Of a DNA stretch of 64,000 nucleotides, positions 1-64,000 are shown one piece after another (positions within the stretch are counted from its first letter, which is position 1; every line of letters begins with the position of its first letter). This DNA comes from Gemmata massiliana. Lineage in GTDB: Bacteria; Planctomycetota; Planctomycetia; Gemmatales; Gemmataceae. The position numbers and the translations under genes were made by a program. The stretch lies in contig HG799466.1 of the NCBI GenBank assembly GCA_000531095.1, positions 472,049 to 536,048 on the forward strand, read 5' to 3'. The notes under the pieces are model-generated. The model made no database searches. It saw only the letters and a program-made list of their open reading frames with translations, and had not been told where the DNA came from.

Positions 1-324
1 CAGCAGTTCCTGAACCCATTCGGTCACCTGAACTGCAAACTCTGGAGACGCCCACTGGATGAAGTGGATGACGATTTGTGGGTGAATCCAAGTGTGCCCG
101 CCACGCCCACTCGTCACTTCAACGAGCTTTAGACCGCCGTTTGGCGTTCCAGTGGATATGCGACTTTCGAGAGCATGCAGAAATCGTTTCGTTTCTTTTC
201 GCTTGGTGTAGCTGTACCACTCGCGATTCGCCAGCTTGCACAGCGCCGTTGCGTCCACGTAGTTGTCTTCCGGTCTCGCGTGGATTTCGACAGAACCGAA
301 CTTCCGAACCAATTCGCCAGCCAT
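1..324 (-). CDS. KilA-N domain protein, 3' end beyond window edge
   Basis: The reading frame is open from an ATG at 324 to base 1, so the C-terminus is missing. A GGAGGTG ribosome site sits 7 nt before the ATG. The 108 visible residues look like a KilA-N domain: an N-terminal strand region, YVDATALCKLA near residue 23, and the signature stretch from HPQIVIHF to SPEFAVQVTEWV (residues about 79-104). KilA-N is a DNA-binding module of phage antirepressor or regulatory proteins, so a role in lysogeny control or host takeover is inferred. It is transcribed leftward from a promoter with an operator-like repeat. Confidence 0.85.
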   Translation of the reverse strand, partial: MAGELVRKFGSVEIHARPEDNYVDATALCKLANREWYSYTKRKETKRFLHALESRISTGTPNGGLKLVEVTSGRGGHTWIHPQIVIHFIQWASPEFAVQVTEWVQELL

Positions 325-382
325 CGAACACCTCCGTTTGTGAACCACCACCATCCTTATCGACTAGTCTTGAGTAAACACT

Positions 383-417
383 AGAGAACTTTTATTCTCT
401 TTGGCGAACCGAGTCAA
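383..417 (-). promoter_or_regulatory. Promoter and operator for the KilA-N gene
   Basis: On the minus strand, TTGACT (417-412) and TAAAAG (394-389) are separated by 17 bp. The inverted repeat AGAGAA-N6-TTCTCT (383-400) brackets the -10 box exactly, as expected for a repressor site. The 325-496 gap otherwise holds only the leader of the next plus-strand gene. Confidence 0.5.
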
Positions 418-496
418 CCGGAGTAGTGAAGTTTTTCGATAAGTACCGGTAAGCACAACGAAGAACAGTTAAGATAACTGAGCGTGGGGGAGCACA

Positions 497-778
497 ATGG
501 GCGTTGAGGAGTGCGGCGAGATGCCTACGATTGCAGACATGGCGAAATCACGCGGGCGGAAGCCGAAAGTAGAAGGCGCTGAAGCGGCGCCAGAGGTTCC
601 CGGAAAGAAGCGGCTCGGAGTGAACTTCACTCAGGATTGGCACGCGGTTCTGCGAAAACTCGCGGGCAAACGCAAAATGCCAGTCTTGTGGTACCTGATC
701 GACCTCGCCCGTGAAGACGCTGAAAAACAGGGGCTTACAGACCTGCCCCCACTCCCGTGGGAAGAGGAAGCCGAGTAG
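497..778 (+). CDS. Small RHH-like protein, DLPPxPWEE family (paralogue 1)
   Basis: 93 residues if read from the ATG at 497; an internal ATG at 539 (MAKSRGRK) would give 79. The core has ribbon-helix-helix character: a basic strand RLGVNF, then two helices. The C-terminus DLPPLPWEEE is shared with a second protein in this prophage (23907-24128). RHH proteins bind DNA as dimers, so a regulatory role is inferred. The stop codon lies in GAGTAGCCGCG, which is also found after two other genes here. Confidence 0.7.
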   Translation: MGVEECGEMPTIADMAKSRGRKPKVEGAEAAPEVPGKKRLGVNFTQDWHAVLRKLAGKRKMPVLWYLIDLAREDAEKQGLTDLPPLPWEEEAE

Positions 779-831
779 CCGCGTTCCGTCGATGATGTGG
801 TAGATTACCTACACCCCACACGGAGTGCGTC

Positions 832-1119
832 ATGTCTCGGAAACTGTTGGCGTTCCTGCTCAGCGAATTGGGTCTCGTGCGCATCATCTGTCGGCGCCCC
901 ACGTGCGGCGCCACGGTGGAAATGTCGCTCGAGCAGGTGGGGACCAAGTTCAAGGTCAACCACCCGCCCGAGTGCCCGGTGTGCGGCGGCACGTTCCAGG
1001 GGCTCAAGACCGGCTGGGACAACGAACTGGTCCGCCTCTCGGAGTCCATCCGAGCGCTGCGGGACCGCAAGGACGTGCTCGAAGTCGAGTTCGTGTTGCC
1101 CGACACCTCGGGCGAGTAG
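832..1119 (+). CDS. Small putative zinc-binding protein
   Basis: 95 residues. Two cysteine pairs are visible, C20-x4-C25 and the CPVCGG element near residue 48, which together suggest a zinc ribbon. The hydrophobic N-terminus (LLAFLLSELGLVRII) resembles a helix rather than a signal peptide. Function unknown. Its stop codon is the first part of a 45-bp sequence repeated at 23868-23912. Confidence 0.65.
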   Translation: MSRKLLAFLLSELGLVRIICRRPTCGATVEMSLEQVGTKFKVNHPPECPVCGGTFQGLKTGWDNELVRLSESIRALRDRKDVLEVEFVLPDTSGE

Positions 1120-1158
1120 CCGCGCGCGGGCCGCGGTTGCTTGCGTGCCGTGCCCGCG
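1114..1158. repeat. 45-bp repeat, copy A
   Basis: Identical in inverted orientation to 23868-23912. It begins at the stop codon of the upstream gene in both places (GAGTAGCCGCGCG...) and is very GC-rich and self-complementary. It may be a transcription end or RNA-stability element. Confidence 0.8.
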
Positions 1159-1171
1159 TGGGGTGTAAGAC

Positions 1172-1375
1172 GTGGCGAATCCCTCGGACCCACTCCTGCA
1201 CACGCAGGAGGGAATTGCATTTCTTCTACTCGAACGCATTTCTCGCGAAGAGAGCGGCACACCAAAAGCTAAGAACACCCGCGAGTATTGGCTTGAGCTT
1301 TACACGGAGTGCCTTCGTGCGGTGAAGACCCCGCCATCACCACCGCCGTCAACAGATCCACCTTCGGGCCGATGA
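1172..1375 (+). CDS. Hypothetical protein, 67 residues
   Basis: GTG start. The middle part (KNTREYWLELYTECLRAVK) looks like a genuine amphipathic helix and the tail is Pro/Ser-rich. Not recognised. It lies inside a 388-bp stretch (1159-1546) that is missing from the related sequence near 23.9 kb, and its 3' half overlaps a convergent minus-strand ORF, so only one of the two may be expressed. Confidence 0.45.
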   Translation: MANPSDPLLHTQEGIAFLLLERISREESGTPKAKNTREYWLELYTECLRAVKTPPSPPPSTDPPSGR

Positions 1376-1457
1376 GTTCCGGAGGCACGTCTTTCTCAAT
1401 GAATTGTTGCACCAGTGCATAACGGACGTTTTGCTCTGCGGTCAACGAAGAGTTCAT
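1269..1457 (-). CDS. Hypothetical protein, 62 residues
   Basis: Start chosen at the ATG at 1457 (MNSSLTAEQNVRYALVQQFI); a GTG at 1541 is the alternative. The N-terminal half looks like real protein (helical, then DVPPELIGPKVDLL). The phage motif CTAGTTCCCCC lies 64 nt upstream on this strand, which supports transcription in this direction. Overlaps the convergent ORF 1172-1375. Function unknown. Confidence 0.45.
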   Translation of the reverse strand: MNSSLTAEQNVRYALVQQFIEKDVPPELIGPKVDLLTAVVMAGSSPHEGTPCKAQANTRGCS

Positions 1458-1521
1458 GGCGCTCTCGTATTGGGGAACCCGATACCGCGGGCGAATTACA
1501 AACGAGATTGTGTGCCCGGTC

Positions 1522-1532
1522 GGGGGAACTAG
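1522..1532 (-). promoter_or_regulatory. AGTTCCCCC motif site 1
   Basis: CTAGTTCCCCC on the minus strand, flanked by an inverted repeat (CCCGGTC / GACCGGG) so that the motif forms the loop of a potential hairpin. It precedes the minus-strand ORF starting at 1457. Confidence 0.55.
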
Positions 1533-1546
1533 ACCGGGCACCGCTG

Positions 1547-1568
1547 GGGGATGCGGTCATGCGCGCGG
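1547..1568. repeat. 22-bp repeat, copy A
   Basis: Identical to the reverse complement of 23847-23868, where it directly abuts the 45-bp repeat. Here 388 bp separate the two parts. Confidence 0.75.
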
Positions 1569-1702
1569 AAGATGAAAGCCACAGACTAGTTCGGCATAAA
1601 CGAAAGTCGCGGTTCCGCCTCGTGACTTGGAACGAGTTCTGTTTCGGTTTCGCGCTGTTGGCGATTATCACGCTGTTATTTTTGATACTCGCGCGCAACT
1701 AG
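1559..1702 (+). CDS. Small single-pass membrane protein
   Basis: 47 residues from the ATG at 1559, preceded by a GGGGG stretch. Basic N-terminal half (HKRKSRFR) then one strongly hydrophobic helix (FALLAIITLLFLIL) to the end. Topology suggests N-terminus inside. Size and shape fit a small phage membrane effector or holin-like protein, but there is no specific evidence. Its TAG shares bases with the convergent stop at 1699-1701. Confidence 0.5.
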   Translation: MRAEDESHRLVRHKRKSRFRLVTWNEFCFGFALLAIITLLFLILARN

Positions 1703-2233
1703 GAGTTGCCACCACTAGGCCTCGCGTTAGCCGAAGATTGTGGCGGTGGCGTGTATTGCTTCCCCTGCGAAATCGAAACCAGCACGTCAAAGATTTTCAG
1801 CAGCATGTCAACAATCGGTTTGAGTGGCCCACCGTCCTCGTAGCCTTCTCCCGCGGTCGCCCGGATGATGCTCCGCTGGAACTGGAAGTATTGCTCCCCC
1901 GCGGTCGTCATGTCCGCGGAGAACGGTGTCACATCGCGGCGCGGCGCGGCGACGGCGTTGGCGTCCGGCATTTGGAGCCCGTACCGATCTTTCATGGCGG
2001 CACTGAACCACCCCGGCCGCGGCTTAATGTCCTCTGCGGTCAAGCGCCCGTTGCCGGCGACTTGCTTGCGAATCTCACCCCCACTCAGCGCGTCGGCGAC
2101 GGTCGCCCCACGTGAAGTCCCAGCGCCCGACGAGCATCTCTTCGGTGAGGTGCTTGGGGCGCGGGGGAACGGGTGCGGCGCTGGTGGGCGCCCACCCGAC
2201 GAGGAGCAGCAGAGCGGCAACGGTGCGGGTCAT
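1699..2233 (-). pseudogene. Exported phage protein split by an apparent one-base deletion
   Basis: The 5' part (2233-2075) encodes a signal peptide (MTRTVAALLLLVGWAPTSA) and ends at a TGA shortly after GRWDFTWG. A second frame, lacking a good start, carries on to 1699 with protein-like sequence (GGEIRKQVAGNGRLTAEDI onward, about 130 residues). One more G in the GGGG run near 2098 would join them. Function unknown. It could instead be two genes with an unusual start for the second. Confidence 0.5.
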
Positions 2234-2241
2234 GGCGTGGC

Positions 2242-2562
2242 TCACAGGGTTTCGCGGATCTGCTCTTTCTCAACCAGCGTGAGCGACGGTGCGGGCTGGT
2301 TGAACTTCATCGCCCGCCAGAACTCCGGTGCGCGCCGCACCGCGATGCGCTTCGCGACCGCGAGTTGGGCGCGCTTGCGGAACTGGAACCACCACGTCTG
2401 GTCCCGCGCCGCCTGGAATAGCGCCGCCATGCCCGCGGGCGGGTCGATGGCTTCGATGTTGCTCTGGGGCGTGATGAGTCGGTTCAGCAAGTCGTCGAGC
2501 AACTTCTGCAACAGCGGTCCGAAGAACTGGAGCAGCAGCGTAATCAGTGCGGACCAACTCAT
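2242..2562 (-). CDS. Hypothetical phage protein, amphipathic N-terminus
   Basis: 106 residues. The first 30 form a hydrophobic, leucine-rich helix region (LITLLLQFFGPLLQKLLDDL) which could be membrane-active; the rest is basic. No signal peptidase site. A holin-like or tail-associated role is possible but not shown. Directly downstream of the phage tRNA in transcription order. Confidence 0.6.
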   Translation of the reverse strand: MSWSALITLLLQFFGPLLQKLLDDLLNRLITPQSNIEAIDPPAGMAALFQAARDQTWWFQFRKRAQLAVAKRIAVRRAPEFWRAMKFNQPAPSLTLVEKEQIRETL

Positions 2563-2587
2563 GTGAGCCTTTCGTTTGGGGAGTCAG

Positions 2588-2676
2588 TACCTGGGGTCGG
2601 ACTCGAACCGACAGTTTCCCCGCGGGGAGACAAGCGTTTCTAAGACGCTCCGCTTTACCATTTAGCGAACCCAGGC
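2588..2676 (-). tRNA. tRNA-Leu (anticodon TAG), phage-encoded
   Basis: The minus strand folds into a type II tRNA: acceptor GCCTGGG/CCCAGGT, D-arm with GG in the loop, anticodon stem AGCGT/ACGCT with loop CTTAGAA (anticodon TAG, reads CUA), a long variable arm (CCCC-GC-GGGG), and T-arm GTCGG/CCGAC with loop TTCGAGT. No CCA is encoded. It lies inside the prophage, far from the tRNA-Leu at the integration end. Confidence 0.85.
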
Positions 2677-2715
2677 AAGTGCCCGCGGCGCATGGACGCC
2701 GACGGGCGAATGTGG

Positions 2716-3096
2716 CTAGCGAATCACACTGCGTTGCAGCGAGAACGACCGCTGCCGCTGAGCCGGCTGGATGATGGCGGCGCGCTGTTGCACGACCTTC
2801 TGCACCACCTGCTTTTGCACGACGAGCGGCTGGGCGACCACCACGGGTTGAGCCACCACGATCGGTGCGACCTGCTGCACCACAACGGGCTGTTGCACGA
2901 TTTGCACCTGCGGCGCGCTTGGCACGACGAACAGCGCGGACGGCACCGCGACGGTTTGAGCCTGCACCACCTGAGCCTGCGGCGCCACGTACTGCGGGGC
3001 GACCGATTGAGCCGGCGCGCACGCCTTATTGCACTGCGCGAGCGAAACGGAACCGGTCACGAGTACGGCAGCCAGGGCAATCAGAGTCTTCATCAC
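2716..3096 (-). CDS. Secreted Val/Gln/Ala-rich protein
   Basis: 126 residues with a clear signal peptide (MMKTLIALAAVLVTGSVSLAQ, cleavage after SLA), two cysteines just after it (CNKAC), then a low-complexity region rich in V, Q, A and P in a quasi-repeat (VVVQQVAPIVVAQPVVVAQ). This resembles extended envelope or adhesin-like polypeptides. Function unknown. It follows the cytochrome-like pair in a minus-strand run of exported proteins. Confidence 0.65.
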   Translation of the reverse strand: MMKTLIALAAVLVTGSVSLAQCNKACAPAQSVAPQYVAPQAQVVQAQTVAVPSALFVVPSAPQVQIVQQPVVVQQVAPIVVAQPVVVAQPLVVQKQVVQKVVQQRAAIIQPAQRQRSFSLQRSVIR

Positions 3097-3118
3097 GTCT
3101 CCAGAAACGAGGTTGGAA

Positions 3119-3586
3119 TCACCAGTTGAACGCGGACTTCTCTTCGGCGGTCAGCTTGCCGTTCTTCGGCATCGAGCCGTCTTGGACGGCTTGTTTCACG
3201 GCGCGCTTGGCGTCCGCCTTCAGGAACTGCAACACGGTCGCGTCGTCGTTCGCGAACAACACGAACCCGCCGCCCTTCGCGTCCGCCTTGCTGGGCGTGT
3301 GGCACGCGGCACACTTCGCCTTCGCGACCGGCAACAACTCCACTTTCTTCTGCAACAGGGGAACTGGCCCGCCCGTCTTCGCTTCGATTGCTTCGAGGCG
3401 CCGGTCGATGCTCTCCAGCAACTCGATGATGCGCTTAGCGTCCGCTGCGCTGAGACCCGGTTGCTGCCCGAGCAGTTGGAGCGGTACGCCACCGTAAGCC
3501 GGCACCGAGTAAGTCTGTGCCGGCGGCGTGGACGCAACGGCGATGGACGCGGTCAAAAACAGGGCGAGCGCGGTCGCGATTTTCAC
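3119..3586 (-). CDS. Exported mono-haem cytochrome c-like protein
   Basis: 155 residues: signal peptide (MKIATALALFLTASIAVAS), a spacer, a helix with DRRLEAIEAKTG, then the haem-binding motif CAACH at about residue 92 and a downstream GSMPKNGKLT segment whose Met is placed like the axial ligand of class I cytochromes c. Electron transfer or redox sensing in the periplasm is inferred. The ATG overlaps the stop of the upstream 514-residue gene by 4 nt (ATGA), so the two are translationally coupled. Confidence 0.7.
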   Translation of the reverse strand: MKIATALALFLTASIAVASTPPAQTYSVPAYGGVPLQLLGQQPGLSAADAKRIIELLESIDRRLEAIEAKTGGPVPLLQKKVELLPVAKAKCAACHTPSKADAKGGGFVLFANDDATVLQFLKADAKRAVKQAVQDGSMPKNGKLTAEEKSAFNW

Positions 3587-5115
3587 GGCGTGGCTCCTCC
3601 CAGAATCAGCATCAACACGGAAAACCGCTCCTCGAAGTACTCCCGGCGGATCGGGGGGGCGTCGTCAATCAGGTAACCCACGAGTACCGGGTCAACAACT
3701 CGTTTGACGCGCGCGTAGTCGCGCAGTTTGCGTTGCAGATCGGCGACGGTAACGCCACATTCGGCCGCGGCTCGATCGATGGTGACGGGGTCGTCGAGGT
3801 AGCGCGCCCACTGGCGTTCGTATCCCTTCGCCAGCGCCGCGGACTTGAACCCTGATACCTGCTCAACCGCGTCCGCGTAGTCGCCGCTGTCGCGCTTGTA
3901 CGCCTTCTCGAGCGGGCCGAGATACACGCTTTCCAGTCGCTTCGCCTTGAGCGGGTCAACAGCCACCGCTGCCAGTTGCACGCCCGTCTCCGGGTTGAAC
4001 AGCTTCCGCGCATAGTCCCTCACCGGCTTGAGGCCAGCGTCCTGGTGGCACGCGACACACGAGTACCCGACGTGAACGCGGCGGTCGTTGTTCGTTGAGC
4101 GGCCGTCAGAGGCGATCGTGTCCGGCGCCGTATCGACCTGATTTCCCTTCGCGTCGGAGAGGTAGAACCCCGGCAGCCCGTTAGGGAGCGTGAACACGAT
4201 CTCCTCGGCGTCGTGCTGGTAGTCTTCGAGCAAGTTCGCGACCGCGTTACGCTTGTCGGCGCTGTTGTTGACGTCGCGGCTCTCCCACCACGAACCGGTG
4301 AGCGTCGCGTACCGAAACACTTGCCGGTTGTTCGGCGAGACGTTGGACACGGGCACGATGGCGGCGAGTTCGCGGTACAGTTCTTCCGCCTTCTTCCGGT
4401 CGAGCGCGGCGAGCTTTTCCGCGTCGGCGCGAGACTTGAGCCCGAGCCAGTCGTAGTACCCGTGGCCCTTGCGGTCCGCCTGGGCGCCGGTCCTGAACAG
4501 GAACTCGTCGGCGCGCACGATGGGGGTTGCGGAACCGGTGAGCGAGACCAGTTCCGTCATCTCCTTCACCGGGAGCCACGGCGCGGGAATGAAGTCTTCT
4601 TTCGCCGGGGTCGCGGTGCCCGGTTCGGTGTACTCCTCGTTCACCTGATACGGGCGCTGGTACTGGTCGTAGCGTGTGACCTGCCGCGTCTTCGTCACGG
4701 GAACTGCGGCAACGGCTGCCGTCTGGGCCTTGATCGTGAAGTAGTGGTTCGCCCGCTTCAATTCGTCCCAGACCTTCGCGTCCCAGCGGTAATCCACTAG
4801 GTCCACCGCCCACAGCCACTCGGTTACTTTTCGCGCAGCAGTTAGCTTGGATTCCCGGGACAAACCGTTGATGTGGTAGTTCAGGACCGCATAAAGCTCG
4901 CGCTGTTCCGCACGGGACAGGTGCGCCGCGGACAGGTACCGGGTGCGAGCGGCCACCTCGACGGGCAGTGCCTTCGCGTCGGCGTGGGCGGCGCCGACGA
5001 TCTCGGTGAACCCGATCGGGGCGACGTCCTTCGGCGCGGGGGCGCTCTCGGCAGCCGTGCCCACCAATGCACAGGCGAGAATCAGCGGTACGGTTGCGTA
5101 TCGCAACTCACTCAC
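3583..5115 (-). CDS. Exported protein with one CxxCH haem motif
   Basis: About 510 residues. I chose the GTG at 5115 (SELRYATVPLILACALVG), which overlaps the upstream stop; a TTG at 5127 is 4 codons longer. Signal peptide, then an alpha-rich region, then SCVACHQDAG near residue 353, a single c-type haem motif. A central WWESRDVNNS region and a helical C-terminus are visible, but I recognise no known enzyme. The ATGA overlap with the CAACH protein suggests that they act together. Confidence 0.65.
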   Translation of the reverse strand: MSELRYATVPLILACALVGTAAESAPAPKDVAPIGFTEIVGAAHADAKALPVEVAARTRYLSAAHLSRAEQRELYAVLNYHINGLSRESKLTAARKVTEWLWAVDLVDYRWDAKVWDELKRANHYFTIKAQTAAVAAVPVTKTRQVTRYDQYQRPYQVNEEYTEPGTATPAKEDFIPAPWLPVKEMTELVSLTGSATPIVRADEFLFRTGAQADRKGHGYYDWLGLKSRADAEKLAALDRKKAEELYRELAAIVPVSNVSPNNRQVFRYATLTGSWWESRDVNNSADKRNAVANLLEDYQHDAEEIVFTLPNGLPGFYLSDAKGNQVDTAPDTIASDGRSTNNDRRVHVGYSCVACHQDAGLKPVRDYARKLFNPETGVQLAAVAVDPLKAKRLESVYLGPLEKAYKRDSGDYADAVEQVSGFKSAALAKGYERQWARYLDDPVTIDRAAAECGVTVADLQRKLRDYARVKRVVDPVLVGYLIDDAPPIRREYFEERFSVLMLILGGATP

Positions 5116-5287
5116 CCTTGTCTTCAAGTTTCTTCGCCACGCACGGTGCCGGGGCGTCCGCGACCTTGTCAGTCTCGCGAACGGTTGTTGCCGTCACCTC
5201 GCGGCGCGAGAACGGGTAGTCGAACCCCGTCGCGAGTGAGGCATCCGGAACGGGAAACGGAGACGGCTTACCGTTGACTTTGCTCAT
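5108..5287 (-). CDS. Small hypothetical protein, 59 residues
   Basis: ATG at 5287 overlaps the stop of the preceding membrane protein (ATGA), and its TGA overlaps the start of the cytochrome-like gene. No signal peptide; Pro-rich start (GKPSPFPVPDASL). Its place in a chain of overlapping genes argues that it is translated. Function unknown. Confidence 0.5.
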   Translation of the reverse strand: MSKVNGKPSPFPVPDASLATGFDYPFSRREVTATTVRETDKVADAPAPCVAKKLEDKGE

Positions 5288-5427
5288 GGCTGCTCCAATC
5301 CGGTACGTGTCGGGGCGCCGCCGAACCCGGTGGCACCCCGTTGGGCGAGGGTGAATGCCCCGGCGACAACCGCCGCGAGCGCAGCCCCGGCGACAACCGC
5401 AATCAGTAACGCTTTCAGGTCGCTCAT
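5284..5427 (-). CDS. Small membrane protein, 47 residues
   Basis: One Ala/Val-rich membrane helix (LLIAVVAGAALAAVVAGAF) after a short N-terminus. The start overlaps the metalloprotease stop by 4 nt and the stop overlaps the next start by 4 nt. Size fits a holin- or spanin-type accessory protein, but no specific motif is seen. Confidence 0.5.
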   Translation of the reverse strand: MSDLKALLIAVVAGAALAAVVAGAFTLAQRGATGFGGAPTRTGLEQP

Positions 5428-6278
5428 GGCTTGGTCACCGTGAAGCCGGCTTTCTTGAGGGAGTCGATGACGTCCGTGGTCTTCGCCTGCACCGGGAAAC
5501 TGAGCACGTCCACGGGACCGGTCGGAGCGGCAATCCGCTTCTTGTAGCCCAGTGCAATCATCCGGGAGTAATCACGGGCCTGCTCGCGCGGGAGCGACGC
5601 CGAGTACACGGGGCGCATCACCGCGGGCGCGGTCGGGTCGTCGTGCCCGAGCCCGAGCACGTGCCCGATTTCGTGGCACGCGACCGTCGGCAGCGAGAGC
5701 AACCCGGACGCGGGCGGACCCACGGTCCACCGCTCGGACGAGTCGTAGCGCTGGGTCTTCGGGTTGAGCGTGCCGTCCGCGAGGTAGCTTTCCGCGAGCA
5801 CCCCGTTCGGGCCGTCCATCTTCTCGAAGCGGATGGTGACGAGCGCGGCGCTCGGGTCGGTCACCTCCTGGGGCTCGATGTCGAGTCCCTCCGCCCACCA
5901 GTTCCACGCTTGCTTGAACGCGGCGCTCACCATGTCGTTACTGAGTGCCGGGCGGAGTTGCGGCACGGTGGAGTAGTCGACCCAATAGGTGATGTTCTTC
6001 GTGGGCCACGGGCGCCCGCTCGCCTCGATGTGCGCCAGCCCGTGCGCCTCGGTGCCGTGGTACCGCGCGCCCTCGTAGTTAATGGGCACGTCCGGCTGTT
6101 CCCCGACGAACGGGGCGGGAACTTGGGTCACGGGCGGGGGCGGGACCGGTTGCCCGTTGCGCACGGCTTGTATCGCGCTGGTGAGCCACCCGAGCAGCAT
6201 CATGGCGAGCACGACGTAGGCGCGGTTCCGCGTGAACCACGTCGGCGCGGCGGTATCGGTTGGGTTCGTATCGGGCAT
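5424..6278 (-). CDS. Membrane-anchored matrixin-type zinc metalloprotease
   Basis: 284 residues from the ATG at 6278; an upstream ATG at 6311 has no ribosome site. One membrane helix at about 19-38, a Pro-rich linker, then a catalytic domain with HEIGHVLGLGHD near residue 200: the HExxHxxGxxH zinc site of M10-type peptidases, followed by a Met-turn-like VMRPVY. The aromatic KNITYWVDY start is typical of matrixins. The C-terminal 60 residues (VDVLSFPVQAKTTDVIDSL) form an extra small domain. Target unknown: host envelope, virion processing or lysis are options. Confidence 0.8.
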   Translation of the reverse strand: MPDTNPTDTAAPTWFTRNRAYVVLAMMLLGWLTSAIQAVRNGQPVPPPPVTQVPAPFVGEQPDVPINYEGARYHGTEAHGLAHIEASGRPWPTKNITYWVDYSTVPQLRPALSNDMVSAAFKQAWNWWAEGLDIEPQEVTDPSAALVTIRFEKMDGPNGVLAESYLADGTLNPKTQRYDSSERWTVGPPASGLLSLPTVACHEIGHVLGLGHDDPTAPAVMRPVYSASLPREQARDYSRMIALGYKKRIAAPTGPVDVLSFPVQAKTTDVIDSLKKAGFTVTKP

Positions 6279-6347
6279 TGAAGGTCCGTCCGTATGCGTG
6301 TGTGTGAACATCGCAATTCCATCACGCTCACGGGGAACATGCCCGGC

Positions 6348-6530
6348 TTACAACTCCCAGGCGCTCGCGTGGTATCCTGCATTCTTGAACTTGTTGACCA
6401 CCGACTCGGCCTCACTTCGGGACTCGCAGAACTTGAACTGCATCTTGTCGTTCGCGCTCTTGCGGAACTGCACCATCCAATGCTCGCGACGCATATTTTG
6501 TGGACCCAAGTGATGAACGGCCTGCGACAT
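6348..6530 (-). CDS. Small hypothetical protein
   Basis: 60 residues from MSQAVHHLG (ATG at 6530); an ATG 18 nt earlier is possible. The ending FKFCESRSEAESVVNKFKNA resembles small alpha/beta phage proteins. Not recognised. Confidence 0.5.
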   Translation of the reverse strand: MSQAVHHLGPQNMRREHWMVQFRKSANDKMQFKFCESRSEAESVVNKFKNAGYHASAWEL

Positions 6531-6566
6531 ATTTACTCCTCCGTGCATGTACCATCGTCATTCGCC

Positions 6567-7157
6567 TCACGCGGTCTTGCGCGCGTCCGCGATGCGCCAG
6601 TGAACTTCTTCCCAGAACATCCCCCACCGCCGCGCCAACCACACCGCGACGAACCGCTCGGCGTCGCCCTTGGTCGCGAACAGCTTCGGGCGCCCCACGG
6701 GCTTACCGTTGACGCGCGACCGGCTCTCGACGGGCGTGAGCGGGCGCCAGCCGTGTTTGCACCGGCGCTCCCGCACGTTGACCTTCTTCCCGGCCTCGTA
6801 GACCCACAGGTTCCACCCGCGGTCCTCCTTGTTCCACGCGGCTTCAGCGAGCGGTCCCGGCGCCGCCATCCGGCGCACGATGGCGCGCCGCCACTGGTCC
6901 CCGAACCGGTCCATGTACCAGCGGATCACCCGCGCCGCGCACTCCCGCGGGTTCGGGCAGATGCTCCCCGGGATTCGCATCAAGTGCCCGCCGACGCGCA
7001 CCTTCGCGACGTACTTCACCGCGCGCCGCCCGTCGTGGCGCGCCTCCGGGTGCGTCTCGTAAACGTTGCGGTAGCCCGACGCCGCGCGCCGGCTCCGGAG
7101 CAGGTCGATACAATCGTTAGTGACGATGAAATCTGTTACGGAGATAGGCGCGACCAC
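6567..7157 (-). CDS. AP2-like DNA-binding protein without a nuclease domain
   Basis: 196 residues. Residues about 25-85 (SGYRNVYETH ... YVAKVRVGGHLMRIPGSI ... ECAARVIRWYMDRF) follow the AP2/ERF fold: a GYR-x-V strand, a W/YVAK strand, then an amphipathic helix. In phages this domain is usually fused to an HNH nuclease; none is present here. The C-terminal half repeats a similar strand-helix pattern (GWNLWVYEAGKK ... FATKGDAERFVAVWLA), perhaps a second diverged copy. Regulatory or structural DNA binding is inferred. Confidence 0.55.
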   Translation of the reverse strand: MVAPISVTDFIVTNDCIDLLRSRRAASGYRNVYETHPEARHDGRRAVKYVAKVRVGGHLMRIPGSICPNPRECAARVIRWYMDRFGDQWRRAIVRRMAAPGPLAEAAWNKEDRGWNLWVYEAGKKVNVRERRCKHGWRPLTPVESRSRVNGKPVGRPKLFATKGDAERFVAVWLARRWGMFWEEVHWRIADARKTA

Positions 7158-7229
7158 TTATTGCCCCCTTTCCCACCGCGGTGTACGGTGGAAGTGGGAG
7201 CGGCGCTGAGCGGCGCGGCTTCGGAAGTG

Positions 7230-7261
7230 GCGGGCGGCGAGATGAGGGTCTCGCCGCCCGC
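7230..7261. terminator. Stem-loop, 13-bp stem
   Basis: CGGGCGGCGAGA pairs perfectly with TCTCGCCGCCCG around loop TGAGGG. There is no U-run on either strand. It lies downstream of the HAD gene in transcription order and could act as a processing or Rho-assisted end. Confidence 0.45.
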
Positions 7262-7305
7262 GTTCGTTACCAGCGCGTGGGGGCTGCGCCGGTAACGTGG
7301 TAGGC

Positions 7306-7746
7306 TCAGTTATTCACTTCGGCAGGGGAACTTGTCGGCGACCTCAGCAGCGCGTGGATTGCCGGACCGACTACGGACCAATCCACCATCGGGCGGTTAC
7401 CCGCCTTCCGGCTCTCCCGCAGCGGGCAGTTGAACGCGGCATCGTCAACGTAAATGTTCGCGTATGCCTTGGGCGATTGTGTCCAGGACGCTTGCCCGGG
7501 GTTGCCGTTCACCCCGTAAAACTCCACCCCGTTTCTCCGGCAGAACTCGACGGCTTCCGTGAGCACCGGGCCGTTTTCGCGCGAACTGTCCGCGGACCGA
7601 CCGTCACTGCGCATCGTCCAGAGGATGAGCTTGGCACCCGCTTCTTGCCAGCGTTTCATCCACTCGAACGCACCGGGCACGGGCGCGCCAATCTCCGGAA
7701 ACTCGTGCTCCGCTATCGTCCCGTCAAAATCTATCGCGATAATCAT
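7306..7746 (-). CDS. HAD-superfamily hydrolase
   Basis: 146 residues starting MIIAIDFDGTIAEHEFP: the DxDGT motif I of HAD phosphatases at residues 6-10, followed by LILWTMRS (motif II, T) and YVDDAAFNCP (motif III/IV acidic pair). The small size with no cap matches the short HAD proteins often carried by phages. The substrate is likely a nucleotide or a sugar phosphate; not determinable. Confidence 0.75.
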   Translation of the reverse strand: MIIAIDFDGTIAEHEFPEIGAPVPGAFEWMKRWQEAGAKLILWTMRSDGRSADSSRENGPVLTEAVEFCRRNGVEFYGVNGNPGQASWTQSPKAYANIYVDDAAFNCPLRESRKAGNRPMVDWSVVGPAIHALLRSPTSSPAEVNN

Positions 7747-7764
7747 TCAGCCACTTCCTTTGAC

Positions 7765-8109
7765 TCACGTTACGGGCGGGAACACGGGCTTCATCACCAT
7801 CAGTCGCCCGCCCGCGAGACGTTCGTATGCACCATCATTGACGTGCCAAGCGTCCCAGAAGTACCATTCCGAAGTCAGTGCGGAAGTTTGCGCGCGGGTC
7901 AGCGATACCGTGAATACACCCGTTGCCGGCGCCGTGAGCGCGATACCGGCCCCGACGGTTAGCACGTGCACAGGAGCGGCGCCCGCGTAGTTCGCGATGG
8001 TGAACGCGATCGCCCACCCGGTAATGTCCGTGGCGGTGCCCGCGGACCCGACGAGGTTCGCGTCCTCGCCGCGGTACAGGCTCAGGATTTGAGCGTTATT
8101 GGTTGCCAA
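7765..8109 (-). CDS. Phage tail-associated hypothetical protein
   Basis: 114 residues beginning MATNNAQILSLYRGEDANL. The beta-rich sequence (LTVGAGIALTAPATGVFTV) resembles small baseplate or receptor-binding accessory proteins encoded beside tail fibres. Its place after the fibre genes supports this. No enzyme motif. Confidence 0.55.
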   Translation of the reverse strand: MATNNAQILSLYRGEDANLVGSAGTATDITGWAIAFTIANYAGAAPVHVLTVGAGIALTAPATGVFTVSLTRAQTSALTSEWYFWDAWHVNDGAYERLAGGRLMVMKPVFPPVT

Positions 8110-8121
8110 GTGCCGCTCCGA

Positions 8122-8528
8122 TTAAGCGTTCGCGGCAGTGAGCGTGAACGTATTGACCGTGAACGACTGCCCCGCGGTAAAACTGGTGCTATCGACGGTC
8201 ATGTCGCCGCCCCCGCCGGTCGCGGTCACGGTGCCCTGGATATGGCACGTGGTGCCCCCCGAATCGTAAATCCGGAAGTGCCCAGCGGTCCCGGTCGCGT
8301 CGGCACTGGAATCGGTCCAGGTGCCAGATTTTGCCTTGCTCCCACCGGACGCGTCCGCCATCCAGTCGGACGGCAGCTCACCGTCGCCACCACGGTCCCG
8401 CTGTCGGCCTGTGAGCAGTCGGATGGCGGCGACCCGGTGCGGATCTTGAGGATGGCGGACGTGCCGATTGTGGTCTCGATGGCATCGAGTGAACCGTTTC
8501 GGACGGACGTACTAAGTTGGAGACTCAC
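8122..8528 (-). pseudogene. Phage structural protein interrupted by a one-base deletion
   Basis: A GTG at 8528 starts MSLQLSTSVRNGSLDAIET, and the frame breaks after VATVS near 8374. One extra base there restores a continuous protein running LPSDWMADASGG ... FTLTAANA to 8122. The joined product (about 135 residues) matches a phage protein pattern I recognise, with TGTVTATGGGGDMTVD near the C-terminus. Either a sequencing error or a real frameshift. Confidence 0.65.
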
Positions 8529-8566
8529 GGGCTGCCCTCAATGGTTTCGGCACTTTCGCCTGCGCT

Positions 8567-8577
8567 GGGGGAACTAG
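8567..8577 (-). promoter_or_regulatory. AGTTCCCCC motif site 2
   Basis: CTAGTTCCCCC on the minus strand, 39 nt before the GTG at 8528. The motif sits in the loop of an imperfect inverted repeat (GCCT-GCGCT / GCG-T-CAGGC). Confidence 0.55.
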
Positions 8578-8579
8578 CG

Positions 8580-11500
8580 TCAGGCGCTCCAGGAGAACGT
8601 ACGCGCGGGTTGGTTCCAGGAGAACCCGACCGTGCGCACCCGCACCCCGGCTACGATGGTGCTCGCCAGTGTCGCGGCACCGAGGGTAATGGAGGCGCCG
8701 CCGGTCTTGGTGCTACCGGCAGACGAGGTGAGCGATACCGCACCGAGAGCGATGGCACCGTCGCCCTGAATTGCGAGCGCCCCCGCCGAAGCCAAGGTGA
8801 CCGCACCGAGGGTGATTGACGCATCGGCGATTGTGACCGGCGCGCCCCCACTCGCGGACAGCGTCACGGCACCGAGGGTGATGGAGGCGCCCGCGTGCGT
8901 GGTCAGGCCGCCGGTCGACCCGAGGGTTACGCCGCCGAGAGCCGCGGACAGGTCCGCAGAAATCGCGAGCGCCGCAGCCGCACTGACGGTCGTCGCGCCC
9001 AGATTTGTGGACAGGTTGCCCTGAATCGCGACCGCACCGGTCGCCGAACTGGTGACCGCGCCGAGCGCGACGGACGTGTCGCCGATGCGGGTAAAATCGC
9101 CCTCCAGCGCCCCAATCGTGACCCCATCGTGGCCCGCGTTCTTGCACACGGAGTTCTGCGGGCGCTGGCCGTCCCGGAGGTACGTTTGGAGCGCGGCGAA
9201 AGTGAACCGCGAGTCGTAGTTCGCGTCGTTGGGGTCGTTGATGGCGCGCATCTTCGCGCGCGTCTGGGTCGTGACGTCGAAGGGATCTCCGGACAGGCCC
9301 AGCGACCAGCCCCAGGACCAGAACGAGCGCCACCGGTCGACGAACTGCGGGTCGGCGCTGATGTCGTGCGTGCCGCCCGGGGCCGACTGGTTCACGTTGT
9401 ACGCGCCGCCCGCGCCGTCGGTCCGCAACCCGTAAGTCGAGTTGTAATCGTTCGCGCCGGCGGTCACCAAGTCCTGCGTGTCGTGCGTCGGGCTCGTGTT
9501 GAAGTAGGTGGCCGTCGAGGTGATGACGAACGGCCCGATCGTGCTCGCGCCGCCCGCGCCGCCCAGGACGTAGGTCTTGCCCGGCTCGGCCCACGGGATG
9601 TTTGATTTCAGCGACGTGACGCGGCCCGCGGGTTGCGAGAACACGAACACGTCGCCCGCCGCACACGCCGCCGGGAGCGAGGGGACGTTGGCCGTGGTGC
9701 CGCCCGTGATGCTGCTGATCGTCGCGACCACGTTGCGCAGCGCGACGGTCGCCGTCGTCGGGCTGAACTTGATGATCTCGCCCGCGAGCCAGCCCGGGTT
9801 CGTGCCCAGCACGACCGTCGTCGTGCTCCCGCCCGTCGCGGTTTTCTCCGCGGCACCCTCGTTGAGCGCGAGGCACTGGCCGCCCGTGAAGTAGGTGTTG
9901 TGCTCGATTACGAACGTCTGATTGATGTTCTGCGTTCCGGACGTGAGCAGTGTTCCGGAGCAGTCCCGCGAGACGCTCGGCAGGATGATGTTTCGCAGCA
10001 GATTGTAAGTGCAGTTCGCCGAGTCCAAGTGCAAGAAGAAGTCGCCGTTGTTGTCGCTCCCGACGAGCTGCCCGATGTTGTCCGTGATGTTCACGGTCGA
10101 GGATGCCGGTACGCTCGGGAACCCGACAAAGTGCGCGTTCGCGACGCCCCCGTAAATCTTGTACGTGTCCCCCGCGGTCGGGGTCGTGTCCCATGCCCGG
10201 TTCACCGTCAGCGTCGTCGCTGTGTTGCTCGCGATGATGCGGGATTCCCACACGCCCCCGGATTGTTTCGTCACGCACCAGCCCGCGCCCGCACCGACCC
10301 CCGCCGCGGCGAACTGGTTCGTCGTCCACGACTTGGTGGAGTCGACGAGCGTAGTCGATGTCGCGCCCGTAGCGGTTCCCGAAACGCTCGCCGAGGGGCT
10401 CGTGTCGCCGATCACGATGTTGTTCGTGAAGTCGCCGGAGCACGAGAACGAGCCCGCACTGAAGTCGGTGAAAACGAGGTTCGCGTCAAACGCGGTCCAC
10501 AGCGCGACCCCGCCCGTGACGGCGAAAAACGCATCGAAAATGTTCCCGCTGTGGCTGCTGTCCTTTGCCGTCAGGCTGGGAGTCTTGTCGAACACGTTGT
10601 TCGTGGCCGATCGCGTGCCCGTGGTCAGGGTCGCGGTAGCCGCTACGAGCAGGTTGTCGGTGCCCGAAACACTATTCCGCCACGTGCAATATTGGATATT
10701 CCACCCGCCGCCGGCAGGGGCGTTCGACGCCCAGTGCATCCGGGCGCACGAGTCAAAAATGCACCGCGTGAACTGCTGCACCAGCGCCGATGTGGAGGGC
10801 AGGAACGAGAACGCGCGGTTGACGGAATCACCGATGCGGGTGAACACGCACCAGGTCGGGCTGAACCAGTCGGAGTCGCTGAACGGGCCGACCGCGCCGA
10901 CCCCGAACCCGGTGCGGAAGTACCCGTTCGCGCCGCCCGCGTTGCTCCGGATGTACACCCGCGCCGACGCGGACGTGTTCGCGGTCGTGATGAGGCCCGA
11001 CGTTTGCGTGCTGGCGGTGCCGAGGAACCCGGCGTAGCGAGCGTTGGACGGGCTGGCCGCGTTCGCCGCATTGAACTCGATGCCCGCGACCATGTCCCCG
11101 CCGGAACCATCGAGCGTGACGGCGACGTTGCCGCGCTGCCAGTCCCCGCGGATGTCGGCCTTCGCCTTGATGACGAGCGGACCGGTGATGACCAGCGTGA
11201 GGGGGTTCGTTGGTGCGGCGGCCGCCGCAAACGTCGTCGTGCCGTCGGTCCAACTCGCCGACGACAGATCGGCCGTCGTGGTCGTGTTGCCCGTGAGGTA
11301 AATTTTTCGTGCGCCGGTTGGGGAGTTGGTGTCGGACAGCGCCAGTTTCCGGGACGAGACGCCGCTCGCGAGGGCCGGGAGCGTGACGCGGGGGATGTTG
11401 CCTGCGATCACGGTGAAGGTGGCTGATACTGCGACGTCGGACGATTCGAGCCCGTTAGAGTCGACGTTGATGACGGAGACGCGATAGGTGCCCGCTGCGA

Positions 11501-11714
11501 GGAAGCCGCCCGATGCGCCACCGCCCGTGGCGACGACCGTTGGCACGGTGGTGATGCACTGCGGCGGGCTGACCCCGAATACCGTGTCCGCGTCCACCGT
11601 CACCGTGTGCGCGGACGATCCCCAAACGAGCGTGTCCCCGTCGGCGAACGCCGTCCCGCACGCATACGGGACGCTTTTCAGGTTCCCGGTTTGTGACGCG
11701 GTGCGCAGGGCCAC
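8580..11714 (-). CDS. Large tail fibre or spike protein
   Basis: 1044 residues from a GTG at 11714 with GGAGG upstream. Almost entirely beta-rich, Ala/Thr/Gly/Ser-rich sequence. The middle section (TRCIFDSCARMHWAS ... NIQYCTWRNSVS ... NLLRNIILPSVS) has the look of a parallel beta-helix. The last 200 residues are 7-8 short repeats of the type ITLGAVTLASAGALAI. Such repeats form fibrous stalks. Host-receptor or surface-glycan binding is inferred. A short C-terminal end (VGFSWNQPARTFSWSA) may be a trimer cap. Confidence 0.75.
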   Translation of the reverse strand: MALRTASQTGNLKSVPYACGTAFADGDTLVWGSSAHTVTVDADTVFGVSPPQCITTVPTVVATGGGASGGFLAAGTYRVSVINVDSNGLESSDVAVSATFTVIAGNIPRVTLPALASGVSSRKLALSDTNSPTGARKIYLTGNTTTTADLSSASWTDGTTTFAAAAAPTNPLTLVITGPLVIKAKADIRGDWQRGNVAVTLDGSGGDMVAGIEFNAANAASPSNARYAGFLGTASTQTSGLITTANTSASARVYIRSNAGGANGYFRTGFGVGAVGPFSDSDWFSPTWCVFTRIGDSVNRAFSFLPSTSALVQQFTRCIFDSCARMHWASNAPAGGGWNIQYCTWRNSVSGTDNLLVAATATLTTGTRSATNNVFDKTPSLTAKDSSHSGNIFDAFFAVTGGVALWTAFDANLVFTDFSAGSFSCSGDFTNNIVIGDTSPSASVSGTATGATSTTLVDSTKSWTTNQFAAAGVGAGAGWCVTKQSGGVWESRIIASNTATTLTVNRAWDTTPTAGDTYKIYGGVANAHFVGFPSVPASSTVNITDNIGQLVGSDNNGDFFLHLDSANCTYNLLRNIILPSVSRDCSGTLLTSGTQNINQTFVIEHNTYFTGGQCLALNEGAAEKTATGGSTTTVVLGTNPGWLAGEIIKFSPTTATVALRNVVATISSITGGTTANVPSLPAACAAGDVFVFSQPAGRVTSLKSNIPWAEPGKTYVLGGAGGASTIGPFVITSTATYFNTSPTHDTQDLVTAGANDYNSTYGLRTDGAGGAYNVNQSAPGGTHDISADPQFVDRWRSFWSWGWSLGLSGDPFDVTTQTRAKMRAINDPNDANYDSRFTFAALQTYLRDGQRPQNSVCKNAGHDGVTIGALEGDFTRIGDTSVALGAVTSSATGAVAIQGNLSTNLGATTVSAAAALAISADLSAALGGVTLGSTGGLTTHAGASITLGAVTLSASGGAPVTIADASITLGAVTLASAGALAIQGDGAIALGAVSLTSSAGSTKTGGASITLGAATLASTIVAGVRVRTVGFSWNQPARTFSWSA
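8640..9090 (-). repeat. Intragenic tandem repeats of the fibre C-terminus
   Basis: Imperfect units of about 60-69 bp encoding GA-x-ITLGAVTL-x-(S/A)(S/T)AG. On the plus strand the recurring text is GCACCGAGGGTGATGGA and variants. Copies differ mostly at third positions, so they are old or selected for protein structure. Confidence 0.65.
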
Positions 11715-11928
11715 TTAGTGCACCTCCGGGGGGGAGATACAATTGCAGCCCGTCTACGCAGCACACGTTGGGCGCGACCCCGCCGCCCGTTGGCTCGCGC
11801 GAGTCGGCTCGTCCTCCGGATTCGGCAACAAGCACTTCCACCGGAGCGCAGTCCGGTAAATCGGCGATGAGCCGGCGCACGTCGCCGACGGTCAGCGCCC
11901 GGCCACGAATAGTTAAAGGTGAGCCCAC
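11715..11928 (-). CDS. Small protein upstream of the fibre gene
   Basis: GTG at 11928 directly follows the upstream stop (TGAGTG). Sequence GRALTVGDVRRLIADLPDCA looks real. As written, the frame runs on to 11455 inside the fibre gene; if the run of seven C (about 11728-11734, minus strand) were six, it would end at TAA (11715-11717) just before the fibre start. I therefore place the natural end there. Confidence 0.5.
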
Positions 11929-13767
11929 TCAGGACACCTCCACCGCGGTTTCCATCGTGCACGCAAGTGCCGCGGAACTGAACCGAATCACGTACCCGTT
12001 CAACTCCGTTTTTCCGAACTCGTTCGCGGCAAACAGTTGCGCCGCGGGTACCACATCGGTCTCGATGTCGGCCGGCGCGGTGAGCGTGACCGTGCGGCCG
12101 TTCGGGAGCGACCAGCGGTACCCGTCCGCCGTTCGGAGGGGCACACCCAGGGTGTGCCATCGCTGTTCCCATAGTCGCCCCGCCCCGACCGCCTCTTTGA
12201 TTCGCGCGAGGTCCGTGGCCGCGTACCGGTCCGACTTCATTCCAGCGCCGAGCGGGTCGCGCCCGGCGAATTCGTCTCGCACCCGGGCACGGCCCGCGTA
12301 ATCGAACTCGGCCCGGCGCCGGAACGAGTCCACGAACGGGACGGGGGGCTGGTAGTAAGTGGGACGGTATGCGCTGCCGCTCGTAGCCGCCTCGACGATC
12401 ACCCCGGTATCGGTCTCGGTAACGGAGACGATCCCGCGCGCCCACATGCTGCCGAGCCCGGCGAGCAGCGGGCCGTTCTGCGCGGCGCCCGAGACCGCGG
12501 TGAGCCCGTACCCGATCGGGTGCGTGAGCCACCAAACCCCGTCGAGTTGGGCGTGCAGGTCGAACGTGTACCCCACCGCGTGGTCCCCGCGCCACTCGCT
12601 GCCCGGTGCGTGGCACCCGAAGAAGGAGCCGCCGCGCGTGTACCGCACCTGCCCCTGCCCCGTGGCCGTGTACAGGTACACGGGCTTAGCGGGCGGCGCC
12701 TTCGTGGCGGCCACGGGCACAGCGGGCACCGGCTTGCCTGCGATCAGCGCGGCCACCTGCGATTCGAGCACCGTGAGCCGCTCCTCGACGGTCGGGGGAA
12801 CGGGGGGCGGGCCATCGGGTGGGAGCGGGGCGGGCGGATCGCGGTAGAGCCGCATCACGCGCCACCCGTATGGGAGCCACGTTTTGAGGGGGCGCTTGCC
12901 CTCGTCAACACCTTCGATCAGCTCGATCGCGGCCCACACGTCGCGCCGCCCGGTCAGCCCATAGAGCACGTACAGGAGCGTGAGCCAGCGCCACAGCACG
13001 GTACCGGACCCGATCCCGCGCACGCCGCCGTCCACGTCGCCCCACGGGTAGCAGTCGGTGCCGTCCGGGGTGATGCTCGCGAGAGTGAATGTGGCCACCT
13101 CGTCGGCCCACGCGGCCAGCTCCGGGATCTGGTCCGTGAGCGCCGGCCCGATCGCGTGCGCCCCCGCGAGCAGCAGCGCGACGGTGTTCGGGTCGTACAA
13201 ACTGGATTCGATGAACGCGCCGCCCTTGGACATCCGAATGTAATCGCGGACCGCGGCCACGGCTTGACCGAACTCCACCCGATCGGACCACTTGCTCCCG
13301 GTCGCCAGATCCGACGCGAGCACCCCGAGCACTTGCCCGATGGTCTGGTCCGAATCGGTGAACCGCCATCGGCCAACGTTCTCCGGGAACCCGATGCCCC
13401 AGCAGAACGCGCACGTCCGATCGAACGCGGCCGCAAAACGGGCAACGGTGTCGTCGTTGAGTGCGGGGCGGATCAGCCCAAACAATATCACCTGATCGAG
13501 CCAGTTTTGGCGAATGGTGTTCCGGACCGGGGTCGCCACGTCGAGCGCTTTCAACAGCCGCTCGGCCGCGGTGGTCGCGTACTTCGGCTGCCCCGTCATG
13601 GCGTAAGCGAGCGCGTGCCACTGGCCGTAGTCGCCGTCTGGCCCCTTCGCCGCGTCCGCGTAGGCGAGCGCCTGCTTCGCCCACGGGTGCCCAATCGCGT
13701 ACAGGCTCGCGATTGAGTCGCGGTACGGGATCGCGGCGGGGGATGGTACGGGGTCGACGGTTGCCAT
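11929..13767 (-). CDS. Putative polysaccharide lyase-like tail protein
   Basis: 612 residues from MATVDPVPSPAAI (13767); the motif AGTTCCCCC lies 22 nt upstream and fixes the start. The N-terminal 340 residues are helical with HPWAKQALAYADAAK, WHALAYAMTG and NWLDQVILFGL, reminiscent of the alpha/alpha-toroid of heparinase- or alginate lyase-like enzymes. A Pro-rich linker and short coiled coil (VEERLTVLESQVAAL) follow, then a beta-rich domain with HAVGYTFDL and WWLTHPIGYGL. A capsule- or glycan-degrading tail enzyme is inferred, not proven. Confidence 0.55.
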   Translation of the reverse strand: MATVDPVPSPAAIPYRDSIASLYAIGHPWAKQALAYADAAKGPDGDYGQWHALAYAMTGQPKYATTAAERLLKALDVATPVRNTIRQNWLDQVILFGLIRPALNDDTVARFAAAFDRTCAFCWGIGFPENVGRWRFTDSDQTIGQVLGVLASDLATGSKWSDRVEFGQAVAAVRDYIRMSKGGAFIESSLYDPNTVALLLAGAHAIGPALTDQIPELAAWADEVATFTLASITPDGTDCYPWGDVDGGVRGIGSGTVLWRWLTLLYVLYGLTGRRDVWAAIELIEGVDEGKRPLKTWLPYGWRVMRLYRDPPAPLPPDGPPPVPPTVEERLTVLESQVAALIAGKPVPAVPVAATKAPPAKPVYLYTATGQGQVRYTRGGSFFGCHAPGSEWRGDHAVGYTFDLHAQLDGVWWLTHPIGYGLTAVSGAAQNGPLLAGLGSMWARGIVSVTETDTGVIVEAATSGSAYRPTYYQPPVPFVDSFRRRAEFDYAGRARVRDEFAGRDPLGAGMKSDRYAATDLARIKEAVGAGRLWEQRWHTLGVPLRTADGYRWSLPNGRTVTLTAPADIETDVVPAAQLFAANEFGKTELNGYVIRFSSAALACTMETAVEVS

Positions 13768-13788
13768 GCCCCCAGCGTGCCAGTCACC

Positions 13789-13799
13789 GGGGGAACTAG
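13789..13799 (-). promoter_or_regulatory. AGTTCCCCC motif site 3
   Basis: CTAGTTCCCCC on the minus strand, exactly 22 nt from the ATG at 13767. The five C could pair with GGGGG directly before the start codon. Confidence 0.65.
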
Positions 13800-13811
13800 C
13801 GTGGGGGCGCC

Positions 13812-14186
13812 TTAGTAGTCGGCTCCAAGTACCTCGATGTGCAACTCGGAGCCGCTCGCTAGTGCGGTCCGGCATTGGAACTTAATCGAAGCGGACGTGC
13901 TGTACAGGTAGACGTTTTCGTATCGGAGTATCGCTTGCTGCGTGTTCGCCGCGTTAAGGAGCGTGACGACGTCGATTACGACCGCGTTCACGCTGTCGTC
14001 GAGCACGACGGCAACCACAACAGCGCCCGGCGCCGTCGTGGGACCGGAGTGCATGCGGATTTCTTTGACGCGCGTTCCCGCCGCGACCCCGGTCAGCACA
14101 GCAGCCGTCAGCGTGGTGCTACTGCTGTTGTTCATGATGATGGACCCGGTGTGCCGCGCGCCCTCGTAGTTCGGTGTCGATGCCAT
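13812..14186 (-). CDS. Phage structural hypothetical protein
   Basis: 124 residues, beta-rich (STTLTAAVLTGVAAGTRVKEI, VVVAVVLDDSVNAVVIDVV). Lies between two fibre-type proteins. Likely a small virion or fibre accessory protein; no motif recognised. Confidence 0.6.
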   Translation of the reverse strand: MASTPNYEGARHTGSIIMNNSSSTTLTAAVLTGVAAGTRVKEIRMHSGPTTAPGAVVVAVVLDDSVNAVVIDVVTLLNAANTQQAILRYENVYLYSTSASIKFQCRTALASGSELHIEVLGADY

Positions 14187-14190
14187 TTAC

Positions 14191-15822
14191 TTACCCCAAA
14201 ATGCCACGGGTCTTCAGGTCCGCTATCAGGGTTCCCAGCACGTCCGCGATTTCGTCCAACGTGGTCGCGTTGGCATCAAACGCGCGGTCGGTGGTCACGT
14301 TCGTTGTCGTGTACGTGCCGATTGACGCGGCGAGCGCGGTCGCGAGCCCCTCCGAGAACACCGTGCCCCCCGCGGCGGTTCCGGACGCGCCCGCGGTCCC
14401 GGCGCTCGTGTAGTGCTTCATCCAATACTGGAACCCGTCGGTCGTGGTCGACGTGTGGTACCGCACCACCTTGCCGATGCCGGGGTTGACCTGGGTGTAC
14501 ACGAAAGCGTTGTGCGCGTTGTTGTTGAACCGGAAGTGCTCTTGGTGCGCGACCAATTGCCCCTCGCTGAAATAAGTCAGATCCAGATGCGCGTTGTCCG
14601 TGCTGCTGATTGCCCCGACCCGAGCGAACGAGTGGCCCTGGTCTGCGGTCAGCGTTCCGAACGTGGTGTCCACCGTACCCGGGGCGAACGAAAAGGCGTT
14701 GATGATCGTCGCCGGACGGTCCACGTACTTCCCCGACCGCGATTCGGGCAACGTGAGCGTCAAATCGTAGGACGGATGCCCACCGAAATATTGAAGCGTG
14801 GTGACTATGTTCTGCGCGCCCCCGATGAACCGACCGTTCGGGTCCGTGAACACCGCCAGTTGCCCCGTGCGCGCCGAATCCGGTCCCCACACGTCACCGC
14901 CCGCGGACCCGCCCCCACTACCCAGCGACGTGGCGATACCGTCCTTGAACACGGTCCCGCCCACGCTCCCGGACACGCCCGGCGTCCCGTCGTGGGCGAA
15001 GTGGTACATCCACGTCTCGATCCCGATGACCACGTCGCGCACCACGCCCGCGTAAGCGTACACCTCGTGGCGCCCGTTCGCCCCGCCCGCCGCCTGGAAC
15101 ACGTAATTCGCAACGTGACACACTAAGTGCCCGCTCGCGTCCGTGTACCCCGTGTACTCGATGCGGTCCGAGTCCGTGCCGTACAGCGTGACCGTCGCGT
15201 ACTGCTCCGCCCCGCCCACGTAACTCGTCGTGCCCAGCGACATCAGCGAATGCTTCGCCACCGACACGTACACCGTCGGTTTCTTCGGCACCTGTCCCGC
15301 GTCCAGCCGCGGCGTCAGCCCCTCCGATAGCGTCAGTCGCGTCAGCCGCGTGCGCCCCGCCGCTACGTCGTCGTACACCAAGCCCGGCGCCGCACCGATG
15401 AACCGACCGTTCGGGTCGCTGAAGAACGGGAGCTGACCCGTGAGCGCGCAGTCGGGACCGATCACGTCGCCGAAGGACGTGGGCGGCACACCGTCACCAC
15501 CCACAATGAAAATCCACCCCGCGCCGGACCGATCGGGTTCGATCCACCCGCGCGTACCGGCAGTTAGAGTCGCATCCTCGTCAGGTGGAACCGCGTGGTC
15601 GCCCGTGAGTTGCACGCTCGGGTTCACCAACGCCACGTCATCGAGGTCGAGGCGTTTCCACGAGTACCCAGTTGAAGGGCTCCAAAGTGACGTGAGTTCC
15701 GCAGGGAACCCCGGCTGCATCGTTCGCACCGAATCAGCACCGAACGCAGTGGACACACCGCTCCCACCGAGGAAACGGCGTTCCAAGTCGGCAACTCGCT
15801 GCTGCAGGTCGGCGAGTTGGGA
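14191..15822 (-). CDS. Tail fibre protein with internal duplication
   Basis: About 543 residues from MSQLADLQQRVADLERRFL (15822), a short trimeric coiled coil; an ATG at 15855 is possible. Two related segments are visible: GDVIGPDCALTGQLPFFSDP and GDVWGPDSARTGQLAVFTDP, each followed by NGRFIG and a beta domain with YVF or HFRF. The C-terminus NATTLDEIADVLGTLIADL is a common ending of phage fibre proteins. Receptor binding is inferred. Confidence 0.7.
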   Translation of the reverse strand, partial: SQLADLQQRVADLERRFLGGSGVSTAFGADSVRTMQPGFPAELTSLWSPSTGYSWKRLDLDDVALVNPSVQLTGDHAVPPDEDATLTAGTRGWIEPDRSGAGWIFIVGGDGVPPTSFGDVIGPDCALTGQLPFFSDPNGRFIGAAPGLVYDDVAAGRTRLTRLTLSEGLTPRLDAGQVPKKPTVYVSVAKHSLMSLGTTSYVGGAEQYATVTLYGTDSDRIEYTGYTDASGHLVCHVANYVFQAAGGANGRHEVYAYAGVVRDVVIGIETWMYHFAHDGTPGVSGSVGGTVFKDGIATSLGSGGGSAGGDVWGPDSARTGQLAVFTDPNGRFIGGAQNIVTTLQYFGGHPSYDLTLTLPESRSGKYVDRPATIINAFSFAPGTVDTTFGTLTADQGHSFARVGAISSTDNAHLDLTYFSEGQLVAHQEHFRFNNNAHNAFVYTQVNPGIGKVVRYHTSTTTDGFQYWMKHYTSAGTAGASGTAAGGTVFSEGLATALAASIGTYTTTNVTTDRAFDANATTLDEIADVLGTLIADLKTRGILG

Positions 15823-15862
15823 CATCGGTCCGGGTGCGAACGAGCCGGGGCGCATTCAAACC

Positions 15863-16903
15863 TCACGGGGCGGAAACGTGTGTGAAAGCCTGCGCAAAAT
15901 CCACGTATTCCAAGAACGCTTTTGAAAGCGACGTCGTTCCGTCCCGGGTGGCGAGGTAGAACTTGTTTGTGCCCCGCCACGGGAACAGGTTGTGACCCCG
16001 TACCACCGGGCTCGTCGCCCCGGTCGGCGGGTCAAAGAAATCGAAGTGGAACCGCACCGTCACGCTGCGCAAAATCGAGTAGTCCGCCTCGTCCGCGTCG
16101 TCGGCCGCAACGGGCCACGGGTTCTCGATGATTTCGGGGGGCTGGCACAAGAGCGTACCGGCGGGCATCCCGAGAAACGTTGCGTTGTTGAGTTTGCCGA
16201 CACAGTTCAGAATCTTGGTCGGGACCATCAGGTCCGGGTTCGTCGTCAGGTACTCGCGCGCGACGTTCATCCACTCCATCACGTAGGACGCCTTGGGCAA
16301 CAGCACGGGCACCGGTGCGGGGTACGCGGCGCCGATAGCGGGTCCGTCCGTACCAGTTTCCGCGTACTTGAGTACGTTCCCGCCGCCGTCCGCGCTGAGC
16401 ACCTCGAGCCGCGGCACCATCGTGGTTTGCGTGTTTCGCTTGTACTCTTGGCCGGGGGTGTCGATTACCGAATCGGGCAGGAACAGCGCGCCCGGGTACG
16501 CGCGGTATTGAACCGTCATCAGGCGCCACTTGTAGAGCGTGTACTTCTTTCCGTCGGCTGAAAAGTCGGACAGTTTGTAGGGCTGCCCGTTCGCGTTGTC
16601 TGGGTTCGACAGCAGCACAATAGGGCTGGGTGAAACGCTGTGCGCGAACAGCCACGGGAACTCGGGATCCCAGTCCGGTTGCTCGCGGCGCAATTTCCAC
16701 GGTGATGAGGTGTCCGCGGTGGCGAACCCGAGGAAGAACCGGACCGCGGCGCGACACTTGTTCGCGCGAACGTACCCGACCCGCGTAGATTCCTGGGCGT
16801 CATGGCTGAAATTGGCGCTGCTCCCGCCGCTGTCCGCGGCGACCTCGTACCAGTCGGCGTCGATGTCGAATTCGTCTTCGGGTTGTTCGGGATAGGCGCC
16901 CAT
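15863..16903 (-). CDS. Phage tail protein, unknown function
   Basis: 346 residues, acidic N-terminus (MGAYPEQPEDEFDIDADW). Mixed alpha/beta with conserved-looking aromatic segments (FPWLFAHSVSPSPIVLLS, VMEWMNVAREYLTTNPDL). First gene of the leftward fibre operon, divergent from the rightward tail module. A baseplate or distal tail role is inferred from position. Confidence 0.6.
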   Translation of the reverse strand: MGAYPEQPEDEFDIDADWYEVAADSGGSSANFSHDAQESTRVGYVRANKCRAAVRFFLGFATADTSSPWKLRREQPDWDPEFPWLFAHSVSPSPIVLLSNPDNANGQPYKLSDFSADGKKYTLYKWRLMTVQYRAYPGALFLPDSVIDTPGQEYKRNTQTTMVPRLEVLSADGGGNVLKYAETGTDGPAIGAAYPAPVPVLLPKASYVMEWMNVAREYLTTNPDLMVPTKILNCVGKLNNATFLGMPAGTLLCQPPEIIENPWPVAADDADEADYSILRSVTVRFHFDFFDPPTGATSPVVRGHNLFPWRGTNKFYLATRDGTTSLSKAFLEYVDFAQAFTHVSAP

Positions 16904-16924
16904 GTGCCTATCGTGCCGGTGCTT

Positions 16925-16947
16925 GGGGGAACATGCCTAGTTCCCCC
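16925..16947. promoter_or_regulatory. Divergent pair of AGTTCCCCC motifs (sites 4 and 5)
   Basis: GGGGGAAC-ATGCCTA-GTTCCCCC is a perfect inverted pair. The left copy is 22 nt from the minus-strand ATG at 16903 and the right copy 22 nt from the plus-strand ATG at 16969. This shows that the motif is directional and belongs to the downstream gene. Confidence 0.75.
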
Positions 16948-16968
16948 GTTGGCGCGCATCATCGGGCT

Positions 16969-17442
16969 ATGACAACCGTCAACATCGAGTTGGCAATCAA
17001 GCAAAAGTTCGCGGCCCTAACCGCGTCGAACTTCCCGTCGTCTACCGTGCCGCCCCTCTACTTCGGGTCCGCGGGGCAGGTGGTTAACGGGCTCCAGATA
17101 CGCCCGCCCTACGTCGTGCTCATTGAAGAGTCTCGCACGGTCATACCAATTGACTTCGAGCGCAACAACCTCGTCGTCGCGGGGGTCACGTTCGAGGTGT
17201 ACTACGCGGACCAAGGGCACGTCGAGCAGGCGGCGAACGCAGTCCGCTGGAACGGCGGCACTGTGGGTCAGGGGTCGGGGTTCGATTACGGTGCGCTCAC
17301 CGATTTGCAGGCGCCCCGGTCGTCGCACCAGATTGTGCCCGTGGGCGAGCCTCGATCGCTCGCCGAGCAGTTGGACAAGGACGGCAACCGGATTCACGGC
17401 GTCGCGCTTACCTACCGAATCACCGTGCTGGAGTCCGCGTAA
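16969..17442 (+). CDS. Tail completion or terminator-like protein
   Basis: 157 residues from MTTVNIELAIKQKFAAL. Composition and layout (N-terminal helix, then beta strands YVVLIEESRTVIPI and GVTFEVYYADQGHVEQAANAV) fit phage tail completion or minor tail proteins that cap the tail tube. First gene of the rightward tail module. Its stop overlaps the next start (ATGGCG). Confidence 0.6.
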   Translation: MTTVNIELAIKQKFAALTASNFPSSTVPPLYFGSAGQVVNGLQIRPPYVVLIEESRTVIPIDFERNNLVVAGVTFEVYYADQGHVEQAANAVRWNGGTVGQGSGFDYGALTDLQAPRSSHQIVPVGEPRSLAEQLDKDGNRIHGVALTYRITVLESA

Positions 17443-17975
17443 TGGCGATGAGCGACGGGCGGGTGACCGCCTCCACAAACCTGAGCGCGTCCGGCACGTA
17501 CCCGCCCCAAGGCGTCACGACCGCGCTTCGTAGCAATCGCATCTCGCAAGCGGCGAACGTGGACGTGGCGGCACTCGCCTACGGCACTAGTTCTGGACAA
17601 GTCGACCTCATCACGTGCTCGGACCGCACCATTAACGCGACCAGCACGGCGACCTATGACCTGTACACCGGGACCGACCTCAAAGACCTGTCCGGGCTCA
17701 CGTGTGCGTTTCGTAAGGTGAAGTTGATTCAGGTCAACATCATCTCCGGTGGCGACGCTTCGGGCGTGCGAATCGGCGGCGCCGCGGCGAACACGTGGGC
17801 GGCGTTCTTCGCGGACGCCACGGACAAATCGCTCATTTTCCCGAGCGGGCCGCCGTTCCTCCAGGGCAGCCCCGCGGGTGCCGCGGTCGGCTCGTCCACG
17901 AAGAACCTGCTCGTGGAGAATCTGGGGGCGGTCGCGGTCACGGTTCGCATCACGATTGCCGGCACTTCGGTCTAA
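17442..17975 (+). CDS. Tail structural protein
   Basis: 177 residues, beta-rich, Thr/Ser/Ala-rich. Segments TATYDLYTGTDLKDLSGL and NLLVENLGAVAVTVRI suggest a jelly-roll-like virion protein. Starts 1 nt inside the preceding stop. Not assigned to a family. Confidence 0.6.
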   Translation: MAMSDGRVTASTNLSASGTYPPQGVTTALRSNRISQAANVDVAALAYGTSSGQVDLITCSDRTINATSTATYDLYTGTDLKDLSGLTCAFRKVKLIQVNIISGGDASGVRIGGAAANTWAAFFADATDKSLIFPSGPPFLQGSPAGAAVGSSTKNLLVENLGAVAVTVRITIAGTSV

Positions 17976-17977
17976 GG

Positions 17978-17988
17978 CATGTTCCCCC
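17978..17988 (+). promoter_or_regulatory. AGTTCCCCC-type motif site 6
   Basis: CATGTTCCCCC on the plus strand, 42 nt before the ATG at 18030, in the only gap of the tail module. Confidence 0.55.
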
Positions 17989-18029
17989 GGTGGGTTGAAT
18001 AATGCCCCCAATTCTTGCGAGGGCATCAC

Positions 18030-18458
18030 ATGGGGTTCGACGCGACCAGCGGCACCGAGGGTAGGGTTCGCACCGGCGCCGGGAGCACCCCGTGCGCGGG
18101 CATCTCCGAATGGCGCATCAACAAGCAACTAACACCCGTTCCCGTCAACCATTTTGAATTGGGTGCGGACGGTGACGGGAACGTGTGGTCCGCGTTCGAG
18201 AAGGGACTCGCGAACGCCACGGTGAGCATCCGCGGCATTTACAACGTGGACGTAACGGACAAGACCGAAGGGGGCACGCCGGCGCTCCGGCTGGGCACCA
18301 CGGTCTCGCTTGACTTATTGTTCAGCCGAACACCATTCGGATACCTCGACGTTCCCGGGATCATCACTCAGTTCGAGGCGGGAACCAACATCGAGAATCA
18401 ACTCGGCACGTTTTCCATGACCGTGCAAGTAACCGCTGCTGTTGGCGCCGCGGCTTAA
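18030..18458 (+). CDS. Probable major tail (tube) protein
   Basis: 142 residues from MGFDATSGTEGRVRTGAGS. Beta-rich with ANATVSIRGIYNVDVTD and LGTTVSLDLLF, ending in ENQLGTFSMTVQVT. Size, composition and place between the completion-like protein and the assembly chaperones match a siphovirus tail tube protein. It has its own upstream motif, fitting high expression. Confidence 0.6.
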   Translation: MGFDATSGTEGRVRTGAGSTPCAGISEWRINKQLTPVPVNHFELGADGDGNVWSAFEKGLANATVSIRGIYNVDVTDKTEGGTPALRLGTTVSLDLLFSRTPFGYLDVPGIITQFEAGTNIENQLGTFSMTVQVTAAVGAAA

Positions 18459-18471
18459 TTGAAAGGTAATC

Positions 18472-18732
18472 ATGAGTTTTGAGCCAGTCAGTACCATTGA
18501 ATTTGGGAAAGCTCTTGTTGCGGCTCTCGGGCTACCAAAAGGCGGATGGGACCGTATCGTCATCGTGGCTGATATCAATAACGTCCCCCAAATCTACGTG
18601 CGTGGCTTCCTGAATTCGTCTTCGGTTTCTGGGGTCGTTCAGGCGGTCAAGGATGTGCAAGTGAGCGCCGACGGCGATATCGCCGTTGTGCCCCTTGCCG
18701 AAGAAATTACGGAGGATGCTACCAGTGCCTAA
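18472..18732 (+). CDS. Small tail-module protein
   Basis: 86 residues with AAGGTAAT before the ATG. Sequence WDRIVIVADINNVPQIYVRG looks like a small alpha/beta fold. Its 3' end overlaps the start of the chaperone gene by 8 nt. Function unknown. Confidence 0.55.
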   Translation: MSFEPVSTIEFGKALVAALGLPKGGWDRIVIVADINNVPQIYVRGFLNSSSVSGVVQAVKDVQVSADGDIAVVPLAEEITEDATSA

Positions 18733-19270
18733 CGCACCCGGCGCGCAGCACCTGCTCGCGCCCGATTCCGCCCTGCCGGAGATTCCGTACAAGGGCACGC
18801 TGTACAAGGTCGGGCGCCCGGACGGGAACGCCCGCGCGCGGCTCGAAAAGCTCGTGAAGAAGGTCGCACTCGACGGGGTGCGGGCGCTGAAGGGCGTGCT
18901 CGACGCGGCGGCGTACAAGGAGGCGTTCGCGAACGTGGCGGACAACCTGAAGCGATACGACACGTGGCGCGAGGGGTGGCAAGCCATCGTGTTCGACCCC
19001 GGGTGCAAGCACCTGTTCCTGTGGTCACTGCTGCTCGAGCACCAGCCCGCCATCAGCGAACAACAGGTGCTCGAGCTCGCGGAAGCGGTGCCCGAAGAGG
19101 TCCACGCGGCGCTCGCGCAGGTGCTCCCGGCTTTTTTTCAGACGCTCCTCTCGGCGCTCTTGCCGCTCTTGCCGGAGGAGAAGCGACCGGAAGCGGAAGC
19201 GAAGTTCGGCGAGGCGCTGGCGACCCTCCGGGCGTCGCTGACGCCTACCCCCGCGAGTACCTCGACGTAG
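18725..19270 (+). CDS. Tail assembly chaperone (short form, gpG-like)
   Basis: 181 residues. I chose the GTG at 18725, 9 nt after GGAGG; the ATG at 18716 directly abuts that site. Alpha-helical throughout (LEKLVKKVALDGVRALKGVL, EQQVLELAEAVPEEVHAAL). At PAFFQ the frame holds T TTT TTT (19132-19138), a canonical -1 slippery site. Position just before the tape measure and the frameshift architecture match lambda gpG/gpGT-type chaperones, which bind the tape measure during tail assembly. Confidence 0.75.
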   Translation: MPNAPGAQHLLAPDSALPEIPYKGTLYKVGRPDGNARARLEKLVKKVALDGVRALKGVLDAAAYKEAFANVADNLKRYDTWREGWQAIVFDPGCKHLFLWSLLLEHQPAISEQQVLELAEAVPEEVHAALAQVLPAFFQTLLSALLPLLPEEKRPEAEAKFGEALATLRASLTPTPASTST

Positions 19271-19614
19271 TGCTGCAAATGCAGTCGCTGCTCGCTCAGG
19301 ATCCGTGGGGCTACCTGCCCGAGCAGATCGGGCGGCTGACCGACCTGCAAATCGTCAAGCTCTACATCGAACCGGCCGTCGAGCGTGCCAAGGAATTGCG
19401 CAAGGACTCGCCCGCGACACCGAGCGGGCAACCGGTGGGCAGCCGACCCGACCGGGAAGCGAGTACGGGACCAACGGGCGAGCCCGGCAGCAAAGAACAC
19501 CGCGCGCAGGTCGTGCAAGCGTTCATGGACGTGATGGGGATGAACAAGGAACGGGCGAACGCCAAGTACGACCAGCAGTTAGCCCAGTGGTACGCACAGC
19601 AAGGGAGTAAGTAA
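18725..19614 (+). CDS. Tail assembly chaperone (long form, gpGT-like) made by -1 frameshift
   Basis: Slipping back one base at 19132-19138 joins residue 138 of the short form to the overlapping frame, giving FFSDAPLG ... AYPREYLDVVLQMQSLLAQ ... AQWYAQQGSK, about 296 residues. The extension has helices typical of the T part and no start codon of its own in a sensible place. The stop is 1 nt before the tape measure ATG. Confidence 0.7.
19132..19138 (+). promoter_or_regulatory. Programmed -1 frameshift site (T TTT TTT)
   Basis: Zero-frame reading is GCT TTT TTT CAG. Seven T in correct phase allow tandem slippage into the downstream open frame. The following 40 nt are GC-rich and could pair, but I could not identify a clear pseudoknot. 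Confidence 0.7.
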
Positions 19615-19615
19615 C

Positions 19616-20824
19616 ATGGCGGGTCTGGCTGCAGGTGCGGCAGCAGCGGGGCGACTCGGGGCGGCGGGCGCCGCTGCGGGTCGGTTGGGTGCCGCATCGG
19701 GTGCCGCGAGCCAGGCGCCGCAAGCGTTCGCGAGTATCGCGAATTTTACGAGCCAGATGCAGAAGATTGCCCCGATTCTGAACGATGCGAACACCGTCGT
19801 TAACACGCTCGGGCAGTCGTTCAAGACGCTCATGGGTCCGCTCTCGAAGGTCGCGGAAGTCGCGAAGGAAATGGCACTGTTCGTGCCCAACGCGACCAAG
19901 GCGCTGATTGACTTCGGCAAAGAAATTTCGCAGTTCGTCAAACTCGCCAACCCCGCGAGCGTGCAGAAGTTTAACGCAGCGGTAGACGACCTGTATGCCA
20001 TCATCGGTCAGGCGCTGGCGCCCGTGCTCGACCTCGTGACGAAGGCCGTGCGCAACGCCGCGGACTCGTTCGGGTTCCTCGGGCGCATCGGCGCGGCAGC
20101 GGCGCGCGGGTTGGAGCCGTTCCAACGCGCGCTGGAGACGGTTAACGAGTGGTTCGGGCGCATCGGGAACCAGCTCGCGAAACTGAGCGGTGCCGCCGGC
20201 ACGTCGCTCGCCATCGTGGGCGAAGCGGTAGACGCCTTTCTGAAGGCGTTGCAGCCCCTCGGCGACTTGCTGATTGACGTGTTCGGGGCAGTGATTCGCG
20301 ACATCGTCGGAACGCACGGACCACTGGAGACGGCGACCGCCTATGTGGTCGGGTTCACGCGCGCGCTGGGTGATTTGACACGGTGGCTCGCCGACGCGGT
20401 GCGCCAGATCCTCGCGCTCGTGGGTATCGACCTGCCGAACGAGTCGGGGACCAAGCCCGGCTCCAGCACTGGCGCCGCGGTGCGGAATGCGAGCGTCAGC
20501 AGCATCGACGACGTGCTCAAACGGGCGCTCACGTCCGCGTACTCTCTGGGCACCGGGGCGAATCCGGCGGTCGACACCGCGAACGCGACCAAGGCGCTAA
20601 ACGAACAGGCAACGAAAATATACGGACAGATTCTTGAGATCAAGACAGCGGTCGTGAATCTCCCGAAGAACCTGGCAGCCGCTATCGAAGGCCTAAAGGA
20701 CAAGGCTACCAACAGCGCCGCGGAAGCGATTGCGGGACCGTTGGTAGATGCGCAAGACTACCTGCAGCGCCAGCGGAATAATGTGGAAAACTGGCTGGGG
20801 AAAAACTTCAGCTTTAGTCAGTAA
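19616..20824 (+). CDS. Tape measure protein (short)
   Basis: 402 residues, almost all alpha-helical, Ala-rich start (GLAAGAAAAGRLGAAGAAAG) and long amphipathic helices (LNDANTVVNTLGQSFKTLM, IKTAVVNLPKNLAAAIEGL) with hydrophobic stretches near 145-175 and 215-260. Follows the chaperone pair by 1 nt. At about 1.5 angstrom per residue it would specify a tail of roughly 60 nm, short for a siphovirus. Converges with the lipoprotein gene. Confidence 0.75.
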   Translation: MAGLAAGAAAAGRLGAAGAAAGRLGAASGAASQAPQAFASIANFTSQMQKIAPILNDANTVVNTLGQSFKTLMGPLSKVAEVAKEMALFVPNATKALIDFGKEISQFVKLANPASVQKFNAAVDDLYAIIGQALAPVLDLVTKAVRNAADSFGFLGRIGAAAARGLEPFQRALETVNEWFGRIGNQLAKLSGAAGTSLAIVGEAVDAFLKALQPLGDLLIDVFGAVIRDIVGTHGPLETATAYVVGFTRALGDLTRWLADAVRQILALVGIDLPNESGTKPGSSTGAAVRNASVSSIDDVLKRALTSAYSLGTGANPAVDTANATKALNEQATKIYGQILEIKTAVVNLPKNLAAAIEGLKDKATNSAAEAIAGPLVDAQDYLQRQRNNVENWLGKNFSFSQ

Positions 20825-21147
20825 CTGACGCGGACCGCGACACCGTTTTCGAACACTATTTGTGCGGTGTCGTCCAGTTTCTCAGTTACGCTATCCTTGG
20901 TGATTTCTTTGTAGTGCCAGTAGATACCGCCAGTGTCGAACGTGCGGTCCGGCTTCCCAACTGCCTTCAGCACCTCATCCTGCGACTTGCCCATCACGAG
21001 TTTGCGGAACTCGTCGCGGGTATATGTCTTCCTCTCTTGCCCTTTCGCAGCAACATCATCCTTCGGTGGCGTTTTTGTTCCAGCGCCCCCACATGAAACT
21101 ATGGCAATGGCAAACGCCACAATTACTGAAATGGTAGCACTTCTCAT
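20818..21147 (-). CDS. Lipoprotein, BamE/SmpA-like fold
   Basis: 109 residues. Signal region MRSATISVIVAFAIAIVSC ends in a lipobox-like VSC. After a charged linker, EFRKLVMGKSQDEVLKAVG then PDRTFDTGGIYWHY and AQIVFENGVAVRVSY follow the BamE-type alpha-alpha-beta-beta-beta pattern. A lysogen-expressed envelope protein, for example superinfection exclusion, is a reasonable inference. Its stop overlaps the tape measure end. Confidence 0.6.
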   Translation of the reverse strand: MRSATISVIVAFAIAIVSCGGAGTKTPPKDDVAAKGQERKTYTRDEFRKLVMGKSQDEVLKAVGKPDRTFDTGGIYWHYKEITKDSVTEKLDDTAQIVFENGVAVRVSY

Positions 21148-21164
21148 GTAATCCTCGTTCCGCT

Positions 21165-21770
21165 TCAGCCCAGGATTTTGCCCGGGTTCGCCCGAATGAA
21201 TGCCCGCGCGTACCCCTCATTCGCAAACCAAAAGGTATGCACGGTTCCGTACCAACTCTCGTAATTGACTGCTGGTGCCAGACGGCAGCACGTTGGCGTC
21301 GCTAGATCCTCTGCGCGTTGCATGGCTCGCCGTCGCCGTTGCTTGGTTTCGGCGTCGAGTTGGCGATACCAGCGAACACCGCCATAGGCGGTTGCGATTC
21401 CTGTCGCAACTGATGCAGACGAAGCTACTAAAAATCCCACGATCCCCGGTAGCTTCCGCCCTGCGCCGAAAAAAGGGGCGCAACAACATGAACCCGTGAC
21501 CGCGAGAAGAGCCCCAGCCACGAAGCCGCCTACTAGCACCAAATACGCGGTCCCGTTGTAAATCCCTTTAGCCTGTGCCCGTGCCTCAATGTGGTCCAGA
21601 CAATCAGAGCAGTAGGGTATCTCCCACGAACGGGAGTTCGACCGTATCACGCGCGTACCCGTAATGCGTGTGTGCCCCGCGGAATGCGCGTCATCCGCAC
21701 ACCCCAAGCAGCACGCACACATCCGCGGCCAACTGATGATGTAGGCTGAAATTTGAACGCGAACGCCCAT
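21165..21770 (-). CDS. Membrane protein with N-terminal Cys-rich region
   Basis: 201 residues. The N-terminal half has many Cys/His (CACCLGCADDAH ... PYCSDCLDHIEAR), suggesting a metal site, then two membrane helices (VLVGGFVAGALLAVTG and IVGFLVASSASVATGIA), a basic loop, and a C-terminal region ending SWYGTVHTFWFANEGYARAF. Lower GC than the late genes. Likely a lysogenic-conversion gene; function unknown. Confidence 0.55.
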   Translation of the reverse strand: MGVRVQISAYIISWPRMCACCLGCADDAHSAGHTRITGTRVIRSNSRSWEIPYCSDCLDHIEARAQAKGIYNGTAYLVLVGGFVAGALLAVTGSCCCAPFFGAGRKLPGIVGFLVASSASVATGIATAYGGVRWYRQLDAETKQRRRRAMQRAEDLATPTCCRLAPAVNYESWYGTVHTFWFANEGYARAFIRANPGKILG

Positions 21771-21809
21771 GGCGAGTACCGCAACTTGGTACAGGTTGCA
21801 ACACTCGCC

Positions 21810-22052
21810 TTACTGAGGGTTGGTGTACACCTTCAGGTGCTGCCACAGCATTTCTGCGTCTGGACCCGGTCCAACAAGAAGTTGCAGGTGATCCGAAGCC
21901 GCGACGACACTAGAGTTGCCCATCGCCGAACCGGATGTGGTTTTCATTAGTGGCGCGACGAAGTGAATGGTCACGATGCCCGCTTGATCACGGCTCGCGT
22001 AAGCAATTTGTGCCGGATTGATTATCAGTCCTTTGTGCTCAAAGAAACGCAT
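21810..22052 (-). CDS. Small hypothetical protein downstream of the repressor
   Basis: 80 residues from MRFFEHKGLIINPAQIAYAS, starting right after the repressor stop. Beta-rich, ends AEMLWQHLKVYTNPQ. Co-transcribed with the XRE gene. Not recognised. Confidence 0.55.
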   Translation of the reverse strand: MRFFEHKGLIINPAQIAYASRDQAGIVTIHFVAPLMKTTSGSAMGNSSVVAASDHLQLLVGPGPDAEMLWQHLKVYTNPQ

Positions 22053-22053
22053 C

Positions 22054-22290
22054 TCATCCCTCACGGTCAAGGAACTCGTCCAAAGACCGCTCCAGTGCTT
22101 CCGCGAGTTTGACCGCAGTTTCCCAAGAAGGATTCGACCCAGATTCGATGCGCGCAACGGCCTGCGGAGCCATCCCCACAGCTTCACCCAAATCTTTTTG
22201 AGTCAGTCCGGCGGTCTCACGAAACTGACGTAGCTTCGCGCCGAAGGAATCCCACTTCGCCACTGAGGTCATTTCCGGAATCTCCGCCAA
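22054..22290 (-). CDS. XRE-family (Cro/CI-like) repressor
   Basis: 78 residues. The HTH_3 core is clear: FGAKLRQFRETAGLTQKDLGEAVGMAPQAVARIESGSN, with helices 2-3 at about 29-50, followed by two helices. No oligomerisation domain, so Cro-like in size. It faces an operator-like inverted repeat at 22312-22329 and likely controls the rightward promoter there. Confidence 0.85.
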   Translation of the reverse strand: MAEIPEMTSVAKWDSFGAKLRQFRETAGLTQKDLGEAVGMAPQAVARIESGSNPSWETAVKLAEALERSLDEFLDREG

Positions 22291-22306
22291 ATTCCAAAAC
22301 TACTAG

Positions 22307-22335
22307 ATTGACTCAACGTTTCTGTTGAGATAGTT
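22307..22335 (+). promoter_or_regulatory. Rightward promoter with operator-like repeat
   Basis: TTGACT (22307-22312), 17-bp spacer, TAGTTT (22330-22335). CTCAAC-N6-GTTGAG (22312-22329) fills the spacer. It lies just upstream of the XRE gene and would drive 22486-22743. Confidence 0.5.
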
Positions 22336-22485
22336 TAGGCGTCGGCGGCTGGTGGTCGGTCGCCAAGTAGTCGCCGGTGGGGTTCGTGATTGGCGTCCCG
22401 TCCCCACCGGCGATGAACCCTATCAAGGTGTTCGACAGGAATTGTGCCCGATTGGTGCATTCCGGTCAAGCGCGGAGGCAATCCC

Positions 22486-22743
22486 GTGCCCACGACGAAG
22501 ACCCGCAAGCGTTCCAAGGCCGAACTGCGCCAACTCCGGTTGCGGCTAGTGCAGTGGTGGGACCGCCTCAAGGACGAGTGCGAGCACTTGGCGACCGCGA
22601 TCCGCAAGGCGCCGAAAGGGACGTTCACCGACGACGAGCGGGGCGAAGCCCTTTGGGGGCTAGAACAGGATGCGTGGGAGTGTTTCACGAACCACCGACC
22701 GAAACTCCCACCGCGAGGTCGGCACGCGAACGTGGGGGTGTAA
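22486..22743 (+). CDS. Small basic phage protein
   Basis: 85 residues from a GTG (PTTKTRKRSKAELRQLR) with GGAGG 7-8 nt upstream. Helical, with Trp residues (LVQWWDRLKDECEHLATAI) and a basic tail. A DNA-binding early protein is possible. Followed by a terminator. Confidence 0.55.
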   Translation: MPTTKTRKRSKAELRQLRLRLVQWWDRLKDECEHLATAIRKAPKGTFTDDERGEALWGLEQDAWECFTNHRPKLPPRGRHANVGV

Positions 22744-22761
22744 CTGACATTTCCATCTCAC

Positions 22762-22788
22762 GGGCGCAGCCGGAAACTGCGCCCTTTT
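22762..22788 (+). terminator. Intrinsic terminator
   Basis: GGGCGCAG / CTGCGCCC stem with a 7-nt loop, followed by TTTT. Confidence 0.75.
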
Positions 22789-22805
22789 CGGGCGAGGGTT
22801 CCCAA

Positions 22806-23807
22806 ATGTTGGAGATTGTGGCTGGTGTGAAGCAATCGCGGTACACGCCGCTTCGTTATGTCGCTGGGTACCGACACAACGGCAAAAAGATAATGTGCAA
22901 ATGGGAATGCGAGTGTGAGTGCGGCCAGATTTTTCAGGCGCAAGCGGTTGCCTTACGAGAAGGACGACAAGTCAGTTGTGGGTGCCACCAGCGCCGTCGC
23001 GCTGCGGAAACGTGCCGCTCGCGTGGGCACACTCGCGAGGTTGCCGAGCAAGTCACGAGCGACTATTTGAGTGGGCTCCCGGCTGCGAAAGTAGCCCAAA
23101 AACATAACATTCATCTCGCCTCCGTTTTGAGACACGTGAGGCGTCTGGGCAAACAGGTGCGGCCGTTCACTGATTCAAATCGGCGGTACCCGATCAACCA
23201 CGATGCGTTCGCCGCAGTTACGGATGAATCAGCGTATTGGGTAGGGTTCCTCATTGCTGATGGGTGCGTCAGCGACGAAGGTGTTGTATCTCTAAAGATC
23301 GCCAGTGTTGACCACGAACATTTGGAACTGTTTCGGCAATTCCTCGGAGGTGGCCCACCAGTTTGGGTCGGGCAAAAAGGCGTGTCTGCGATTGCGATTT
23401 CCTGCCCAAAGATCGTTTCCGATTTGGCGATGCTGGGCGTGACACCGAGGAAAACTTTTACCGCGGAACTGCCTCCCCGACTAATCGGCAACATCCATGC
23501 GATGCGCGGACTGGTAGACGGAGACGGGTGCTTATCGTGGCACAAAAGCGGCCCAAGAAATCGTATCCCACATATCGGCATATGTGGCACACACAGTATC
23601 TGCTCTTCCTTTAGCTCTATGGCGGAAAAGCTTGTGCCCGGCAACCCAATTACTGTGCGCCCTCACGCTACCATTTGGCAATCCCGTTTTACGGGGATAC
23701 GAGCGGCGGCGTTTACGGCCCTGCTTTACGCTTCAGGAACTGCTTTGGCGCGAAAACAAAAGCTCGCTTCAGAGTTTGCCGAATACGCACTCCGCAACTC
23801 GCGTTGA
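22806..23807 (+). CDS. LAGLIDADG-type homing endonuclease
   Basis: 333 residues from MLEIVAGVKQSRYTPL, GAGGG upstream. An N-terminal zinc-like module (CKWECECECGQIF ... VSCGCHQRR), an HTH (YLSGLPAAKVAQKHNIHLAS), then two LAGLIDADG blocks: YWVGFLIADGCVSDEG near residue 154 and MRGLVDGDGCLSW near 234. The Asp/Gly residues of both motifs are intact. Free-standing, lower GC than neighbours, sitting at the 3' side of a duplicated 66-bp sequence: signs of a mobile intruder. Confidence 0.85.
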   Translation: MLEIVAGVKQSRYTPLRYVAGYRHNGKKIMCKWECECECGQIFQAQAVALREGRQVSCGCHQRRRAAETCRSRGHTREVAEQVTSDYLSGLPAAKVAQKHNIHLASVLRHVRRLGKQVRPFTDSNRRYPINHDAFAAVTDESAYWVGFLIADGCVSDEGVVSLKIASVDHEHLELFRQFLGGGPPVWVGQKGVSAIAISCPKIVSDLAMLGVTPRKTFTAELPPRLIGNIHAMRGLVDGDGCLSWHKSGPRNRIPHIGICGTHSICSSFSSMAEKLVPGNPITVRPHATIWQSRFTGIRAAAFTALLYASGTALARKQKLASEFAEYALRNSR

Positions 23808-23846
23808 GGCCAGCACACATGCCGCAAGCACCAGCACACAAGCACA

Positions 23847-23868
23847 CCGCGCGCATGACCGCATCCCC
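23847..23868. repeat. 22-bp repeat, copy B
   Basis: Reverse complement of 1547-1568, contiguous here with the 45-bp repeat. Confidence 0.75.
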
Positions 23869-23912
23869 GCGGGCACGGCACGCAAGCAACCGCGGCCCGC
23901 GCGCGGCTACTC
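23868..23912. repeat. 45-bp repeat, copy B
   Basis: Inverted copy of 1114-1158, starting at the stop codon of the RHH-like paralogue. Confidence 0.8.
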
Positions 23913-24128
23913 AGATTCCAACTCTTCCCACGGCGGCGGCGGCAGGTCCGGCACGCCCAGTTCTTTCGCCTCGCGCTCCATCAGCGCGATGAGCATGTAG
24001 AGCACGGGCTGCTGCTTCTTCGCGGCCAACCGCCGCGCCACCGCGTGCCACTTCGCCGGGAACCCCACGTTGATCCGCTTCGTCTGACCGCCCGGGTTCG
24101 TCGGCTTCTTCTTGGCCATGATCGGCAT
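23907..24128 (-). CDS. Small RHH-like protein, DLPPxPWEE family (paralogue 2)
   Basis: 73 residues from the ATG at 24128 (GGTGGG 5 nt before). Strand RINVGFP plus helices AKWHAVARRLAAKKQ and PVLYMLIALMEREAKELG give a ribbon-helix-helix pattern. The tail DLPPPPWEELESE matches paralogue 1 at 497-778. Two copies in one prophage suggest a phage-specific regulator family. Confidence 0.7.
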   Translation of the reverse strand: MPIMAKKKPTNPGGQTKRINVGFPAKWHAVARRLAAKKQQPVLYMLIALMEREAKELGVPDLPPPPWEELESE

Positions 24129-24255
24129 GGTATCCCACCAGAGTGCGGATGCGATGGAGGAATCATCGACCTCGTGCCGATAATCACTGTTGTGTTATAG
24201 CGCTCCCGCCGGGTCGCGAGGAGCCATGATAGGAACACCGACGAAAGGAACTCAG

Positions 24256-24507
24256 ATGGCTACGCGGACAATTACGGTTCACGACCGCTGCACCACACTC
24301 GAATGCGGGCGGGTGCTGCACACGATTCGCGAAGGTGAAGAGGGGCTGTGCTCATCCTGTTCGTTCAAACGGATGCCCTCGGACACGAAGTCCGCAATGA
24401 AACGGCTCCTCGCATCGGCGTTTAACGGCTCCACGGATGCCGAAAAGAATGCGGTAGTGAAGGAGGCAATGGAGAAAGTGCGCCGCGATAAGGGGGAAGC
24501 ACAGTGA
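24256..24507 (+). CDS. Small Cys-rich protein
   Basis: 83 residues from MATRTITVHDRCTTLECGR with AAGGAA upstream. C-x5-C and CSSC pairs suggest a zinc finger; the second half is a helix (AVVKEAMEKVRRDKGE). Stop overlaps the next start (GTGA). Confidence 0.6.
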   Translation: MATRTITVHDRCTTLECGRVLHTIREGEEGLCSSCSFKRMPSDTKSAMKRLLASAFNGSTDAEKNAVVKEAMEKVRRDKGEAQ

Positions 24508-24770
24508 GCGCGGAACACGTGATACCGGTGCCGTTGCAGGGGGTCGAAATTCGGGTCGATAAGCACCTCGTCGGGTCCAAGTGCGCCCTTCAGTTCGGCG
24601 ACGGTCCCGTGTACGCTTCCCCCGCGATGTACGACCTGATTAAGCACGCGAGTCCGGACGAGTTGCGCACGCTGGCGCAGACGATTCGCATCAAGAAGTT
24701 GCCGGCGCTGCCGACGCTGAGCCAGTACGCGAACATTCCGATGTTCACCCAGCCGCCGAAGTGGGAGTAA
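24504..24770 (+). CDS. Hypothetical early protein
   Basis: 88 residues from an overlapping GTG. Sequence LQGVEIRVDKHLVGSKCALQ and ASPDELRTLAQTIRIKKLPA looks protein-like. Coupled to the Cys-rich gene and followed by a strong terminator. Function unknown. Confidence 0.6.
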   Translation: MSAEHVIPVPLQGVEIRVDKHLVGSKCALQFGDGPVYASPAMYDLIKHASPDELRTLAQTIRIKKLPALPTLSQYANIPMFTQPPKWE

Positions 24771-24781
24771 TCCCACGTGAC

Positions 24782-24811
24782 CTACGACCGCGTTGCGGTC
24801 GTAGTTTGCTT
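24782..24811 (+). terminator. Intrinsic terminator
   Basis: CTACGACCGC-GTT-GCGGTCGTAG followed by TTTGCTT. It overlaps the -35 box of the next promoter. Confidence 0.75.
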
Positions 24812-24839
24812 GACTCGCATGCGAGCGACATGGTAGTAT
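24810..24839 (+). promoter_or_regulatory. Sigma70-like promoter
   Basis: TTGACT, 18-bp spacer, TAGTAT. No plus-strand gene of convincing quality follows within 300 bp. Confidence 0.6.
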
Positions 24840-24845
24840 CATCCC

Positions 24846-24926
24846 ACGTTGGCGCCGGGTGCGAAGCACAAGCGTCGACGCAGCACAGGCGACCCGGGGT
24901 TTAACGGCCTCGGGTCGTTCTGTTTC
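24846..24926 (+). ncRNA. Candidate phage small RNA, about 80 nt
   Basis: Predicted start about 7 nt after the TAGTAT box. It ends in a 10-bp stem-loop (CGACCCGGGG / CCTCGGGTCG, 24890-24917) followed by TTCTGTTT, a plausible intrinsic terminator. An upstream GTCGACGC segment could pair locally. The unit has its own promoter and terminator and no good ORF. Confidence 0.45.
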
Positions 24927-24932
24927 AGCCAG

Positions 24933-25097
24933 CTATCGTTCAGATGATGTTGCCGCTCTCGGCGGCTCGAAGTCGTCCGGCGGTTCCGCCAAGATACCGA
25001 TAATCGGCAGTGATTCGGGAAGCGTGACGGTTCCGAGCGGGCGGCCGTTCGGGTCAACGACGGGCAAAACGAACGTGTTGGGCGGCACTGGCGCCAT
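24933..25097 (-). CDS. Small hypothetical protein, 54 residues
   Basis: ATG at 25097 with AGGAG 9 nt upstream. Pro-rich start then GRPLGTVTLPESLPIIGIL. Converges on the candidate small RNA. Not recognised. Confidence 0.5.
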   Translation of the reverse strand: MAPVPPNTFVLPVVDPNGRPLGTVTLPESLPIIGILAEPPDDFEPPRAATSSER

Positions 25098-25206
25098 AGT
25101 AGGTCACTCCTGTTGCTGGTGGACAGGTGTGATTATGACGACTGTAGCGGGCGGTATTCAAGGACGGTTGCAACGGCCGCCCTGTGTGTTCCACGGTGGA
25201 ACGTGG

Positions 25207-25482
25207 TCAGTGAACATCTGAAACCGTTTCGTAGGTCGCAGCAAAGATGTCGGGCTTGCATGGGTACAGTTCGCCTTTGATTCCCCGAATAATCCAATCG
25301 CCCGGCGAAGCTACCATCACGCCCTCAAGCGTGAAAACGTGGATATCGTCCACGCAGCGAAGCACCCCGCCGTTAATCGAGTTATCTATTGCTGCCTTTA
25401 ACCAATTCGGCACCTCTGAGAACCTATAGTTGGTACCCCACTGAACAGCTTCAATAACAACCGGTTTCTTGCGAAACTTCAT
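25207..25482 (-). CDS. PGDYG-type phage protein
   Basis: 91 residues beginning MKFRKKPVVIEAVQW and containing GVMVASPGDWIIRGIKGELY then PCKPDIFAATYE. This is the layout of a very common small phage protein family (PGDYG domain) of unknown role. Confidence 0.8.
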   Translation of the reverse strand: MKFRKKPVVIEAVQWGTNYRFSEVPNWLKAAIDNSINGGVLRCVDDIHVFTLEGVMVASPGDWIIRGIKGELYPCKPDIFAATYETVSDVH

Positions 25483-25502
25483 TAGGCGACTCCTTTACGC
25501 GC

Positions 25503-25847
25503 TTACAAAATCTGATCGCAATCCAGGTACACGAACGCGGGCACGTTCCCATATGCGCGCCCGTGGCGGATGCCGAGGATGTGGTAGCTCTCGCTGCGGT
25601 CGGTCGTCTGTGCCTTCCAGCCCGGCACGGGTACCGCAGTAAGCACCGACGCGAGGATGGCGATGGTGTGCGACACCACGATGTTCGACTGCGCGTACAG
25701 CGTTTGCGTCGATGCGCTAGTGGTGTTGATGCTGCACGGGATACCGCTCTGGGCGACCGTGTACGTGGGCAAAACACCAGCGCCGGTGTCAGCTCCGCTC
25801 GTGACGCTGTAAAGCGCAATCGAGTGCGGCGGGTTGTCCCACAACAT
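25503..25847 (-). CDS. Head-tail joining (head closure-like) protein
   Basis: 114 residues. Start overlaps the methyltransferase stop (TAATG). Beta-rich with IPCSINTTSASTQTLYAQ and SYHILGIRHGRAYGNVPAF, which fits small head completion or stopper proteins; position after the connector protein supports this. Confidence 0.55.
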   Translation of the reverse strand: MLWDNPPHSIALYSVTSGADTGAGVLPTYTVAQSGIPCSINTTSASTQTLYAQSNIVVSHTIAILASVLTAVPVPGWKAQTTDRSESYHILGIRHGRAYGNVPAFVYLDCDQIL

Positions 25848-26689
25848 TACACGGCCTCCGCAAAGAGATCGTTCGAGGCACCCGCGGTCGCTAATCGCGC
25901 GCGGATGATGTCGCAGTGCTTGGCGTCCTGTTCAATACCTACGGCCCGCATCCCCTCTTGCTGCGCCGCGAGGAGTGTCGTGCCACTGCCGGCGAACGGA
26001 TCGAGAACAATCCCGCCCGGCGGGGTGAGATACCGCACCCACCATCGAGTTAGTGCGAGTGGGGTCATAGCCGTGTGCTTGCCACCTGATTTCGACTGCT
26101 CTTCTCCCACGCACGCAAACGGCAGCACGTTGTATGGCGTGACTCCAGATTCTCCGCTTGCGGTCGAACGCACACGATCCATCCCGTGGCCGGACGGATG
26201 CGACTCGCGCCCAGCTCGGGCCGTCATACGCCTTTTTCGGTTCTCGTCGGACTCCGTCCATTTCACGGCCAATTGGTTGCGATAACAGTGAGGCGTGCCG
26301 AGCCAAACACACCATTTCACGGACGGGCGCATCAACTTGCCTTGAATGCTGTGGGCTTCGGGAATTGCGTTGACTGACCACCAGTAGGCGTCTTGCACCA
26401 AGCCCCATTCCTTGCCCCACTTTAAAACAAATTCCCACAGCCACAGCCGCATCTTCCCGAGACGCTCGCTATTCGGCTGCAAAATGAACACGGCACTGCG
26501 CGTCGGCTTGAGCACGCGGCGGCACTCTGGAACTACCACGTCCATCAACTCGAACCATGGAGATTCGGTCCAGTACCCGTAGGGTCGCTTAATACACGGG
26601 TACGGCGGGTCGGTAACGACGGAATCGACCGATCCGGCCGCGAGGGTCGGTAGCACGGCGCGGCAGTCCCCTTCGTGGAGGTGCGCCAT
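25847..26689 (-). CDS. DNA adenine/cytosine-N4 methyltransferase
   Basis: 280 residues from MAHLHEGDCRAVLPTLAAGS. Catalytic DPPYPC near residue 37 and the AdoMet-binding loop DPFAGSGTTLLAAQQ near residue 225: the DPPY-first order of beta-class N6-adenine or N4-cytosine enzymes. The first strand-loop (GDCRAVLPTL) is typical of that class. No restriction partner nearby, so likely self-protection against host restriction. It overlaps the connector gene by 1 nt (TAATG) and sits between two head-tail genes. Confidence 0.85.
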   Translation of the reverse strand: MAHLHEGDCRAVLPTLAAGSVDSVVTDPPYPCIKRPYGYWTESPWFELMDVVVPECRRVLKPTRSAVFILQPNSERLGKMRLWLWEFVLKWGKEWGLVQDAYWWSVNAIPEAHSIQGKLMRPSVKWCVWLGTPHCYRNQLAVKWTESDENRKRRMTARAGRESHPSGHGMDRVRSTASGESGVTPYNVLPFACVGEEQSKSGGKHTAMTPLALTRWWVRYLTPPGGIVLDPFAGSGTTLLAAQQEGMRAVGIEQDAKHCDIIRARLATAGASNDLFAEAV

Positions 26690-27360
26690 TACGCGAACCT
26701 CGGCTGCAGGTAGTTCGCGAGCATCCCGAGCACGTCGGGCGAGTTGACGGCAGCCGTCGCGGTGAACTGACTCGCCACACTCATCGAGTACCCGTTCCAG
26801 CTCTCCGAGTTCGTCGGCGCCCCGGTTTTGCGCCGGTTCATCAGCAGCGTCACGGCGGCGACGGCCGCCGCCTGAATATCCTCCGGTACCGACAGCGCGC
26901 CAACCTCGCACGCGACCTTTACGGCACCGCGTGAGCCGCCCAGCACGCTCGCGAGTGTGTGCGGGTACCGCCACCACTCCGCGCCCCACACGCTCCCGAT
27001 GCGGCGGATGATCCCCGCGCCCGCCCACTGGTTCTCCGGGTCGTCAATGTGCAGCACGTAATCGGTGCCTGGGGTGAGCAGGTCGGCACTCGTGAACCGG
27101 CTCGGGTCGCCGCCGGCACCACAGTTCAGGTACAGACTCGTAATCGACCGGATGGGGCGCCGCGGGAGCACGAGGTCGAGACTCAGTGGCGCGTCGCAGA
27201 TGAAGTCGGTGACCGTGAGCGGCTCGGCGACGAAGGGGAGTATCTTCTTGGCAATGGCGGCGCTGACCCCGGCGCACCACGCACTGAGCGCGGTGAGGTC
27301 GTCGCCGGACGGGCTTTGACCGGTGAACGCGCTCCACGTATTCGCGTCGATGAGAGCCAT
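26689..27360 (-). CDS. Head-tail connector protein
   Basis: 223 residues. N-terminal helices (LTALSAWCAGVSAAIAKKIL), central strands (PIRSITSLYLNCGAGGD), C-terminal helices (DIQAAAVAAVTLLMNRRK). This pattern resembles HK97 gp6-type connectors (adaptors) that follow the capsid gene. The GTTACCCC motif lies 22 nt before the ATG. Confidence 0.65.
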   Translation of the reverse strand: MALIDANTWSAFTGQSPSGDDLTALSAWCAGVSAAIAKKILPFVAEPLTVTDFICDAPLSLDLVLPRRPIRSITSLYLNCGAGGDPSRFTSADLLTPGTDYVLHIDDPENQWAGAGIIRRIGSVWGAEWWRYPHTLASVLGGSRGAVKVACEVGALSVPEDIQAAAVAAVTLLMNRRKTGAPTNSESWNGYSMSVASQFTATAAVNSPDVLGMLANYLQPRFA

Positions 27361-27381
27361 AGTCCCAGATTGGGGTACAGT

Positions 27382-27392
27382 GGGGTAACAAG
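27382..27392 (-). promoter_or_regulatory. GTTACCCC motif site 7 (variant)
   Basis: CTTGTTACCCC on the minus strand, 22 nt from the ATG at 27360. Same variant as at 42899. Confidence 0.55.
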
Positions 27393-27459
27393 CCCCGCCG
27401 CGGCGCCTCCGTGGGGGTGAATCACGGGCGGGAACGACGCCGGGCGGGGTGTGCGGGGG

Positions 27460-27822
27460 TTAGTTGATGAGGCAGGCGCTGACGCTGTACGTCAGGCTGT
27501 TAGCGTTGCCGTGCGTTGCCAGTACACGCCACGTCTGCGGGAGCACGTCGTTCGCCGTTGCGTTAGCCGATGCCGTGAGTGCGGGGTATACGCGGAGAAC
27601 GGTCGTGCTGACGCCGGTGACGGCGGCGCTGGCGAGGATGGTGTAATACTGTCCGCTGACCGGGTCTTTGCCCTGAATCGTGAACACGACCGACGGCGTC
27701 GATGTCGCCGCAGTCGCGTCGATGACCAAGTGCAATCCGCGGTGCTGCTTGTTCGACAGATCGCCGCTGTTCCCGGTGACGGTACGAGCGGCGGACGTGA
27801 ACGGGGTAACGTACTGCATCAC
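27460..27822 (-). CDS. Phage virion protein, small
   Basis: 120 residues, beta-rich (RGLHLVIDATAATSTPSVVF, TTVLRVYPALTASANATAND, WRVLATHGNANSLTYSV). Typical of small decoration or accessory head proteins downstream of the capsid gene. Unassigned. Confidence 0.6.
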   Translation of the reverse strand: MMQYVTPFTSAARTVTGNSGDLSNKQHRGLHLVIDATAATSTPSVVFTIQGKDPVSGQYYTILASAAVTGVSTTVLRVYPALTASANATANDVLPQTWRVLATHGNANSLTYSVSACLIN

Positions 27823-27828
27823 GACCCC

Positions 27829-28581
27829 TTACCGAAGTTGGAATACGCGGTACCCGGCAATGTGCATGATGGGGTCGTTAGTCCCATCGGTCTGGCACAC
27901 GAACGATGGATAAAGCGCGACGATTGGGATGTTCGCGGTGAGCACGGTGGAGTTGATGAGTGCGTCGTTAACGTACTGGTCCACACTGGTCACGCCGTTG
28001 ACCCGGAACCCGAGTTTGACGTAGGTGTCTTCGGCGAGCGTGGTGCCGGTCTTCGTGGTCGCGGCCGACGCCTTCGCCGCGGCGAAGGACAGTACGCCCG
28101 CGTTGGAAGCGGCGCCGAGCCAGCCGATGTGGTTCGCGGTGGAAATCGCACCCGAACCGATAATGGTGGTGTCGATTTCGGCGAGCCCGGCAAAGAACTG
28201 CACCTTGTCAAAGGTGTCCACGATCTTGATTTTGGTCTCGAACCAGATGTCCTTGCCCGCGGCCGGCACGAACGCGGACTTGGCGCGCTGGATTTGCGCA
28301 CCCTGCCCCTGGGTGGTGCTGTTGCAGTCGAGTTCGAGTACGCCCGGCGCGGCGGTGGAAATCGCCCCCGTACCCGCGGTCGCTTGCGTGAGTACCCAGT
28401 CGCCGGTCGTCGCGGCGGCGTTGTAAGTTGTGAACTGGTCGTTCAGCATCACCCCCACGCTCTGATCGTGAAGCCACTCGAGGAGCGGGCACGACTTCCA
28501 GGCGCCCGTCTGGAACGTGGGGTTAATGAGCGGGTCGTAGTGTGCGGCCCGGTCAGCGGTATTCAAGCCTCGCGTCGGCAT
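27829..28581 (-). CDS. Virion protein with lectin-like beta-sandwich
   Basis: 250 residues. Segments DIWFETKIKIVDTFDKVQFF, AGLAEIDTT and YVKLGFRVNGVTSVDQYVND look like a concanavalin/LamG-type jelly roll, often seen in phage capsid decoration proteins. It lies just after the capsid gene cluster. Glycan binding on the capsid surface is inferred. Confidence 0.6.
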   Translation of the reverse strand: MPTRGLNTADRAAHYDPLINPTFQTGAWKSCPLLEWLHDQSVGVMLNDQFTTYNAAATTGDWVLTQATAGTGAISTAAPGVLELDCNSTTQGQGAQIQRAKSAFVPAAGKDIWFETKIKIVDTFDKVQFFAGLAEIDTTIIGSGAISTANHIGWLGAASNAGVLSFAAAKASAATTKTGTTLAEDTYVKLGFRVNGVTSVDQYVNDALINSTVLTANIPIVALYPSFVCQTDGTNDPIMHIAGYRVFQLR

Positions 28582-28600
28582 GGTTCACCTCGTGAGCCCG

Positions 28601-28798
28601 TCAGCCGGGCGGTGCTTGTGTGAGTTGGTTCTGCTCGTCCCAGGTGCGGTAGAACGCGCGGGCGGCGATGATGCACTCGCCCGCCACGTAATCCGGTGTG
28701 CGGCCGGTGTCCTTGGACCACCGTTGCACGAACAGTGCGCCCGCGAGTTGTTCGATGCGGTCGGGCGCGGGTTGCGGCTTCTTGTTGTCGTTCGCCAC
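28601..28798 (-). CDS. Small hypothetical protein
   Basis: 65 residues: RIEQLAGALFVQRWSKDTG and VAGECIIAARAFYRTWDE. Helical, between decoration-like genes. Function unknown. Confidence 0.6.
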   Translation of the reverse strand: MANDNKKPQPAPDRIEQLAGALFVQRWSKDTGRTPDYVAGECIIAARAFYRTWDEQNQLTQAPPG

Positions 28799-28807
28799 GA
28801 ATCACCG

Positions 28808-29281
28808 TTAGCTGATGACGTTGGTCGTGAGGTCTTTCTGCGGGAACTTCGGGCGGAACCGCAGGTACGTGACCACGGCCTCGTCGCCCGAGTTCGAGCA
28901 GGTGAGGCGGGCCGCCACGTGCGTGAGCGTGATCCCCGCCGCGTCCCCGACCTCCTTCACCTGTGACGCCTGGCACTCCACGAACACGAAGTCGCCGACC
29001 GCGTCCGCCGCGACCGTGCCGCTGTCCACGACTACCGTCGGGTTCGCCCCGGTGGAGTCGGTGCAGCCGACGATTTCGACTTTCGTGATACCGGACGATG
29101 AGGCGGACACGCTCGTCATCGCGGCGACGCCGAACCACTCGTAGAGCGCGAGCGGCACGACCCGCTTCGTGGTGCCCCCGTCCGGGCTGGTGATGACCGC
29201 CGACGTGCTCCCCGGGTCGTGGTCGTAACTGAGCAGCGCCATGTTGCTGGCGATGTGCTGCGTGGTAACCGCTGATGCCAT
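28808..29281 (-). CDS. Phage structural protein downstream of capsid
   Basis: 157 residues, beta-rich, starting MASAVTTQHIASNMALLSYD. Likely a decoration or minor head protein by position and composition. Ends in a charged strand (VVTYLRFRPKFPQKDL). Confidence 0.6.
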   Translation of the reverse strand: MASAVTTQHIASNMALLSYDHDPGSTSAVITSPDGGTTKRVVPLALYEWFGVAAMTSVSASSSGITKVEIVGCTDSTGANPTVVVDSGTVAADAVGDFVFVECQASQVKEVGDAAGITLTHVAARLTCSNSGDEAVVTYLRFRPKFPQKDLTTNVIS

Positions 29282-29316
29282 CGGGAACCTCGTGTCTGGG
29301 TGTGAGCGGGGAGAAA

Positions 29317-29338
29317 CGCGGGGCGGTTGCGCCCCGCG
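29317..29338 (-). terminator. Terminator after the major capsid gene
   Basis: CGCGGGGCG / CGCCCCGCG with a 4-nt loop, followed on the minus strand by TTTCT. Placed 6 nt after the capsid stop, it may protect or end capsid mRNA. Confidence 0.6.
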
Positions 29339-29344
29339 GGGTTA

Positions 29345-30610
29345 TCAGCGGGCTTCGAGCACGACGAACGGCGAGAGCTTGTTCGCGGAGTACGTCGGGG
29401 TGAGGGCCACCTTCCACCAGGGCATGCCCGCGTTCCGCATGTAGAACTTGAACGCGCGCTCGTGGTTGACGAACCGCACGTGGATGCTCTCTTCGGACTG
29501 CATGGGCTGGTACGTGCCCTCAAGGTACTCTTCCCAGTTCGAGAGGATGAGGTCGCCCGAGTCGCCCAGGGTCTTCGCGTACTCGGTGAAGAACAGCGGG
29601 CGCCCGAGCAACATGTCGGGGTGATCTTCCCGTGCGGACGGCTGCCACATCGGTTGCCCGCCGGTGCCCACCGCCTGGTTGAGCAGCATGAGCTGCGGCA
29701 TGGTGTCGTGGTTCGCGAGCCAGACCGCTTTGCTGTACCCCCAGCACCGGGCACGCATGTTGAGCACGTTCTCGTAGCGGATGGTGTCGGCCGGCTGGCC
29801 GCTCTCCTTCGACACGACCACGGTCGGCCCCAGGCTCCCCGAATCGAGCGCGGTCAGGATGCCGAGGTACTCGCCCACCCCGGTTCCGTAGAGCCGCTCT
29901 TTGATGAGGTGGTAGGTGAACTGGTCGTTGAACCCGGCGCTGAGCAGCGCGGTGAACGTCACCGGCGAATCGCGGAGCAGGTTTTCACTCGCGTAGCTCA
30001 GCCCGAACAGGTCGTGCGCTTCGAGCACCACCTGCTCGAACTGCATCTGGCTCGCGGTCGCCGCCACGGTGTCCGGGCGCCGCGTGACCGTGAGCCCGCC
30101 CGACACGCTCGTGGTGTGGTTCTTGTCGGTGCGCGCGTTGATTTTCACAATCGCGCTGCCCATCGGCACCTTGCGAGTGCGCGACCCAATGGGGTCGTTT
30201 TCCGGGTCGATCTTCAGGAAGTCGGGGCTGTACGTGGTCGGCAACAGGAACCCACCGTAGGGGTCCGAGTTCGTGCGCGCCTCGTCCGAGCCGACCGCCT
30301 TGAGGATAAACTCGCTTTCGGCTTTGCCCACATTCCCGGACCACAGCGGCAGCAGCCGCCGATCCATGTTCACGCCCGGGTTGTTGGTCGCCTTCATGAC
30401 GGCGCTTAAGAACTCGGCGTGGTTCTTGAACCCGTATGGGTCCGCGTTCGGGTCGCGCACTTGCGCGGGCAGCGACTTGGTGATGGCGTCCGCGATGAGC
30501 CGGGTGTGCTCCGCGGGTTCCATCGCGCCCTTCTTGATGACCTCTTGGGCCTTGCGCAGTTCCTCCTTAGCGTTCCGGAGTTCCTGCTTAACTTCTTCGA
30601 GTGCCGACAT
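29345..30610 (-). CDS. HK97-fold major capsid protein
   Basis: 421 residues. Short N-terminal coiled coil (delta-domain-like: EEVKQELRNAKEELRKAQEV), then the capsid core: GGFLLPTTYSPDFLKI, EQVVLEAHDLFGLSYASENL and the late segment LLGRPLFFTEYAKTLGDSGD-LILSNW, which is diagnostic of the Phage_capsid family. The short delta domain suggests that scaffolding comes from the adjacent protease fusion. The most abundant virion protein by expectation. Confidence 0.9.
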   Translation of the reverse strand: MSALEEVKQELRNAKEELRKAQEVIKKGAMEPAEHTRLIADAITKSLPAQVRDPNADPYGFKNHAEFLSAVMKATNNPGVNMDRRLLPLWSGNVGKAESEFILKAVGSDEARTNSDPYGGFLLPTTYSPDFLKIDPENDPIGSRTRKVPMGSAIVKINARTDKNHTTSVSGGLTVTRRPDTVAATASQMQFEQVVLEAHDLFGLSYASENLLRDSPVTFTALLSAGFNDQFTYHLIKERLYGTGVGEYLGILTALDSGSLGPTVVVSKESGQPADTIRYENVLNMRARCWGYSKAVWLANHDTMPQLMLLNQAVGTGGQPMWQPSAREDHPDMLLGRPLFFTEYAKTLGDSGDLILSNWEEYLEGTYQPMQSEESIHVRFVNHERAFKFYMRNAGMPWWKVALTPTYSANKLSPFVVLEAR

Positions 30611-30645
30611 CGGATTGCTCCGGGGTTAAGGGACTGTAATTTGGC

Positions 30646-32076
30646 TCACGTGTAGTTGCGGCGAGTTTGCTTCAAATGACGGCGAGCTTTCGACACGTCC
30701 GCGAGCAACTCTTGCAGTTCGGCGTCTTGCTCTTCCGGTTCTGGCGTGACCACGAGCGTCGCCTTCTTGGTCGCCTGTGCCGCGGCAATCGCCTGTTGTT
30801 GTGCCGCCTCGATGCCGTCGGTGACTTCGCGCAGGCTGTACCGCCGGGGCGTGACCGCCTTGAGCACCTCGCGGTACTGCGGCGGGACGGCCTTGAGCGT
30901 GCCCTCGTCGTCGCGGCTCATGTCCGTGGGCTTTTTCGGCTTCTTTTTCTTGGCGGGCGGTTTCTGTTCGCCTTCTGTGTCGGTGTCGTCGGCGTCCGTC
31001 TCTTCGAGTTCCGAATCGTCACCGTCCTCGCCGTCATCGTCCTCGTAGTCGTCGCCCATCTCCCCGCCGTCGCTGTCGAGGGTGGCGTGGTGCTTGTCCG
31101 CCATGCCCTTCATCTCTTGCGCGAGAACGAGGATCTTCTGCTTCGCCTCGCGGCCGAACTTGCGCAACTGCGGCGAGTCCGACGTTTGCATGTCCGATTC
31201 GAGTTGGTCCGCGATGCCCACGGCGCCCTGTGCGGCGCTGTATAGCGCGCTGATGCCGCCCAGCGCGGGACCACTCGCGTCCTGACCCGTCCCGTCGTCG
31301 CCCATCGCGTTCGGGTCGTCCGTGGGCGTGGGGTCGTATTTGGTCGCGGTTTGGTCCTGGGGTTGCGGCATGGCTTTCGTCTCCACGGGTACCAGGACGC
31401 GCGTCGGCGTGTACCGGTCGAGGCTCTTGAGGATATGCGGGTGCAGGCGCTCGCCATCAACGGTGCCGTCGCGCAGTACCTTGAAAAGCGGCTCCAGTTG
31501 CGGCGGTAAGCTCTTGAGGATGGTTTGAGCGCCCTGGCACACGGGCTCGGCGCAAATCGTGTAGAGCCGCACCTTCGCGGCGCCGAACCGGAACGCCTTG
31601 CGGCGCTCAATCGGCGAGTCGCCAATCGCAATTGCTTTGGACCAATCGGGCTCGAACTCCAGCGACACCGCGGGCAGCGCGCCCTTGCGTACCATCAGGT
31701 ACACTTGGCGCTGTAACGGGTCGTCGCGGTCGAAATGCGTCGTGGCTACGGGCAGGAGTTGCTTGCCGTGTCCGGGCACGTCCAGCAGTGATTTGGTGAC
31801 CGTGTACGTACCGCCCGGGCGCCCGAGTTTAGTGTGCGCCCAGCCGACCGTCTGACGACCGACGTCGGGGTGCAGCCCGTGCTCGAGGTCGACGCGGGGG
31901 TTGCGCTGGTGCGGGGTGAAGTCGAGCCCGTCCGCGACCACCTCGTCCCCGGCACGATCTGCGCCGGGGTACGTGAGCACCGACACCACCGAGAACGAGT
32001 CGTCGGACGCGACCGCTTTAACTACGGTCTCGAACCGGGTGCGGTGGATGTGTGCGAGGGTCGTCCTGCGTGCCAT
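30646..32076 (-). CDS. Prohead protease with C-terminal scaffold-like domain
   Basis: 476 residues. The first 180 residues match prohead (S78/HK97-type) proteases: FSVVSVLTYPGADRAGDEV, the catalytic His in DLEHG near residue 65 and Ser in GALPAVSLEFEPDW near 137. The C-terminal 250 residues are acidic and coiled-coil-like (SELEETDADDTDTEGEQ, then a KKKKPKK patch, then helices), as in scaffold domains. A protease-scaffold fusion is inferred. Upstream motif at 22 nt. Confidence 0.85.
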   Translation of the reverse strand: MARRTTLAHIHRTRFETVVKAVASDDSFSVVSVLTYPGADRAGDEVVADGLDFTPHQRNPRVDLEHGLHPDVGRQTVGWAHTKLGRPGGTYTVTKSLLDVPGHGKQLLPVATTHFDRDDPLQRQVYLMVRKGALPAVSLEFEPDWSKAIAIGDSPIERRKAFRFGAAKVRLYTICAEPVCQGAQTILKSLPPQLEPLFKVLRDGTVDGERLHPHILKSLDRYTPTRVLVPVETKAMPQPQDQTATKYDPTPTDDPNAMGDDGTGQDASGPALGGISALYSAAQGAVGIADQLESDMQTSDSPQLRKFGREAKQKILVLAQEMKGMADKHHATLDSDGGEMGDDYEDDDGEDGDDSELEETDADDTDTEGEQKPPAKKKKPKKPTDMSRDDEGTLKAVPPQYREVLKAVTPRRYSLREVTDGIEAAQQQAIAAAQATKKATLVVTPEPEEQDAELQELLADVSKARRHLKQTRRNYT

Positions 32077-32097
32077 GCCCCGATAATGGGGCGCGCC

Positions 32098-32108
32098 GGG
32101 GGAACTTG
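32098..32108 (-). promoter_or_regulatory. AGTTCCCCC motif site 8
   Basis: CAAGTTCCCCC on the minus strand, 22 nt from the protease ATG at 32076; a GGGGC just before the ATG could pair with it. Confidence 0.65.
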
Positions 32109-32137
32109 CTTGGGCGAGATGTGAGGCTTAACAACCA

Positions 32138-32167
32138 CGTCCCGCGGGAATCGATCCCCGCGGGACG
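32138..32167 (-). terminator. Stem-loop between small genes and protease
   Basis: CGTCCCGCGGG / CCCGCGGGACG, perfect 11-bp stem. Ends the small-gene transcript before the motif-driven protease unit. Confidence 0.6.
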
Positions 32168-32189
32168 CTGCGTTTGTGCCCGTGGCGGG

Positions 32190-32396
32190 TCAATACCTCT
32201 TGCTCATCGCGAGCCGATCAATCTGCTCCGCGGTGGAGGCGAGGTGCATCGCGTCCGAGAGCCATTCGGGGCATTCAGTGTACCCGCTCTCTCGGTACGG
32301 CGGATCGACCACCGCACCTGCCACAGCGACCAGATACCGCTCACAGTAGGTGGAGTAGCTGGTGAGACACAGATCGAGGCTCGGTATGTACAGCAC
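32190..32396 (-). CDS. Small hypothetical protein
   Basis: 68 residues (MLYIPSLDLCLTSYSTYCER; ends IDRLAMSKRY). Located among three short genes each followed by a strong stem-loop. Unknown function. Confidence 0.5.
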   Translation of the reverse strand: MLYIPSLDLCLTSYSTYCERYLVAVAGAVVDPPYRESGYTECPEWLSDAMHLASTAEQIDRLAMSKRY

Positions 32397-32415
32397 GGTG
32401 AGCGCCCTCAGTTAA

Positions 32416-32441
32416 GCGGCACCCCCCTACGCAGGTGCCGC
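32416..32441 (-). terminator. Stem-loop after 32458-32721 gene
   Basis: GCGGCACC / GGTGCCGC around a 10-nt loop. Confidence 0.5.
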
Positions 32442-32457
32442 GGTGTCAGTGACAGAC

Positions 32458-32721
32458 TCAGTGGGCCGTGGCGGCGACTCTCGCCTCACACCACGCCTTC
32501 ATTGCGAGGCGAGCGGACTGTGCCGCGCTGACCGCCTCCGCCTCAGCAGCCGCCGCCTCAGCCGTTGGCGGGTCGTAGTCGTCGCTGTGGACGCCAGCCC
32601 ACAGGTTAATGGCCACGACGTCGGTGTCGCTTAGGCCGTGCTGAGCGGTCGCCTCGATGCAGGAGAAATCCCACCCGCAATCGAGGGCGTACTGGTGAGC
32701 GTCGAATATCGTCGTCGCCAT
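32458..32721 (-). CDS. Small hypothetical protein
   Basis: 87 residues from MATTIFDAHQYALDCGWDFS; GGAGATCGATC upstream. Ala/Glu-rich helix in the second half (TAEAAAAEAEAVSAAQSAR). Unknown. Confidence 0.5.
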   Translation of the reverse strand: MATTIFDAHQYALDCGWDFSCIEATAQHGLSDTDVVAINLWAGVHSDDYDPPTAEAAAAEAEAVSAAQSARLAMKAWCEARVAATAH

Positions 32722-32748
32722 GATCGATCTCCTGTGTTGGGCGAGAGT

Positions 32749-32773
32749 GCCCGTGGCGGCGAGTGCCACGGGC
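32749..32773 (-). terminator. Stem-loop between small genes
   Basis: GCCCGTGGC / GCCACGGGC, perfect 9-bp stem, 7-nt loop. Confidence 0.5.
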
Positions 32774-32785
32774 CGGGGTGCGGGG

Positions 32786-33124
32786 TTAGCCCACCGTCGT
32801 GGTCACCATGCCGAGTTTGGCGCCCGGCCCCCAAGTGAAATAGGATGGCTTTTCTTCGCGGAGATCCGTGACACCGATGGCCTCGGCAAGAGCCCGAAAA
32901 GCATCGGCTCGACCCGCGGGGCAGTGCCAACCCCAACCAGTGCAAACCATCGACCCCAGCATATTCGCACCGCGGTCTACGAGGGCCGTGGCCTTCATGA
33001 GCACCATGTCCGGTTCACCACGGTAGGTGTCAATCCACTTGGCGCCCACCCACGTGGCTTCCGGTGCGAGCACACGGACGGCTGCCAAAATCGCTTCGTC
33101 ATTCATGATCGTTTCAGTGGCCAT
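32786..33124 (-). CDS. Hypothetical early protein, promoter-proximal
   Basis: 112 residues from MATETIMNDEAILAAVRVLA. First gene after the TTGACT promoter with palindromic operator. Contains VCTGWGWHCPAGRADAFRAL. No family recognised. Confidence 0.55.
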   Translation of the reverse strand: MATETIMNDEAILAAVRVLAPEATWVGAKWIDTYRGEPDMVLMKATALVDRGANMLGSMVCTGWGWHCPAGRADAFRALAEAIGVTDLREEKPSYFTWGPGAKLGMVTTTVG

Positions 33125-33176
33125 CGTCTCATCCCCCTTTGTCGCGGGCCGGTGTGGCCTCGCGTCTGTGTACACA

Positions 33177-33205
33177 ATCCTAACGCTAGCGTTACCGCGA
33201 GTCAA
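33177..33205 (-). promoter_or_regulatory. Leftward promoter with palindromic operator
   Basis: Minus strand TTGACT (33205-33200), 17-bp spacer, TAGGAT (33182-33177). The perfect palindrome TAACGCTAGCGTTA (33181-33194) covers the spacer and the edge of the -10 box. The decamer GCGTTAGGAT recurs on the plus strand at 33233-33242, just before the divergent HTH gene. Confidence 0.6.
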
Positions 33206-33248
33206 CATTAAATCTGGAAATTTGTGACGTGTGCGTTAGGATATAGTC

Positions 33249-33443
33249 ATGGGAGACTACATCACCACCGCTGAAGCCGCAAAGATAATCGGATGCAACG
33301 CGAGCCGCGTGCGCCAATTGCTGCTCGACGAACGGCTACGGGGGCAGCGGGTTGGAAGGGACTGGTTTGTCGAAAAGAAGAGCGTGGAGGAGTACCGCGA
33401 CAGTGCCCGTCGTCCGGGGCCGCAGCCAAAAAATCCCGTCTGA
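33249..33443 (+). CDS. Excisionase-type HTH protein
   Basis: 64 residues: YITTAEAAKIIGCNASRVRQ ... VGRDWFVEKKSVEEYRDS, the HTH_17/excisionase-like winged helix. No ribosome site; TAGGAT at 33237-33242 would place the transcript start at the ATG, so the mRNA may be leaderless. Likely regulates the divergent operator region. Confidence 0.75.
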   Translation: MGDYITTAEAAKIIGCNASRVRQLLLDERLRGQRVGRDWFVEKKSVEEYRDSARRPGPQPKNPV

Positions 33444-33500
33444 TTTGTCGCACTTCGCCCGCGGTCCGGAACTCTCTGTGTACCCCACAGGAGACTCCTC

Positions 33501-33710
33501 ATGCGACGGTTCACACTCGAAGAAGGAATGACTTTGCTGATTCTCTCAGGACGTATCCGCGACGAGATAGACCCCACACTCGGCGACTTGATTGAGCGGG
33601 TGGCGGGCGGGGACGAATCGGCACTCGTCCCCGCGGTGGATAGACTCAAGGAATTGGGGCGTGAGGAGCAAGCGGAGAGGCTGAAGCGGCTGGTGAAGGG
33701 TAAATTCTAA
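33501..33710 (+). CDS. Small helical protein
   Basis: 69 residues with CAGGAG upstream. All helical (LEEGMTLLILSGRIRDEID, LKELGREEQAERLKRLVKG). Follows the HTH gene by 57 nt. Converges and overlaps with the giant gene by 4 nt. Unknown function. Confidence 0.55.
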   Translation: MRRFTLEEGMTLLILSGRIRDEIDPTLGDLIERVAGGDESALVPAVDRLKELGREEQAERLKRLVKGKF

Positions 33711-36700
33711 TTCCGCACCAGCCGTATTTGGTCGGGGTCGAAAACTACAGTCTCTTCCGCCTCCCACTCCTTGTAGTCCATGACGAGAAGTGCGTCATAG
33801 CCTTTAGCTTTTGCTTGAGCAATGATTTCGGGCATTTTGGACCGCATAATATCTGTGGTCCAGCCCTTTGACGACCGGTCGAACTTTACCTTGATTCCGT
33901 ACTCGGCGAGAGCTTCTTGTATTTGCGATGAACTCACGCGGTCGTCGCTGTCCTCGCCCTCTTCGCCTGCGCCAGTACCAAGCGAGGTAAGGTCTAAAGG
34001 CTTGCGCACATCGAGTTGCACCTCGTGCATGTGATGCCCGAATTCTCTCGCATGTCCCTCATCCGTCGAAAAGGATATTCCGCGACCGGTCACGTTGGCG
34101 AACTCGGATATCGGCGTTAGGGAGCCGTGATAGTATGAGACCTCGGACCAATTGGGCTCGCTCGGGCGCTCGTTATCTTCCGGTGCAGGCTCGTCGTCAA
34201 TTTCATCGGCTTCGTCGTCGTCATTTGTTTTGCCACTATTCTCTTCGTCCGCGTTATCCTCCGCGTCGTGGTGCGACTGCTCCGCGAACTCACGCCCGGC
34301 ATCCTTGGCCTCATCGCGATCCAATACCCACTCGCCCTCGTGGTCACGATTGTCTTTGTGGTCGAACGAGACGAATCGGTAAACAGTCACTTTGTCTTCG
34401 TCTTCATCTTCGGGTGAGTACTCGCCGGTTTCGACGTAGATTTGGTGCTCGTTATCGTTCTTATCGTGCCACTGCACGTAATTCGTATCCGCCCACGGCG
34501 TGCTTTCGCTGTTCACGCGAGAAGGGTCGATATCACTGCCTCCACCGTTTTTGGTCCAGCGCCCCACTTTATCTCGCGGCTCGTTCGGGTCAAACGCTTT
34601 CCGCTCGCCCGCTGTGAGTCGCAATACCGTCTTGTCACGCTTCGCCGTACTAAAGGTGAGCCGCTTGATTGTGGCTTCTTCGTTGGCTGTTCCCAAAGCC
34701 GCAAGCCCCGCCTTCACGTAGCCCACCGTCGCGTGCGGCTTGTACGTTGCCCACGTCTGGGTGTGCGGTAATCCTGCAAGTAGTTCATTAAGGCGAACGA
34801 GGTCCGGGCTTTCCACTTCGGCGTAGATGACGTCGTAGTCTTTTCCCGTCTCATCCCCTCTGAACGCATTCAGTGAGCCGAGCTTAACGTGGACGACACC
34901 GAACCCGTCTACGAGTCGCTCCACTTGCTCGGGGCCATCGGCGTGCAACCCGTACCGTGCCGTAATGTGCGGCTCTTCCTCTCGTCCATCTTCGCCCAAA
35001 TCCTTGTCCGCGATTTGCGCCGCCATCGCGAGCAATTTGCGTTTCGCTCGTCCCGTGAGTTCGACCTGTGTGCTCGCGTACTTTGCCTTCTTGCGGGGAT
35101 AGCAATGTTTGTTCGCGCAGTAAGCATTACCGTCGAGGCGGCGCTCGCACATAATCCCCGGTTCACGGCACTCCGGGCAGTAGCCGTAAGGTGCCGGGTC
35201 GCGAAAGCCATTGTCACCACCGGCGCGGATGTCGTTCTCGGTTACCAGGGCTTTCCGCTCGCTCGCCGGGAAGTGCGTCAGCAAACCCGTAACCCGCGCC
35301 GCCAGGTCTTCCACGGCCGCACGACTCTCGCCCAACCCTGTTCCCTCCAGCGCCTTCGCGCACTCTCCTGCGATGTGCTCAAGGTGCTGGCGCTGCTCGC
35401 TGCGGAACTTCGCGCTCTCGCGCTCGGCTTGCTCCCGCGTGCCCTCGGTGCGAGCCGCCAGTTCTTCGAGCCGTGCCTTGTGCTCTCCCACAGCGCGGGC
35501 GTAGTCGTCTGCCTGGGTCGCAAGCGACTCGTGACCCGTCTCGGAAATCTCCTGCTCCGCGTCGCGCGCGAAGTGCAAGTCCCACGGCAGAATCGGGTGA
35601 CTCGGGAACTCGCTGTTCTGTGCCGCGTCCAACGCATCCGCGATACCCGCCGTTGCCTCGTTGTCGCGTAGCGCGTCGAACTCGCCGCGGAACAGTGTGT
35701 ACTCGATTTCGCGGTTGAGCAGTTCGTCGGCGGTATCGATGCCCTCGGTGCGCTGCACCTCGCGGAGCAGATCGTTAATCTGGTCGTTGACCGCGTGCCA
35801 CGCGGCGCGGTGCTGGTCGATCTGCTCACGTAGTGCCGTTTCGGACTGCTCGGGCGCTACACCCAGCGCGGCATCACTGACACGGCCGCTGTCGTCGAGC
35901 AGGTGGTGGACGCCGTCGGGGAACAGCAGCGCCAGTTGTTTCAGCGTGCTGCGCTGAGCGTCTGTCAGGTTGTGCGTGGGCTTGTGCGCGCTGCCGGACC
36001 AGCGCCCCGCGTCGTCGCGCGGTTGTGAGGGGTTGAAGGCTTTCAGCTCGCCACGGTACCGCTTGTGGTCGTCATCGGCGTAGTAGGCGGCGTGCGCGTC
36101 CGGGTGCGATTCGCGGCGTGCGTGGTACCGTTCGCGGTCCCGGCTCGCGTGATCGGCGTCGTGCTTCGCGTGCATCTCGGCGCGAAGGCGCTCGGTCTCT
36201 TCGTCGTATTTCTCACCGAACGATTCAAGGTCCGCGTCGCGCTGCGCCTCAAGTTCGTCATCCTCTTTTTGACGCGCGTCACTAATCCGCTCGTCTTCTG
36301 CTCGACGTGCCGCGTCTTGCTGGTCACGGTACTGCTCGCGCCGGCTGGCGAACTCGCCGTCGTACTTTTCGTCAATCGCCTCGGTTGCCTTTTCGTACTC
36401 TTTTTCGGCTTTACTGAGACGCTGCTCGTGCCATTTTTCGAGGGCGTCTAACTGCTTGTAATACTCCGCGGGCGGGTCTTCTCCCGTTTCCTCGCTGTTG
36501 TCCAGTTTGAAGACTTCCTCTTCGCGCTGCTTGTACTCGCGGTCGATCGTCGCAAGCGCTTTGTCCCTCACTCGCCTCGCGGCAGTCAGTTCACTTTCGC
36601 GGTCCCGTGTGACTTCCCTGCGGATGCGCGCGAACGCCTTCTCGTCCTCGCGGACCCGTGCCCATTCGCGGTTCTCGTCCTCGATTTGGCGCTCTTTTAC

Positions 36701-37099
36701 GATCCGCTTATCGTCGCTGCGCCAGCCTTCAACTGAGCGGTCTTGGGCATCTTCGCGGTCGCGCTCACGGGCTTTGTCGTGCTTCTGGTCGCGAGCCTCA
36801 CGTTCCTGCTCCCGCTCCGACTCAATGGCGCTGTCTTCGTCGCTCCACTTGTCGTGAATCTCACTGTGGTCCGTCTCGTCGTCATCAGCCAACTCGAACA
36901 GTGGCGCACGCTCCGCGCCCACGAACTGCCCCGCATTGCCCGGCTGTCCGCGCGGGTGTTTGCGCTCGTCCCAGCCTTTGACGATGCGCAGCGTCTCCAG
37001 TGCGCCTTGTTCGCGCGCGGTATCGAGGGCACTGCGGAACAGCGCCACCTCGTCACGCGACAGGTTGAGGGCTTTGCGGAGTTGCTTCAGGCTGCTCAT
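33707..37099 (-). CDS. Giant multidomain phage protein: coiled coil, Acb1-like 2H phosphoesterase, ADP-ribosyltransferase-like
   Basis: 1130 residues. Order by approximate residue: 45-60 linker HPRGQPGNAGQF; 70-340 highly charged coiled coil; 353 linker AFNPSQPRDDAGRW; 370-620 more coiled coil; 640-670 Cys cluster (CPECREPGIMC ... YCANKHC); 705-800 2H phosphoesterase with HITARYGLH and HATVGYV, spacing and flanks (ESPDLVRLNELL) as in the phage anti-CBASS Acb1-like family; 841 linker AFDPNEPRDKVGRW; 990-1130 ART-like domain (YYHGS, GISFSTDEGHAREF, VFDPDQIRLV). Located between the portal and protease genes. A virion-delivered counter-defence polyprotein is inferred. Confidence 0.75.
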   Translation of the reverse strand: MSSLKQLRKALNLSRDEVALFRSALDTAREQGALETLRIVKGWDERKHPRGQPGNAGQFVGAERAPLFELADDDETDHSEIHDKWSDEDSAIESEREQEREARDQKHDKARERDREDAQDRSVEGWRSDDKRIVKERQIEDENREWARVREDEKAFARIRREVTRDRESELTAARRVRDKALATIDREYKQREEEVFKLDNSEETGEDPPAEYYKQLDALEKWHEQRLSKAEKEYEKATEAIDEKYDGEFASRREQYRDQQDAARRAEDERISDARQKEDDELEAQRDADLESFGEKYDEETERLRAEMHAKHDADHASRDRERYHARRESHPDAHAAYYADDDHKRYRGELKAFNPSQPRDDAGRWSGSAHKPTHNLTDAQRSTLKQLALLFPDGVHHLLDDSGRVSDAALGVAPEQSETALREQIDQHRAAWHAVNDQINDLLREVQRTEGIDTADELLNREIEYTLFRGEFDALRDNEATAGIADALDAAQNSEFPSHPILPWDLHFARDAEQEISETGHESLATQADDYARAVGEHKARLEELAARTEGTREQAERESAKFRSEQRQHLEHIAGECAKALEGTGLGESRAAVEDLAARVTGLLTHFPASERKALVTENDIRAGGDNGFRDPAPYGYCPECREPGIMCERRLDGNAYCANKHCYPRKKAKYASTQVELTGRAKRKLLAMAAQIADKDLGEDGREEEPHITARYGLHADGPEQVERLVDGFGVVHVKLGSLNAFRGDETGKDYDVIYAEVESPDLVRLNELLAGLPHTQTWATYKPHATVGYVKAGLAALGTANEEATIKRLTFSTAKRDKTVLRLTAGERKAFDPNEPRDKVGRWTKNGGGSDIDPSRVNSESTPWADTNYVQWHDKNDNEHQIYVETGEYSPEDEDEDKVTVYRFVSFDHKDNRDHEGEWVLDRDEAKDAGREFAEQSHHDAEDNADEENSGKTNDDDEADEIDDEPAPEDNERPSEPNWSEVSYYHGSLTPISEFANVTGRGISFSTDEGHAREFGHHMHEVQLDVRKPLDLTSLGTGAGEEGEDSDDRVSSSQIQEALAEYGIKVKFDRSSKGWTTDIMRSKMPEIIAQAKAKGYDALLVMDYKEWEAEETVVFDPDQIRLVRN

Positions 37100-37126
37100 C
37101 AGTCGCCCACCTTTACCAACTCGAAG

Positions 37127-37624
37127 TCAGGGGAAGCACGCAGCCAACTGGTCTTGGTCTACTTCGTGTTTACCCCACACCTCGTATGCACCGCCCCCAG
37201 AGACGACCGTGCCCGCGAAATGTGTGTATTCGTCCGGCTCGTCTGCGGCCTCATGATCCTGCCCGTCTCCTGGGTCATACGAGTCGGGGGCATCGGGTTC
37301 GCCGCCCGTTGCTACGGCACCGCGATCGCCCGGGCGATAGCCGCAGTCGGGGCAAGGCTTCAATTCGTCCTCAATGACGTACTGCACATCGATGACCGGG
37401 ATAGCTTGATTCGCGGGCGTCTCGTCCCACGATGGGTGCGAGTACTTCAACGCGATCTGATCGAGTGCGAAGTACAAGTCCATCGAAATTGCATCGAGCT
37501 TGGCGCCCTCGGGCAACCCCTTCACAACGCGAATCCGCTGACCGGGGCGCGGCGGTAAGGTCTTGCCGTCGGTCATGATTTCGTTGAATAATGCTGTGTT
37601 CATTCGGACGATTCGGTAACCCAC
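37127..37624 (-). CDS. Hypothetical protein between portal and giant protein
   Basis: 165 residues from a GTG at 37624 with AAGGGG upstream (ATG at 37603 is an alternative). Core GQRIRVVKGLPEGAKLDAIS and a CPDCGYRPGD zinc-like element near residue 90, then an acidic region. Function unknown; position implies head assembly or virion association. Confidence 0.6.
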   Translation of the reverse strand: MGYRIVRMNTALFNEIMTDGKTLPPRPGQRIRVVKGLPEGAKLDAISMDLYFALDQIALKYSHPSWDETPANQAIPVIDVQYVIEDELKPCPDCGYRPGDRGAVATGGEPDAPDSYDPGDGQDHEAADEPDEYTHFAGTVVSGGGAYEVWGKHEVDQDQLAACFP

Positions 37625-37627
37625 ACA

Positions 37628-40153
37628 TCACCCCTTCTGAGTTAGTTTCGCCACTAGCGCCGCGAACTCCGGGCGCACGCCTTTCTTGACCCTCGCACTT
37701 TGCGGTCGCTCCGGCAGGCTACCCTTGCCCGCGGGGTTGCTCGGTTTCGGCGGTGCGCCCGAAGTTGGACCCTTCGGCTTCGCGGACAACTTCGCGGTCT
37801 TGCCCGTCCGCTTGTCGCGAATCGTCACGTTGGGCATCGAGCCGCCGTTCTTCGCCGCGTGTGCCGCCGTCGCTCGTATCGCGCTGACGAGCAGTGCGTG
37901 GGCGCGCTCGCGTGTGATGCCGAAGTGCTGGGCAACGCGGTCGGCGTGGCGGTTCGCTTGTGTCGCCGCCCACTGGTCTGCGGTAGAGAGCGTCTGCTGT
38001 GCCTGCGGCGTGCGCGCCTGCACCTTCTGTGCGGCGCGCTGGTAGACCACATCGGGTAGCACACCGCCCGCCGCGATGAATCGCTGGAGGCTCGCGCCAT
38101 CGCGGATGGTGTGCCCCTGAACGGGTCCGTTGCCCGCGGTGAATAGCCGCACGGCGGGCTGCCCGTTGAGCAGCGCCGACGCAAGGCGGTCGTGGTTGGC
38201 GATGGCAGGTGGCGATACGGGTTGCGCGGCTGCGTTCGCTTCGGGGCGTCCTAGCTTCGCCTGTGCCCGGTTCGACCGCTTCGTTGCCGCGTCGAGTTGT
38301 TGGCGCAACTGCTCGATGTGCGATTGCTTGGCGTCGTGCCGCTTCATCGCGTCGGTAAGAGCGGCGCGAACCTTGTCGAGTTGTTTCTGCGCGCCACGCC
38401 GTTCACGAGCAACGTGCCGGTCGTCACTGTCGCGGTCGCCCTCGTTCGCGTAGGTGATACCATCGTGTCGAGACGGGTACCGCCCGTCAGCGCCCGCCGG
38501 GTGCGGCGCGAGGACGATCTTGCCGTTGCGCTTCGTGTACTTCAGACCGTCATTGCCAGTCCACACCTGCCCCTCTTGCCGCTTCTGTCGCACCGCCTTT
38601 TGCACGCTGTCGTCTTGCTGCTGGTCGTCCTGTGGTACAACGAGCGTTTCCAGCGCCGCCGCGGTCACAGCGTTCTGCGTCTCGTCGCTCTGGTCGTCGG
38701 TCGGCTGGTCTTCAGCCCCCTCCCCATCTGGTAGGGGGGCTCCGCCCATCTCGTCCGGCATCGGGGCAGGCGCCGGGGGCGGCGCGACCATGTTCATGAC
38801 CCATGCGCTGTACGCTTTGGGCGGCATGTCTCCGCCGTTGATGGGCGGCATGTCGTCGCGCGCCCGGAGCTCGTTCACGAGAATCGCGTCGGCGCTGATG
38901 AGGTCTTGGACGCTCGGCTCTGCGCGCTCCTTGTTGATGATGCGCGGTAACTGGAGCTTAATGCGGAACTCGCCCGGTCGCTTCTCCCACGGGCGGCACA
39001 ACCGCTGCGTGAAGAACTGGGCGTAGGTGCTAACGTCGTGGAGCAAGTCGTCGTGGAACTGCTGGCGCTGGGCGTAGCTCTTTGCGTAGTTGTCCGAGTC
39101 GTCCAGACCCGCGACACCGGGAGGCACGCGGAAAATGGCACACAGCATCTTCGCGACCTGAATCCACGACTCGTTGAAATCCAACTCCAGCGCGCTCGGG
39201 CTGGCCTGTTCGACCTTGAATTGGCCACCGGGGGTGCCGTCCGGAGCGCTCAGGAAGTTAATCGACCGCGCGTTCCGGGCACCGGCGAACCGCTGCTTGT
39301 ATTCCTCTTTGGCGCGGTCGAGCGTGTCCTGACCAGCGCCCGGGATGTATACCAGCGTACCCGTCACCTGCCCTTGCAGCATGTGCGAGTGGCGTGCGAG
39401 GTCGATTTGCTCCAGGATGTCCATCCACACGCCGCACGCGCTGAACGCGGCGTAACCGTCCGTGCGGGTCAGTGGGTGCGGGTTCCGGAGCGCGCCGACC
39501 TCGCGGCCGGGCAGCCGTGTGTTGAGTGCGAGGCGGTTCGACAGCCCGCCATAGGCCCACATCGTGCCCGAAGCGTAGTACGGTGTAACCTGCCAATACC
39601 CCTCCGGGTACTGCGGGCTACCTTGCCCCTGCGGTGTGGTCAGCGCAGTGTGCAGCGGGTACATCTGGCACGGCTTCGCCTCGTCCGCGCGCGACGGTAC
39701 GAACCACACCAGCGCGCTACCCGTGAGGTTGCGCTGCAGGTCCATGTACGAGAGCAGTGACCCGAACGTGTCCGGTCCGTCGGGGCCGTTGGGGTACTGA
39801 ACAAGTTGGCTCAGCGGGTGGTCATGAATGGGCACGTAGTCCTGGTCGTTACCCTGCCCGCCGTTGGGCGCCAGCGCCTTAACGAACGAGGTAGCACCTG
39901 CCCCGAAGGTTGTCCGGTCCCGACGCTTGCGGCGCTCCACGCACGCGGCTACCGACGACATTTCCGAGCGCCTACGGTCGATGGCGATATACGCCATGTT
40001 GGTGTAGTGCGTGCTCTGCTCGAGGCGGTTGTCGGTCCACTGTCCGGGGATTTGACGCTTGAAGTACTCGATGAGCGTCGCGCCCTGCTGCAACTGCACG
40101 GGGTCGCGCTCGGGCTCGCGGTACGGCTCTGGGAATAGGCTGGTGCCTGCCAT
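37628..40153 (-). CDS. HK97-type portal protein with long C-terminal extension
   Basis: 841 residues from MAGTSLFPEPYREPE (40153), fixed by the motif 23 nt upstream. Residues about 50-480 form the portal: MAYIAIDRRRSEMSSVAACV, NLTGSALVWFVPS, then WIQVAKMLCAIFRVPPGVAG and SYAQRQQFHDDLLHDVSTYA. The last 370 residues are extra: TGNDGLKYTKRNGKIVLAPH, coiled coil with QKQLDKVRAALTDAMKRH, an HTH-like HFGITRERAHALLVSAI and a basic tail. The extension may scaffold, bind DNA or recruit the next genes' products. Confidence 0.85.
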   Translation of the reverse strand: MAGTSLFPEPYREPERDPVQLQQGATLIEYFKRQIPGQWTDNRLEQSTHYTNMAYIAIDRRRSEMSSVAACVERRKRRDRTTFGAGATSFVKALAPNGGQGNDQDYVPIHDHPLSQLVQYPNGPDGPDTFGSLLSYMDLQRNLTGSALVWFVPSRADEAKPCQMYPLHTALTTPQGQGSPQYPEGYWQVTPYYASGTMWAYGGLSNRLALNTRLPGREVGALRNPHPLTRTDGYAAFSACGVWMDILEQIDLARHSHMLQGQVTGTLVYIPGAGQDTLDRAKEEYKQRFAGARNARSINFLSAPDGTPGGQFKVEQASPSALELDFNESWIQVAKMLCAIFRVPPGVAGLDDSDNYAKSYAQRQQFHDDLLHDVSTYAQFFTQRLCRPWEKRPGEFRIKLQLPRIINKERAEPSVQDLISADAILVNELRARDDMPPINGGDMPPKAYSAWVMNMVAPPPAPAPMPDEMGGAPLPDGEGAEDQPTDDQSDETQNAVTAAALETLVVPQDDQQQDDSVQKAVRQKRQEGQVWTGNDGLKYTKRNGKIVLAPHPAGADGRYPSRHDGITYANEGDRDSDDRHVARERRGAQKQLDKVRAALTDAMKRHDAKQSHIEQLRQQLDAATKRSNRAQAKLGRPEANAAAQPVSPPAIANHDRLASALLNGQPAVRLFTAGNGPVQGHTIRDGASLQRFIAAGGVLPDVVYQRAAQKVQARTPQAQQTLSTADQWAATQANRHADRVAQHFGITRERAHALLVSAIRATAAHAAKNGGSMPNVTIRDKRTGKTAKLSAKPKGPTSGAPPKPSNPAGKGSLPERPQSARVKKGVRPEFAALVAKLTQKG

Positions 40154-40175
40154 AGCCCCGATTTTGCAGGGCTGT

Positions 40176-40186
40176 GGGGGAACTTG
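40176..40186 (-). promoter_or_regulatory. AGTTCCCCC motif site 9
   Basis: CAAGTTCCCCC on the minus strand, 23 nt from the portal ATG. GGGGCT precedes the ATG. Confidence 0.65.
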
Positions 40187-40194
40187 CGGGCGAG

Positions 40195-40815
40195 TTAAAA
40201 CGGTATCGGTAGGGCAAAGGTAATGTGCGGCCACCTCAGTTCAAGCACGCATTGAGGTATCGTACCAGTTACTTCAATTTCCCGCTCGTGCTGGTCGGCA
40301 TGTTGACGTATATCCTGCCACGCAAACCGTCGCTGTGCCGAGTCGTTGTGCAGTCCCACATCACATTCGGCTCCTTGCAGCAACGGAATGTCCGTCAGCC
40401 TCACCTCTCGCACGGGGTGCTGCGAGAGGATTGAGTCAGCGTGCTGGAGCCAGTAGGCGGCAGCACAGGTGATCTCGCCTACGAACCCACGCCGCAGGCT
40501 GTCGCGGTTCATGTAATTGGTTAGCCTGGGCACTCCTTCCCATTGACGGTAGTTGCGCTTCCATAGCGCCCAGGCTCGGCGGTGAAGTGCGCACCAGTCG
40601 CACGCGGACGAGCGACAGTATTGGTGCCGCCTGCTGGCTGGCTTGGAACACTTGATGGTGTGCGGGCCACCCGAATGTAATTTCACCTGCACCCGAATGA
40701 ACTCCGCCCGCTCGTGCTGCCCCTGCGCATCGAGTTCGTCGGCGTACATCAGGCGCGGCGTGTCCTCGTCGGGGTGTGCGAGTACCGCAGCGAGTATCGC
40801 GTCGAGGTCGGTCAT
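40195..40815 (-). CDS. TIGR02996-domain protein
   Basis: 206 residues. N-terminus LDAILAAVLAHPDEDTPRLM then YADELDAQGQHERAEFIRVQ is the repeat-companion domain abundant in Gemmata-group planctomycetes. A Cys-rich stretch (CSKPASRRHQYCRSSACDWC) may bind zinc. The rest is unassigned. It sits between terminase and portal genes, an unusual place for this family. Confidence 0.75.
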   Translation of the reverse strand: MTDLDAILAAVLAHPDEDTPRLMYADELDAQGQHERAEFIRVQVKLHSGGPHTIKCSKPASRRHQYCRSSACDWCALHRRAWALWKRNYRQWEGVPRLTNYMNRDSLRRGFVGEITCAAAYWLQHADSILSQHPVREVRLTDIPLLQGAECDVGLHNDSAQRRFAWQDIRQHADQHEREIEVTGTIPQCVLELRWPHITFALPIPF

Positions 40816-41003
40816 TGGCTTCCCCTCTTAGCCGCGTTTTTCCACGCGAGATACGGCGTGTCCGTGTAATCACTCAGGGGTACGCCGCCCGGCAATACAA
40901 CGTACCATCGCTTGGAATGCTCGCAGCGAATGCAAGTCGCTGTGGGGTGCGAAGTGAGAACTACGGAAATGTAGCCGTGCAATCGAACCGCGTTCGCACT
41001 CAT
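40812..41003 (-). CDS. Small hypothetical protein with CxxC
   Basis: 63 residues; ISVVLTSHPTATCIRCEHSK then RWYVVLPGG. ATGA overlap with the TIGR02996 gene downstream. Possibly a mini zinc protein. Confidence 0.6.
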   Translation of the reverse strand: MSANAVRLHGYISVVLTSHPTATCIRCEHSKRWYVVLPGGVPLSDYTDTPYLAWKNAAKRGSQ

Positions 41004-41019
41004 CCCCGCACCCCTTCGC

Positions 41020-42474
41020 TTACGCCCATCCGCCTTGCGGCTTGGTCAGCCTGTTGAACGCACCTGTACTACTATCGACTTGGTCCTTCCACTGACCGCG
41101 AGGAAATCCCTCGAGCTCGGTCAAATACGCTGCGCGCCATGATCCGCCAGCAAGCAGCTTTATCAGCCCGGCCTTCGCTGCGCCCGCCATTGGTTCCGCA
41201 CGAAGTTCTTTCGACCCAGCGCCCCCGACATTATCGGGGCTGGCTGGGTATCCGGAGAGCTTCGCGACGATGGCTCGCGAAGCCTGCCCATTCTTATCAA
41301 ACACCGGCTTCTCGAACCACGTCCGCTTGAACCCAGCCCGGGTACTGTCGCCCCGGGCAGTTTGCAGAATGGTTTCGTTTCGCTCGGCGGGCGCCCAACG
41401 GCCACGAATCACATCGCCAATGAAGTACCTGACGTTCTCGCCGGTACCGTGCCTCCCCATGAGAACGCCCGATGTAAAACACGCGGAATCGTCGCGGCTT
41501 GCAGCTAAATCCCAATACCGCACCCACTCCGTTCCCGCGGGCACCGCATCAACATCAAGAAACCAATCTCGCTGGAAGAATGAACCGCCACGGGGCACTT
41601 CATCTTGTTGATAAAGGCTCTGGAAACCGACCCCTTGCACTCGCTCCTTATCCGCTAACGCTTCGGCATCAAAGGCAGCGGGGCACAGTGGCGCACCTGG
41701 TTCGCGATTTAAAGGGTCAGCTTCACCGAGGGGCAAACCGAGCCTTTCGTGAACACGGTCTCGCTGCTCCTGCGTCTCGGCGATCGCGGGCAAGCGAACG
41801 AATCGCCATGCGTCTTTGTCTTCCGACTTGAGCACCCGCCCGATGAGGTCGCCCGCGTTCCATCGCGTGTGAATGAGGATGTACGCGCCGCCCTTTTGGA
41901 TACGAGGAGTGACGTCGTCCATGTGCCACTCCCACACTTTCTCTTGAACTGTCGCACTATCCGCCTGCTCGCGATTCTTAAACGGGTCGTCACAAATCCA
42001 CAGATCCACGGGTTCGCCCGCAAGCCCGACACCAGCGCCGCGAGCGATGTAACTCGAACCGTTTGGAAGGTTCCATGAGTCCACAGCACCGGTAGCCTCA
42101 ATACCGAGGCGGTCCAATAATCGCCTGGTCCAACGGCTAATTTTGTTCGCGTAACGCTGGTTGTACGTGCCCACACCGACGCGCAATCCCGGTTCGCGGA
42201 GCATGCGCCACAACGGGTATCGAACGGTGGTGGACCACGTTTTGTAGTGCTGGGGAGGCCACGCAATCGCTAACTTGCGGCACGTGCCCAGTGTGACATC
42301 CGCAAGTTGACGGCGAATAAATTTGAGATGGTGGTGATCCCAGACAAGTTCGGGGCTAGCCTCTACGAGCCATTTCGTAAATGACGGAAACTCACTCGAC
42401 AGAATCGAGACTGGCTGTGCTACCGGTTGCAGACGCTGTGTCTTGCGCTTCAGCACCTCGAACGGACTGGGCAC
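41020..42474 (-). CDS. terL: Terminase large subunit
   Basis: 484 residues from a GTG at 42474 (PSPFEVLKRKTQRLQ), with AGGGG 6 nt upstream; it overlaps terS by 83 nt. ATPase: atypical Walker A AWPPQHYKTW near residue 75, Walker B VDLWICDDPF near 160, coupling motif HTRWNAGDL. Nuclease domain: RYWDLAASRDDSA near 318 and later GGAGSKELRAEP. Pumps DNA into proheads with the portal and cuts the concatemer. Confidence 0.85.
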   Translation of the reverse strand: MPSPFEVLKRKTQRLQPVAQPVSILSSEFPSFTKWLVEASPELVWDHHHLKFIRRQLADVTLGTCRKLAIAWPPQHYKTWSTTVRYPLWRMLREPGLRVGVGTYNQRYANKISRWTRRLLDRLGIEATGAVDSWNLPNGSSYIARGAGVGLAGEPVDLWICDDPFKNREQADSATVQEKVWEWHMDDVTPRIQKGGAYILIHTRWNAGDLIGRVLKSEDKDAWRFVRLPAIAETQEQRDRVHERLGLPLGEADPLNREPGAPLCPAAFDAEALADKERVQGVGFQSLYQQDEVPRGGSFFQRDWFLDVDAVPAGTEWVRYWDLAASRDDSACFTSGVLMGRHGTGENVRYFIGDVIRGRWAPAERNETILQTARGDSTRAGFKRTWFEKPVFDKNGQASRAIVAKLSGYPASPDNVGGAGSKELRAEPMAGAAKAGLIKLLAGGSWRAAYLTELEGFPRGQWKDQVDSSTGAFNRLTKPQGGWA

Positions 42475-42877
42475 CTTTAGTCCCCTGTTGTGCCACGGCT
42501 GCGATCTGCTTCGCCAGCGCCCGGAGTTCACCCCGATTAGTAGCCCACCGCTGTGGGAACCGCCGCTCCAAAATCCACGCCAGCGCCTGCCACGCCTCGG
42601 TGCCAGCGGCTTGAATCACACTGAGGTAATCGGACTCGGCTTCCGCCATCGCCTTTTTAACTGCGTCGGAAAACCTGACTTCTTTGTCATAATCGGAATT
42701 CGGCTCTTTACCCTGATCGCGTCGCCTTGCTTCTCGCGAACCCGTCTTGAGCCAGTCGTAAAACGTGTCCTTGTGGATGCCGAGTGAGGCTGCGACGGTC
42801 TCGACGTACAGGCACCGTTTCACCAAGTCTGCAGCTTCGGTGATGATCTTGTCAGTGAGTTCGCGGGGACGAGCCAT
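42392..42877 (-). CDS. terS: Terminase small subunit
   Basis: 161 residues. N-terminal HTH (KRCLYVETVAASLGIHKDTF), helical oligomerisation region (AVKKAMAEAESDYLSVIQAA) and WQALAWILERRFPQRWA, the usual ending of the DNA-recognition core in terminase small subunits. Directly upstream of terL and preceded by a motif at 22 nt. Binds the packaging site. Confidence 0.75.
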   Translation of the reverse strand: MARPRELTDKIITEAADLVKRCLYVETVAASLGIHKDTFYDWLKTGSREARRRDQGKEPNSDYDKEVRFSDAVKKAMAEAESDYLSVIQAAGTEAWQALAWILERRFPQRWATNRGELRALAKQIAAVAQQGTKGAQSVRGAEAQDTASATGSTASLDSVE

Positions 42878-42898
42878 GCTACCACCATCTCACCCGCC

Positions 42899-42909
42899 GG
42901 GGTAACTTG
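42899..42909 (-). promoter_or_regulatory. GTTACCCC motif site 10 (variant)
   Basis: CAAGTTACCCC on the minus strand, 22 nt from the terS ATG at 42877. Confidence 0.55.
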
Positions 42910-42915
42910 GCACCC

Positions 42916-43110
42916 TCACCCGTGCCCGTCCTGTGCGGTAATACTCATCACCCAGAACGCGACTTGACACGGCCAGCCGTTGTCCACGCCAACTTGCGGC
43001 CAGCGCTCGCGTGCCCACAGGCGCACGATCTCGTCGTCGGCGTAGAGGTCGGTAGACGCGAGGGTGTAGGCTCGGACCGCGGCAGCGTGAACGTGGGCGG
43101 GAATGGTCAT
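42916..43110 (-). CDS. Small hypothetical protein
   Basis: 64 residues (MTIPAHVHAAAVRAYTLAST; ends WVMSITAQDGHG). ATGA overlap with the upstream gene at 43107-43110. Unknown. Confidence 0.55.
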   Translation of the reverse strand: MTIPAHVHAAAVRAYTLASTDLYADDEIVRLWARERWPQVGVDNGWPCQVAFWVMSITAQDGHG

Positions 43111-43346
43111 CGTATCCCTGCCTCCGCTTCCGATTGCAGGAAGTCATTCAAGTCCGCACAGCACTCTAGCCACTCAAGGAACCGGTGCATCGTGCGGTGG
43201 TTGGATATCACCCACGTCGTTTGCGGAAGGCGCCAGAACGTCGCGTTGGTGTTCACGTTTTGGCGCGAGAAGCAGTTGTCCGGACCGCCGTAGGAATCGG
43301 CGACCGTGTATTCGATTATGGTGCCGTCGGGCAGAGTTCGTGTCAC
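43107..43346 (-). CDS. Small hypothetical protein
   Basis: 79 residues from a GTG overlapping the upstream stop. TRTLPDGTIIEYTVADSYGG then HRTMHRFLEWLECCADL. Unknown. Confidence 0.55.
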   Translation of the reverse strand: MTRTLPDGTIIEYTVADSYGGPDNCFSRQNVNTNATFWRLPQTTWVISNHRTMHRFLEWLECCADLNDFLQSEAEAGIR

Positions 43347-44374
43347 GCTATCACCTCCCGTGCGACGTGCGCTCTGAGCACTTGGGCGACGGCGCGGGAC
43401 AGGGCGGCGATGGCGAGGTCACGGGTGCGATAGTCGTAAGACATCGTCACCACATGATTCCTGATGCATGCGCCTTCGAGTGCGTCGTACAACGAGGCGG
43501 GCATTTCGGGGGCATCAAGATCAGGACACCATCCCCACCAGCCACCGGATTCGTCCGGCTGGCAGTCCGTCAGTATCACCCCAGCCACCGGGAACGCCCG
43601 CACCCACGCCCGCACCCACGCCAGCGCCCGCGCGGTCGGGTGCCAGTCGCCCTGAGTGAGTCCGGTCCCCTCCCCCAATGTGCCGTGCCGTCGACACACT
43701 GCACACGAGCCTCCAATAGATGAGGTTCGGCCGGTTCCACCACACCCAAAGCAAACCTCTGATCTCCGCTCGAACACCTCCGCCAGCGCCGCGTACACCG
43801 TCGTGACGTGCCCGCGGACAAAGTCGACGCGGTGGCGCCAGTGTTCGCCGGTGTTGAGCACCTGCGACGGAAGTGGTGGTAGCAATAGACCACCGACATC
43901 GCCCGTGCCGCCGCATGTGAGGCAGAGACTGGAGGTGTGCGACTTCCAATCCTCGCAGCGCCCTTCACCACCACACGCCTCGCACACCCCGGTTCGCCGC
44001 CACTCGTGCTCATGGGCGGCGAGCAGTTCGCGTTCACGCTTGCGGAGAGCCTGCCGCCGGTCCAAATGGGCTTTGTGACGTAGCCACGCTTCGGGATAAG
44101 CGGCAGATGAAAGCACGTCACGATTACCATTGCGCTCGAGGTGGCTCATCTTGGCGAGCCGCTCGGTCATCACCTGCGTGTGGAAGAACTGGAGCGTGCA
44201 TTCCTCTTGCTGCAACTCTTCCTGCACGCGACAAAATTCCAACCTCGCCCGTGCCCCCTCGTCGCCCTCGTCGGCGAGTTCCTGGAGCCGGTCCTTGTAC
44301 TGCTCGCGCGGCGTGTCCTCGTCCGGGTGCGCGGCGATTGCGGCGGACAGCGCCGCGAGTGTGGGGTCGGTCAC
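43343..44374 (-). CDS. TIGR02996-like protein with DnaJ-type zinc finger
   Basis: 343 residues. Begins TLAALSAAIAAHPDEDTPRE with a diverged repeat-companion domain. Middle holds CEACGGEG ... CLTCGGTG and CFGCGGTG ... CAVC: CxxCxGxG pairs like the DnaJ central zinc domain. C-terminal region is helical. A chaperone-like or nucleic acid-binding role is possible. Confidence 0.65.
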   Translation of the reverse strand: MTDPTLAALSAAIAAHPDEDTPREQYKDRLQELADEGDEGARARLEFCRVQEELQQEECTLQFFHTQVMTERLAKMSHLERNGNRDVLSSAAYPEAWLRHKAHLDRRQALRKRERELLAAHEHEWRRTGVCEACGGEGRCEDWKSHTSSLCLTCGGTGDVGGLLLPPLPSQVLNTGEHWRHRVDFVRGHVTTVYAALAEVFERRSEVCFGCGGTGRTSSIGGSCAVCRRHGTLGEGTGLTQGDWHPTARALAWVRAWVRAFPVAGVILTDCQPDESGGWWGWCPDLDAPEMPASLYDALEGACIRNHVVTMSYDYRTRDLAIAALSRAVAQVLRAHVAREVIA

Positions 44375-44607
44375 CGGGAACCCTCCACGGGTTGCAGCGC
44401 GAGTAGCATGCGCCTAACCTCGGCGCGAAAGTCTTGAGCCTGACCAAGATCGCCACGTTTTTGAACAAACGGAACTAGCACTTCAGCGAAAGGTCGATGA
44501 ACCTCATCCAATGTGCCGGTAAACTCGTGACCGAAACTGCGTCCCGGCGTAAGCACCCGAATCGTCACGAGATTGGTCATCGGGTCCAGCCTAGCCTGAA
44601 TGTCCAT
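44371..44607 (-). CDS. Small hypothetical protein
   Basis: 78 residues from MDIQARLDPMTNLVTIRVLT, GGAGG 9 nt upstream. Overlaps the TIGR02996 gene start by 4 nt. Unknown. Confidence 0.55.
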   Translation of the reverse strand: MDIQARLDPMTNLVTIRVLTPGRSFGHEFTGTLDEVHRPFAEVLVPFVQKRGDLGQAQDFRAEVRRMLLALQPVEGSR

Positions 44608-44744
44608 CCTACTTGCCTCCCTATCGCACAGTTTCGCCACCATTACGTGAACGCCGCCCCAAACGCCCCGACGTAGTCTCAATCTGTCCGCGCGCCACCA
44701 GCACGCAGCGGAGGGCGTTAGCGGGCAACGCGCGGATGCGCCGG

Positions 44745-45110
44745 TTATGCTGCCTGTATCTGGATGCGGACGCCCACAGGTCCACCGGGCTTTTGGTCGT
44801 AGGTCCACACAACCCCACCACGCGGCGAATCGTCCCGCAGAAGCCACTTAGCCACTTGGTCCCGACACGCCTTGAACGCGCCCGCGAGATTATCATCGTC
44901 CATCGTGCGCCCGCCCATCCGCGTGAAATGCACGGTGAGCTTTTCGTCCGTCACGCAAACGGATTCGGCGGTCTCTTGCGGGAGCGATGCGAGGGCGAAC
45001 CAGACCGCGAGTTTCTCGTCGCGCTGCCGCTTGGCGCGCTTCGCCCAGTGCTCGCGGAGATTCAGTGTGGACCGCACGCACAGCCCGGGCACGGTGACGT
45101 CTACGGTCAT
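44745..45110 (-). CDS. RusA-like Holliday junction endonuclease
   Basis: 121 residues from MTVDVTVPGLCVRSTLNLRE. Late features RTMDDDNLAGAFKACRDQVA and LRDDSPRGG provide the acidic cluster (DDDN, D, DD) of RusA-family resolvases, and the size fits. Would resolve branched DNA before packaging. The basic front (HWAKRAKRQRDEK) suits DNA binding. Confidence 0.7.
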   Translation of the reverse strand: MTVDVTVPGLCVRSTLNLREHWAKRAKRQRDEKLAVWFALASLPQETAESVCVTDEKLTVHFTRMGGRTMDDDNLAGAFKACRDQVAKWLLRDDSPRGGVVWTYDQKPGGPVGVRIQIQAA

Positions 45111-45111
45111 C

Positions 45112-45576
45112 TCACTCCTCAGTCGCAAGAGGCTTCAGGTCGTCCCACGTTATCGGGCGGAGCGGCGCAGCATCGCACTTCGGTTCGTAGCACGTGGTGC
45201 TGTTGCGATTTCCATCGGGGTTAGCCCCAACCATCGTTTGGCACTTATCGCAAATCCACCAGCCGAACCCAATCTCCGGGGTGAACAACAAGTCAATCGC
45301 GTAGCGGAAGAACTTGCGGTACACGTCCTCGCGGTCGCACTTCGTAGCCTCGGACCTCTCCAGTGCGATACCAACCTTTGCCAGCGTTCGCGCGCCACTG
45401 CCGCGAATGTCAGCCCAGTACGGGTGCGATGGGTTGGACATCGCCTGAATCTTCAGTTCCGAGTGTGCGCCGAGCAGCGCCATGTGCATCCGCTGCACCT
45501 CTTGCAGCAGTTGCTCGCGAGTGAGATTGTCCCACGGGGTTTCGCCCCATTTGAGTCGCCGTAGTTCGTCGCTCAT
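45112..45576 (-). CDS. Hypothetical protein with C-terminal zinc ribbon
   Basis: 154 residues from MSDELRRLKWGETPW. Coiled-coil start, then WWICDKCQTMVG ... TTCYEPKCDAAP: two CxxC/C-x4-C pairs. Overlap with the RusA-like gene suggests co-translation. Confidence 0.6.
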   Translation of the reverse strand: MSDELRRLKWGETPWDNLTREQLLQEVQRMHMALLGAHSELKIQAMSNPSHPYWADIRGSGARTLAKVGIALERSEATKCDREDVYRKFFRYAIDLLFTPEIGFGWWICDKCQTMVGANPDGNRNSTTCYEPKCDAAPLRPITWDDLKPLATEE

Positions 45577-45577
45577 C

Positions 45578-46315
45578 TCACTCGCCCTCCGTCTTCGGCT
45601 CGGTCGCCGCGAGCAGTTTGCGAAACTCAACTGACTGCTCTGGGGTGAGTGCGGCGACTTGTTCGGTATCGGCGAGCAGTTCGTCGACGCGCCGGCAGTC
45701 GCCTAGTGTGATTCGCGGCTCCTGTGCGGAATAGTCGACCCGCGTTGAGTCTTGCCACCCTACCGTGAACTTCGGGGCAATCGCAGCGAACGGCTTCAGC
45801 CCCTCCCGCAACCGGTCCCGCTCCGCCCGCTGCTGCTCGAGCTGACCGCGGAGGGATGCGACCTCGGCGCGCAGTTGCTCACGTTCTGATGTGCGGAACA
45901 ACAGCTGCTGGTACTGCGCGCACCCGTCGAAGAACTCGCCCTTGGTGCAGCCGGGCTTTTCGTCGCGGTGGTGGCACAAAGCTTGGAACTCGTCGGGGGT
46001 GAATTCACCCCGCTTCAACCGCTCGTTCTCGGTACGCAACTGATCCCGCTCACCGATGAGCACATCCAGTCGCCCACCTATCCGGCACCCCTCCGCCTTG
46101 TGCGGCGACTCCGGGTCTGTAGGCACGCCGGCGGCATCGAGACGGCTGTGGACGTAGTCCTTGAACGCTTGAAGCTTTTCGTTCGCGAGGATTAGCGTTA
46201 TCACGTGGTCTGCCAAATCCTCGCGGATATCGGCGCCCAGATAGCCACTCTCCCTGTCGTCGCGCACGGCTTCTTTGGCTTGAGCCACGACGTCCTTCAT
46301 CTTCCGAATGTTCAT
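45578..46315 (-). CDS. Coiled-coil hypothetical protein
   Basis: 245 residues from the ATG at 46315 (TGATG overlap). Two coiled coils (GERDQLRTENERLKRGE and SEREQLRAEVASLRGQLEQQ) flank CHHRDEKPGCTKGEFFDGC. Such proteins recur in planctomycete phage gene clusters; role unknown. Confidence 0.6.
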   Translation of the reverse strand: MNIRKMKDVVAQAKEAVRDDRESGYLGADIREDLADHVITLILANEKLQAFKDYVHSRLDAAGVPTDPESPHKAEGCRIGGRLDVLIGERDQLRTENERLKRGEFTPDEFQALCHHRDEKPGCTKGEFFDGCAQYQQLLFRTSEREQLRAEVASLRGQLEQQRAERDRLREGLKPFAAIAPKFTVGWQDSTRVDYSAQEPRITLGDCRRVDELLADTEQVAALTPEQSVEFRKLLAATEPKTEGE

Positions 46316-47289
46316 CACGCCACCTCCTGTGTCGCCGATGCCCACGCGGGCAGACCGGCTTGGTTTCTGCCCAAACTCACTGCCGCCCGTGAAAGCTCTG
46401 AGACCGCTTCGTGACTCGTGTCGAAAGCCACAGAGTCATTCAGGTTCCCGTGCGGGTCTTTAATGATGTCTCGCATGAGGTAAAAGACCTCGGTTGGAAT
46501 GGTGTACCGCACGGGAATCACACCGGGTCGATCTGGCATAGGCGACCAGTACCACTGGTACGGTGCGTTCTCGTATCGTCCCGGGGTGCGGTCATCGAAC
46601 TCGACATGCGTTATCGGGTGCATGGCAAACAGCTCTTCCGTGATCGCGCCAAAAATAATGCCGGTCGAGTCGCACCGTCTGCACTCCACAACACCCGTTT
46701 CCCAGTCCGGCGAGCCTTCTTCGCAATCGAGGCACGCGATGCCGTCACCAACAAACGCCTCGTGCGGGAGTGAAACACCGCTCACGAAACCACGGGTGAT
46801 TTCGATGTTCGCGAAGTTGCGACCGGCACCACCTGGGAGCACGAAATACGGAATGGCGTTGTTGGCCGACCAGTGAGACACCTTGCCGCCCGGAATGGCG
46901 TCCTTGAACCACTCGCGACTGTGTTTCCCGAGCAACTCAATCTCACGGGTGAGTAGCGATATCTCATCCGCGCTCACGGGTTGGATTTGGTCACCCATCG
47001 GGGCGTTGTCGCAGCACGGGTCGCAGCGGCTAGACGAGAGCGACCAGCCGCTGCCCTCGTGCTCTCCTAACGCGCGCCACAGCGCTCCGCAGACGGTGCA
47101 CTTGTGGGTTGCTAAGCCCGCAACCATTTGCCGCGTGAGACCACGTTTCGCGAGATCGCACTGAAGGCGAATGAACTCCGCCCGCTCCGGCTCCCCGTGC
47201 TCGTCGAGCCAGTCGGCAAACACGAGTCTGTGCGAGTCTTCATCCGGCTCGGCACAGATTCGCGCGATGAAATCCTCACGCTCGCTCAT
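46315..47289 (-). CDS. TIGR02996-domain protein with zinc clusters
   Basis: 324 residues. Begins with a canonical domain: FIARICAEPDEDSHRLVFAD, WLDEHGEPERAEFIRLQCDL. Cys pairs follow: CTVCG, CDPCC, CLDCEEG and CRRCDSTG. The C-terminal region has VPVRYTIPTEVFYLMRDII. Third of three such proteins in the prophage. Confidence 0.75.
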   Translation of the reverse strand: MSEREDFIARICAEPDEDSHRLVFADWLDEHGEPERAEFIRLQCDLAKRGLTRQMVAGLATHKCTVCGALWRALGEHEGSGWSLSSSRCDPCCDNAPMGDQIQPVSADEISLLTREIELLGKHSREWFKDAIPGGKVSHWSANNAIPYFVLPGGAGRNFANIEITRGFVSGVSLPHEAFVGDGIACLDCEEGSPDWETGVVECRRCDSTGIIFGAITEELFAMHPITHVEFDDRTPGRYENAPYQWYWSPMPDRPGVIPVRYTIPTEVFYLMRDIIKDPHGNLNDSVAFDTSHEAVSELSRAAVSLGRNQAGLPAWASATQEVA

Positions 47290-47573
47290 TGCGCACCCAC
47301 TTTTCGGTTCGATAGCCGCCTGAGTTTCTTCAGCGTGCGCCCGTCGTTCAGCAGCACCAATTGCGGCTGGGACATCTTGGCGACGTGGTCGATGTGGACC
47401 GCCATACAGTGCTCAGGACACCGCGTCTGCTCGCCGCGCGCCTCTTCCTCCGTGTACCGCCCGGCGTGGAGTAGGCTCGATGTGTAGCCGGCGGACGCGG
47501 TGCGGTACCACTTGAACCAGTCGCCTTTCGACCACTTCAGGCTGAGAATAAGCCAGTCGCGATTCGCGCTCAT
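47286..47573 (-). CDS. Small hypothetical protein
   Basis: 95 residues from MSANRDWLILSLKWSKGD, overlapping the upstream stop by 4 nt. CPEHCMAVHIDHVAK could bind metal. Unknown. Confidence 0.6.
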   Translation of the reverse strand: MSANRDWLILSLKWSKGDWFKWYRTASAGYTSSLLHAGRYTEEEARGEQTRCPEHCMAVHIDHVAKMSQPQLVLLNDGRTLKKLRRLSNRKVGAQ

Positions 47574-47839
47574 GCTGCACCCGCTTTCACTTTCTTGGCG
47601 ACGAACAGACGTTGCCGACCGTACACGCGACTGGTCGCCAACCCCATACGCTCCAGTGCCGCGAGGCGGTTGTTCATCGCGGTCGGCTTGACGCCCATAT
47701 CGCGAGCCAGTGCCGCACCCGACTGTTCGCCGCCCAACTGCCGTAGCCGAACCAGGGTCGCATAATACTCGCCGGTGAGCTCGCGCCGACCGGTGCCCCG
47801 GCAACATTCACATTGCACCCGCACTACGTCCTTGCTCAT
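47570..47839 (-). CDS. Winged-helix regulator
   Basis: 89 residues from MSKDVVRVQCECCRGTG. CECCRGTG element, then YYATLVRLRQLGGEQSGAAL, KPTAMNNRLAALERMG and GRQRLFVAKK: a MarR/ArsR-like helix-turn-helix with wing. Overlaps both neighbours by 4 nt. Confidence 0.65.
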   Translation of the reverse strand: MSKDVVRVQCECCRGTGRRELTGEYYATLVRLRQLGGEQSGAALARDMGVKPTAMNNRLAALERMGLATSRVYGRQRLFVAKKVKAGAA

Positions 47840-48498
47840 GCTGCCTCCTGCGAGACCTGTAGATACTTCATCAATCGTCCGCACACCTCGCACCGAGGCG
47901 GCCACTCACCGCCACTGTGAACCGGGCAATCCTCGCTGGGCTCCAGTCCGCTGACCGAGCAGCAGCAGGTGCGTGGGCGCTGGCACGTATGCGGCGCGGG
48001 TGGCACTGGTCGCTTGCGGGGCAAGAACCGCGACTTGATGTAGTGGGTAAATGACCGATCCGCCCGTTGGTGCAACTGCTCGGTTCGGCACTCAGCCCAC
48101 TCTTTGTTCTGACCGTATCGCCCGGCTTTGATAAGCACTTCAGCAACCGAGTACGTTCGCTCTTTCTCCCATGACCGCCACCGCCGCCGAAGCAATACAG
48201 CCTCTTTCTCGCGGTCGTGCTCCTGGAGCCAATCGGCGAGCGCACCAGCGCCAGCCAAGTCTTTCAAAACGCCCCTGGCGAGTGGGTCTAATTCAGTCGG
48301 AACAAACGGCTCGGCAATGCATGAATCGAACATGGATTTCACCCCCATGAACCGAACCGCAGCCAGAACGCTCGGGAACGTCACCACGTGCGATTCGGCG
48401 TCATCCCATCCACCGTTCCACCCCCAACCCTTGAGCGGCATATCGTGGCACGCGAACCGCATCCCGTTCGGCGCGCTAATGCAATACAGTTGGCTCAT
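47836..48498 (-). CDS. Hypothetical planctomycete-type protein
   Basis: 220 residues from MSQLYCISAPNGMRFA, GGAGG 5 nt upstream. Middle LADWLQEHDREKEAVLLRRR echoes the companion-domain style. C-terminus rich in Cys pairs (CCCSVSGLEPSEDCPVH, CEVCGRLM). Confidence 0.6.
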   Translation of the reverse strand: MSQLYCISAPNGMRFACHDMPLKGWGWNGGWDDAESHVVTFPSVLAAVRFMGVKSMFDSCIAEPFVPTELDPLARGVLKDLAGAGALADWLQEHDREKEAVLLRRRWRSWEKERTYSVAEVLIKAGRYGQNKEWAECRTEQLHQRADRSFTHYIKSRFLPRKRPVPPAPHTCQRPRTCCCSVSGLEPSEDCPVHSGGEWPPRCEVCGRLMKYLQVSQEAA

Positions 48499-48761
48499 GC
48501 CGCCTCCGTGTGTGTGCCCGCGACCCGTGATTGGATGCGAGTCAAAGACCATACTGCCCGACCGGAGAGGTGGGAGCGCACCGACCCCTTGCGGAGTCGG
48601 TGGGGTTGCTGCCGTCCCGTGTCGGAGGTCGCTTCCCGTCCCCGGTTCTTGGTTCGCACGTCCGGGGCTTTCACCCTGCGCGCCGAACAGTAGGCGAATC
48701 GCTGGCAGGGTGTCGGACGCACACCAGCGCTGTTCGGTTCGGTCACCCGCACCCGGGTCAC
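48495..48761 (-). CDS. Possible small Arg-rich protein
   Basis: 88 residues from a GTG at 48761 with AGGAG upstream; stop overlaps the next ATG (ATGA). Composition (many R, S, T, few hydrophobics) is unusual, so this may be an untranslated leader instead. Otherwise the 48499-48861 stretch shows nothing else. Confidence 0.3.
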   Translation of the reverse strand: MTRVRVTEPNSAGVRPTPCQRFAYCSARRVKAPDVRTKNRGREATSDTGRQQPHRLRKGSVRSHLSGRAVWSLTRIQSRVAGTHTEAA

Positions 48762-48861
48762 CTTTGCTCCTGGCTCATCACCTTCGCGTTCGCGGAGCAG
48801 CGAACCTCCCCGTTGCCGCAGCCCGCCGGGGAAACGCGGTCGTTGCCAATCGGAGGCTGTG

Positions 48862-49254
48862 TCACGCGACCCCGTAAAGCCGCAACCCGCCCTCCTCGTC
48901 CAACAGGTCTTCAACGGCTTCCCGGTTCACCGGGTCATCAAGCCACTGGCGCAAAGGAGCGGGGAGCAGTTCCATCGGCACTCGAAGCGCGCCCTCTGCA
49001 ACGACCGGGCGGATTCCCAGCCGACGAATCGCGGCGAGCGCCCGCACCGCCCACCGTCTCCGCTCAACCCGCGCGGGCAGCAGTGACAGCACACTGTCAA
49101 TTGCCTCGCCCAGCGGCGTTGGGTCGTTCGCCTCGTGCCACCGGGCGACGGACAGGGCAGCGGTGGCGAGCTCTCGCAAGTCCGGCTCACACGACGGGCA
49201 CATGCAATCCGGGTGCGTGGCCGCAACGCATACAGGGGCGAGTTTGTTCCTCAC
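48862..49254 (-). CDS. Hypothetical helical protein
   Basis: 130 residues from a GTG overlapping the previous stop (GTGA). CMCPSCEPDLRELATAALSV, then helices ending VNREAVEDLLDEEGGL. Unknown function. Confidence 0.6.
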   Translation of the reverse strand: MRNKLAPVCVAATHPDCMCPSCEPDLRELATAALSVARWHEANDPTPLGEAIDSVLSLLPARVERRRWAVRALAAIRRLGIRPVVAEGALRVPMELLPAPLRQWLDDPVNREAVEDLLDEEGGLRLYGVA

Positions 49255-49715
49255 GCCGCCCTCGGCTTGCCGGGCTTGTGTGGGCACCGTTCCATTGCCG
49301 GGTGGAGCACCTTGCCTTGCAGATCCAACACCACCTTTGCCCCGCCGCGGTCGCAAAACGCGGGGTCGGCCATTCGCTCGCGAGTTTCTGGATCTGTGAC
49401 GTCCGCCGAACACAAGCGACAAATCACTAACTGCGGGGTGGCGCTCTGGTGCGAGGCTTCCGGAAGTGCCGCGGGGTCCGCCCCGACGTTCCCCCCCACT
49501 TGTTTCAGGTGCTCGAGAACACGAGTGCGATACGGCTCGCGGCTCAACATCTTTGCGAAGGATCGGACAAACGGGTCTTTCGCATCGGGCACGGTTAGCG
49601 CAGCCGCGGTGCCGTTGATCTGGAACCCCCATTTTTGCGCCCGCGCAAACGACACGAATTCGGCGGGTGTGGGGATACGGTGGTTGATGAGGGATACAAA
49701 TTCATCCAGCGTCAT
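49251..49715 (-). CDS. Hypothetical protein downstream of helicase
   Basis: 154 residues from MTLDEFVSLINHRIP. Overlaps the helicase gene by 14 nt. ICRLCSADVTDPETRERMAD then CDRGGAK: zinc-like cysteines. N-terminal helices resemble short docking modules. Confidence 0.6.
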   Translation of the reverse strand: MTLDEFVSLINHRIPTPAEFVSFARAQKWGFQINGTAAALTVPDAKDPFVRSFAKMLSREPYRTRVLEHLKQVGGNVGADPAALPEASHQSATPQLVICRLCSADVTDPETRERMADPAFCDRGGAKVVLDLQGKVLHPAMERCPHKPGKPRAA

Positions 49716-51357
49716 CGCTACCTCCTTGTTGTTTGCGACTGCGCATTTCGTCGCGAACCTTGAGCGCCTGCTGACGCGAGTACCCGAGCGCCGTGAGTGC
49801 CTGCACACCGAGTTCAATTAGGTCACGCACGACACTTGCTTGGAACTTGGTGACGCCTTCGGGAATCGCAATCCGCTTAAACCGAAACCAACCGATTTGC
49901 TTGTCTGAAGCCGGCTCGCCGGCGCCCCATGTACCAACTGCTTTTCGAGCTGCTTCGCGTGCCTCGCTCACATCCTTTTGACCACCCACAGTCTTGCGCC
50001 CGCTCATCGGGTCGAAGGCTTTATCAGCGAACGATGCCTTCGCCTTGAGGTCGCGGTACTTCTGGTTCGCGATGGCTCGTAGGTCGCAAAACACCTTCGC
50101 CGTTTCAATGTCCTCCTCCGTCTCGCTGCCGCCCCCGAGTTTGCTGGTTTCGTCTTGCACCTGCTTGGCTGCGGCCTTGACGTCAGGCGGCAGGTCGTCG
50201 CCGCCGAGAATGTCAACGGGGTCGCACAATTCGTGTTTGCAGTTCACCGGGTAGTAGGTGACGACGATGCCGAATGGTTTCGGGGATTGGTCAATGAGAA
50301 GACGACGTTGTGGGGACATATCAGGGCCGCCGCACAGCAACCCACGTAGGCTCGGATGCGTCCGGAAGACTCGCCCGACACCCTGCGTATAGCGAACAAG
50401 GGACGCGGTCGGCGCGGCCCACACGACTCGCAACAGGTTCGGGAGGTCGTAGCCCTCCGTGTACAGGTTGACGTTGAAGATGTAGTCGAGGTCGCCTTGC
50501 GCCAGTTTCTTGCCGGCGTCCTCACGCTCGTCGTCGGGGCTGTCCGCGTACAACATCACCGATCGGCCGGGGCGGTACCGGTTGTTCATCAGTTCGGAGT
50601 AAGCGCGAGCTACAGCCACCTCGGGACAAAATACAATGGTCGGGCCGCGGTCCTCCGCGAGCGAGGAGCACACTTCGTGGAGCGGCTTCTCCTGCATCAA
50701 CAGCGCCTGCACCTGTTCCGGGTCCAGGTCGGTGCCCTTGAGCCGCACGTTGGAAAAATCCAGACTCTCCACGTCACGCCGAAAAAATTTCACGGGAACA
50801 ATCCAACCCTCACTCATTGCCTGCGAGGGGCCGTAGGTGCCGGACACGCTCTCGCACACATTCCGCAGCGCGACACCATCCTTGCGGTTCGGTGTCGCGG
50901 TCACGATGAGGATCTTCAGGCGCGGGTTCCGTTTGAAGTGATCCAGTACGCGGCGGTAGGTGGGCGAGGTGGCGCGGTGCCCCTCGTCAACGATGACGAG
51001 GGAAAATCCGTGCGGGTCGAACGTGCTCAACCGTTTCGCCTGCGACTCTGGGCCAATGCTCGACACCGACGCGAAAACGATCTTGTTCCGCTTGTACCCG
51101 TCTTCGGCGCGTAACTCCGCCTTCTCGACGGCCACGTCATCGAACCCGGCCCGTTCGAGTCGCTCAATGGGTTGCGTGACGAGGTAGTCACGATGAACTA
51201 GAACCAGCACGCGCCCCGGCTCGCTTACCGCCATACTCATGTACATCTCCGTTTTGCCAGTGCCGGTGGCGGAGATGATGGCAGTTGATTGGTGCGACTC
51301 CCACGACTTGTGGGCACTCGCTATCAACTGCTCTTGGTAGTAACGAAGATCGAACAC
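49702..51357 (-). CDS. Superfamily 2 DNA/RNA helicase
   Basis: 551 residues. Q-like start LRYYQEQLIASAHKSW, motif I SATGTGKTEM near 30, motif II VDEGHRA near 122, motif III TATPNR near 150, motif VI TQGVGRVFR near 322. The C-terminal 150 residues include DKQIGWFRFKRIAIPEG and a helical end. Compact like phage helicases of the UvsW/RecG-like group. Role in replication, recombination or transcription remodelling is inferred from its neighbours (ERF, RusA-like). Confidence 0.85.
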   Translation of the reverse strand: MFDLRYYQEQLIASAHKSWESHQSTAIISATGTGKTEMYMSMAVSEPGRVLVLVHRDYLVTQPIERLERAGFDDVAVEKAELRAEDGYKRNKIVFASVSSIGPESQAKRLSTFDPHGFSLVIVDEGHRATSPTYRRVLDHFKRNPRLKILIVTATPNRKDGVALRNVCESVSGTYGPSQAMSEGWIVPVKFFRRDVESLDFSNVRLKGTDLDPEQVQALLMQEKPLHEVCSSLAEDRGPTIVFCPEVAVARAYSELMNNRYRPGRSVMLYADSPDDEREDAGKKLAQGDLDYIFNVNLYTEGYDLPNLLRVVWAAPTASLVRYTQGVGRVFRTHPSLRGLLCGGPDMSPQRRLLIDQSPKPFGIVVTYYPVNCKHELCDPVDILGGDDLPPDVKAAAKQVQDETSKLGGGSETEEDIETAKVFCDLRAIANQKYRDLKAKASFADKAFDPMSGRKTVGGQKDVSEAREAARKAVGTWGAGEPASDKQIGWFRFKRIAIPEGVTKFQASVVRDLIELGVQALTALGYSRQQALKVRDEMRSRKQQGGSDDAG

Positions 51358-51365
51358 AGCCCCTC

Positions 51366-51752
51366 CTAGAAATCGACTGAAGTGTCCTCACCGCCGCTTT
51401 CTTTCAGGCGTTCATTTTCGGCTCGCAGGTCGGCCACTTCCCGTTCGAGAAATTTGACGTACTCCCACACCCCTCCGTAAGCCTCCTTGAGCCGACGCAT
51501 CCTTTCTGTTCCATCGGTCACGACATCAAACTTGTCCATTGCGTGCTTCTCAGCCACGCTGAGCCGTTGGATGGCCGTTTTGAGTGACGACAACTCCGCG
51601 TTGATCGCATTGCAGCGCAACACGGCTTCGGAACGCGCGTGTCCGGTCCACCGCTGCACAGCGATTTCAACTTGCGACTTTTCCAACAAGAGTTCGTTGC
51701 GTCGGTCTACTGCCTCGGCAAGCGTACTCGGCGACGGGCGCACCGCCTTCAT
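51366..51752 (-). CDS. Coiled-coil protein
   Basis: 128 residues, helical throughout; YVKFLEREVADLRAENERLK is a coiled coil. ATGA overlap with the ParB-like gene. Likely a partner of the helicase or ParB-like protein; unknown. Confidence 0.6.
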   Translation of the reverse strand: MKAVRPSPSTLAEAVDRRNELLLEKSQVEIAVQRWTGHARSEAVLRCNAINAELSSLKTAIQRLSVAEKHAMDKFDVVTDGTERMRRLKEAYGGVWEYVKFLEREVADLRAENERLKESGGEDTSVDF

Positions 51753-52930
51753 GCGGCCTCCTTGTCGTTAGCACCAAACGCGATTTTCGCCCGGTCAATG
51801 CAAACGGGCGGGACGCTCGACGACAGTTCCGGCGTCCATTTCAAGTTGAGGCAAGTGCGGCAGTCGTCCGGATGCGGTGCTTCGGCGTACTGGTACGGGC
51901 ACACGGTGTGCTTCGGGACGGCCGCTTTAACATGCTGGAGAGCCTGCTCCAGTCCGGTGTGTACGTAGCGATCGGCGTAGTCGTCGCCGTTCCGCTTACC
52001 GCGCCGGAAACTGGATGCGGACGGGAGCCGGAGGAACTCGCCGCCGGGGGAAGTGGTCACTTCGTTAAATAACTTCTGTGCCGCCTGAATCGCTGCGACG
52101 AGTTGTTTGAACTTCGGCACCGTGGCGAATGCATCGACCGCATGGGTCTGGATCGGGATACCCCACGCATCGACTACCGGCGGCAAAATCACTTTGGCGG
52201 CGGGCGGGGGCGAATCGCTAACGAGCGAAATCGTCTCGGACAGCGATTCGTTTTTGGTCTTGCATTCGGGATCGGGCAGAGGCGGTTCTGGCTCGTTTTT
52301 TGCGATTTCCTCGGTGATTTCCATATTCCTGTCTGCAACGGTTGCAGACAGGACGTTATCATCAGTATCAGACTGCCCTGCAACGGTTGCAGGGCAGTCT
52401 GATACATGCCTGATTATCGGTGGGCGTTTTTTCCCGTCCGAAGTCTCCCTGACTTCTCCATCGTTTACCGGACGAATCTTGCGCACGAACTCCACGCTAA
52501 CGGCCGCGTGCTTCGCGATACGCGGGTTGCTCCACGACGGATAATCCTCAAGGACCATCTCGACGGCTCGACGCTTGTCGGCATTGGAGCGAGGCAGCCC
52601 GTGGGTAGAGTTCGACCCACAAGCGTTCAATCTGGCTTCACGGCGCCCGCCCGGTCGGACGACACAAGAGATCTCTTTCACGCTGGCGCGACTGAACGCT
52701 TCGGCGCGGTGGAACCCCTCGGAGAGCCAAAAGGTTTTACCTTCCTGATAGACGACGAGCGGCGGGAACTCGTCGCCGTTCTCGATGTCCTCGCGGTACT
52801 TCTCGACGGTAGATTCATCGATGCCCTTGGCACGTGGCTGGACTCCCGAATCGATCTGAATGCTGGACAGTTTCAGGGTCTTAGTTTTGTCCGCCACGGC
52901 CGCCACCTCATGTGAATTGGGAACCTGCAT
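51749..52930 (-). CDS. ParB-like N-terminal domain protein
   Basis: 393 residues. Residues 20-100 match ParB/sulfiredoxin-fold: IQIDSGVQPRAKGIDESTVE, DEFPPLVVYQEGKTFWLSEG then FHRAEA, with GxHR-type EGFHR. HTH-like segment (WSNPRIAKHAAVSVEFVRKI) near 135. The middle is low complexity and overlaps two perfect DNA palindromes. C-terminus has CPYQY ... CRTCLNLKW, a zinc-like pair. No ParA seen. May bind its own gene. Confidence 0.75.
   Translation of the reverse strand: MQVPNSHEVAAVADKTKTLKLSSIQIDSGVQPRAKGIDESTVEKYREDIENGDEFPPLVVYQEGKTFWLSEGFHRAEAFSRASVKEISCVVRPGGRREARLNACGSNSTHGLPRSNADKRRAVEMVLEDYPSWSNPRIAKHAAVSVEFVRKIRPVNDGEVRETSDGKKRPPIIRHVSDCPATVAGQSDTDDNVLSATVADRNMEITEEIAKNEPEPPLPDPECKTKNESLSETISLVSDSPPPAAKVILPPVVDAWGIPIQTHAVDAFATVPKFKQLVAAIQAAQKLFNEVTTSPGGEFLRLPSASSFRRGKRNGDDYADRYVHTGLEQALQHVKAAVPKHTVCPYQYAEAPHPDDCRTCLNLKWTPELSSSVPPVCIDRAKIAFGANDKEAA
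52327..52353. repeat. 27-bp perfect palindrome in ParB-like gene
   Basis: Arms of 13 bp around a central G; core CTGCAACGGTTGCAG. Confidence 0.85.
52365..52405. repeat. 41-bp perfect palindrome in ParB-like gene
   Basis: Arms of 20 bp around a central G, same CTGCAACGGTTGCAG core as the neighbour 45 bp away centre to centre. Arms beyond the core differ from the first palindrome. Confidence 0.85.
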
Positions 52931-52943
52931 CCTGTCGCGCGAA

Positions 52944-52954
52944 GGGGGAACTAC
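52944..52954 (-). promoter_or_regulatory. AGTTCCCCC motif site 11
   Basis: GTAGTTCCCCC on the minus strand, 14 nt before the ParB-like ATG. Confidence 0.55.
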
Positions 52955-53673
52955 ACCTTGGCTGGCGCTGGGAATTTGGTGACCGTTTCGGTGTCAACCT
53001 TCCTCAGCGCCTCAACGTCGGCGGGAGAGAGGATCTTTTTCTCTACATCCGCAACCACACCTTTGCGCGCTGCGAGATATTCCGCGTGCGACTTGCACTG
53101 CCCGTATGCTTGGGCGTGCTTCGCTCGGAGTTGCAGATTGTCTTTGACCGCACTGGTTGCGTCCTCACGGGGCGGCTGGCGCTGTTGCTGAGCAGCGGGT
53201 CGACTCGCCGCGGTCCCGTCGTCGTCCTCATCGGCCGCGACGCCCGCAATGGATTGAAGCGCGTACCGGCGCGCGTAGGTGAGCGCTGATCCCACTCCCT
53301 GCGGATCCCCCTTGGAGGGGCGGAGCAACATCGTCGTTTCGACGTACTCGCCGCTGTCGTGCATGAGAATGGTGGTGAGCGCCGCGCCCGCGTCCAGTTC
53401 GCACGGCAACTGCACCACGCTGAGCCCGTGCTTCACCAATGCAGGCATCACCGTGTCGCGCACCGTCGCCAGGTCCGCGTACTTGCTCTTGAAGTGCGGG
53501 TTGACCGAATCCTTCGGGGGGTTCTTCATCTCGCCTTGAGCCTTGCACAGTGCCGCGGCGAGCTTACCAATCGACATCGAGCGACGCACGGACGATGGCC
53601 CGAACTCGCTCGCGATACGACTCTTGGCCTCCTTTGCTGCTTCGGTCGCGTTGCTCGTAGTCACGGTGTTCAT
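52951..53673 (-). CDS. ERF-family single-strand annealing protein
   Basis: 240 residues from MNTVTTSNATEAAKEAKS. The ERF core is clear: IGKLAAALCKAQGEM, PHFKSKYADLATVRDTVMPA, LVKHGLSVVQ, GVGSALTYARRYALQSIAG and the acidic VAADEDDDG. The C-terminal helix resembles linker-to-SSB tails. It promotes annealing during phage replication and circularisation, with the RusA-like nuclease and helicase as likely partners. Confidence 0.85.
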   Translation of the reverse strand: MNTVTTSNATEAAKEAKSRIASEFGPSSVRRSMSIGKLAAALCKAQGEMKNPPKDSVNPHFKSKYADLATVRDTVMPALVKHGLSVVQLPCELDAGAALTTILMHDSGEYVETTMLLRPSKGDPQGVGSALTYARRYALQSIAGVAADEDDDGTAASRPAAQQQRQPPREDATSAVKDNLQLRAKHAQAYGQCKSHAEYLAARKGVVADVEKKILSPADVEALRKVDTETVTKFPAPAKV

Positions 53674-53761
53674 GACACATCTCCACTGACCCGACACCAC
53701 ACGAACAAGAGGCGGCAGATTGCGCTGAGGGTGGTCATGGGGCACCGGGGGGGGGGTTAGG

Positions 53762-53818
53762 CGGTGGACGGGGCAAGGTTCTTGTCGGTAACAAAGCGGT
53801 TATCGCCCCGCCCCACCG
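53762..53818 (-). terminator. Stem-loop between excisionase-like gene and ERF gene
   Basis: CGGTGG-A-CGGGGC pairs with GCCCCG-CC-CCACCG across a 30-nt loop. A run of ten G lies just beside it (53747-53756). Confidence 0.4.
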
Positions 53819-53822
53819 TGGT

Positions 53823-54062
53823 TCAGAGTCGGCCCATCGTGCGACGGAAAGTTTTGACAGCGTTAATGCCTTCCTCAAGAGCCACCGACAGTTCGTCCTC
53901 GAACACCTTCCGCTCGCACCCGTGGCGCCGGTCCTCCTTGGGTCGTGGGTCGGTGAACACCGCGTGCCACTTCACCCAGAACGTGTCCCGGCAAATCGCG
54001 AGCGTCTCGCACGCGCTCTTCAGCTTGACCAATTTGGTCGTCACCCGTCGTGTTCGAGTCAT
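53823..54062 (-). CDS. Excisionase-like small DNA-binding protein
   Basis: 79 residues from MTRTRRVTTKLVKLKSACET. LAICRDTFWVKWHAVFTDPR and GCERKVFEDELSVALEE look like an HTH with charged wing typical of excisionase-type proteins. Divergent from the RHH gene across the TGTACGTACA operators. Confidence 0.6.
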   Translation of the reverse strand: MTRTRRVTTKLVKLKSACETLAICRDTFWVKWHAVFTDPRPKEDRRHGCERKVFEDELSVALEEGINAVKTFRRTMGRL

Positions 54063-54096
54063 GTCGGAACCCGTGGTTAACTTGTCTGGAGTAATA

Positions 54097-54137
54097 TGTA
54101 CGTACAGAGGCCGGATGTCAATCTCAATGTACGTACA
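54097..54137. promoter_or_regulatory. Paired TGTACGTACA operators
   Basis: Two identical palindromes at 54097-54106 and 54128-54137, 31 bp apart (about three helical turns), in the divergent region. A TAATAT -10-like box (54092-54097) touches the first. Confidence 0.6.
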
Positions 54138-54225
54138 AAATCCGCGATTAATCAGGACGAATGACAGTAAGCCGCCAGATAGTAAGGAGATGCGGCGAGC
54201 CGTACAATTTGCGGAACTACTACAG

Positions 54226-54438
54226 ATGAAATCCGGATTTTGTGTGGCACCCGTGGCAAAGCAACCTGAAAAGCCCCGCAAAAGAACGCGAGAGCGGATT
54301 GACTTGCGTCTACCGCCTGACATTCGCGAAAGGGTCGAGAAGCAATCTGAGCGGTACGGCTTGGGAATGAGTGCGTATATACGCCAAGCGCTTGTTCAGC
54401 GACTTGAGCGGGACGAGAGTTCTGAAGACAAATCGTAA
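54226..54438 (+). CDS. Ribbon-helix-helix regulator
   Basis: About 70 residues from MKSGFCVAPVAKQ; upstream ATGs at 54190, 54127 and 54115 are in frame and the start is uncertain. The RHH core is strong: RIDLRLPPDIRERVEKQSER then YGLGMSAYIRQALVQRL. Likely binds the paired palindromes upstream and autoregulates. Confidence 0.7.
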   Translation: MKSGFCVAPVAKQPEKPRKRTRERIDLRLPPDIRERVEKQSERYGLGMSAYIRQALVQRLERDESSEDKS

Positions 54439-54563
54439 GCATTTTGCCCCCGAGTTCTGATAGGGGCATTCTGCCTCCGACTGCGTGAGTTGTGATGTCA
54501 GGCGCGCGTCGAAAGTGCGTAAGTGCGAGCCGGGGCGGTGTGAGTCGGATGTGAGTGGGTGTA

Positions 54564-54612
54564 AAACCGCAGGGGATTAAAGGCGCTGTTTGCCTTTAAT
54601 CCCCTGCGGTTT
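54564..54612. terminator. Bidirectional terminator, 21-bp perfect stem
   Basis: AAACCGCAGGGGATTAAAGGC-like arms with 7-nt loop; A/T-rich ends make it work in both directions, between the RHH gene and the antirepressor gene. Confidence 0.8.
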
Positions 54613-54629
54613 GTATTTGTTAGCGGCGA

Positions 54630-55412
54630 TTATACGGAGTCGCCGAAGTATTCTCGCAGAAGGGTTTCGGGGTACGTATTTACGACCCCGAAACGCGGAT
54701 CGGTCATCGTACTCGTCCTGATGCCCCTGGAGTTGCACAGGGCCGTCAGTTTCTTCCCGTGCGCCGCGGCCTGTGTAACGGGCATCTCTCGGTTACGAAC
54801 CCGGCTGTAACCCAAAACGGTGAAGTACCCGTGATTCGATGTGCTCTGATGCAGTGCGGCTTGCGCGGTAGCCGTCGCGGAGCGGGCCAGTTGGTGGGCT
54901 TCCCAAAGGTGCTGTACCATTTGGGACTGGAGGCGTTCCGCCTCAATCTGGCGTCGCCGCGTCTCGATCAGGAGCGGCATCGACGACGTCATTTGCGCCT
55001 GAACGCGGAGCATCTCGTTGAGGAGCGGGTCAGAGTGGTACTGCTCTTGGCTCGCCGCGCTCACTCGCGCCCCGAAATGGCGATCGAGAACCTCGGCGCA
55101 CTCTGCCTGGTACCGGCGGATCTTCTCCCGGACGCTGTCCTTCACTTTGCGCTCGTCAATGTTCGCCAGCCACATGACGAGCGTGCGGCGGTCGATCATC
55201 ACCATTGACTGAACGCGGCCACTAGTATCGTGCGTGTCGATCTCCGACACGCACGCCCACGACTTCTTTTTCAGCTTTTGAAGCTGCGCGCTGAACGCGA
55301 GGCCGATGTTTTCGCAGATCCGCCGGAGACTCGTTCGGAAGTTACCGCCGTCCAGGGCGACTGCTTCCAATTCATCACCGTGGAATTGGATTTTTACGAG
55401 TTCGTTTGCCAT
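54630..55412 (-). CDS. P22-type phage antirepressor
   Basis: 260 residues. Residues 5-120 match the P22_AR_N domain: IQFHGDELEAVALDGGNF, FSAQLQKLKKKSW, SMVMIDRRTLVMWLANID, VREKIRRYQAECAEVLDRHF. The rest is a helical stalk (EMLRVQAQMTSSMPLLIETR) and a C-terminal beta region with YFTVLGYSRVRNREMPV. Antirepressors bind CI-like repressors to trigger induction. Preceded by a 300-bp structured region. Confidence 0.8.
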   Translation of the reverse strand: MANELVKIQFHGDELEAVALDGGNFRTSLRRICENIGLAFSAQLQKLKKKSWACVSEIDTHDTSGRVQSMVMIDRRTLVMWLANIDERKVKDSVREKIRRYQAECAEVLDRHFGARVSAASQEQYHSDPLLNEMLRVQAQMTSSMPLLIETRRRQIEAERLQSQMVQHLWEAHQLARSATATAQAALHQSTSNHGYFTVLGYSRVRNREMPVTQAAAHGKKLTALCNSRGIRTSTMTDPRFGVVNTYPETLLREYFGDSV

Positions 55413-55477
55413 CGGTTCACCAGGTCAAGGTGAAGATGCGCCGACGCTGCCCGCTACCGCGAATCTGTGTTGATTCG

Positions 55478-55670
55478 CTGAAGTGAAAAGGCTACATAAT
55501 CCGCACAACGGCCCGAGCCGCAAGGCGGAGGTCGGTTGGGAAGGGTCGGCACGTCCGCCGTAGGAAGTTGGCGTGCCGACCCGCATCTTCTGGATTCAGA
55601 TGCGAAATATCGGCTATCTTTTGTTGGTGCAATAGCAAATCCCCGAGACCATCAAGGGTCTCGAATTAGC
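55478..55670. other. Structured non-coding region upstream of antirepressor
   Basis: The 55413-55712 gap has no ORF. It holds TTGATT-17-TACATA on the plus strand, then three stems: GGGTCGGCACG / CGTGCCGACCC, GCATCT / AGATGC and CGAGACC / GGTCTCG. On the minus strand the same region must contain the antirepressor promoter (TTGCGG-18-TTATGT is one candidate). Could be a regulatory RNA or long leader. Confidence 0.4.
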
Positions 55671-55712
55671 CCGCCCGCATAGTTCGATGCGAACCGCCCA
55701 AGGTGAAGCGCA

Positions 55713-56174
55713 TTACCGCAAAACCAACCTGTAGCCGTCCGCTTCGCCCTGAATTACGTCGCCGTCGAAAGTGAACGCGGTCTTGAGTTCGCGGCGCAGT
55801 TCGCGAATGTGGTACCGCGTGTTCGCCTCGTCCGTGTGCCGGTCGAATGCCGCCGCAGTCAGCTCCTTGGCGGTCAGCGGGTTTTCCGCCTCGATGAACA
55901 CCCGGAGCAACCTGAGACGAGAAGGGGCCACGAGTACGGCGGTGCCGTCGAATGTCGCCCCGCGCTCGGTCACCACCCACCCAGCAACGACGGGCGGTTT
56001 CGCCTCATCCACCTCGTCCGCCTTGGCGCAGGCGCCGCACGGGACCGGGACATCAATGAGTTTGCCCACATCGTCTAATACGATGACCCGTTTGGCAGCG
56101 CGACCCGGCGAAACGTGGTCCGCGATGGCTCGGGCAGCGGCTTGCAGGGCGCGGAGGGGGTCGCGATTTGTCAT
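55713..56174 (-). CDS. Winged-helix-like regulatory protein
   Basis: 153 residues from MTNRDPLRALQAAARAI. A CGACAKAD element, then SRLRLLRVFIEAENPLTAKE and TRYHIRELRRELKTAFTFDG, with GYRLVL at the end: the HTH-wing pattern of OmpR-type output domains. Role unknown. Confidence 0.6.
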   Translation of the reverse strand: MTNRDPLRALQAAARAIADHVSPGRAAKRVIVLDDVGKLIDVPVPCGACAKADEVDEAKPPVVAGWVVTERGATFDGTAVLVAPSRLRLLRVFIEAENPLTAKELTAAAFDRHTDEANTRYHIRELRRELKTAFTFDGDVIQGEADGYRLVLR

Positions 56175-56214
56175 GTTCACTTGTTCCGTGGGCGTCTGTT
56201 CACACTCCACGAAT

Positions 56215-56709
56215 CTAACCCGCGTCCGCTCGCTCGGAAAGTTCATCCGGCTGCCGCGCGAAAAATGGCAGCGACGGCTGCGAGCCCGTGTAGTACCCGT
56301 TTTGCGGGTGCACCCATACGAACCCTTTTTTCCTCAGATCTGCCAGCGCGTGGCGGACGGTGTCGATTGCCATATCGTCCTCGGGGTATTTTACGCGCAA
56401 CATCGTCTCCAACGCACCCGAGTTAAGAACCAAGTCATCCCCGCCCATAACTGCTCGCTGGTCGCGAATGAAACAAAACAACCGCTTGACCGCACGGCGC
56501 TCACGAGCGAGGCCGTGCGGCACGTTCACCAAGTCCGCGTCCGCCGGCTTGGGCGGTTTGACGCGCCGGGCGGTGAGCGAAATGTAAACCCCGTTCGCGG
56601 TCGCGTTCGCGCGCAAAGACTTGCGCCCGGCGCCTCGAAGCAGTTCGTGAACTCGGGCGAGCAGTGATTCGACCTCGCGTTCGAGAGATTGTTGTGTTTC
56701 GTCGGGCAT
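56215..56709 (-). CDS. Winged-helix-like phage protein
   Basis: 164 residues. Helical start (LEREVESLLARVHELLRGAG), then RRAVKRLFCFIRDQ and MAIDTVRHALADLRKKGFVW with a wing VHPQNGYYTG. Probably DNA-binding; co-directional with the previous gene. Confidence 0.6.
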   Translation of the reverse strand: MPDETQQSLEREVESLLARVHELLRGAGRKSLRANATANGVYISLTARRVKPPKPADADLVNVPHGLARERRAVKRLFCFIRDQRAVMGGDDLVLNSGALETMLRVKYPEDDMAIDTVRHALADLRKKGFVWVHPQNGYYTGSQPSLPFFARQPDELSERADAG

Positions 56710-56837
56710 TGCGTCACCGGGCGAAGCGCTGCCAAATTCTGCGCGGCAGCGCCACGGAGATTCATGGCGGGCAAGTCTTCACATATTCTGAACATCCGTC
56801 ATATCCTGTTCGCAATGCCAGTTCGGGAGTTTTTAAC

Positions 56838-57077
56838 ATGTCGCCTACCGAAGTGCTCGTGCCGTGCTTGGACATCGGCGCCGGAACGCAGACCGCAACG
56901 ATCCGCGACGCTCGAACGAAAAAGCCCGTTCGCCTGTCGGGGGTCAAAAAGCTAGTTTTGGTAGACCGGCGAGCGTGCGTAAGCCTCCGGGTGATTTCCG
57001 AGGAACGCGGGCAGGCACTCGTGCGTATTAGCGACAACGCCTTCGCTTGGGTTGTTCCTCACGTAACGGAACGGTAA
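56838..57077 (+). CDS. Small protein upstream of integrase
   Basis: 79 residues from MSPTEVLVPCLDIGAG with GGGAG upstream. Beta-rich (VRLSGVKKLVLVDRRACVSL). It lies 21 nt before the integrase gene, so may modulate recombination; no excisionase motif. Confidence 0.6.
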   Translation: MSPTEVLVPCLDIGAGTQTATIRDARTKKPVRLSGVKKLVLVDRRACVSLRVISEERGQALVRISDNAFAWVVPHVTER

Positions 57078-57098
57078 CCAACTGGAGGGAATCAAATT

Positions 57099-58319
57099 AT
57101 GGGCAGGGTTTTTCAGCCGGTGTATTGGAAGAAAATGCCTGATGGTTCCCGTGTGGGGAAGAAAAGCAAGTTGTGGCACGCGGAATGGCAAGTTGCGGGG
57201 GCAACCAGGCGGCGGTGCATCGGGACTAAAACGGCAGCCCTTGCTGCCTTGGTCAAATTCGAGGACGCTGAGAGCCGGCGGAAACACGGTCTCGTAAATC
57301 GCGCTGCGGAGGGCGCCCGACAAAGCGACCACCTCGAGGATTTAGTGACCGAATACATCGACATACTCGCCGCGCGGGGGACCGCGGAAGAGTACCGCAA
57401 GAATACTCTCGCGAGCCTCACGCGGGTATTAAAAGAGTGCCGGTGGCACGTGTGGAGCGACATCGACCAAGACGAGTTCGTGCGATTTTTGGGGCGGCTC
57501 CGGAACACCCCGCGGGTGAAACTCATCACCGGCGCCGCGAAGGGAAAGAAAGGCAGGGGAGCGCCACCCATCAAAGGGAAACAACTCGGCTCGGGGTGCA
57601 GCCCGGCGACCCTCAACGGTCACATGCGAATCGCAAAAGCGTTTACCAAATGGCTCGCTGAGCGGTTCGGGGCGGTGTCGCCACTTAGAAAACTGCGGCC
57701 GTACCCGGAAGCCGTGGATGAGCGCAGGTCAAAACGCATCCTCACAGACGACGAGCTAAGTAAACTCATCACCGCCGCAGCCGCGGCGAAACGAAAAGGG
57801 ACCGCAACCGTTTGGGGCCGGGACCGGGCCATACTCTACACGATTGCTGCGTTCTCGGGCCTGCGCGCGGGTGAATTGTCCGACCTGACACCGGGGCACT
57901 TTTCGTTGGATGCCGCGCCGCCGGTCGTCACGGTCGAGGCGGCCGACGCAAAGGGGAAACGCACCGAACCAATTCCACTTCCCGACCACGTGGTCGAACT
58001 GCTGCGCCCGTGGCTCGTCGCGCGTAAACCGAACCAAAAACTGTTTCCGGGCAACTGGGCAGCGTGTCGTAAGCAATCGCACTGGCTCGCGGCGGATCTG
58101 CGGCGCGCCGGAGTAGACGCGCGGGACGAGAAAGGGCGGCCGGCCACTTTTCACTCGCTCAAGCGACGGTTCGTGGTGCGACTGATTCAAGCGGGCGCGA
58201 AGATCCACGAAGTGCGTCGGATGGCGCGCCACACCGACATTTCCACGACACTCAAGCACTACACCGACGAGAACCTGAGCGACCTCGGAGCGCTGGCGAA
58301 CCGTCTTCGTAAACTCTGA
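57099..58319 (+). CDS. int: Tyrosine-recombinase phage integrase
   Basis: 406 residues. N-terminal arm-binding region (WHAEWQVAGATRRRCIGTK), core-binding helices (YIDILAARGTAEEYRKNTLA), catalytic domain with GLRAGEL (Arg I, near 256), FHSLKRRFV (near 352), ARHTDISTTLKHYT (near 375-388) with the nucleophile Tyr. In the HxxR box the expected Arg is Lys (HSLK), a possible weakening. Integrates at the tRNA-Leu 130 bp downstream. Confidence 0.85.
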   Translation: MGRVFQPVYWKKMPDGSRVGKKSKLWHAEWQVAGATRRRCIGTKTAALAALVKFEDAESRRKHGLVNRAAEGARQSDHLEDLVTEYIDILAARGTAEEYRKNTLASLTRVLKECRWHVWSDIDQDEFVRFLGRLRNTPRVKLITGAAKGKKGRGAPPIKGKQLGSGCSPATLNGHMRIAKAFTKWLAERFGAVSPLRKLRPYPEAVDERRSKRILTDDELSKLITAAAAAKRKGTATVWGRDRAILYTIAAFSGLRAGELSDLTPGHFSLDAAPPVVTVEAADAKGKRTEPIPLPDHVVELLRPWLVARKPNQKLFPGNWAACRKQSHWLAADLRRAGVDARDEKGRPATFHSLKRRFVVRLIQAGAKIHEVRRMARHTDISTTLKHYTDENLSDLGALANRLRKL

Positions 58320-58416
58320 GCGCGGGCGGGCTGCTGGCGGAGTTGACCCTTTGGAAGCCTTCAGGAGCCTTTATTTGGTTCAAATATGTGCACCTGCTAG
58401 TACACCCACAAAAACA

Positions 58417-58446
58417 ACAAAACCCCAGCAATTGCTGGGGTTTTGT
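58417..58446. terminator. Bidirectional terminator, 30-bp perfect palindrome
   Basis: ACAAAACCCCAGCA and its exact complement with A/T flanks, between the integrase stop and the tRNA 3' end. Confidence 0.85.
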
Positions 58447-58449
58447 GAG

Positions 58450-58533
58450 TGCCGAGGAGAGGACTTGAACCTCCACGCCCTTGCGAGCGCTAGAACCTGA
58501 ATCTAGTGCGTCTGCCAATTCCGCCACCTCGGC
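58450..58533 (-). tRNA. tRNA-Leu (anticodon CAG), probable attachment site
   Basis: Minus strand: acceptor GCCGAGG/CCTCGGC, anticodon loop TTCAGGT (CAG), long variable arm, T-loop TTCAAGT. Its 3' end faces the integrase gene, the usual arrangement for phage integration. I saw no second copy of the 3' end inside the window, so attL must be beyond base 1. Confidence 0.9.
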
Positions 58534-58613
58534 GACACCCCACACGTGCGGGCGTGAGGGTATCTTAAAGATAGCGGGCGGAAGGTCAAGCGTTTGCGCT
58601 CGGTACGGGCGCG

Positions 58614-61019
58614 TTAATTCTGGTCTGGGTTACCGCCACCGCCCGGCCGCCCGCCACCGGGGGATCCGCCCGGGAAACCACCGGGAAACCCGCCCGGGCC
58701 GGTACCCGGCGTCACGTTCTTGGGCGGTTCCGGAGCGACGAGCGGGATATCGACACCGACCAAGGGAACGGTATTGATGTACGTCAGCCACTCGTCGGCG
58801 AACTTCTTCAGTTCTTTCGCGTCGGCAGCCCCATCCGCGGTCGTCGAGAGTTTGAACACGCGGACGAACACCGCGAACGCGGTCTTACCGTCGATCGGCA
58901 GGTCGCGCGGGAGCTTGTTTAGCTCCGTAACGTACTGCCGCAGTTGCTCGGGCTTGTGCTGAATGAGGTAGTAGTAGAGCGCCCAAGAGGTCGCGTTCGC
59001 CTTGATCGCGAGGCGCTGCTGCTTTTTGCGCAGAAGGGTTGCGGGGTCTTCGTAGTCCGCCGACAGCACGCCGCCGGGCACACCACCGGAGCCGCCGACC
59101 ATACCCGGTCCACCCGACATACCGGGCATACCCGGCAGTCCCGGACCTCCTGACCCCGGGCGCATCGGTCCCGGCCCCCCGGAACCTGGGCGGAGCGGAC
59201 CGCCGGAGCCAAAGCCTTCGCCCCCGTCTCCACTTCCACCCGGGCGCGGCGGTTGTGCCGCAGTCTGCGCGGGCTTTTTGGGTTTCTTCGGCGGAGCCGG
59301 ATCGGGATCGAGGCCGTCCTTGATGCCGGTGAAGTACACGTCGCCGAGAACGTTCTCGAGCAACCGGGCCGAGTCCGCGGGCAGCTCCTTCTTGGTCGCG
59401 AGGTCGCGGAGGTATCGCTGGAGCACGTAATTGGGCACGCCGTAGCCCGTAGTCAGCGCGACGTGCATGTTCATTTTCTCGCTGTCACCGACCGTTACGT
59501 AGGCCGGTCCGCGCGGCCGTGTGAAGAAGTTAACGGCCCCGCCGGTGAGCCACGACGGGAGCGTGACGTGCTTCGGCAACACGCCGGCGGCGTGCATCAA
59601 CTGGCGCGTCCCCTCGCGGCTGACGGCGGCAATGTCGGCCTCGTCGATCGCCAACTTCTCGACCGCGGCAATGGTGGACGCGCGGGCGATGTCATCGGGG
59701 CGCGGCCCCTTCTCACCGGTGTGATCGAGCTTGGGCGGCAACTGGTTGGCGAGGATCTGGTCGCGGTTCAGGCCGTGCGAAAACATCTGCTGCGTTTGGC
59801 GCAGGAAGGTCTGACCGACTTCGTCGGTCCGCTCGGGGGAGAGCACGAGCACGTCGTGGTCGGGCGCGTAGAAGGCGTCGGCCATCGGCAACCCGTCGAG
59901 TGCGAAGTGCAATTTGCGGAGCGCGGGCGTTTGCGGCGCGAGCACCACGACGAGCGGCTTTTGGGGAACGGGCAGCGCGACCCCTTGTGTGGCGTGCCAG
60001 AGGTAGAACGCCGCGAGGTTGTCGTTGAGTTGCGTGGCCCGCCGCTGCACTTCGGGGGCGGGGGTGTCCGCGTAAACGATCGCGTAGCGGTCCGCTATGC
60101 GGACGTTCTGGTAGTTGAGGCGCGACTTCCAGTCTTCCGCGTCGCTCAGTTGTGTCGGGCGCTCCGCGATCGCCTTACCCACTTTCCCCCAGGTCGCCAC
60201 GAAGGGCTTCACGTCGCGCTCCGGTAAGGCGAGCTTCGGATCTTCTGCGGCCGTAACCAACTCGTTCGCGTAGGTCAGGGCCTCCTTGACGAAACCGGAG
60301 TGGAGCGCGAGCTCCATCGCCTCGTAGAGCAGGCGCGCGTCGGTCTTCCCGCGCTGCCACGCCTCGTACTTTTCTCGCATCTCGGTGCCGCGCGTCTTCT
60401 TCGGCCCGGGGGTCCGGAGCAACTCGTCGTAAAACTGGATGCTGGTGCTGTCAATAAAGAGGCGGGCGGTCAGCTCTTGGCCGTAATATTGGAGACTGAA
60501 CTTTCGGAATTCGGGGTTGTTGAGCCCCGGGTTCTTGTCGCGGTGCAGCCGGCTCTTCAGGAGGTCGCTTTCGAGCGGGATCACGACCACGATCGAGCGC
60601 GTCGGGTCTTGTTCGACCACTCCCGCGTGCGACGTTCCACCGAACGAAGCACCCGGTTTCCCGAGGCCCGACGAACCGAGCGGACCCGGCATACTCGGCA
60701 TCCCCGGCATGCCACCCGGTGGGCCTCCTTTAGAGCCCCCCATATATCCGCCCGGTGGTCCTCCCTTGGACCCGCCGCTGCCGGGCATGCCACCCGGTGG
60801 GCCACCTTTAGAACCCCCCATGTACCCACCCGGAGATCCCGCAGACGGCCCTCCGGGCATGTACGGCGAACCGAGCCCGCCCGGACCGCCGGGAATACCG
60901 TCCCCACCGGGACCGACCCCGCTGCCCTCCAAGAGCACGCGGATGATAATGTACCCGGCGAAGGTGGGAGTCGTCGTTGCGGTGAGGAACACCGCAACGG
61001 CTAACAGAAAACGCCTCAT
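58614..61019 (-). CDS. Exported planctomycete protein, DUF1570/peptidase MA-like with Gly-Pro-Met repeats
   Basis: 801 residues from MRRFLLAVAVFLTATTTPTF (61019, GGAGG upstream). Signal peptide, then Gly/Pro/Met repeats (GGSKGGPPGGMPG units) at about 30-120, a globular domain, and a second Gly-rich linker near 610-670. REGTRQLMHAAGVLPKHVTL-PSWLTGG at about 480 resembles the peptidase MA/DUF1570 active site, but HExxH is replaced by REGTR, so probably inactive. Gly-rich C-terminus. Follows the broken gene in one transcription unit. Confidence 0.65.
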   Translation of the reverse strand: MRRFLLAVAVFLTATTTPTFAGYIIIRVLLEGSGVGPGGDGIPGGPGGLGSPYMPGGPSAGSPGGYMGGSKGGPPGGMPGSGGSKGGPPGGYMGGSKGGPPGGMPGMPSMPGPLGSSGLGKPGASFGGTSHAGVVEQDPTRSIVVVIPLESDLLKSRLHRDKNPGLNNPEFRKFSLQYYGQELTARLFIDSTSIQFYDELLRTPGPKKTRGTEMREKYEAWQRGKTDARLLYEAMELALHSGFVKEALTYANELVTAAEDPKLALPERDVKPFVATWGKVGKAIAERPTQLSDAEDWKSRLNYQNVRIADRYAIVYADTPAPEVQRRATQLNDNLAAFYLWHATQGVALPVPQKPLVVVLAPQTPALRKLHFALDGLPMADAFYAPDHDVLVLSPERTDEVGQTFLRQTQQMFSHGLNRDQILANQLPPKLDHTGEKGPRPDDIARASTIAAVEKLAIDEADIAAVSREGTRQLMHAAGVLPKHVTLPSWLTGGAVNFFTRPRGPAYVTVGDSEKMNMHVALTTGYGVPNYVLQRYLRDLATKKELPADSARLLENVLGDVYFTGIKDGLDPDPAPPKKPKKPAQTAAQPPRPGGSGDGGEGFGSGGPLRPGSGGPGPMRPGSGGPGLPGMPGMSGGPGMVGGSGGVPGGVLSADYEDPATLLRKKQQRLAIKANATSWALYYYLIQHKPEQLRQYVTELNKLPRDLPIDGKTAFAVFVRVFKLSTTADGAADAKELKKFADEWLTYINTVPLVGVDIPLVAPEPPKNVTPGTGPGGFPGGFPGGSPGGGRPGGGGNPDQN

Positions 61020-61114
61020 CGAGTTTCCCTCCGGCGGGTGCGGCCCGCAACAAACGATGTGTATTGTCGCCCGAGCCGCGCCCGCGAGCAACGCGAAAGT
61101 CGCGGCCCGTTACG

Positions 61115-62552
61115 TCACTGTTTCGCGGGCGCGAAGTCGATCGCCGTTTCCTTGATGTCCGGGAACAGTGTCGTGCTGCGTTTCGGGTTCTCGCGAATCG
61201 CGGAGAGGCGCTTGCGCAGTCCCTCAATGTCCACCTTGGACCCGATGTCCGGCTTGCCGGAACTGTCCACCTTGTCCATCGGCGCGAGTACGCTCGGGGC
61301 AACGCTTTTGAACAACTCCTCTACGACGGGCGGAACCAGAGCGGCATTGAATTTATTCGGTTGCGAGGGATCGAAGTCCATATCGAACAGGGGGCGCCAG
61401 TTGCGCATGGCCTCTGCGATTCGCAGAGCGTAAGAGCGCCACGGGAGCCGACGATCGAACGCATCGCTCGCGCGGGGCTCGGCGAACGTGATGAGTCCCG
61501 CGGTCACCGCTTCGGCGGCCGCGTCCGCGTTGTATTTCACGGAGATCATGGTGCCGTTCTTTTGGACCTCGATGGGCGCCATGTTGCACAGCCCGATAAC
61601 CGCTTCCCCCGCGTCCGCCGGCCCCGGGGCCGGCACCACGGCCGGAGCGCTGAGGGCGACCCGGGCGAGGGTGTGGGACGGGTACAGGGTCTTGCTGCCG
61701 GACAGGGGGAGCAGGGCGAACCGCACTTGGCCGAGTGCCTTGATCGCCTGTCGGCGCACGAGCCCGATCACCGCGAGCTGGTCCGGCGCGGCCTTCTCGA
61801 TCTTATTTTCGGGCAACCCGGGGAACAGGAGAACCGGGTTATTGACACTGTCGTCGAGCACCTTCACCAGGTCGTAGACCACTTTCGGGTCGTCCATCTG
61901 TCCGACGTGAGCTCGGTACTCAGCCAGTACGGGTCGTAAGCGCCGAGCAGGTTCGCGGCGGCGTGGTAGAGGTGGTACTTGATCGCGGTCGGGGTGTTGG
62001 CGTTCGCGAGGAGCGACGTAACGGTCGCGTAGTGCGCCGGCGCACCGCCCTTGCAGACTTGCGCCAGCACGCGGGCCGCGTTGATTTGCACGATCTGTTG
62101 GTCGCCGCGCTCGATCAGTTTCTTCAACTCGGCGTCGAGGGCCGCCCCGAGTTCGCGGATGTAAACGGCCTGATCCGGCCCGACCTTCCGGTCCCGGGGA
62201 CCGGTTCCCGGATGAACCGGCTCAGCTCCTGCAAGATGCCGAACTGACCATCGATGGCGAGGTGCTGGGTGGTAGCGGGGGCCGGCTTGAAGTCCTGTTG
62301 GGCCGCGTAAACCGTCGGGTGGGCCACGACCTCGGCACAGTACTTCGCGAGGGTGGCAAAGTTCTCCCGTGCTTCCTTGAGCTGGTCGTTCGTGATCCCG
62401 CCGCGTTCAATGTCTCGGTACGCGGCGATCGCGGTGAGCACGCCGGTCGGTTTTGCGGGTACCGCGGGCTGTTGGGCCGTTGCTGAGCCAGCCCCGAGCG
62501 CGAACCCGGCGCCAACGAGCAGTGTCCAAATGGTGTGGCGAACGAGGGTCAT
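61115..62552 (-). pseudogene. Exported host protein broken by two one-base deletions
   Basis: Three frames line up end to end: 62552-~62200 (signal peptide TLVRHTIWTLLVGAGFALGA, then helical), ~62190-~61890 (AVYIRELGAALDAELKKLIE ... HLYHAAANLLGAYDPYW) and ~61890-61115 (MDDPKVVYDLVKVLDDSVNN ... AIDFAPAKQ). One G missing in CCCCGGG(G)ACC near 62202 and one C in GGAC(C)AGATGG near 61898 would restore a protein of about 478 residues, HEAT-like in style. Error or true decay. Confidence 0.7.
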
Positions 62553-62782
62553 CGGTTTCCCCGAACCGTGATAGTGATGGGCTACGGTTAGAACGGTACT
62601 GAGCGAGTTCTCGTTGGTTGCAACTTCTTTAGGCTAACGAGCGGGTTCGCGCGTTGCAAGGGATCGCGAGCACCTTCTCGCATCAAACGAGCAGCCCGTG
62701 CGGTGCGACCGGACCGAAGTGCGCTTCGCAATGTGGTTGCCGTTTCGGGTGTGGGGAGTTAAAAAGCAAGTGTCGGACGGAT

Positions 62783-62857
<75 letters not shown>

Positions 62858-62868
62858 CCTGATCTGGT

Positions 62869-62905
62869 CCCCGCTGACGACAGGAGTTGTCAGCGGGGGC
62901 TTTTT
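62869..62905 (+). terminator. Terminator of tRNA-Pro
   Basis: CCCCGCTGAC / GTCAGCGGGG then GCTTTTT. Confidence 0.85.
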
Positions 62906-63130
62906 GTTGACATTTCTTCACATTCGCTCTTAATTGTTCGGTGTTTTCGAGTTGCCTAGCCTCCCATATGCCTCAGATTTCCCATTTCAACGTGAGTTAG
63001 TGACTCAATTAAGGTCGGCTGTTGTGGTGCAATTTGCTGAGGGTTGAAACGGCGTGGAAAGCGACTAAGATCTCACTAATCTTGATTTCGCACTGTACGC
63101 AAAACTAAAGTGGGGTCGTTTGGGTGTTAC

Positions 63131-63204
63131 GTGCCCGTAGCTCAACTGGATAGAGCGTCGGCCTCCGGAGCCGAAGGTTACAGGTTCAACTCCTGTCGGG
63201 CATA
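63131..63204 (+). tRNA. tRNA-Arg (anticodon CCG)
   Basis: Acceptor GTGCCCG/CGGGCAT, anticodon stem TCGGC/GCCGA with loop CTCCGGA, T-arm ACAGG/CCTGT with loop TTCAACT. No CCA encoded. Nothing else is visible in the gap between the two tRNAs. Confidence 0.9.
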
Positions 63205-63253
63205 CTAGAAAAACAAGGGTTTTGGGACTCAAGTCGGAATTAGATCACCTAAC

Positions 63254-63279
63254 ACAACCGCCGGGATTCTGGCGGTTGT
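63254..63279 (+). terminator. Terminator after tRNA-Arg
   Basis: ACAACCGCC / GGCGGTTGT followed by TGCATTTTG. Confidence 0.7.
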
Positions 63280-63345
63280 TGCATTTTGTCTCGGCCCCAA
63301 ATCGATTAGCATGGCACATGGCCAACCCTCTTTAAGGAGCTAATC

Positions 63346-63510
63346 GTGAAACGCCCGTGTAAAGTGGAATGGTGCGGTCGGGAACTTTCTGCCACATTCC
63401 ATAAATTCGGCACCCGTGCGTACAAGAACGATGATGGGTCGGCGTTCGGAATCTCGATTGCGATCGTCGAACTGGCGGATGGTGAAGTGATTTTGGTAGA
63501 TCCTACTTAG
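63346..63510 (+). CDS. Small hypothetical protein, 54 residues
   Basis: GTG with AAGGAG 6 nt upstream. KRPCKVEWCGRELSATFHKF then AFGISIAIVELADGEVILVD: a compact beta-rich domain typical of small planctomycete proteins. Unknown function. Confidence 0.6.
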   Translation: MKRPCKVEWCGRELSATFHKFGTRAYKNDDGSAFGISIAIVELADGEVILVDPT

Positions 63511-63714
63511 GTAAGTTTCGTGAAAAATGAAATACCCGCCGCTCCCGTGCGCCGCGTCCGAGGCCAGCGGCCAAATTAGAGCCTGAAGACAGGCCTTGTG
63601 GAAGTCATTTCAAAAACGTCTATCACTCGTCTGGGGGCGATATCCTCGAAGCTGCCCGCTCGCGTCGGATCAGGCGGCAGCATCGGATAGATCGCCCTCG
63701 ACCGTAACGCCTTT

Positions 63715-63805
63715 GGCTCATGAGGCGGTAGAGGTGGAGGTTTAGCAGAGGATGCTGTCGGGCAACGAGTTGCGACCAGCCTCCACCTCTACCGCCTTAT
63801 GAGCC
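63715..63805. repeat. Long inverted repeat, 26-bp arms
   Basis: Arms 63715-63740 and 63780-63805 match at 25 of 26 positions (GGCTCATGAGGCGGTAGAGG onward) with a 39-nt loop. The right arm is inside the 3' end of the partial gene; the left arm is just past its stop. Confidence 0.75.
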
Positions 63806-64000
63806 AATATTCGTAGTTCGGTGACGAGGCGGTCTTCCGGTTCGACGACTGAAATGCGGTGAAGCGGAAGATCGATTTCGGCCAAATGGGCCACCTGCTG
63901 AACCGCCCCGTAGACTTCCCGAGGCCCGCGCTCCTTGACCCTATGCGTGGCGAGGATGAGACGCCACTCGCTCTCCTCTGGGAGAGAATTCCATAGCGCG
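63742..64000 (-). CDS. Partial hypothetical protein, 5' end beyond window
   Basis: Open from the right edge to a TAA at 63742-63744, 85 residues visible: WNSLPEESEWRLILATHRVK ... AVQQVAHLAEIDLPLHRISV ... LAHKAVEVEAGRNSLPDSIL. No family recognised. 63511-63714 holds no gene. Confidence 0.6.
   Translation of the reverse strand, partial: ALWNSLPEESEWRLILATHRVKERGPREVYGAVQQVAHLAEIDLPLHRISVVEPEDRLVTELRILAHKAVEVEAGRNSLPDSILC

What the first reader, a model, noticed from the sequence alone, without database searches (positions are those of the whole stretch)
33707..37099. Giant portal-adjacent protein combining an Acb1-like anti-CBASS domain with an ADP-ribosyltransferase-like domain
Seen: HITARYGLH and HATVGYV about 80 residues apart with the flanking pattern of phage Acb1-like 2H phosphoesterases, a Cys cluster, long coiled coils, and a C-terminal YHG / FST / DPDQI block like small ART domains. 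Known: Acb1 degrades the cyclic nucleotide signals of CBASS; phage ART proteins such as Alt are injected with DNA; polyvalent phage proteins join several counter-defence domains. Inference: this is a virion-associated, possibly protease-processed polyprotein delivering anti-defence enzymes.
Basis: partly seen in the sequence, partly recalled or inferred. Interest (0 to 1): 0.87.

Follow-up and report, generated by a model that had tools for sequence, protein, structure and literature searches.

The report
Phage head-module protein with effector domains
A prophage in a planctomycete bacterium has, next to its DNA-entry (portal) gene, a gene for a long protein carrying two enzyme domains, a 2H phosphoesterase related to the viral anti-immunity enzyme Acb1 and an ADP-ribosyltransferase, probably carried in the virus particle and sent into the new host; proteins of this kind were predicted before, but this one adds a clear case in which one carrier swaps its cargo.

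Summary
ORF 33707-37099(-), 1130 aa, lies one gene from the portal in an integrase-bearing Gemmata-type prophage. The 2H domain passes Pfam's cut-off, keeps both HxT motifs (711, 789) and gives a confident model with the 2H fold (pLDDT 88.7). The C-terminus, taken alone, passes Pfam ART-PolyVal (40.6 bits against 31.2); its model is poor. Acb1 kinship is partial: the 2H family's profile finds Acb1 first among solved structures, but the window's domain fails Pfam's Acb1 cut-off and the fold ties with LigT and CPDase. In 79 relatives the 2H domain is fused to portals of four families in 23, to MuF in one, and lies in ORFs over 1000 aa in 34. A second Gemmata-type prophage keeps the first ~628 residues (dN/dS 0.13) but carries different C-terminal cargo. 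This is a polyvalent phage protein; Iyer et al. (2017) already predicted 2H-portal fusions of this kind. Possibly new: a PRDxxG[RKQ][WF] motif at structural/cargo junctions of many phage head-module proteins. Virion presence, injection, proteolysis and substrate remain untested; a canonical CBASS cyclase was not found in the host genome and is rare in its genus.

The parts
33707..37099 (-). whole ORF, 1130 aa, mosaic carrier plus cargo protein
   Evidence: carrier part under purifying selection against L003, dN 0.040, dS 0.311 over 620 codons
35216..37099 (-). residues 1-628: N-terminal carrier, charged and coiled-coil-like; no known family
   Evidence: no significant Pfam hit for the pieces; conserved (best segment 92% identical) in the second prophage L003, with identity falling off at residues ~600-628
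36923..36973 (-). motif copy 1, residues 43-59 (WDERKHPRGQPGNAGQF)
   Evidence: sequence; a similar copy (WDAGDHPRGQPDNAGQF) lies in the Mu-type portal ORF of L013
35999..36040 (-). motif copy 2, residues 354-367 (AFNPSQPRDDAGRW)
35096..35188 (-). Cys cluster, residues 638-668, zinc-ribbon-like
   Evidence: sequence; tblastn places this part on a Pectobacterium phage CBB protein (75-residue match, E 8e-3; sequence)
34607..35083 (-). residues 673-831: 2H phosphoesterase domain; HIT 711-713 and HAT 789-791
34556..34597 (-). motif copy 3, residues 835-848 (AFDPNEPRDKVGRW)
   Evidence: residues 835-858 resemble the N-terminus of phrog_12708, head maturation protease, E 0.0021
34235..34522 (-). residues 860-955: small module with copies in L003's swapped region
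   Evidence: read from the sequences; no significant Pfam hit
33713..34135 (-). residues 989-1129: ADP-ribosyltransferase domain, ART-PolyVal
   Evidence: H991 and E1116 invariant in a small 4-sequence alignment
37628..40234 (-). neighbouring portal protein with long C-terminal extension (context)
   Evidence: PF04860, 9.6e-16; phrog_12, 4.3e-25
29345..30610 (-). major capsid protein (context)
   Evidence: PF05065, 1.7e-28
41020..42531 (-). terminase large subunit (context)
   Evidence: phrog_38, 3e-71

Best explanation
A polyvalent phage protein made with the head genes. The N-terminal 628 residues are a carrier that binds the head or portal (inferred); the C-terminal half is exchangeable cargo: a Cys-rich ribbon, a 2H phosphoesterase and an ADP-ribosyltransferase. 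It is carried in the virion and enters the host with the DNA (inferred from homologous 2H domains fused to portal and MuF proteins). There the 2H domain most likely hydrolyses an oligonucleotide immune signal or another 2'-5' or 2',3'-cyclic phosphate (chemistry inferred from fold and intact HxT pairs; substrate unknown), and the ART modifies a host molecule (inferred). Shown here: domains, fold of the 2H, catalytic motifs, gene position, selection on the carrier, cargo replacement. Inferred: packaging, injection, substrates.
For: 2H: Pfam above cut-off, model pLDDT 88.7 with Z 15.9-12.5 to LigT, CPDase, Usb1 and Acb1, HxT pair kept in 69 of 69 relatives, the first one not being part of the search pattern. 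ART: ART-PolyVal 5.5e-10. Delivery context: between portal and capsid; 23 of 79 2H relatives fused to portals of four Pfam families, one to MuF, 34 in ORFs over 1000 aa; three Gemmataceae relatives are portal-2H fusions. A jumbo phage, Tunturi_5, has SprT-like, 2H, ART-PolyVal and GNAT in one ORF between connector and tail genes. Cargo: L003 keeps residues 1-628, then differs. Literature: PMC5512222 and PMC9503650 predict this for 2H-MuF and 2H-portal fusions.
Against: No direct evidence that the protein is in the virion or injected; this carrier is not itself a portal or MuF protein and matches no family. The ART model is poor (pLDDT 65.5) with no significant structural match. SMODS was not found in the own genome and in 1 of 19 genus genomes, Cas10 in 4 of 19 but not the own genome, so the proposed signal target is not evident in this host. 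The 2H substrate cannot be read from the fold.
Confidence: 0.62

Rival explanations
1. The 2H domain is specifically an Acb1 enzyme that cleaves CBASS (or type III CRISPR) cyclic oligonucleotides.
For: The family profile's best PDB matches are Acb1 of Burkholderia phage BCSR5 (6.3e-7; a second BCSR5 entry 6.2e-5), and FBB1 Acb1 follows at 5.4e-4 behind a plant CPDase at 1.2e-4; hhalign favours Acb1 over ThpR; one family member (L064) passes Pfam's Acb1 cut-off, 28.5 against 27; FBB1 Acb1 has the highest target-normalised TM-score in the Foldseek list, 0.75.
Against: Window domain 12.7 bits against 27 for Pfam Acb1; structural Z tied with LigT and CPDase; SMODS in 1 of 19 genus genomes and not in the own genome.
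Confidence: 0.4
2. 2H plus ART form an RNA-repair pair: 2H opens 2',3'-cyclic phosphates and a KptA-like ART removes the 2'-phosphate.
For: This pairing is known chemistry and discussed for phages.
Against: The ART matches ART-PolyVal, and no KptA (2'-phosphotransferase) family was listed up to E 10; the polyvalent-type 2H domains were reported not to associate with RNA ligases; the host has its own ThpR-type LigT gene.
Confidence: 0.1
3. The protein acts in the lysogen or late in infection (host takeover or exclusion of other phages), not from the virion.
For: The element is a prophage with an integrase; solo 2H relatives lie among non-structural genes in several phages.
Against: Position and strand inside the head gene block, and physical fusion of the same domain to portals and MuF in relatives.
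Confidence: 0.2
4. Mainly an internal head or scaffold protein; the enzymatic domains are dispensable passengers.
For: The carrier is conserved with dN/dS 0.13 while the cargo region differs between the two prophages.
Against: Catalytic residues kept in 69 of 69 2H relatives.
Confidence: 0.12

Closest known systems
Polyvalent proteins of phages (Iyer et al. 2017, PMC5512222)
   Same: multi-enzyme mosaic in the head gene block; 2H and ART-PolyVal domains; relatives fused to portal and MuF
   Different: carrier N-terminus matches no known family; PRDxxG[RKQ][WF] motifs flank the cargo
Acb1 (T4 57B, FBB1, BCSR5) anti-CBASS 2H nuclease
   Same: 2H fold, two HxT motifs; nearest solved family by sequence profile
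   Different: separate family; the window domain is below Pfam's Acb1 cut-off; fused to a carrier instead of stand-alone
MuF-type polymorphic phage effectors
   Same: virion-linked carrier with exchangeable C-terminal enzyme
   Different: no MuF domain found in this protein
T4 Alt (head-packaged ART)
   Same: proposed ART delivery with the DNA
   Different: different ART family; one domain among several

Membership tests
2H phosphoesterase superfamily | two HxT motifs about 80 residues apart | tested here: met
   711 and 789; kept in 69 of 69 relatives
2H phosphoesterase superfamily | profile above curated cut-off | tested here: met
   2_5_RNA_ligase2 29.1 against 27 in the whole protein, 33.2 for the isolated domain
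2H phosphoesterase superfamily | 2H fold | tested here: met
   model pLDDT 88.7, Z up to 15.9
Acb1 | Pfam PF23474 curated cut-off | tested here: not met
   12.7 bits against 27
Acb1 | cleavage of CBASS cyclic oligonucleotides | not testable with these tools
   needs biochemistry
ART-PolyVal (PF18760) | profile above curated cut-off | tested here: met
   40.6 against 31.2 for the isolated domain; the whole-protein scan missed it
ART superfamily | ART fold | tested here: inconclusive
   model pLDDT 65.5; best VIA row 6kyf, titled an anti-CRISPR protein, Z 2.6 over 84 residues
Polyvalent phage protein | two or more effector domains in one polypeptide, encoded with head genes | tested here: met
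Polyvalent phage protein | packaged and injected | not testable with these tools
   needs virion proteomics
MuF effector | MuF domain in the same protein | tested here: not met
   no PF04233 match up to E 0.1 in the whole protein and none up to E 1 in its pieces; a highly divergent MuF is not excluded
KptA/Tpt1 RNA repair | 2'-phosphotransferase family match for the ART domain | tested here: not met
   only ART-PolyVal and Glyco_hydro_114 were listed up to E 10

The most novel reading that the evidence does not exclude
The motif [FY]DPNQPRDxxG[RKQ][WF][TS] followed by a Gly-rich stretch is a portable junction or tag element of tailed-phage head modules, joining or directing varied effector domains (2H, ART, zeta toxin, Hint, kinase-like) to portal, protease and minor head proteins; the window protein uses three copies to hold its cargo.
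Probability: 0.3. Interest if true: 0.7.

Novelty: new member of a known kind. Interest (0 to 1): 0.45.

Why it matters
It gives a natural pair of closely related carriers with different effector cargo in two Gemmata-type prophages, a direct way to test virion delivery of anti-immune enzymes; it documents 2H domains fused to four types of portal protein; and it points to a recurrent junction motif that may help to find virion-delivered proteins.

Tried and rejected
ART model against PDB: no significant hit. ART tblastn in phage records: nothing significant. NCBIfam and PADLOC: nothing for this protein. N-terminal carrier: relatives only in L003 and the window's own element; hits L007 and L008 were the Cys-rich part and a charged coiled-coil stretch. 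Scans by the window's 2H sequence alone found only itself; the alignment was needed. My first reading of L003's cargo as GNAT is only weakly supported: no Pfam hit, although the three PDB sequence hits up to E 1 are acetyltransferases or an acetyltransferase homologue (best E 0.019). ART hits from my own iterated profile outside the window and L016 are provisional; L064's is not confirmed by Pfam, yet it is one of the four rows used for the ART model. Exact motif strings found no paper in the open library, which does not show novelty.

Full report
What is there. The ORF at 33707-37099 on the minus strand (1130 aa) lies in a head gene block: terminase 41020-42531, portal 37628-40234, this gene, capsid 29345-30610, all on the minus strand. 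An integrase at 57099-58319 and a near-identical IMG/VR entry of 60.6 kb (L002) show a prophage. The window is part of a 9.27-Mb genome of 22 contigs; a phage gene between portal and terminase carries the Gemmata domain TIGR02996.

2H domain. Pfam 2_5_RNA_ligase2 matches above its cut-off. With an alignment of 67 sequences the model reaches pLDDT 88.7, and VIA-align gives Z 15.9 over 155 residues to a Thermus LigT-like protein, 15.4 to the Deinococcus CPDase and 13.7 (135 of 137 residues) to FBB1 Acb1, so LigT, CPDase, Usb1 and Acb1 are about equal. A sequence profile of the family finds BCSR5 Acb1 first (6.3e-7), then a second BCSR5 entry, a plant CPDase, FBB1 Acb1 and Bacillus YjcG. Profile-profile scores: 62.0 to a T4-57B alignment, 49.6 to planctomycete ThpR, against 33.1 between the latter two. 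It is therefore an Acb1-related but separate 2H family; the window's own domain does not meet Pfam's Acb1 cut-off.

ART domain. Alone, residues ~985-1130 match ART-PolyVal at 40.6 bits against a cut-off of 31.2; the full-length scan missed it. H991 and E1116 are invariant in a four-sequence alignment, one row of which is unconfirmed. The structure model is poor, so the fold is not independently shown.

Where else the 2H domain occurs. An alignment-based scan gave 376 relatives in viral contigs, of which the best 80 were kept, and 11 loci in genomes. With loci from other searches this made 79 non-redundant ORFs: 23 have it fused to a portal (10 HK97-type, 7 portal_3-type, 3 lambda-type, 3 Mu-type), two of these also carrying MuF; 1 is fused to MuF without a portal; 34 lie in ORFs over 1000 aa without a detected portal (the window among them); 7 in mid-size ORFs and 14 in short ones. 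The sample is biased towards relatives of the window, and many long ORFs are cut by the fetched stretch. All 69 checked keep both HxT motifs. On a 79-row tree the portal label needs 11 changes (moderate support); in one starred Gemmataceae clade the same 2H sits on an HK97-type and on lambda-type portals (L011, L009, L010). Tunturiibacter phage Tunturi_5 has SprT-like, 2H, ART-PolyVal and GNAT domains in one 1362-aa ORF between connector and tail genes.

Cargo exchange. L003, from a second Gemmata-type prophage, keeps residues 1-628 (dN 0.040, dS 0.311) and then differs: the Cys-rich part, 2H and ART are absent and another C-terminus is present, perhaps GNAT-like (weak).

The motif. PRDxxG[RKQ][WF] occurs twice in the window protein, with a looser HPRGQPGNAGQF copy near the N-terminus. 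RD..G[RQKEH][FWY] was seen 25 times in the fetched ORFs against 4.2 expected by shuffling. An exact DNA scan for [FY]DPNQPRDxxG gave 50 viral stretches; in 46 distinct segments, positions outside the search pattern are conserved: W or F 42, R, K or Q 41, T or S 32, then Gly-rich. Motif-bearing proteins match portals, head maturation proteases, MuF and ART toxins. Where a portal core was found by my seeds, the motif lies after it. This is a correlation; function is not shown.

Literature. Iyer et al. 2017 (PMC5512222) and the 2022 survey PMC9503650 already describe 2H fusions to MuF and portal and propose RNase or anti-signal functions after injection. The finding is thus a new member of a known, still largely untested kind.

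Host target. SMODS cyclases: none in the own genome, 1 of 19 in the genus; Cas10 palm: none in the own genome, 4 of 19 in the genus, 3 over the cut-off. Absence by one profile in incomplete genomes is weak evidence, and a lysogen's genome need not show the immunity of other hosts.

Noticed in passing
40195-40815 (-): A phage gene between portal and terminase carries the Gemmata TIGR02996 repeat-companion domain (8.7e-19), a host-lineage domain inside a head gene block.
   Followed up: partly
L003:13482-15185: The gene before the capsid in the second prophage has an inserted Cys-rich segment (CPECGEAAKATCRCIRNDRWCKNGH) that the window's version lacks.
   Followed up: no
L116:320-2957, L113:3312-6740: Motif-bearing ORFs with ART domains; L113 combines an ART match, a 2H-like match and the motif in one ORF.
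   Followed up: partly
L092:4321-8682: Portal fused to 2H and a PI3/PI4-kinase-like domain.
   Followed up: no
L022:1747-6879: Portal fused to a pterin-4a-carbinolamine dehydratase and a 2H domain.
   Followed up: no
L074:5947-8394: 2H domain fused to an SLT lytic transglycosylase domain.
   Followed up: no
25847-27028 (-): DNA methyltransferase in the prophage (phrog_67, 1.3e-46).
   Followed up: no
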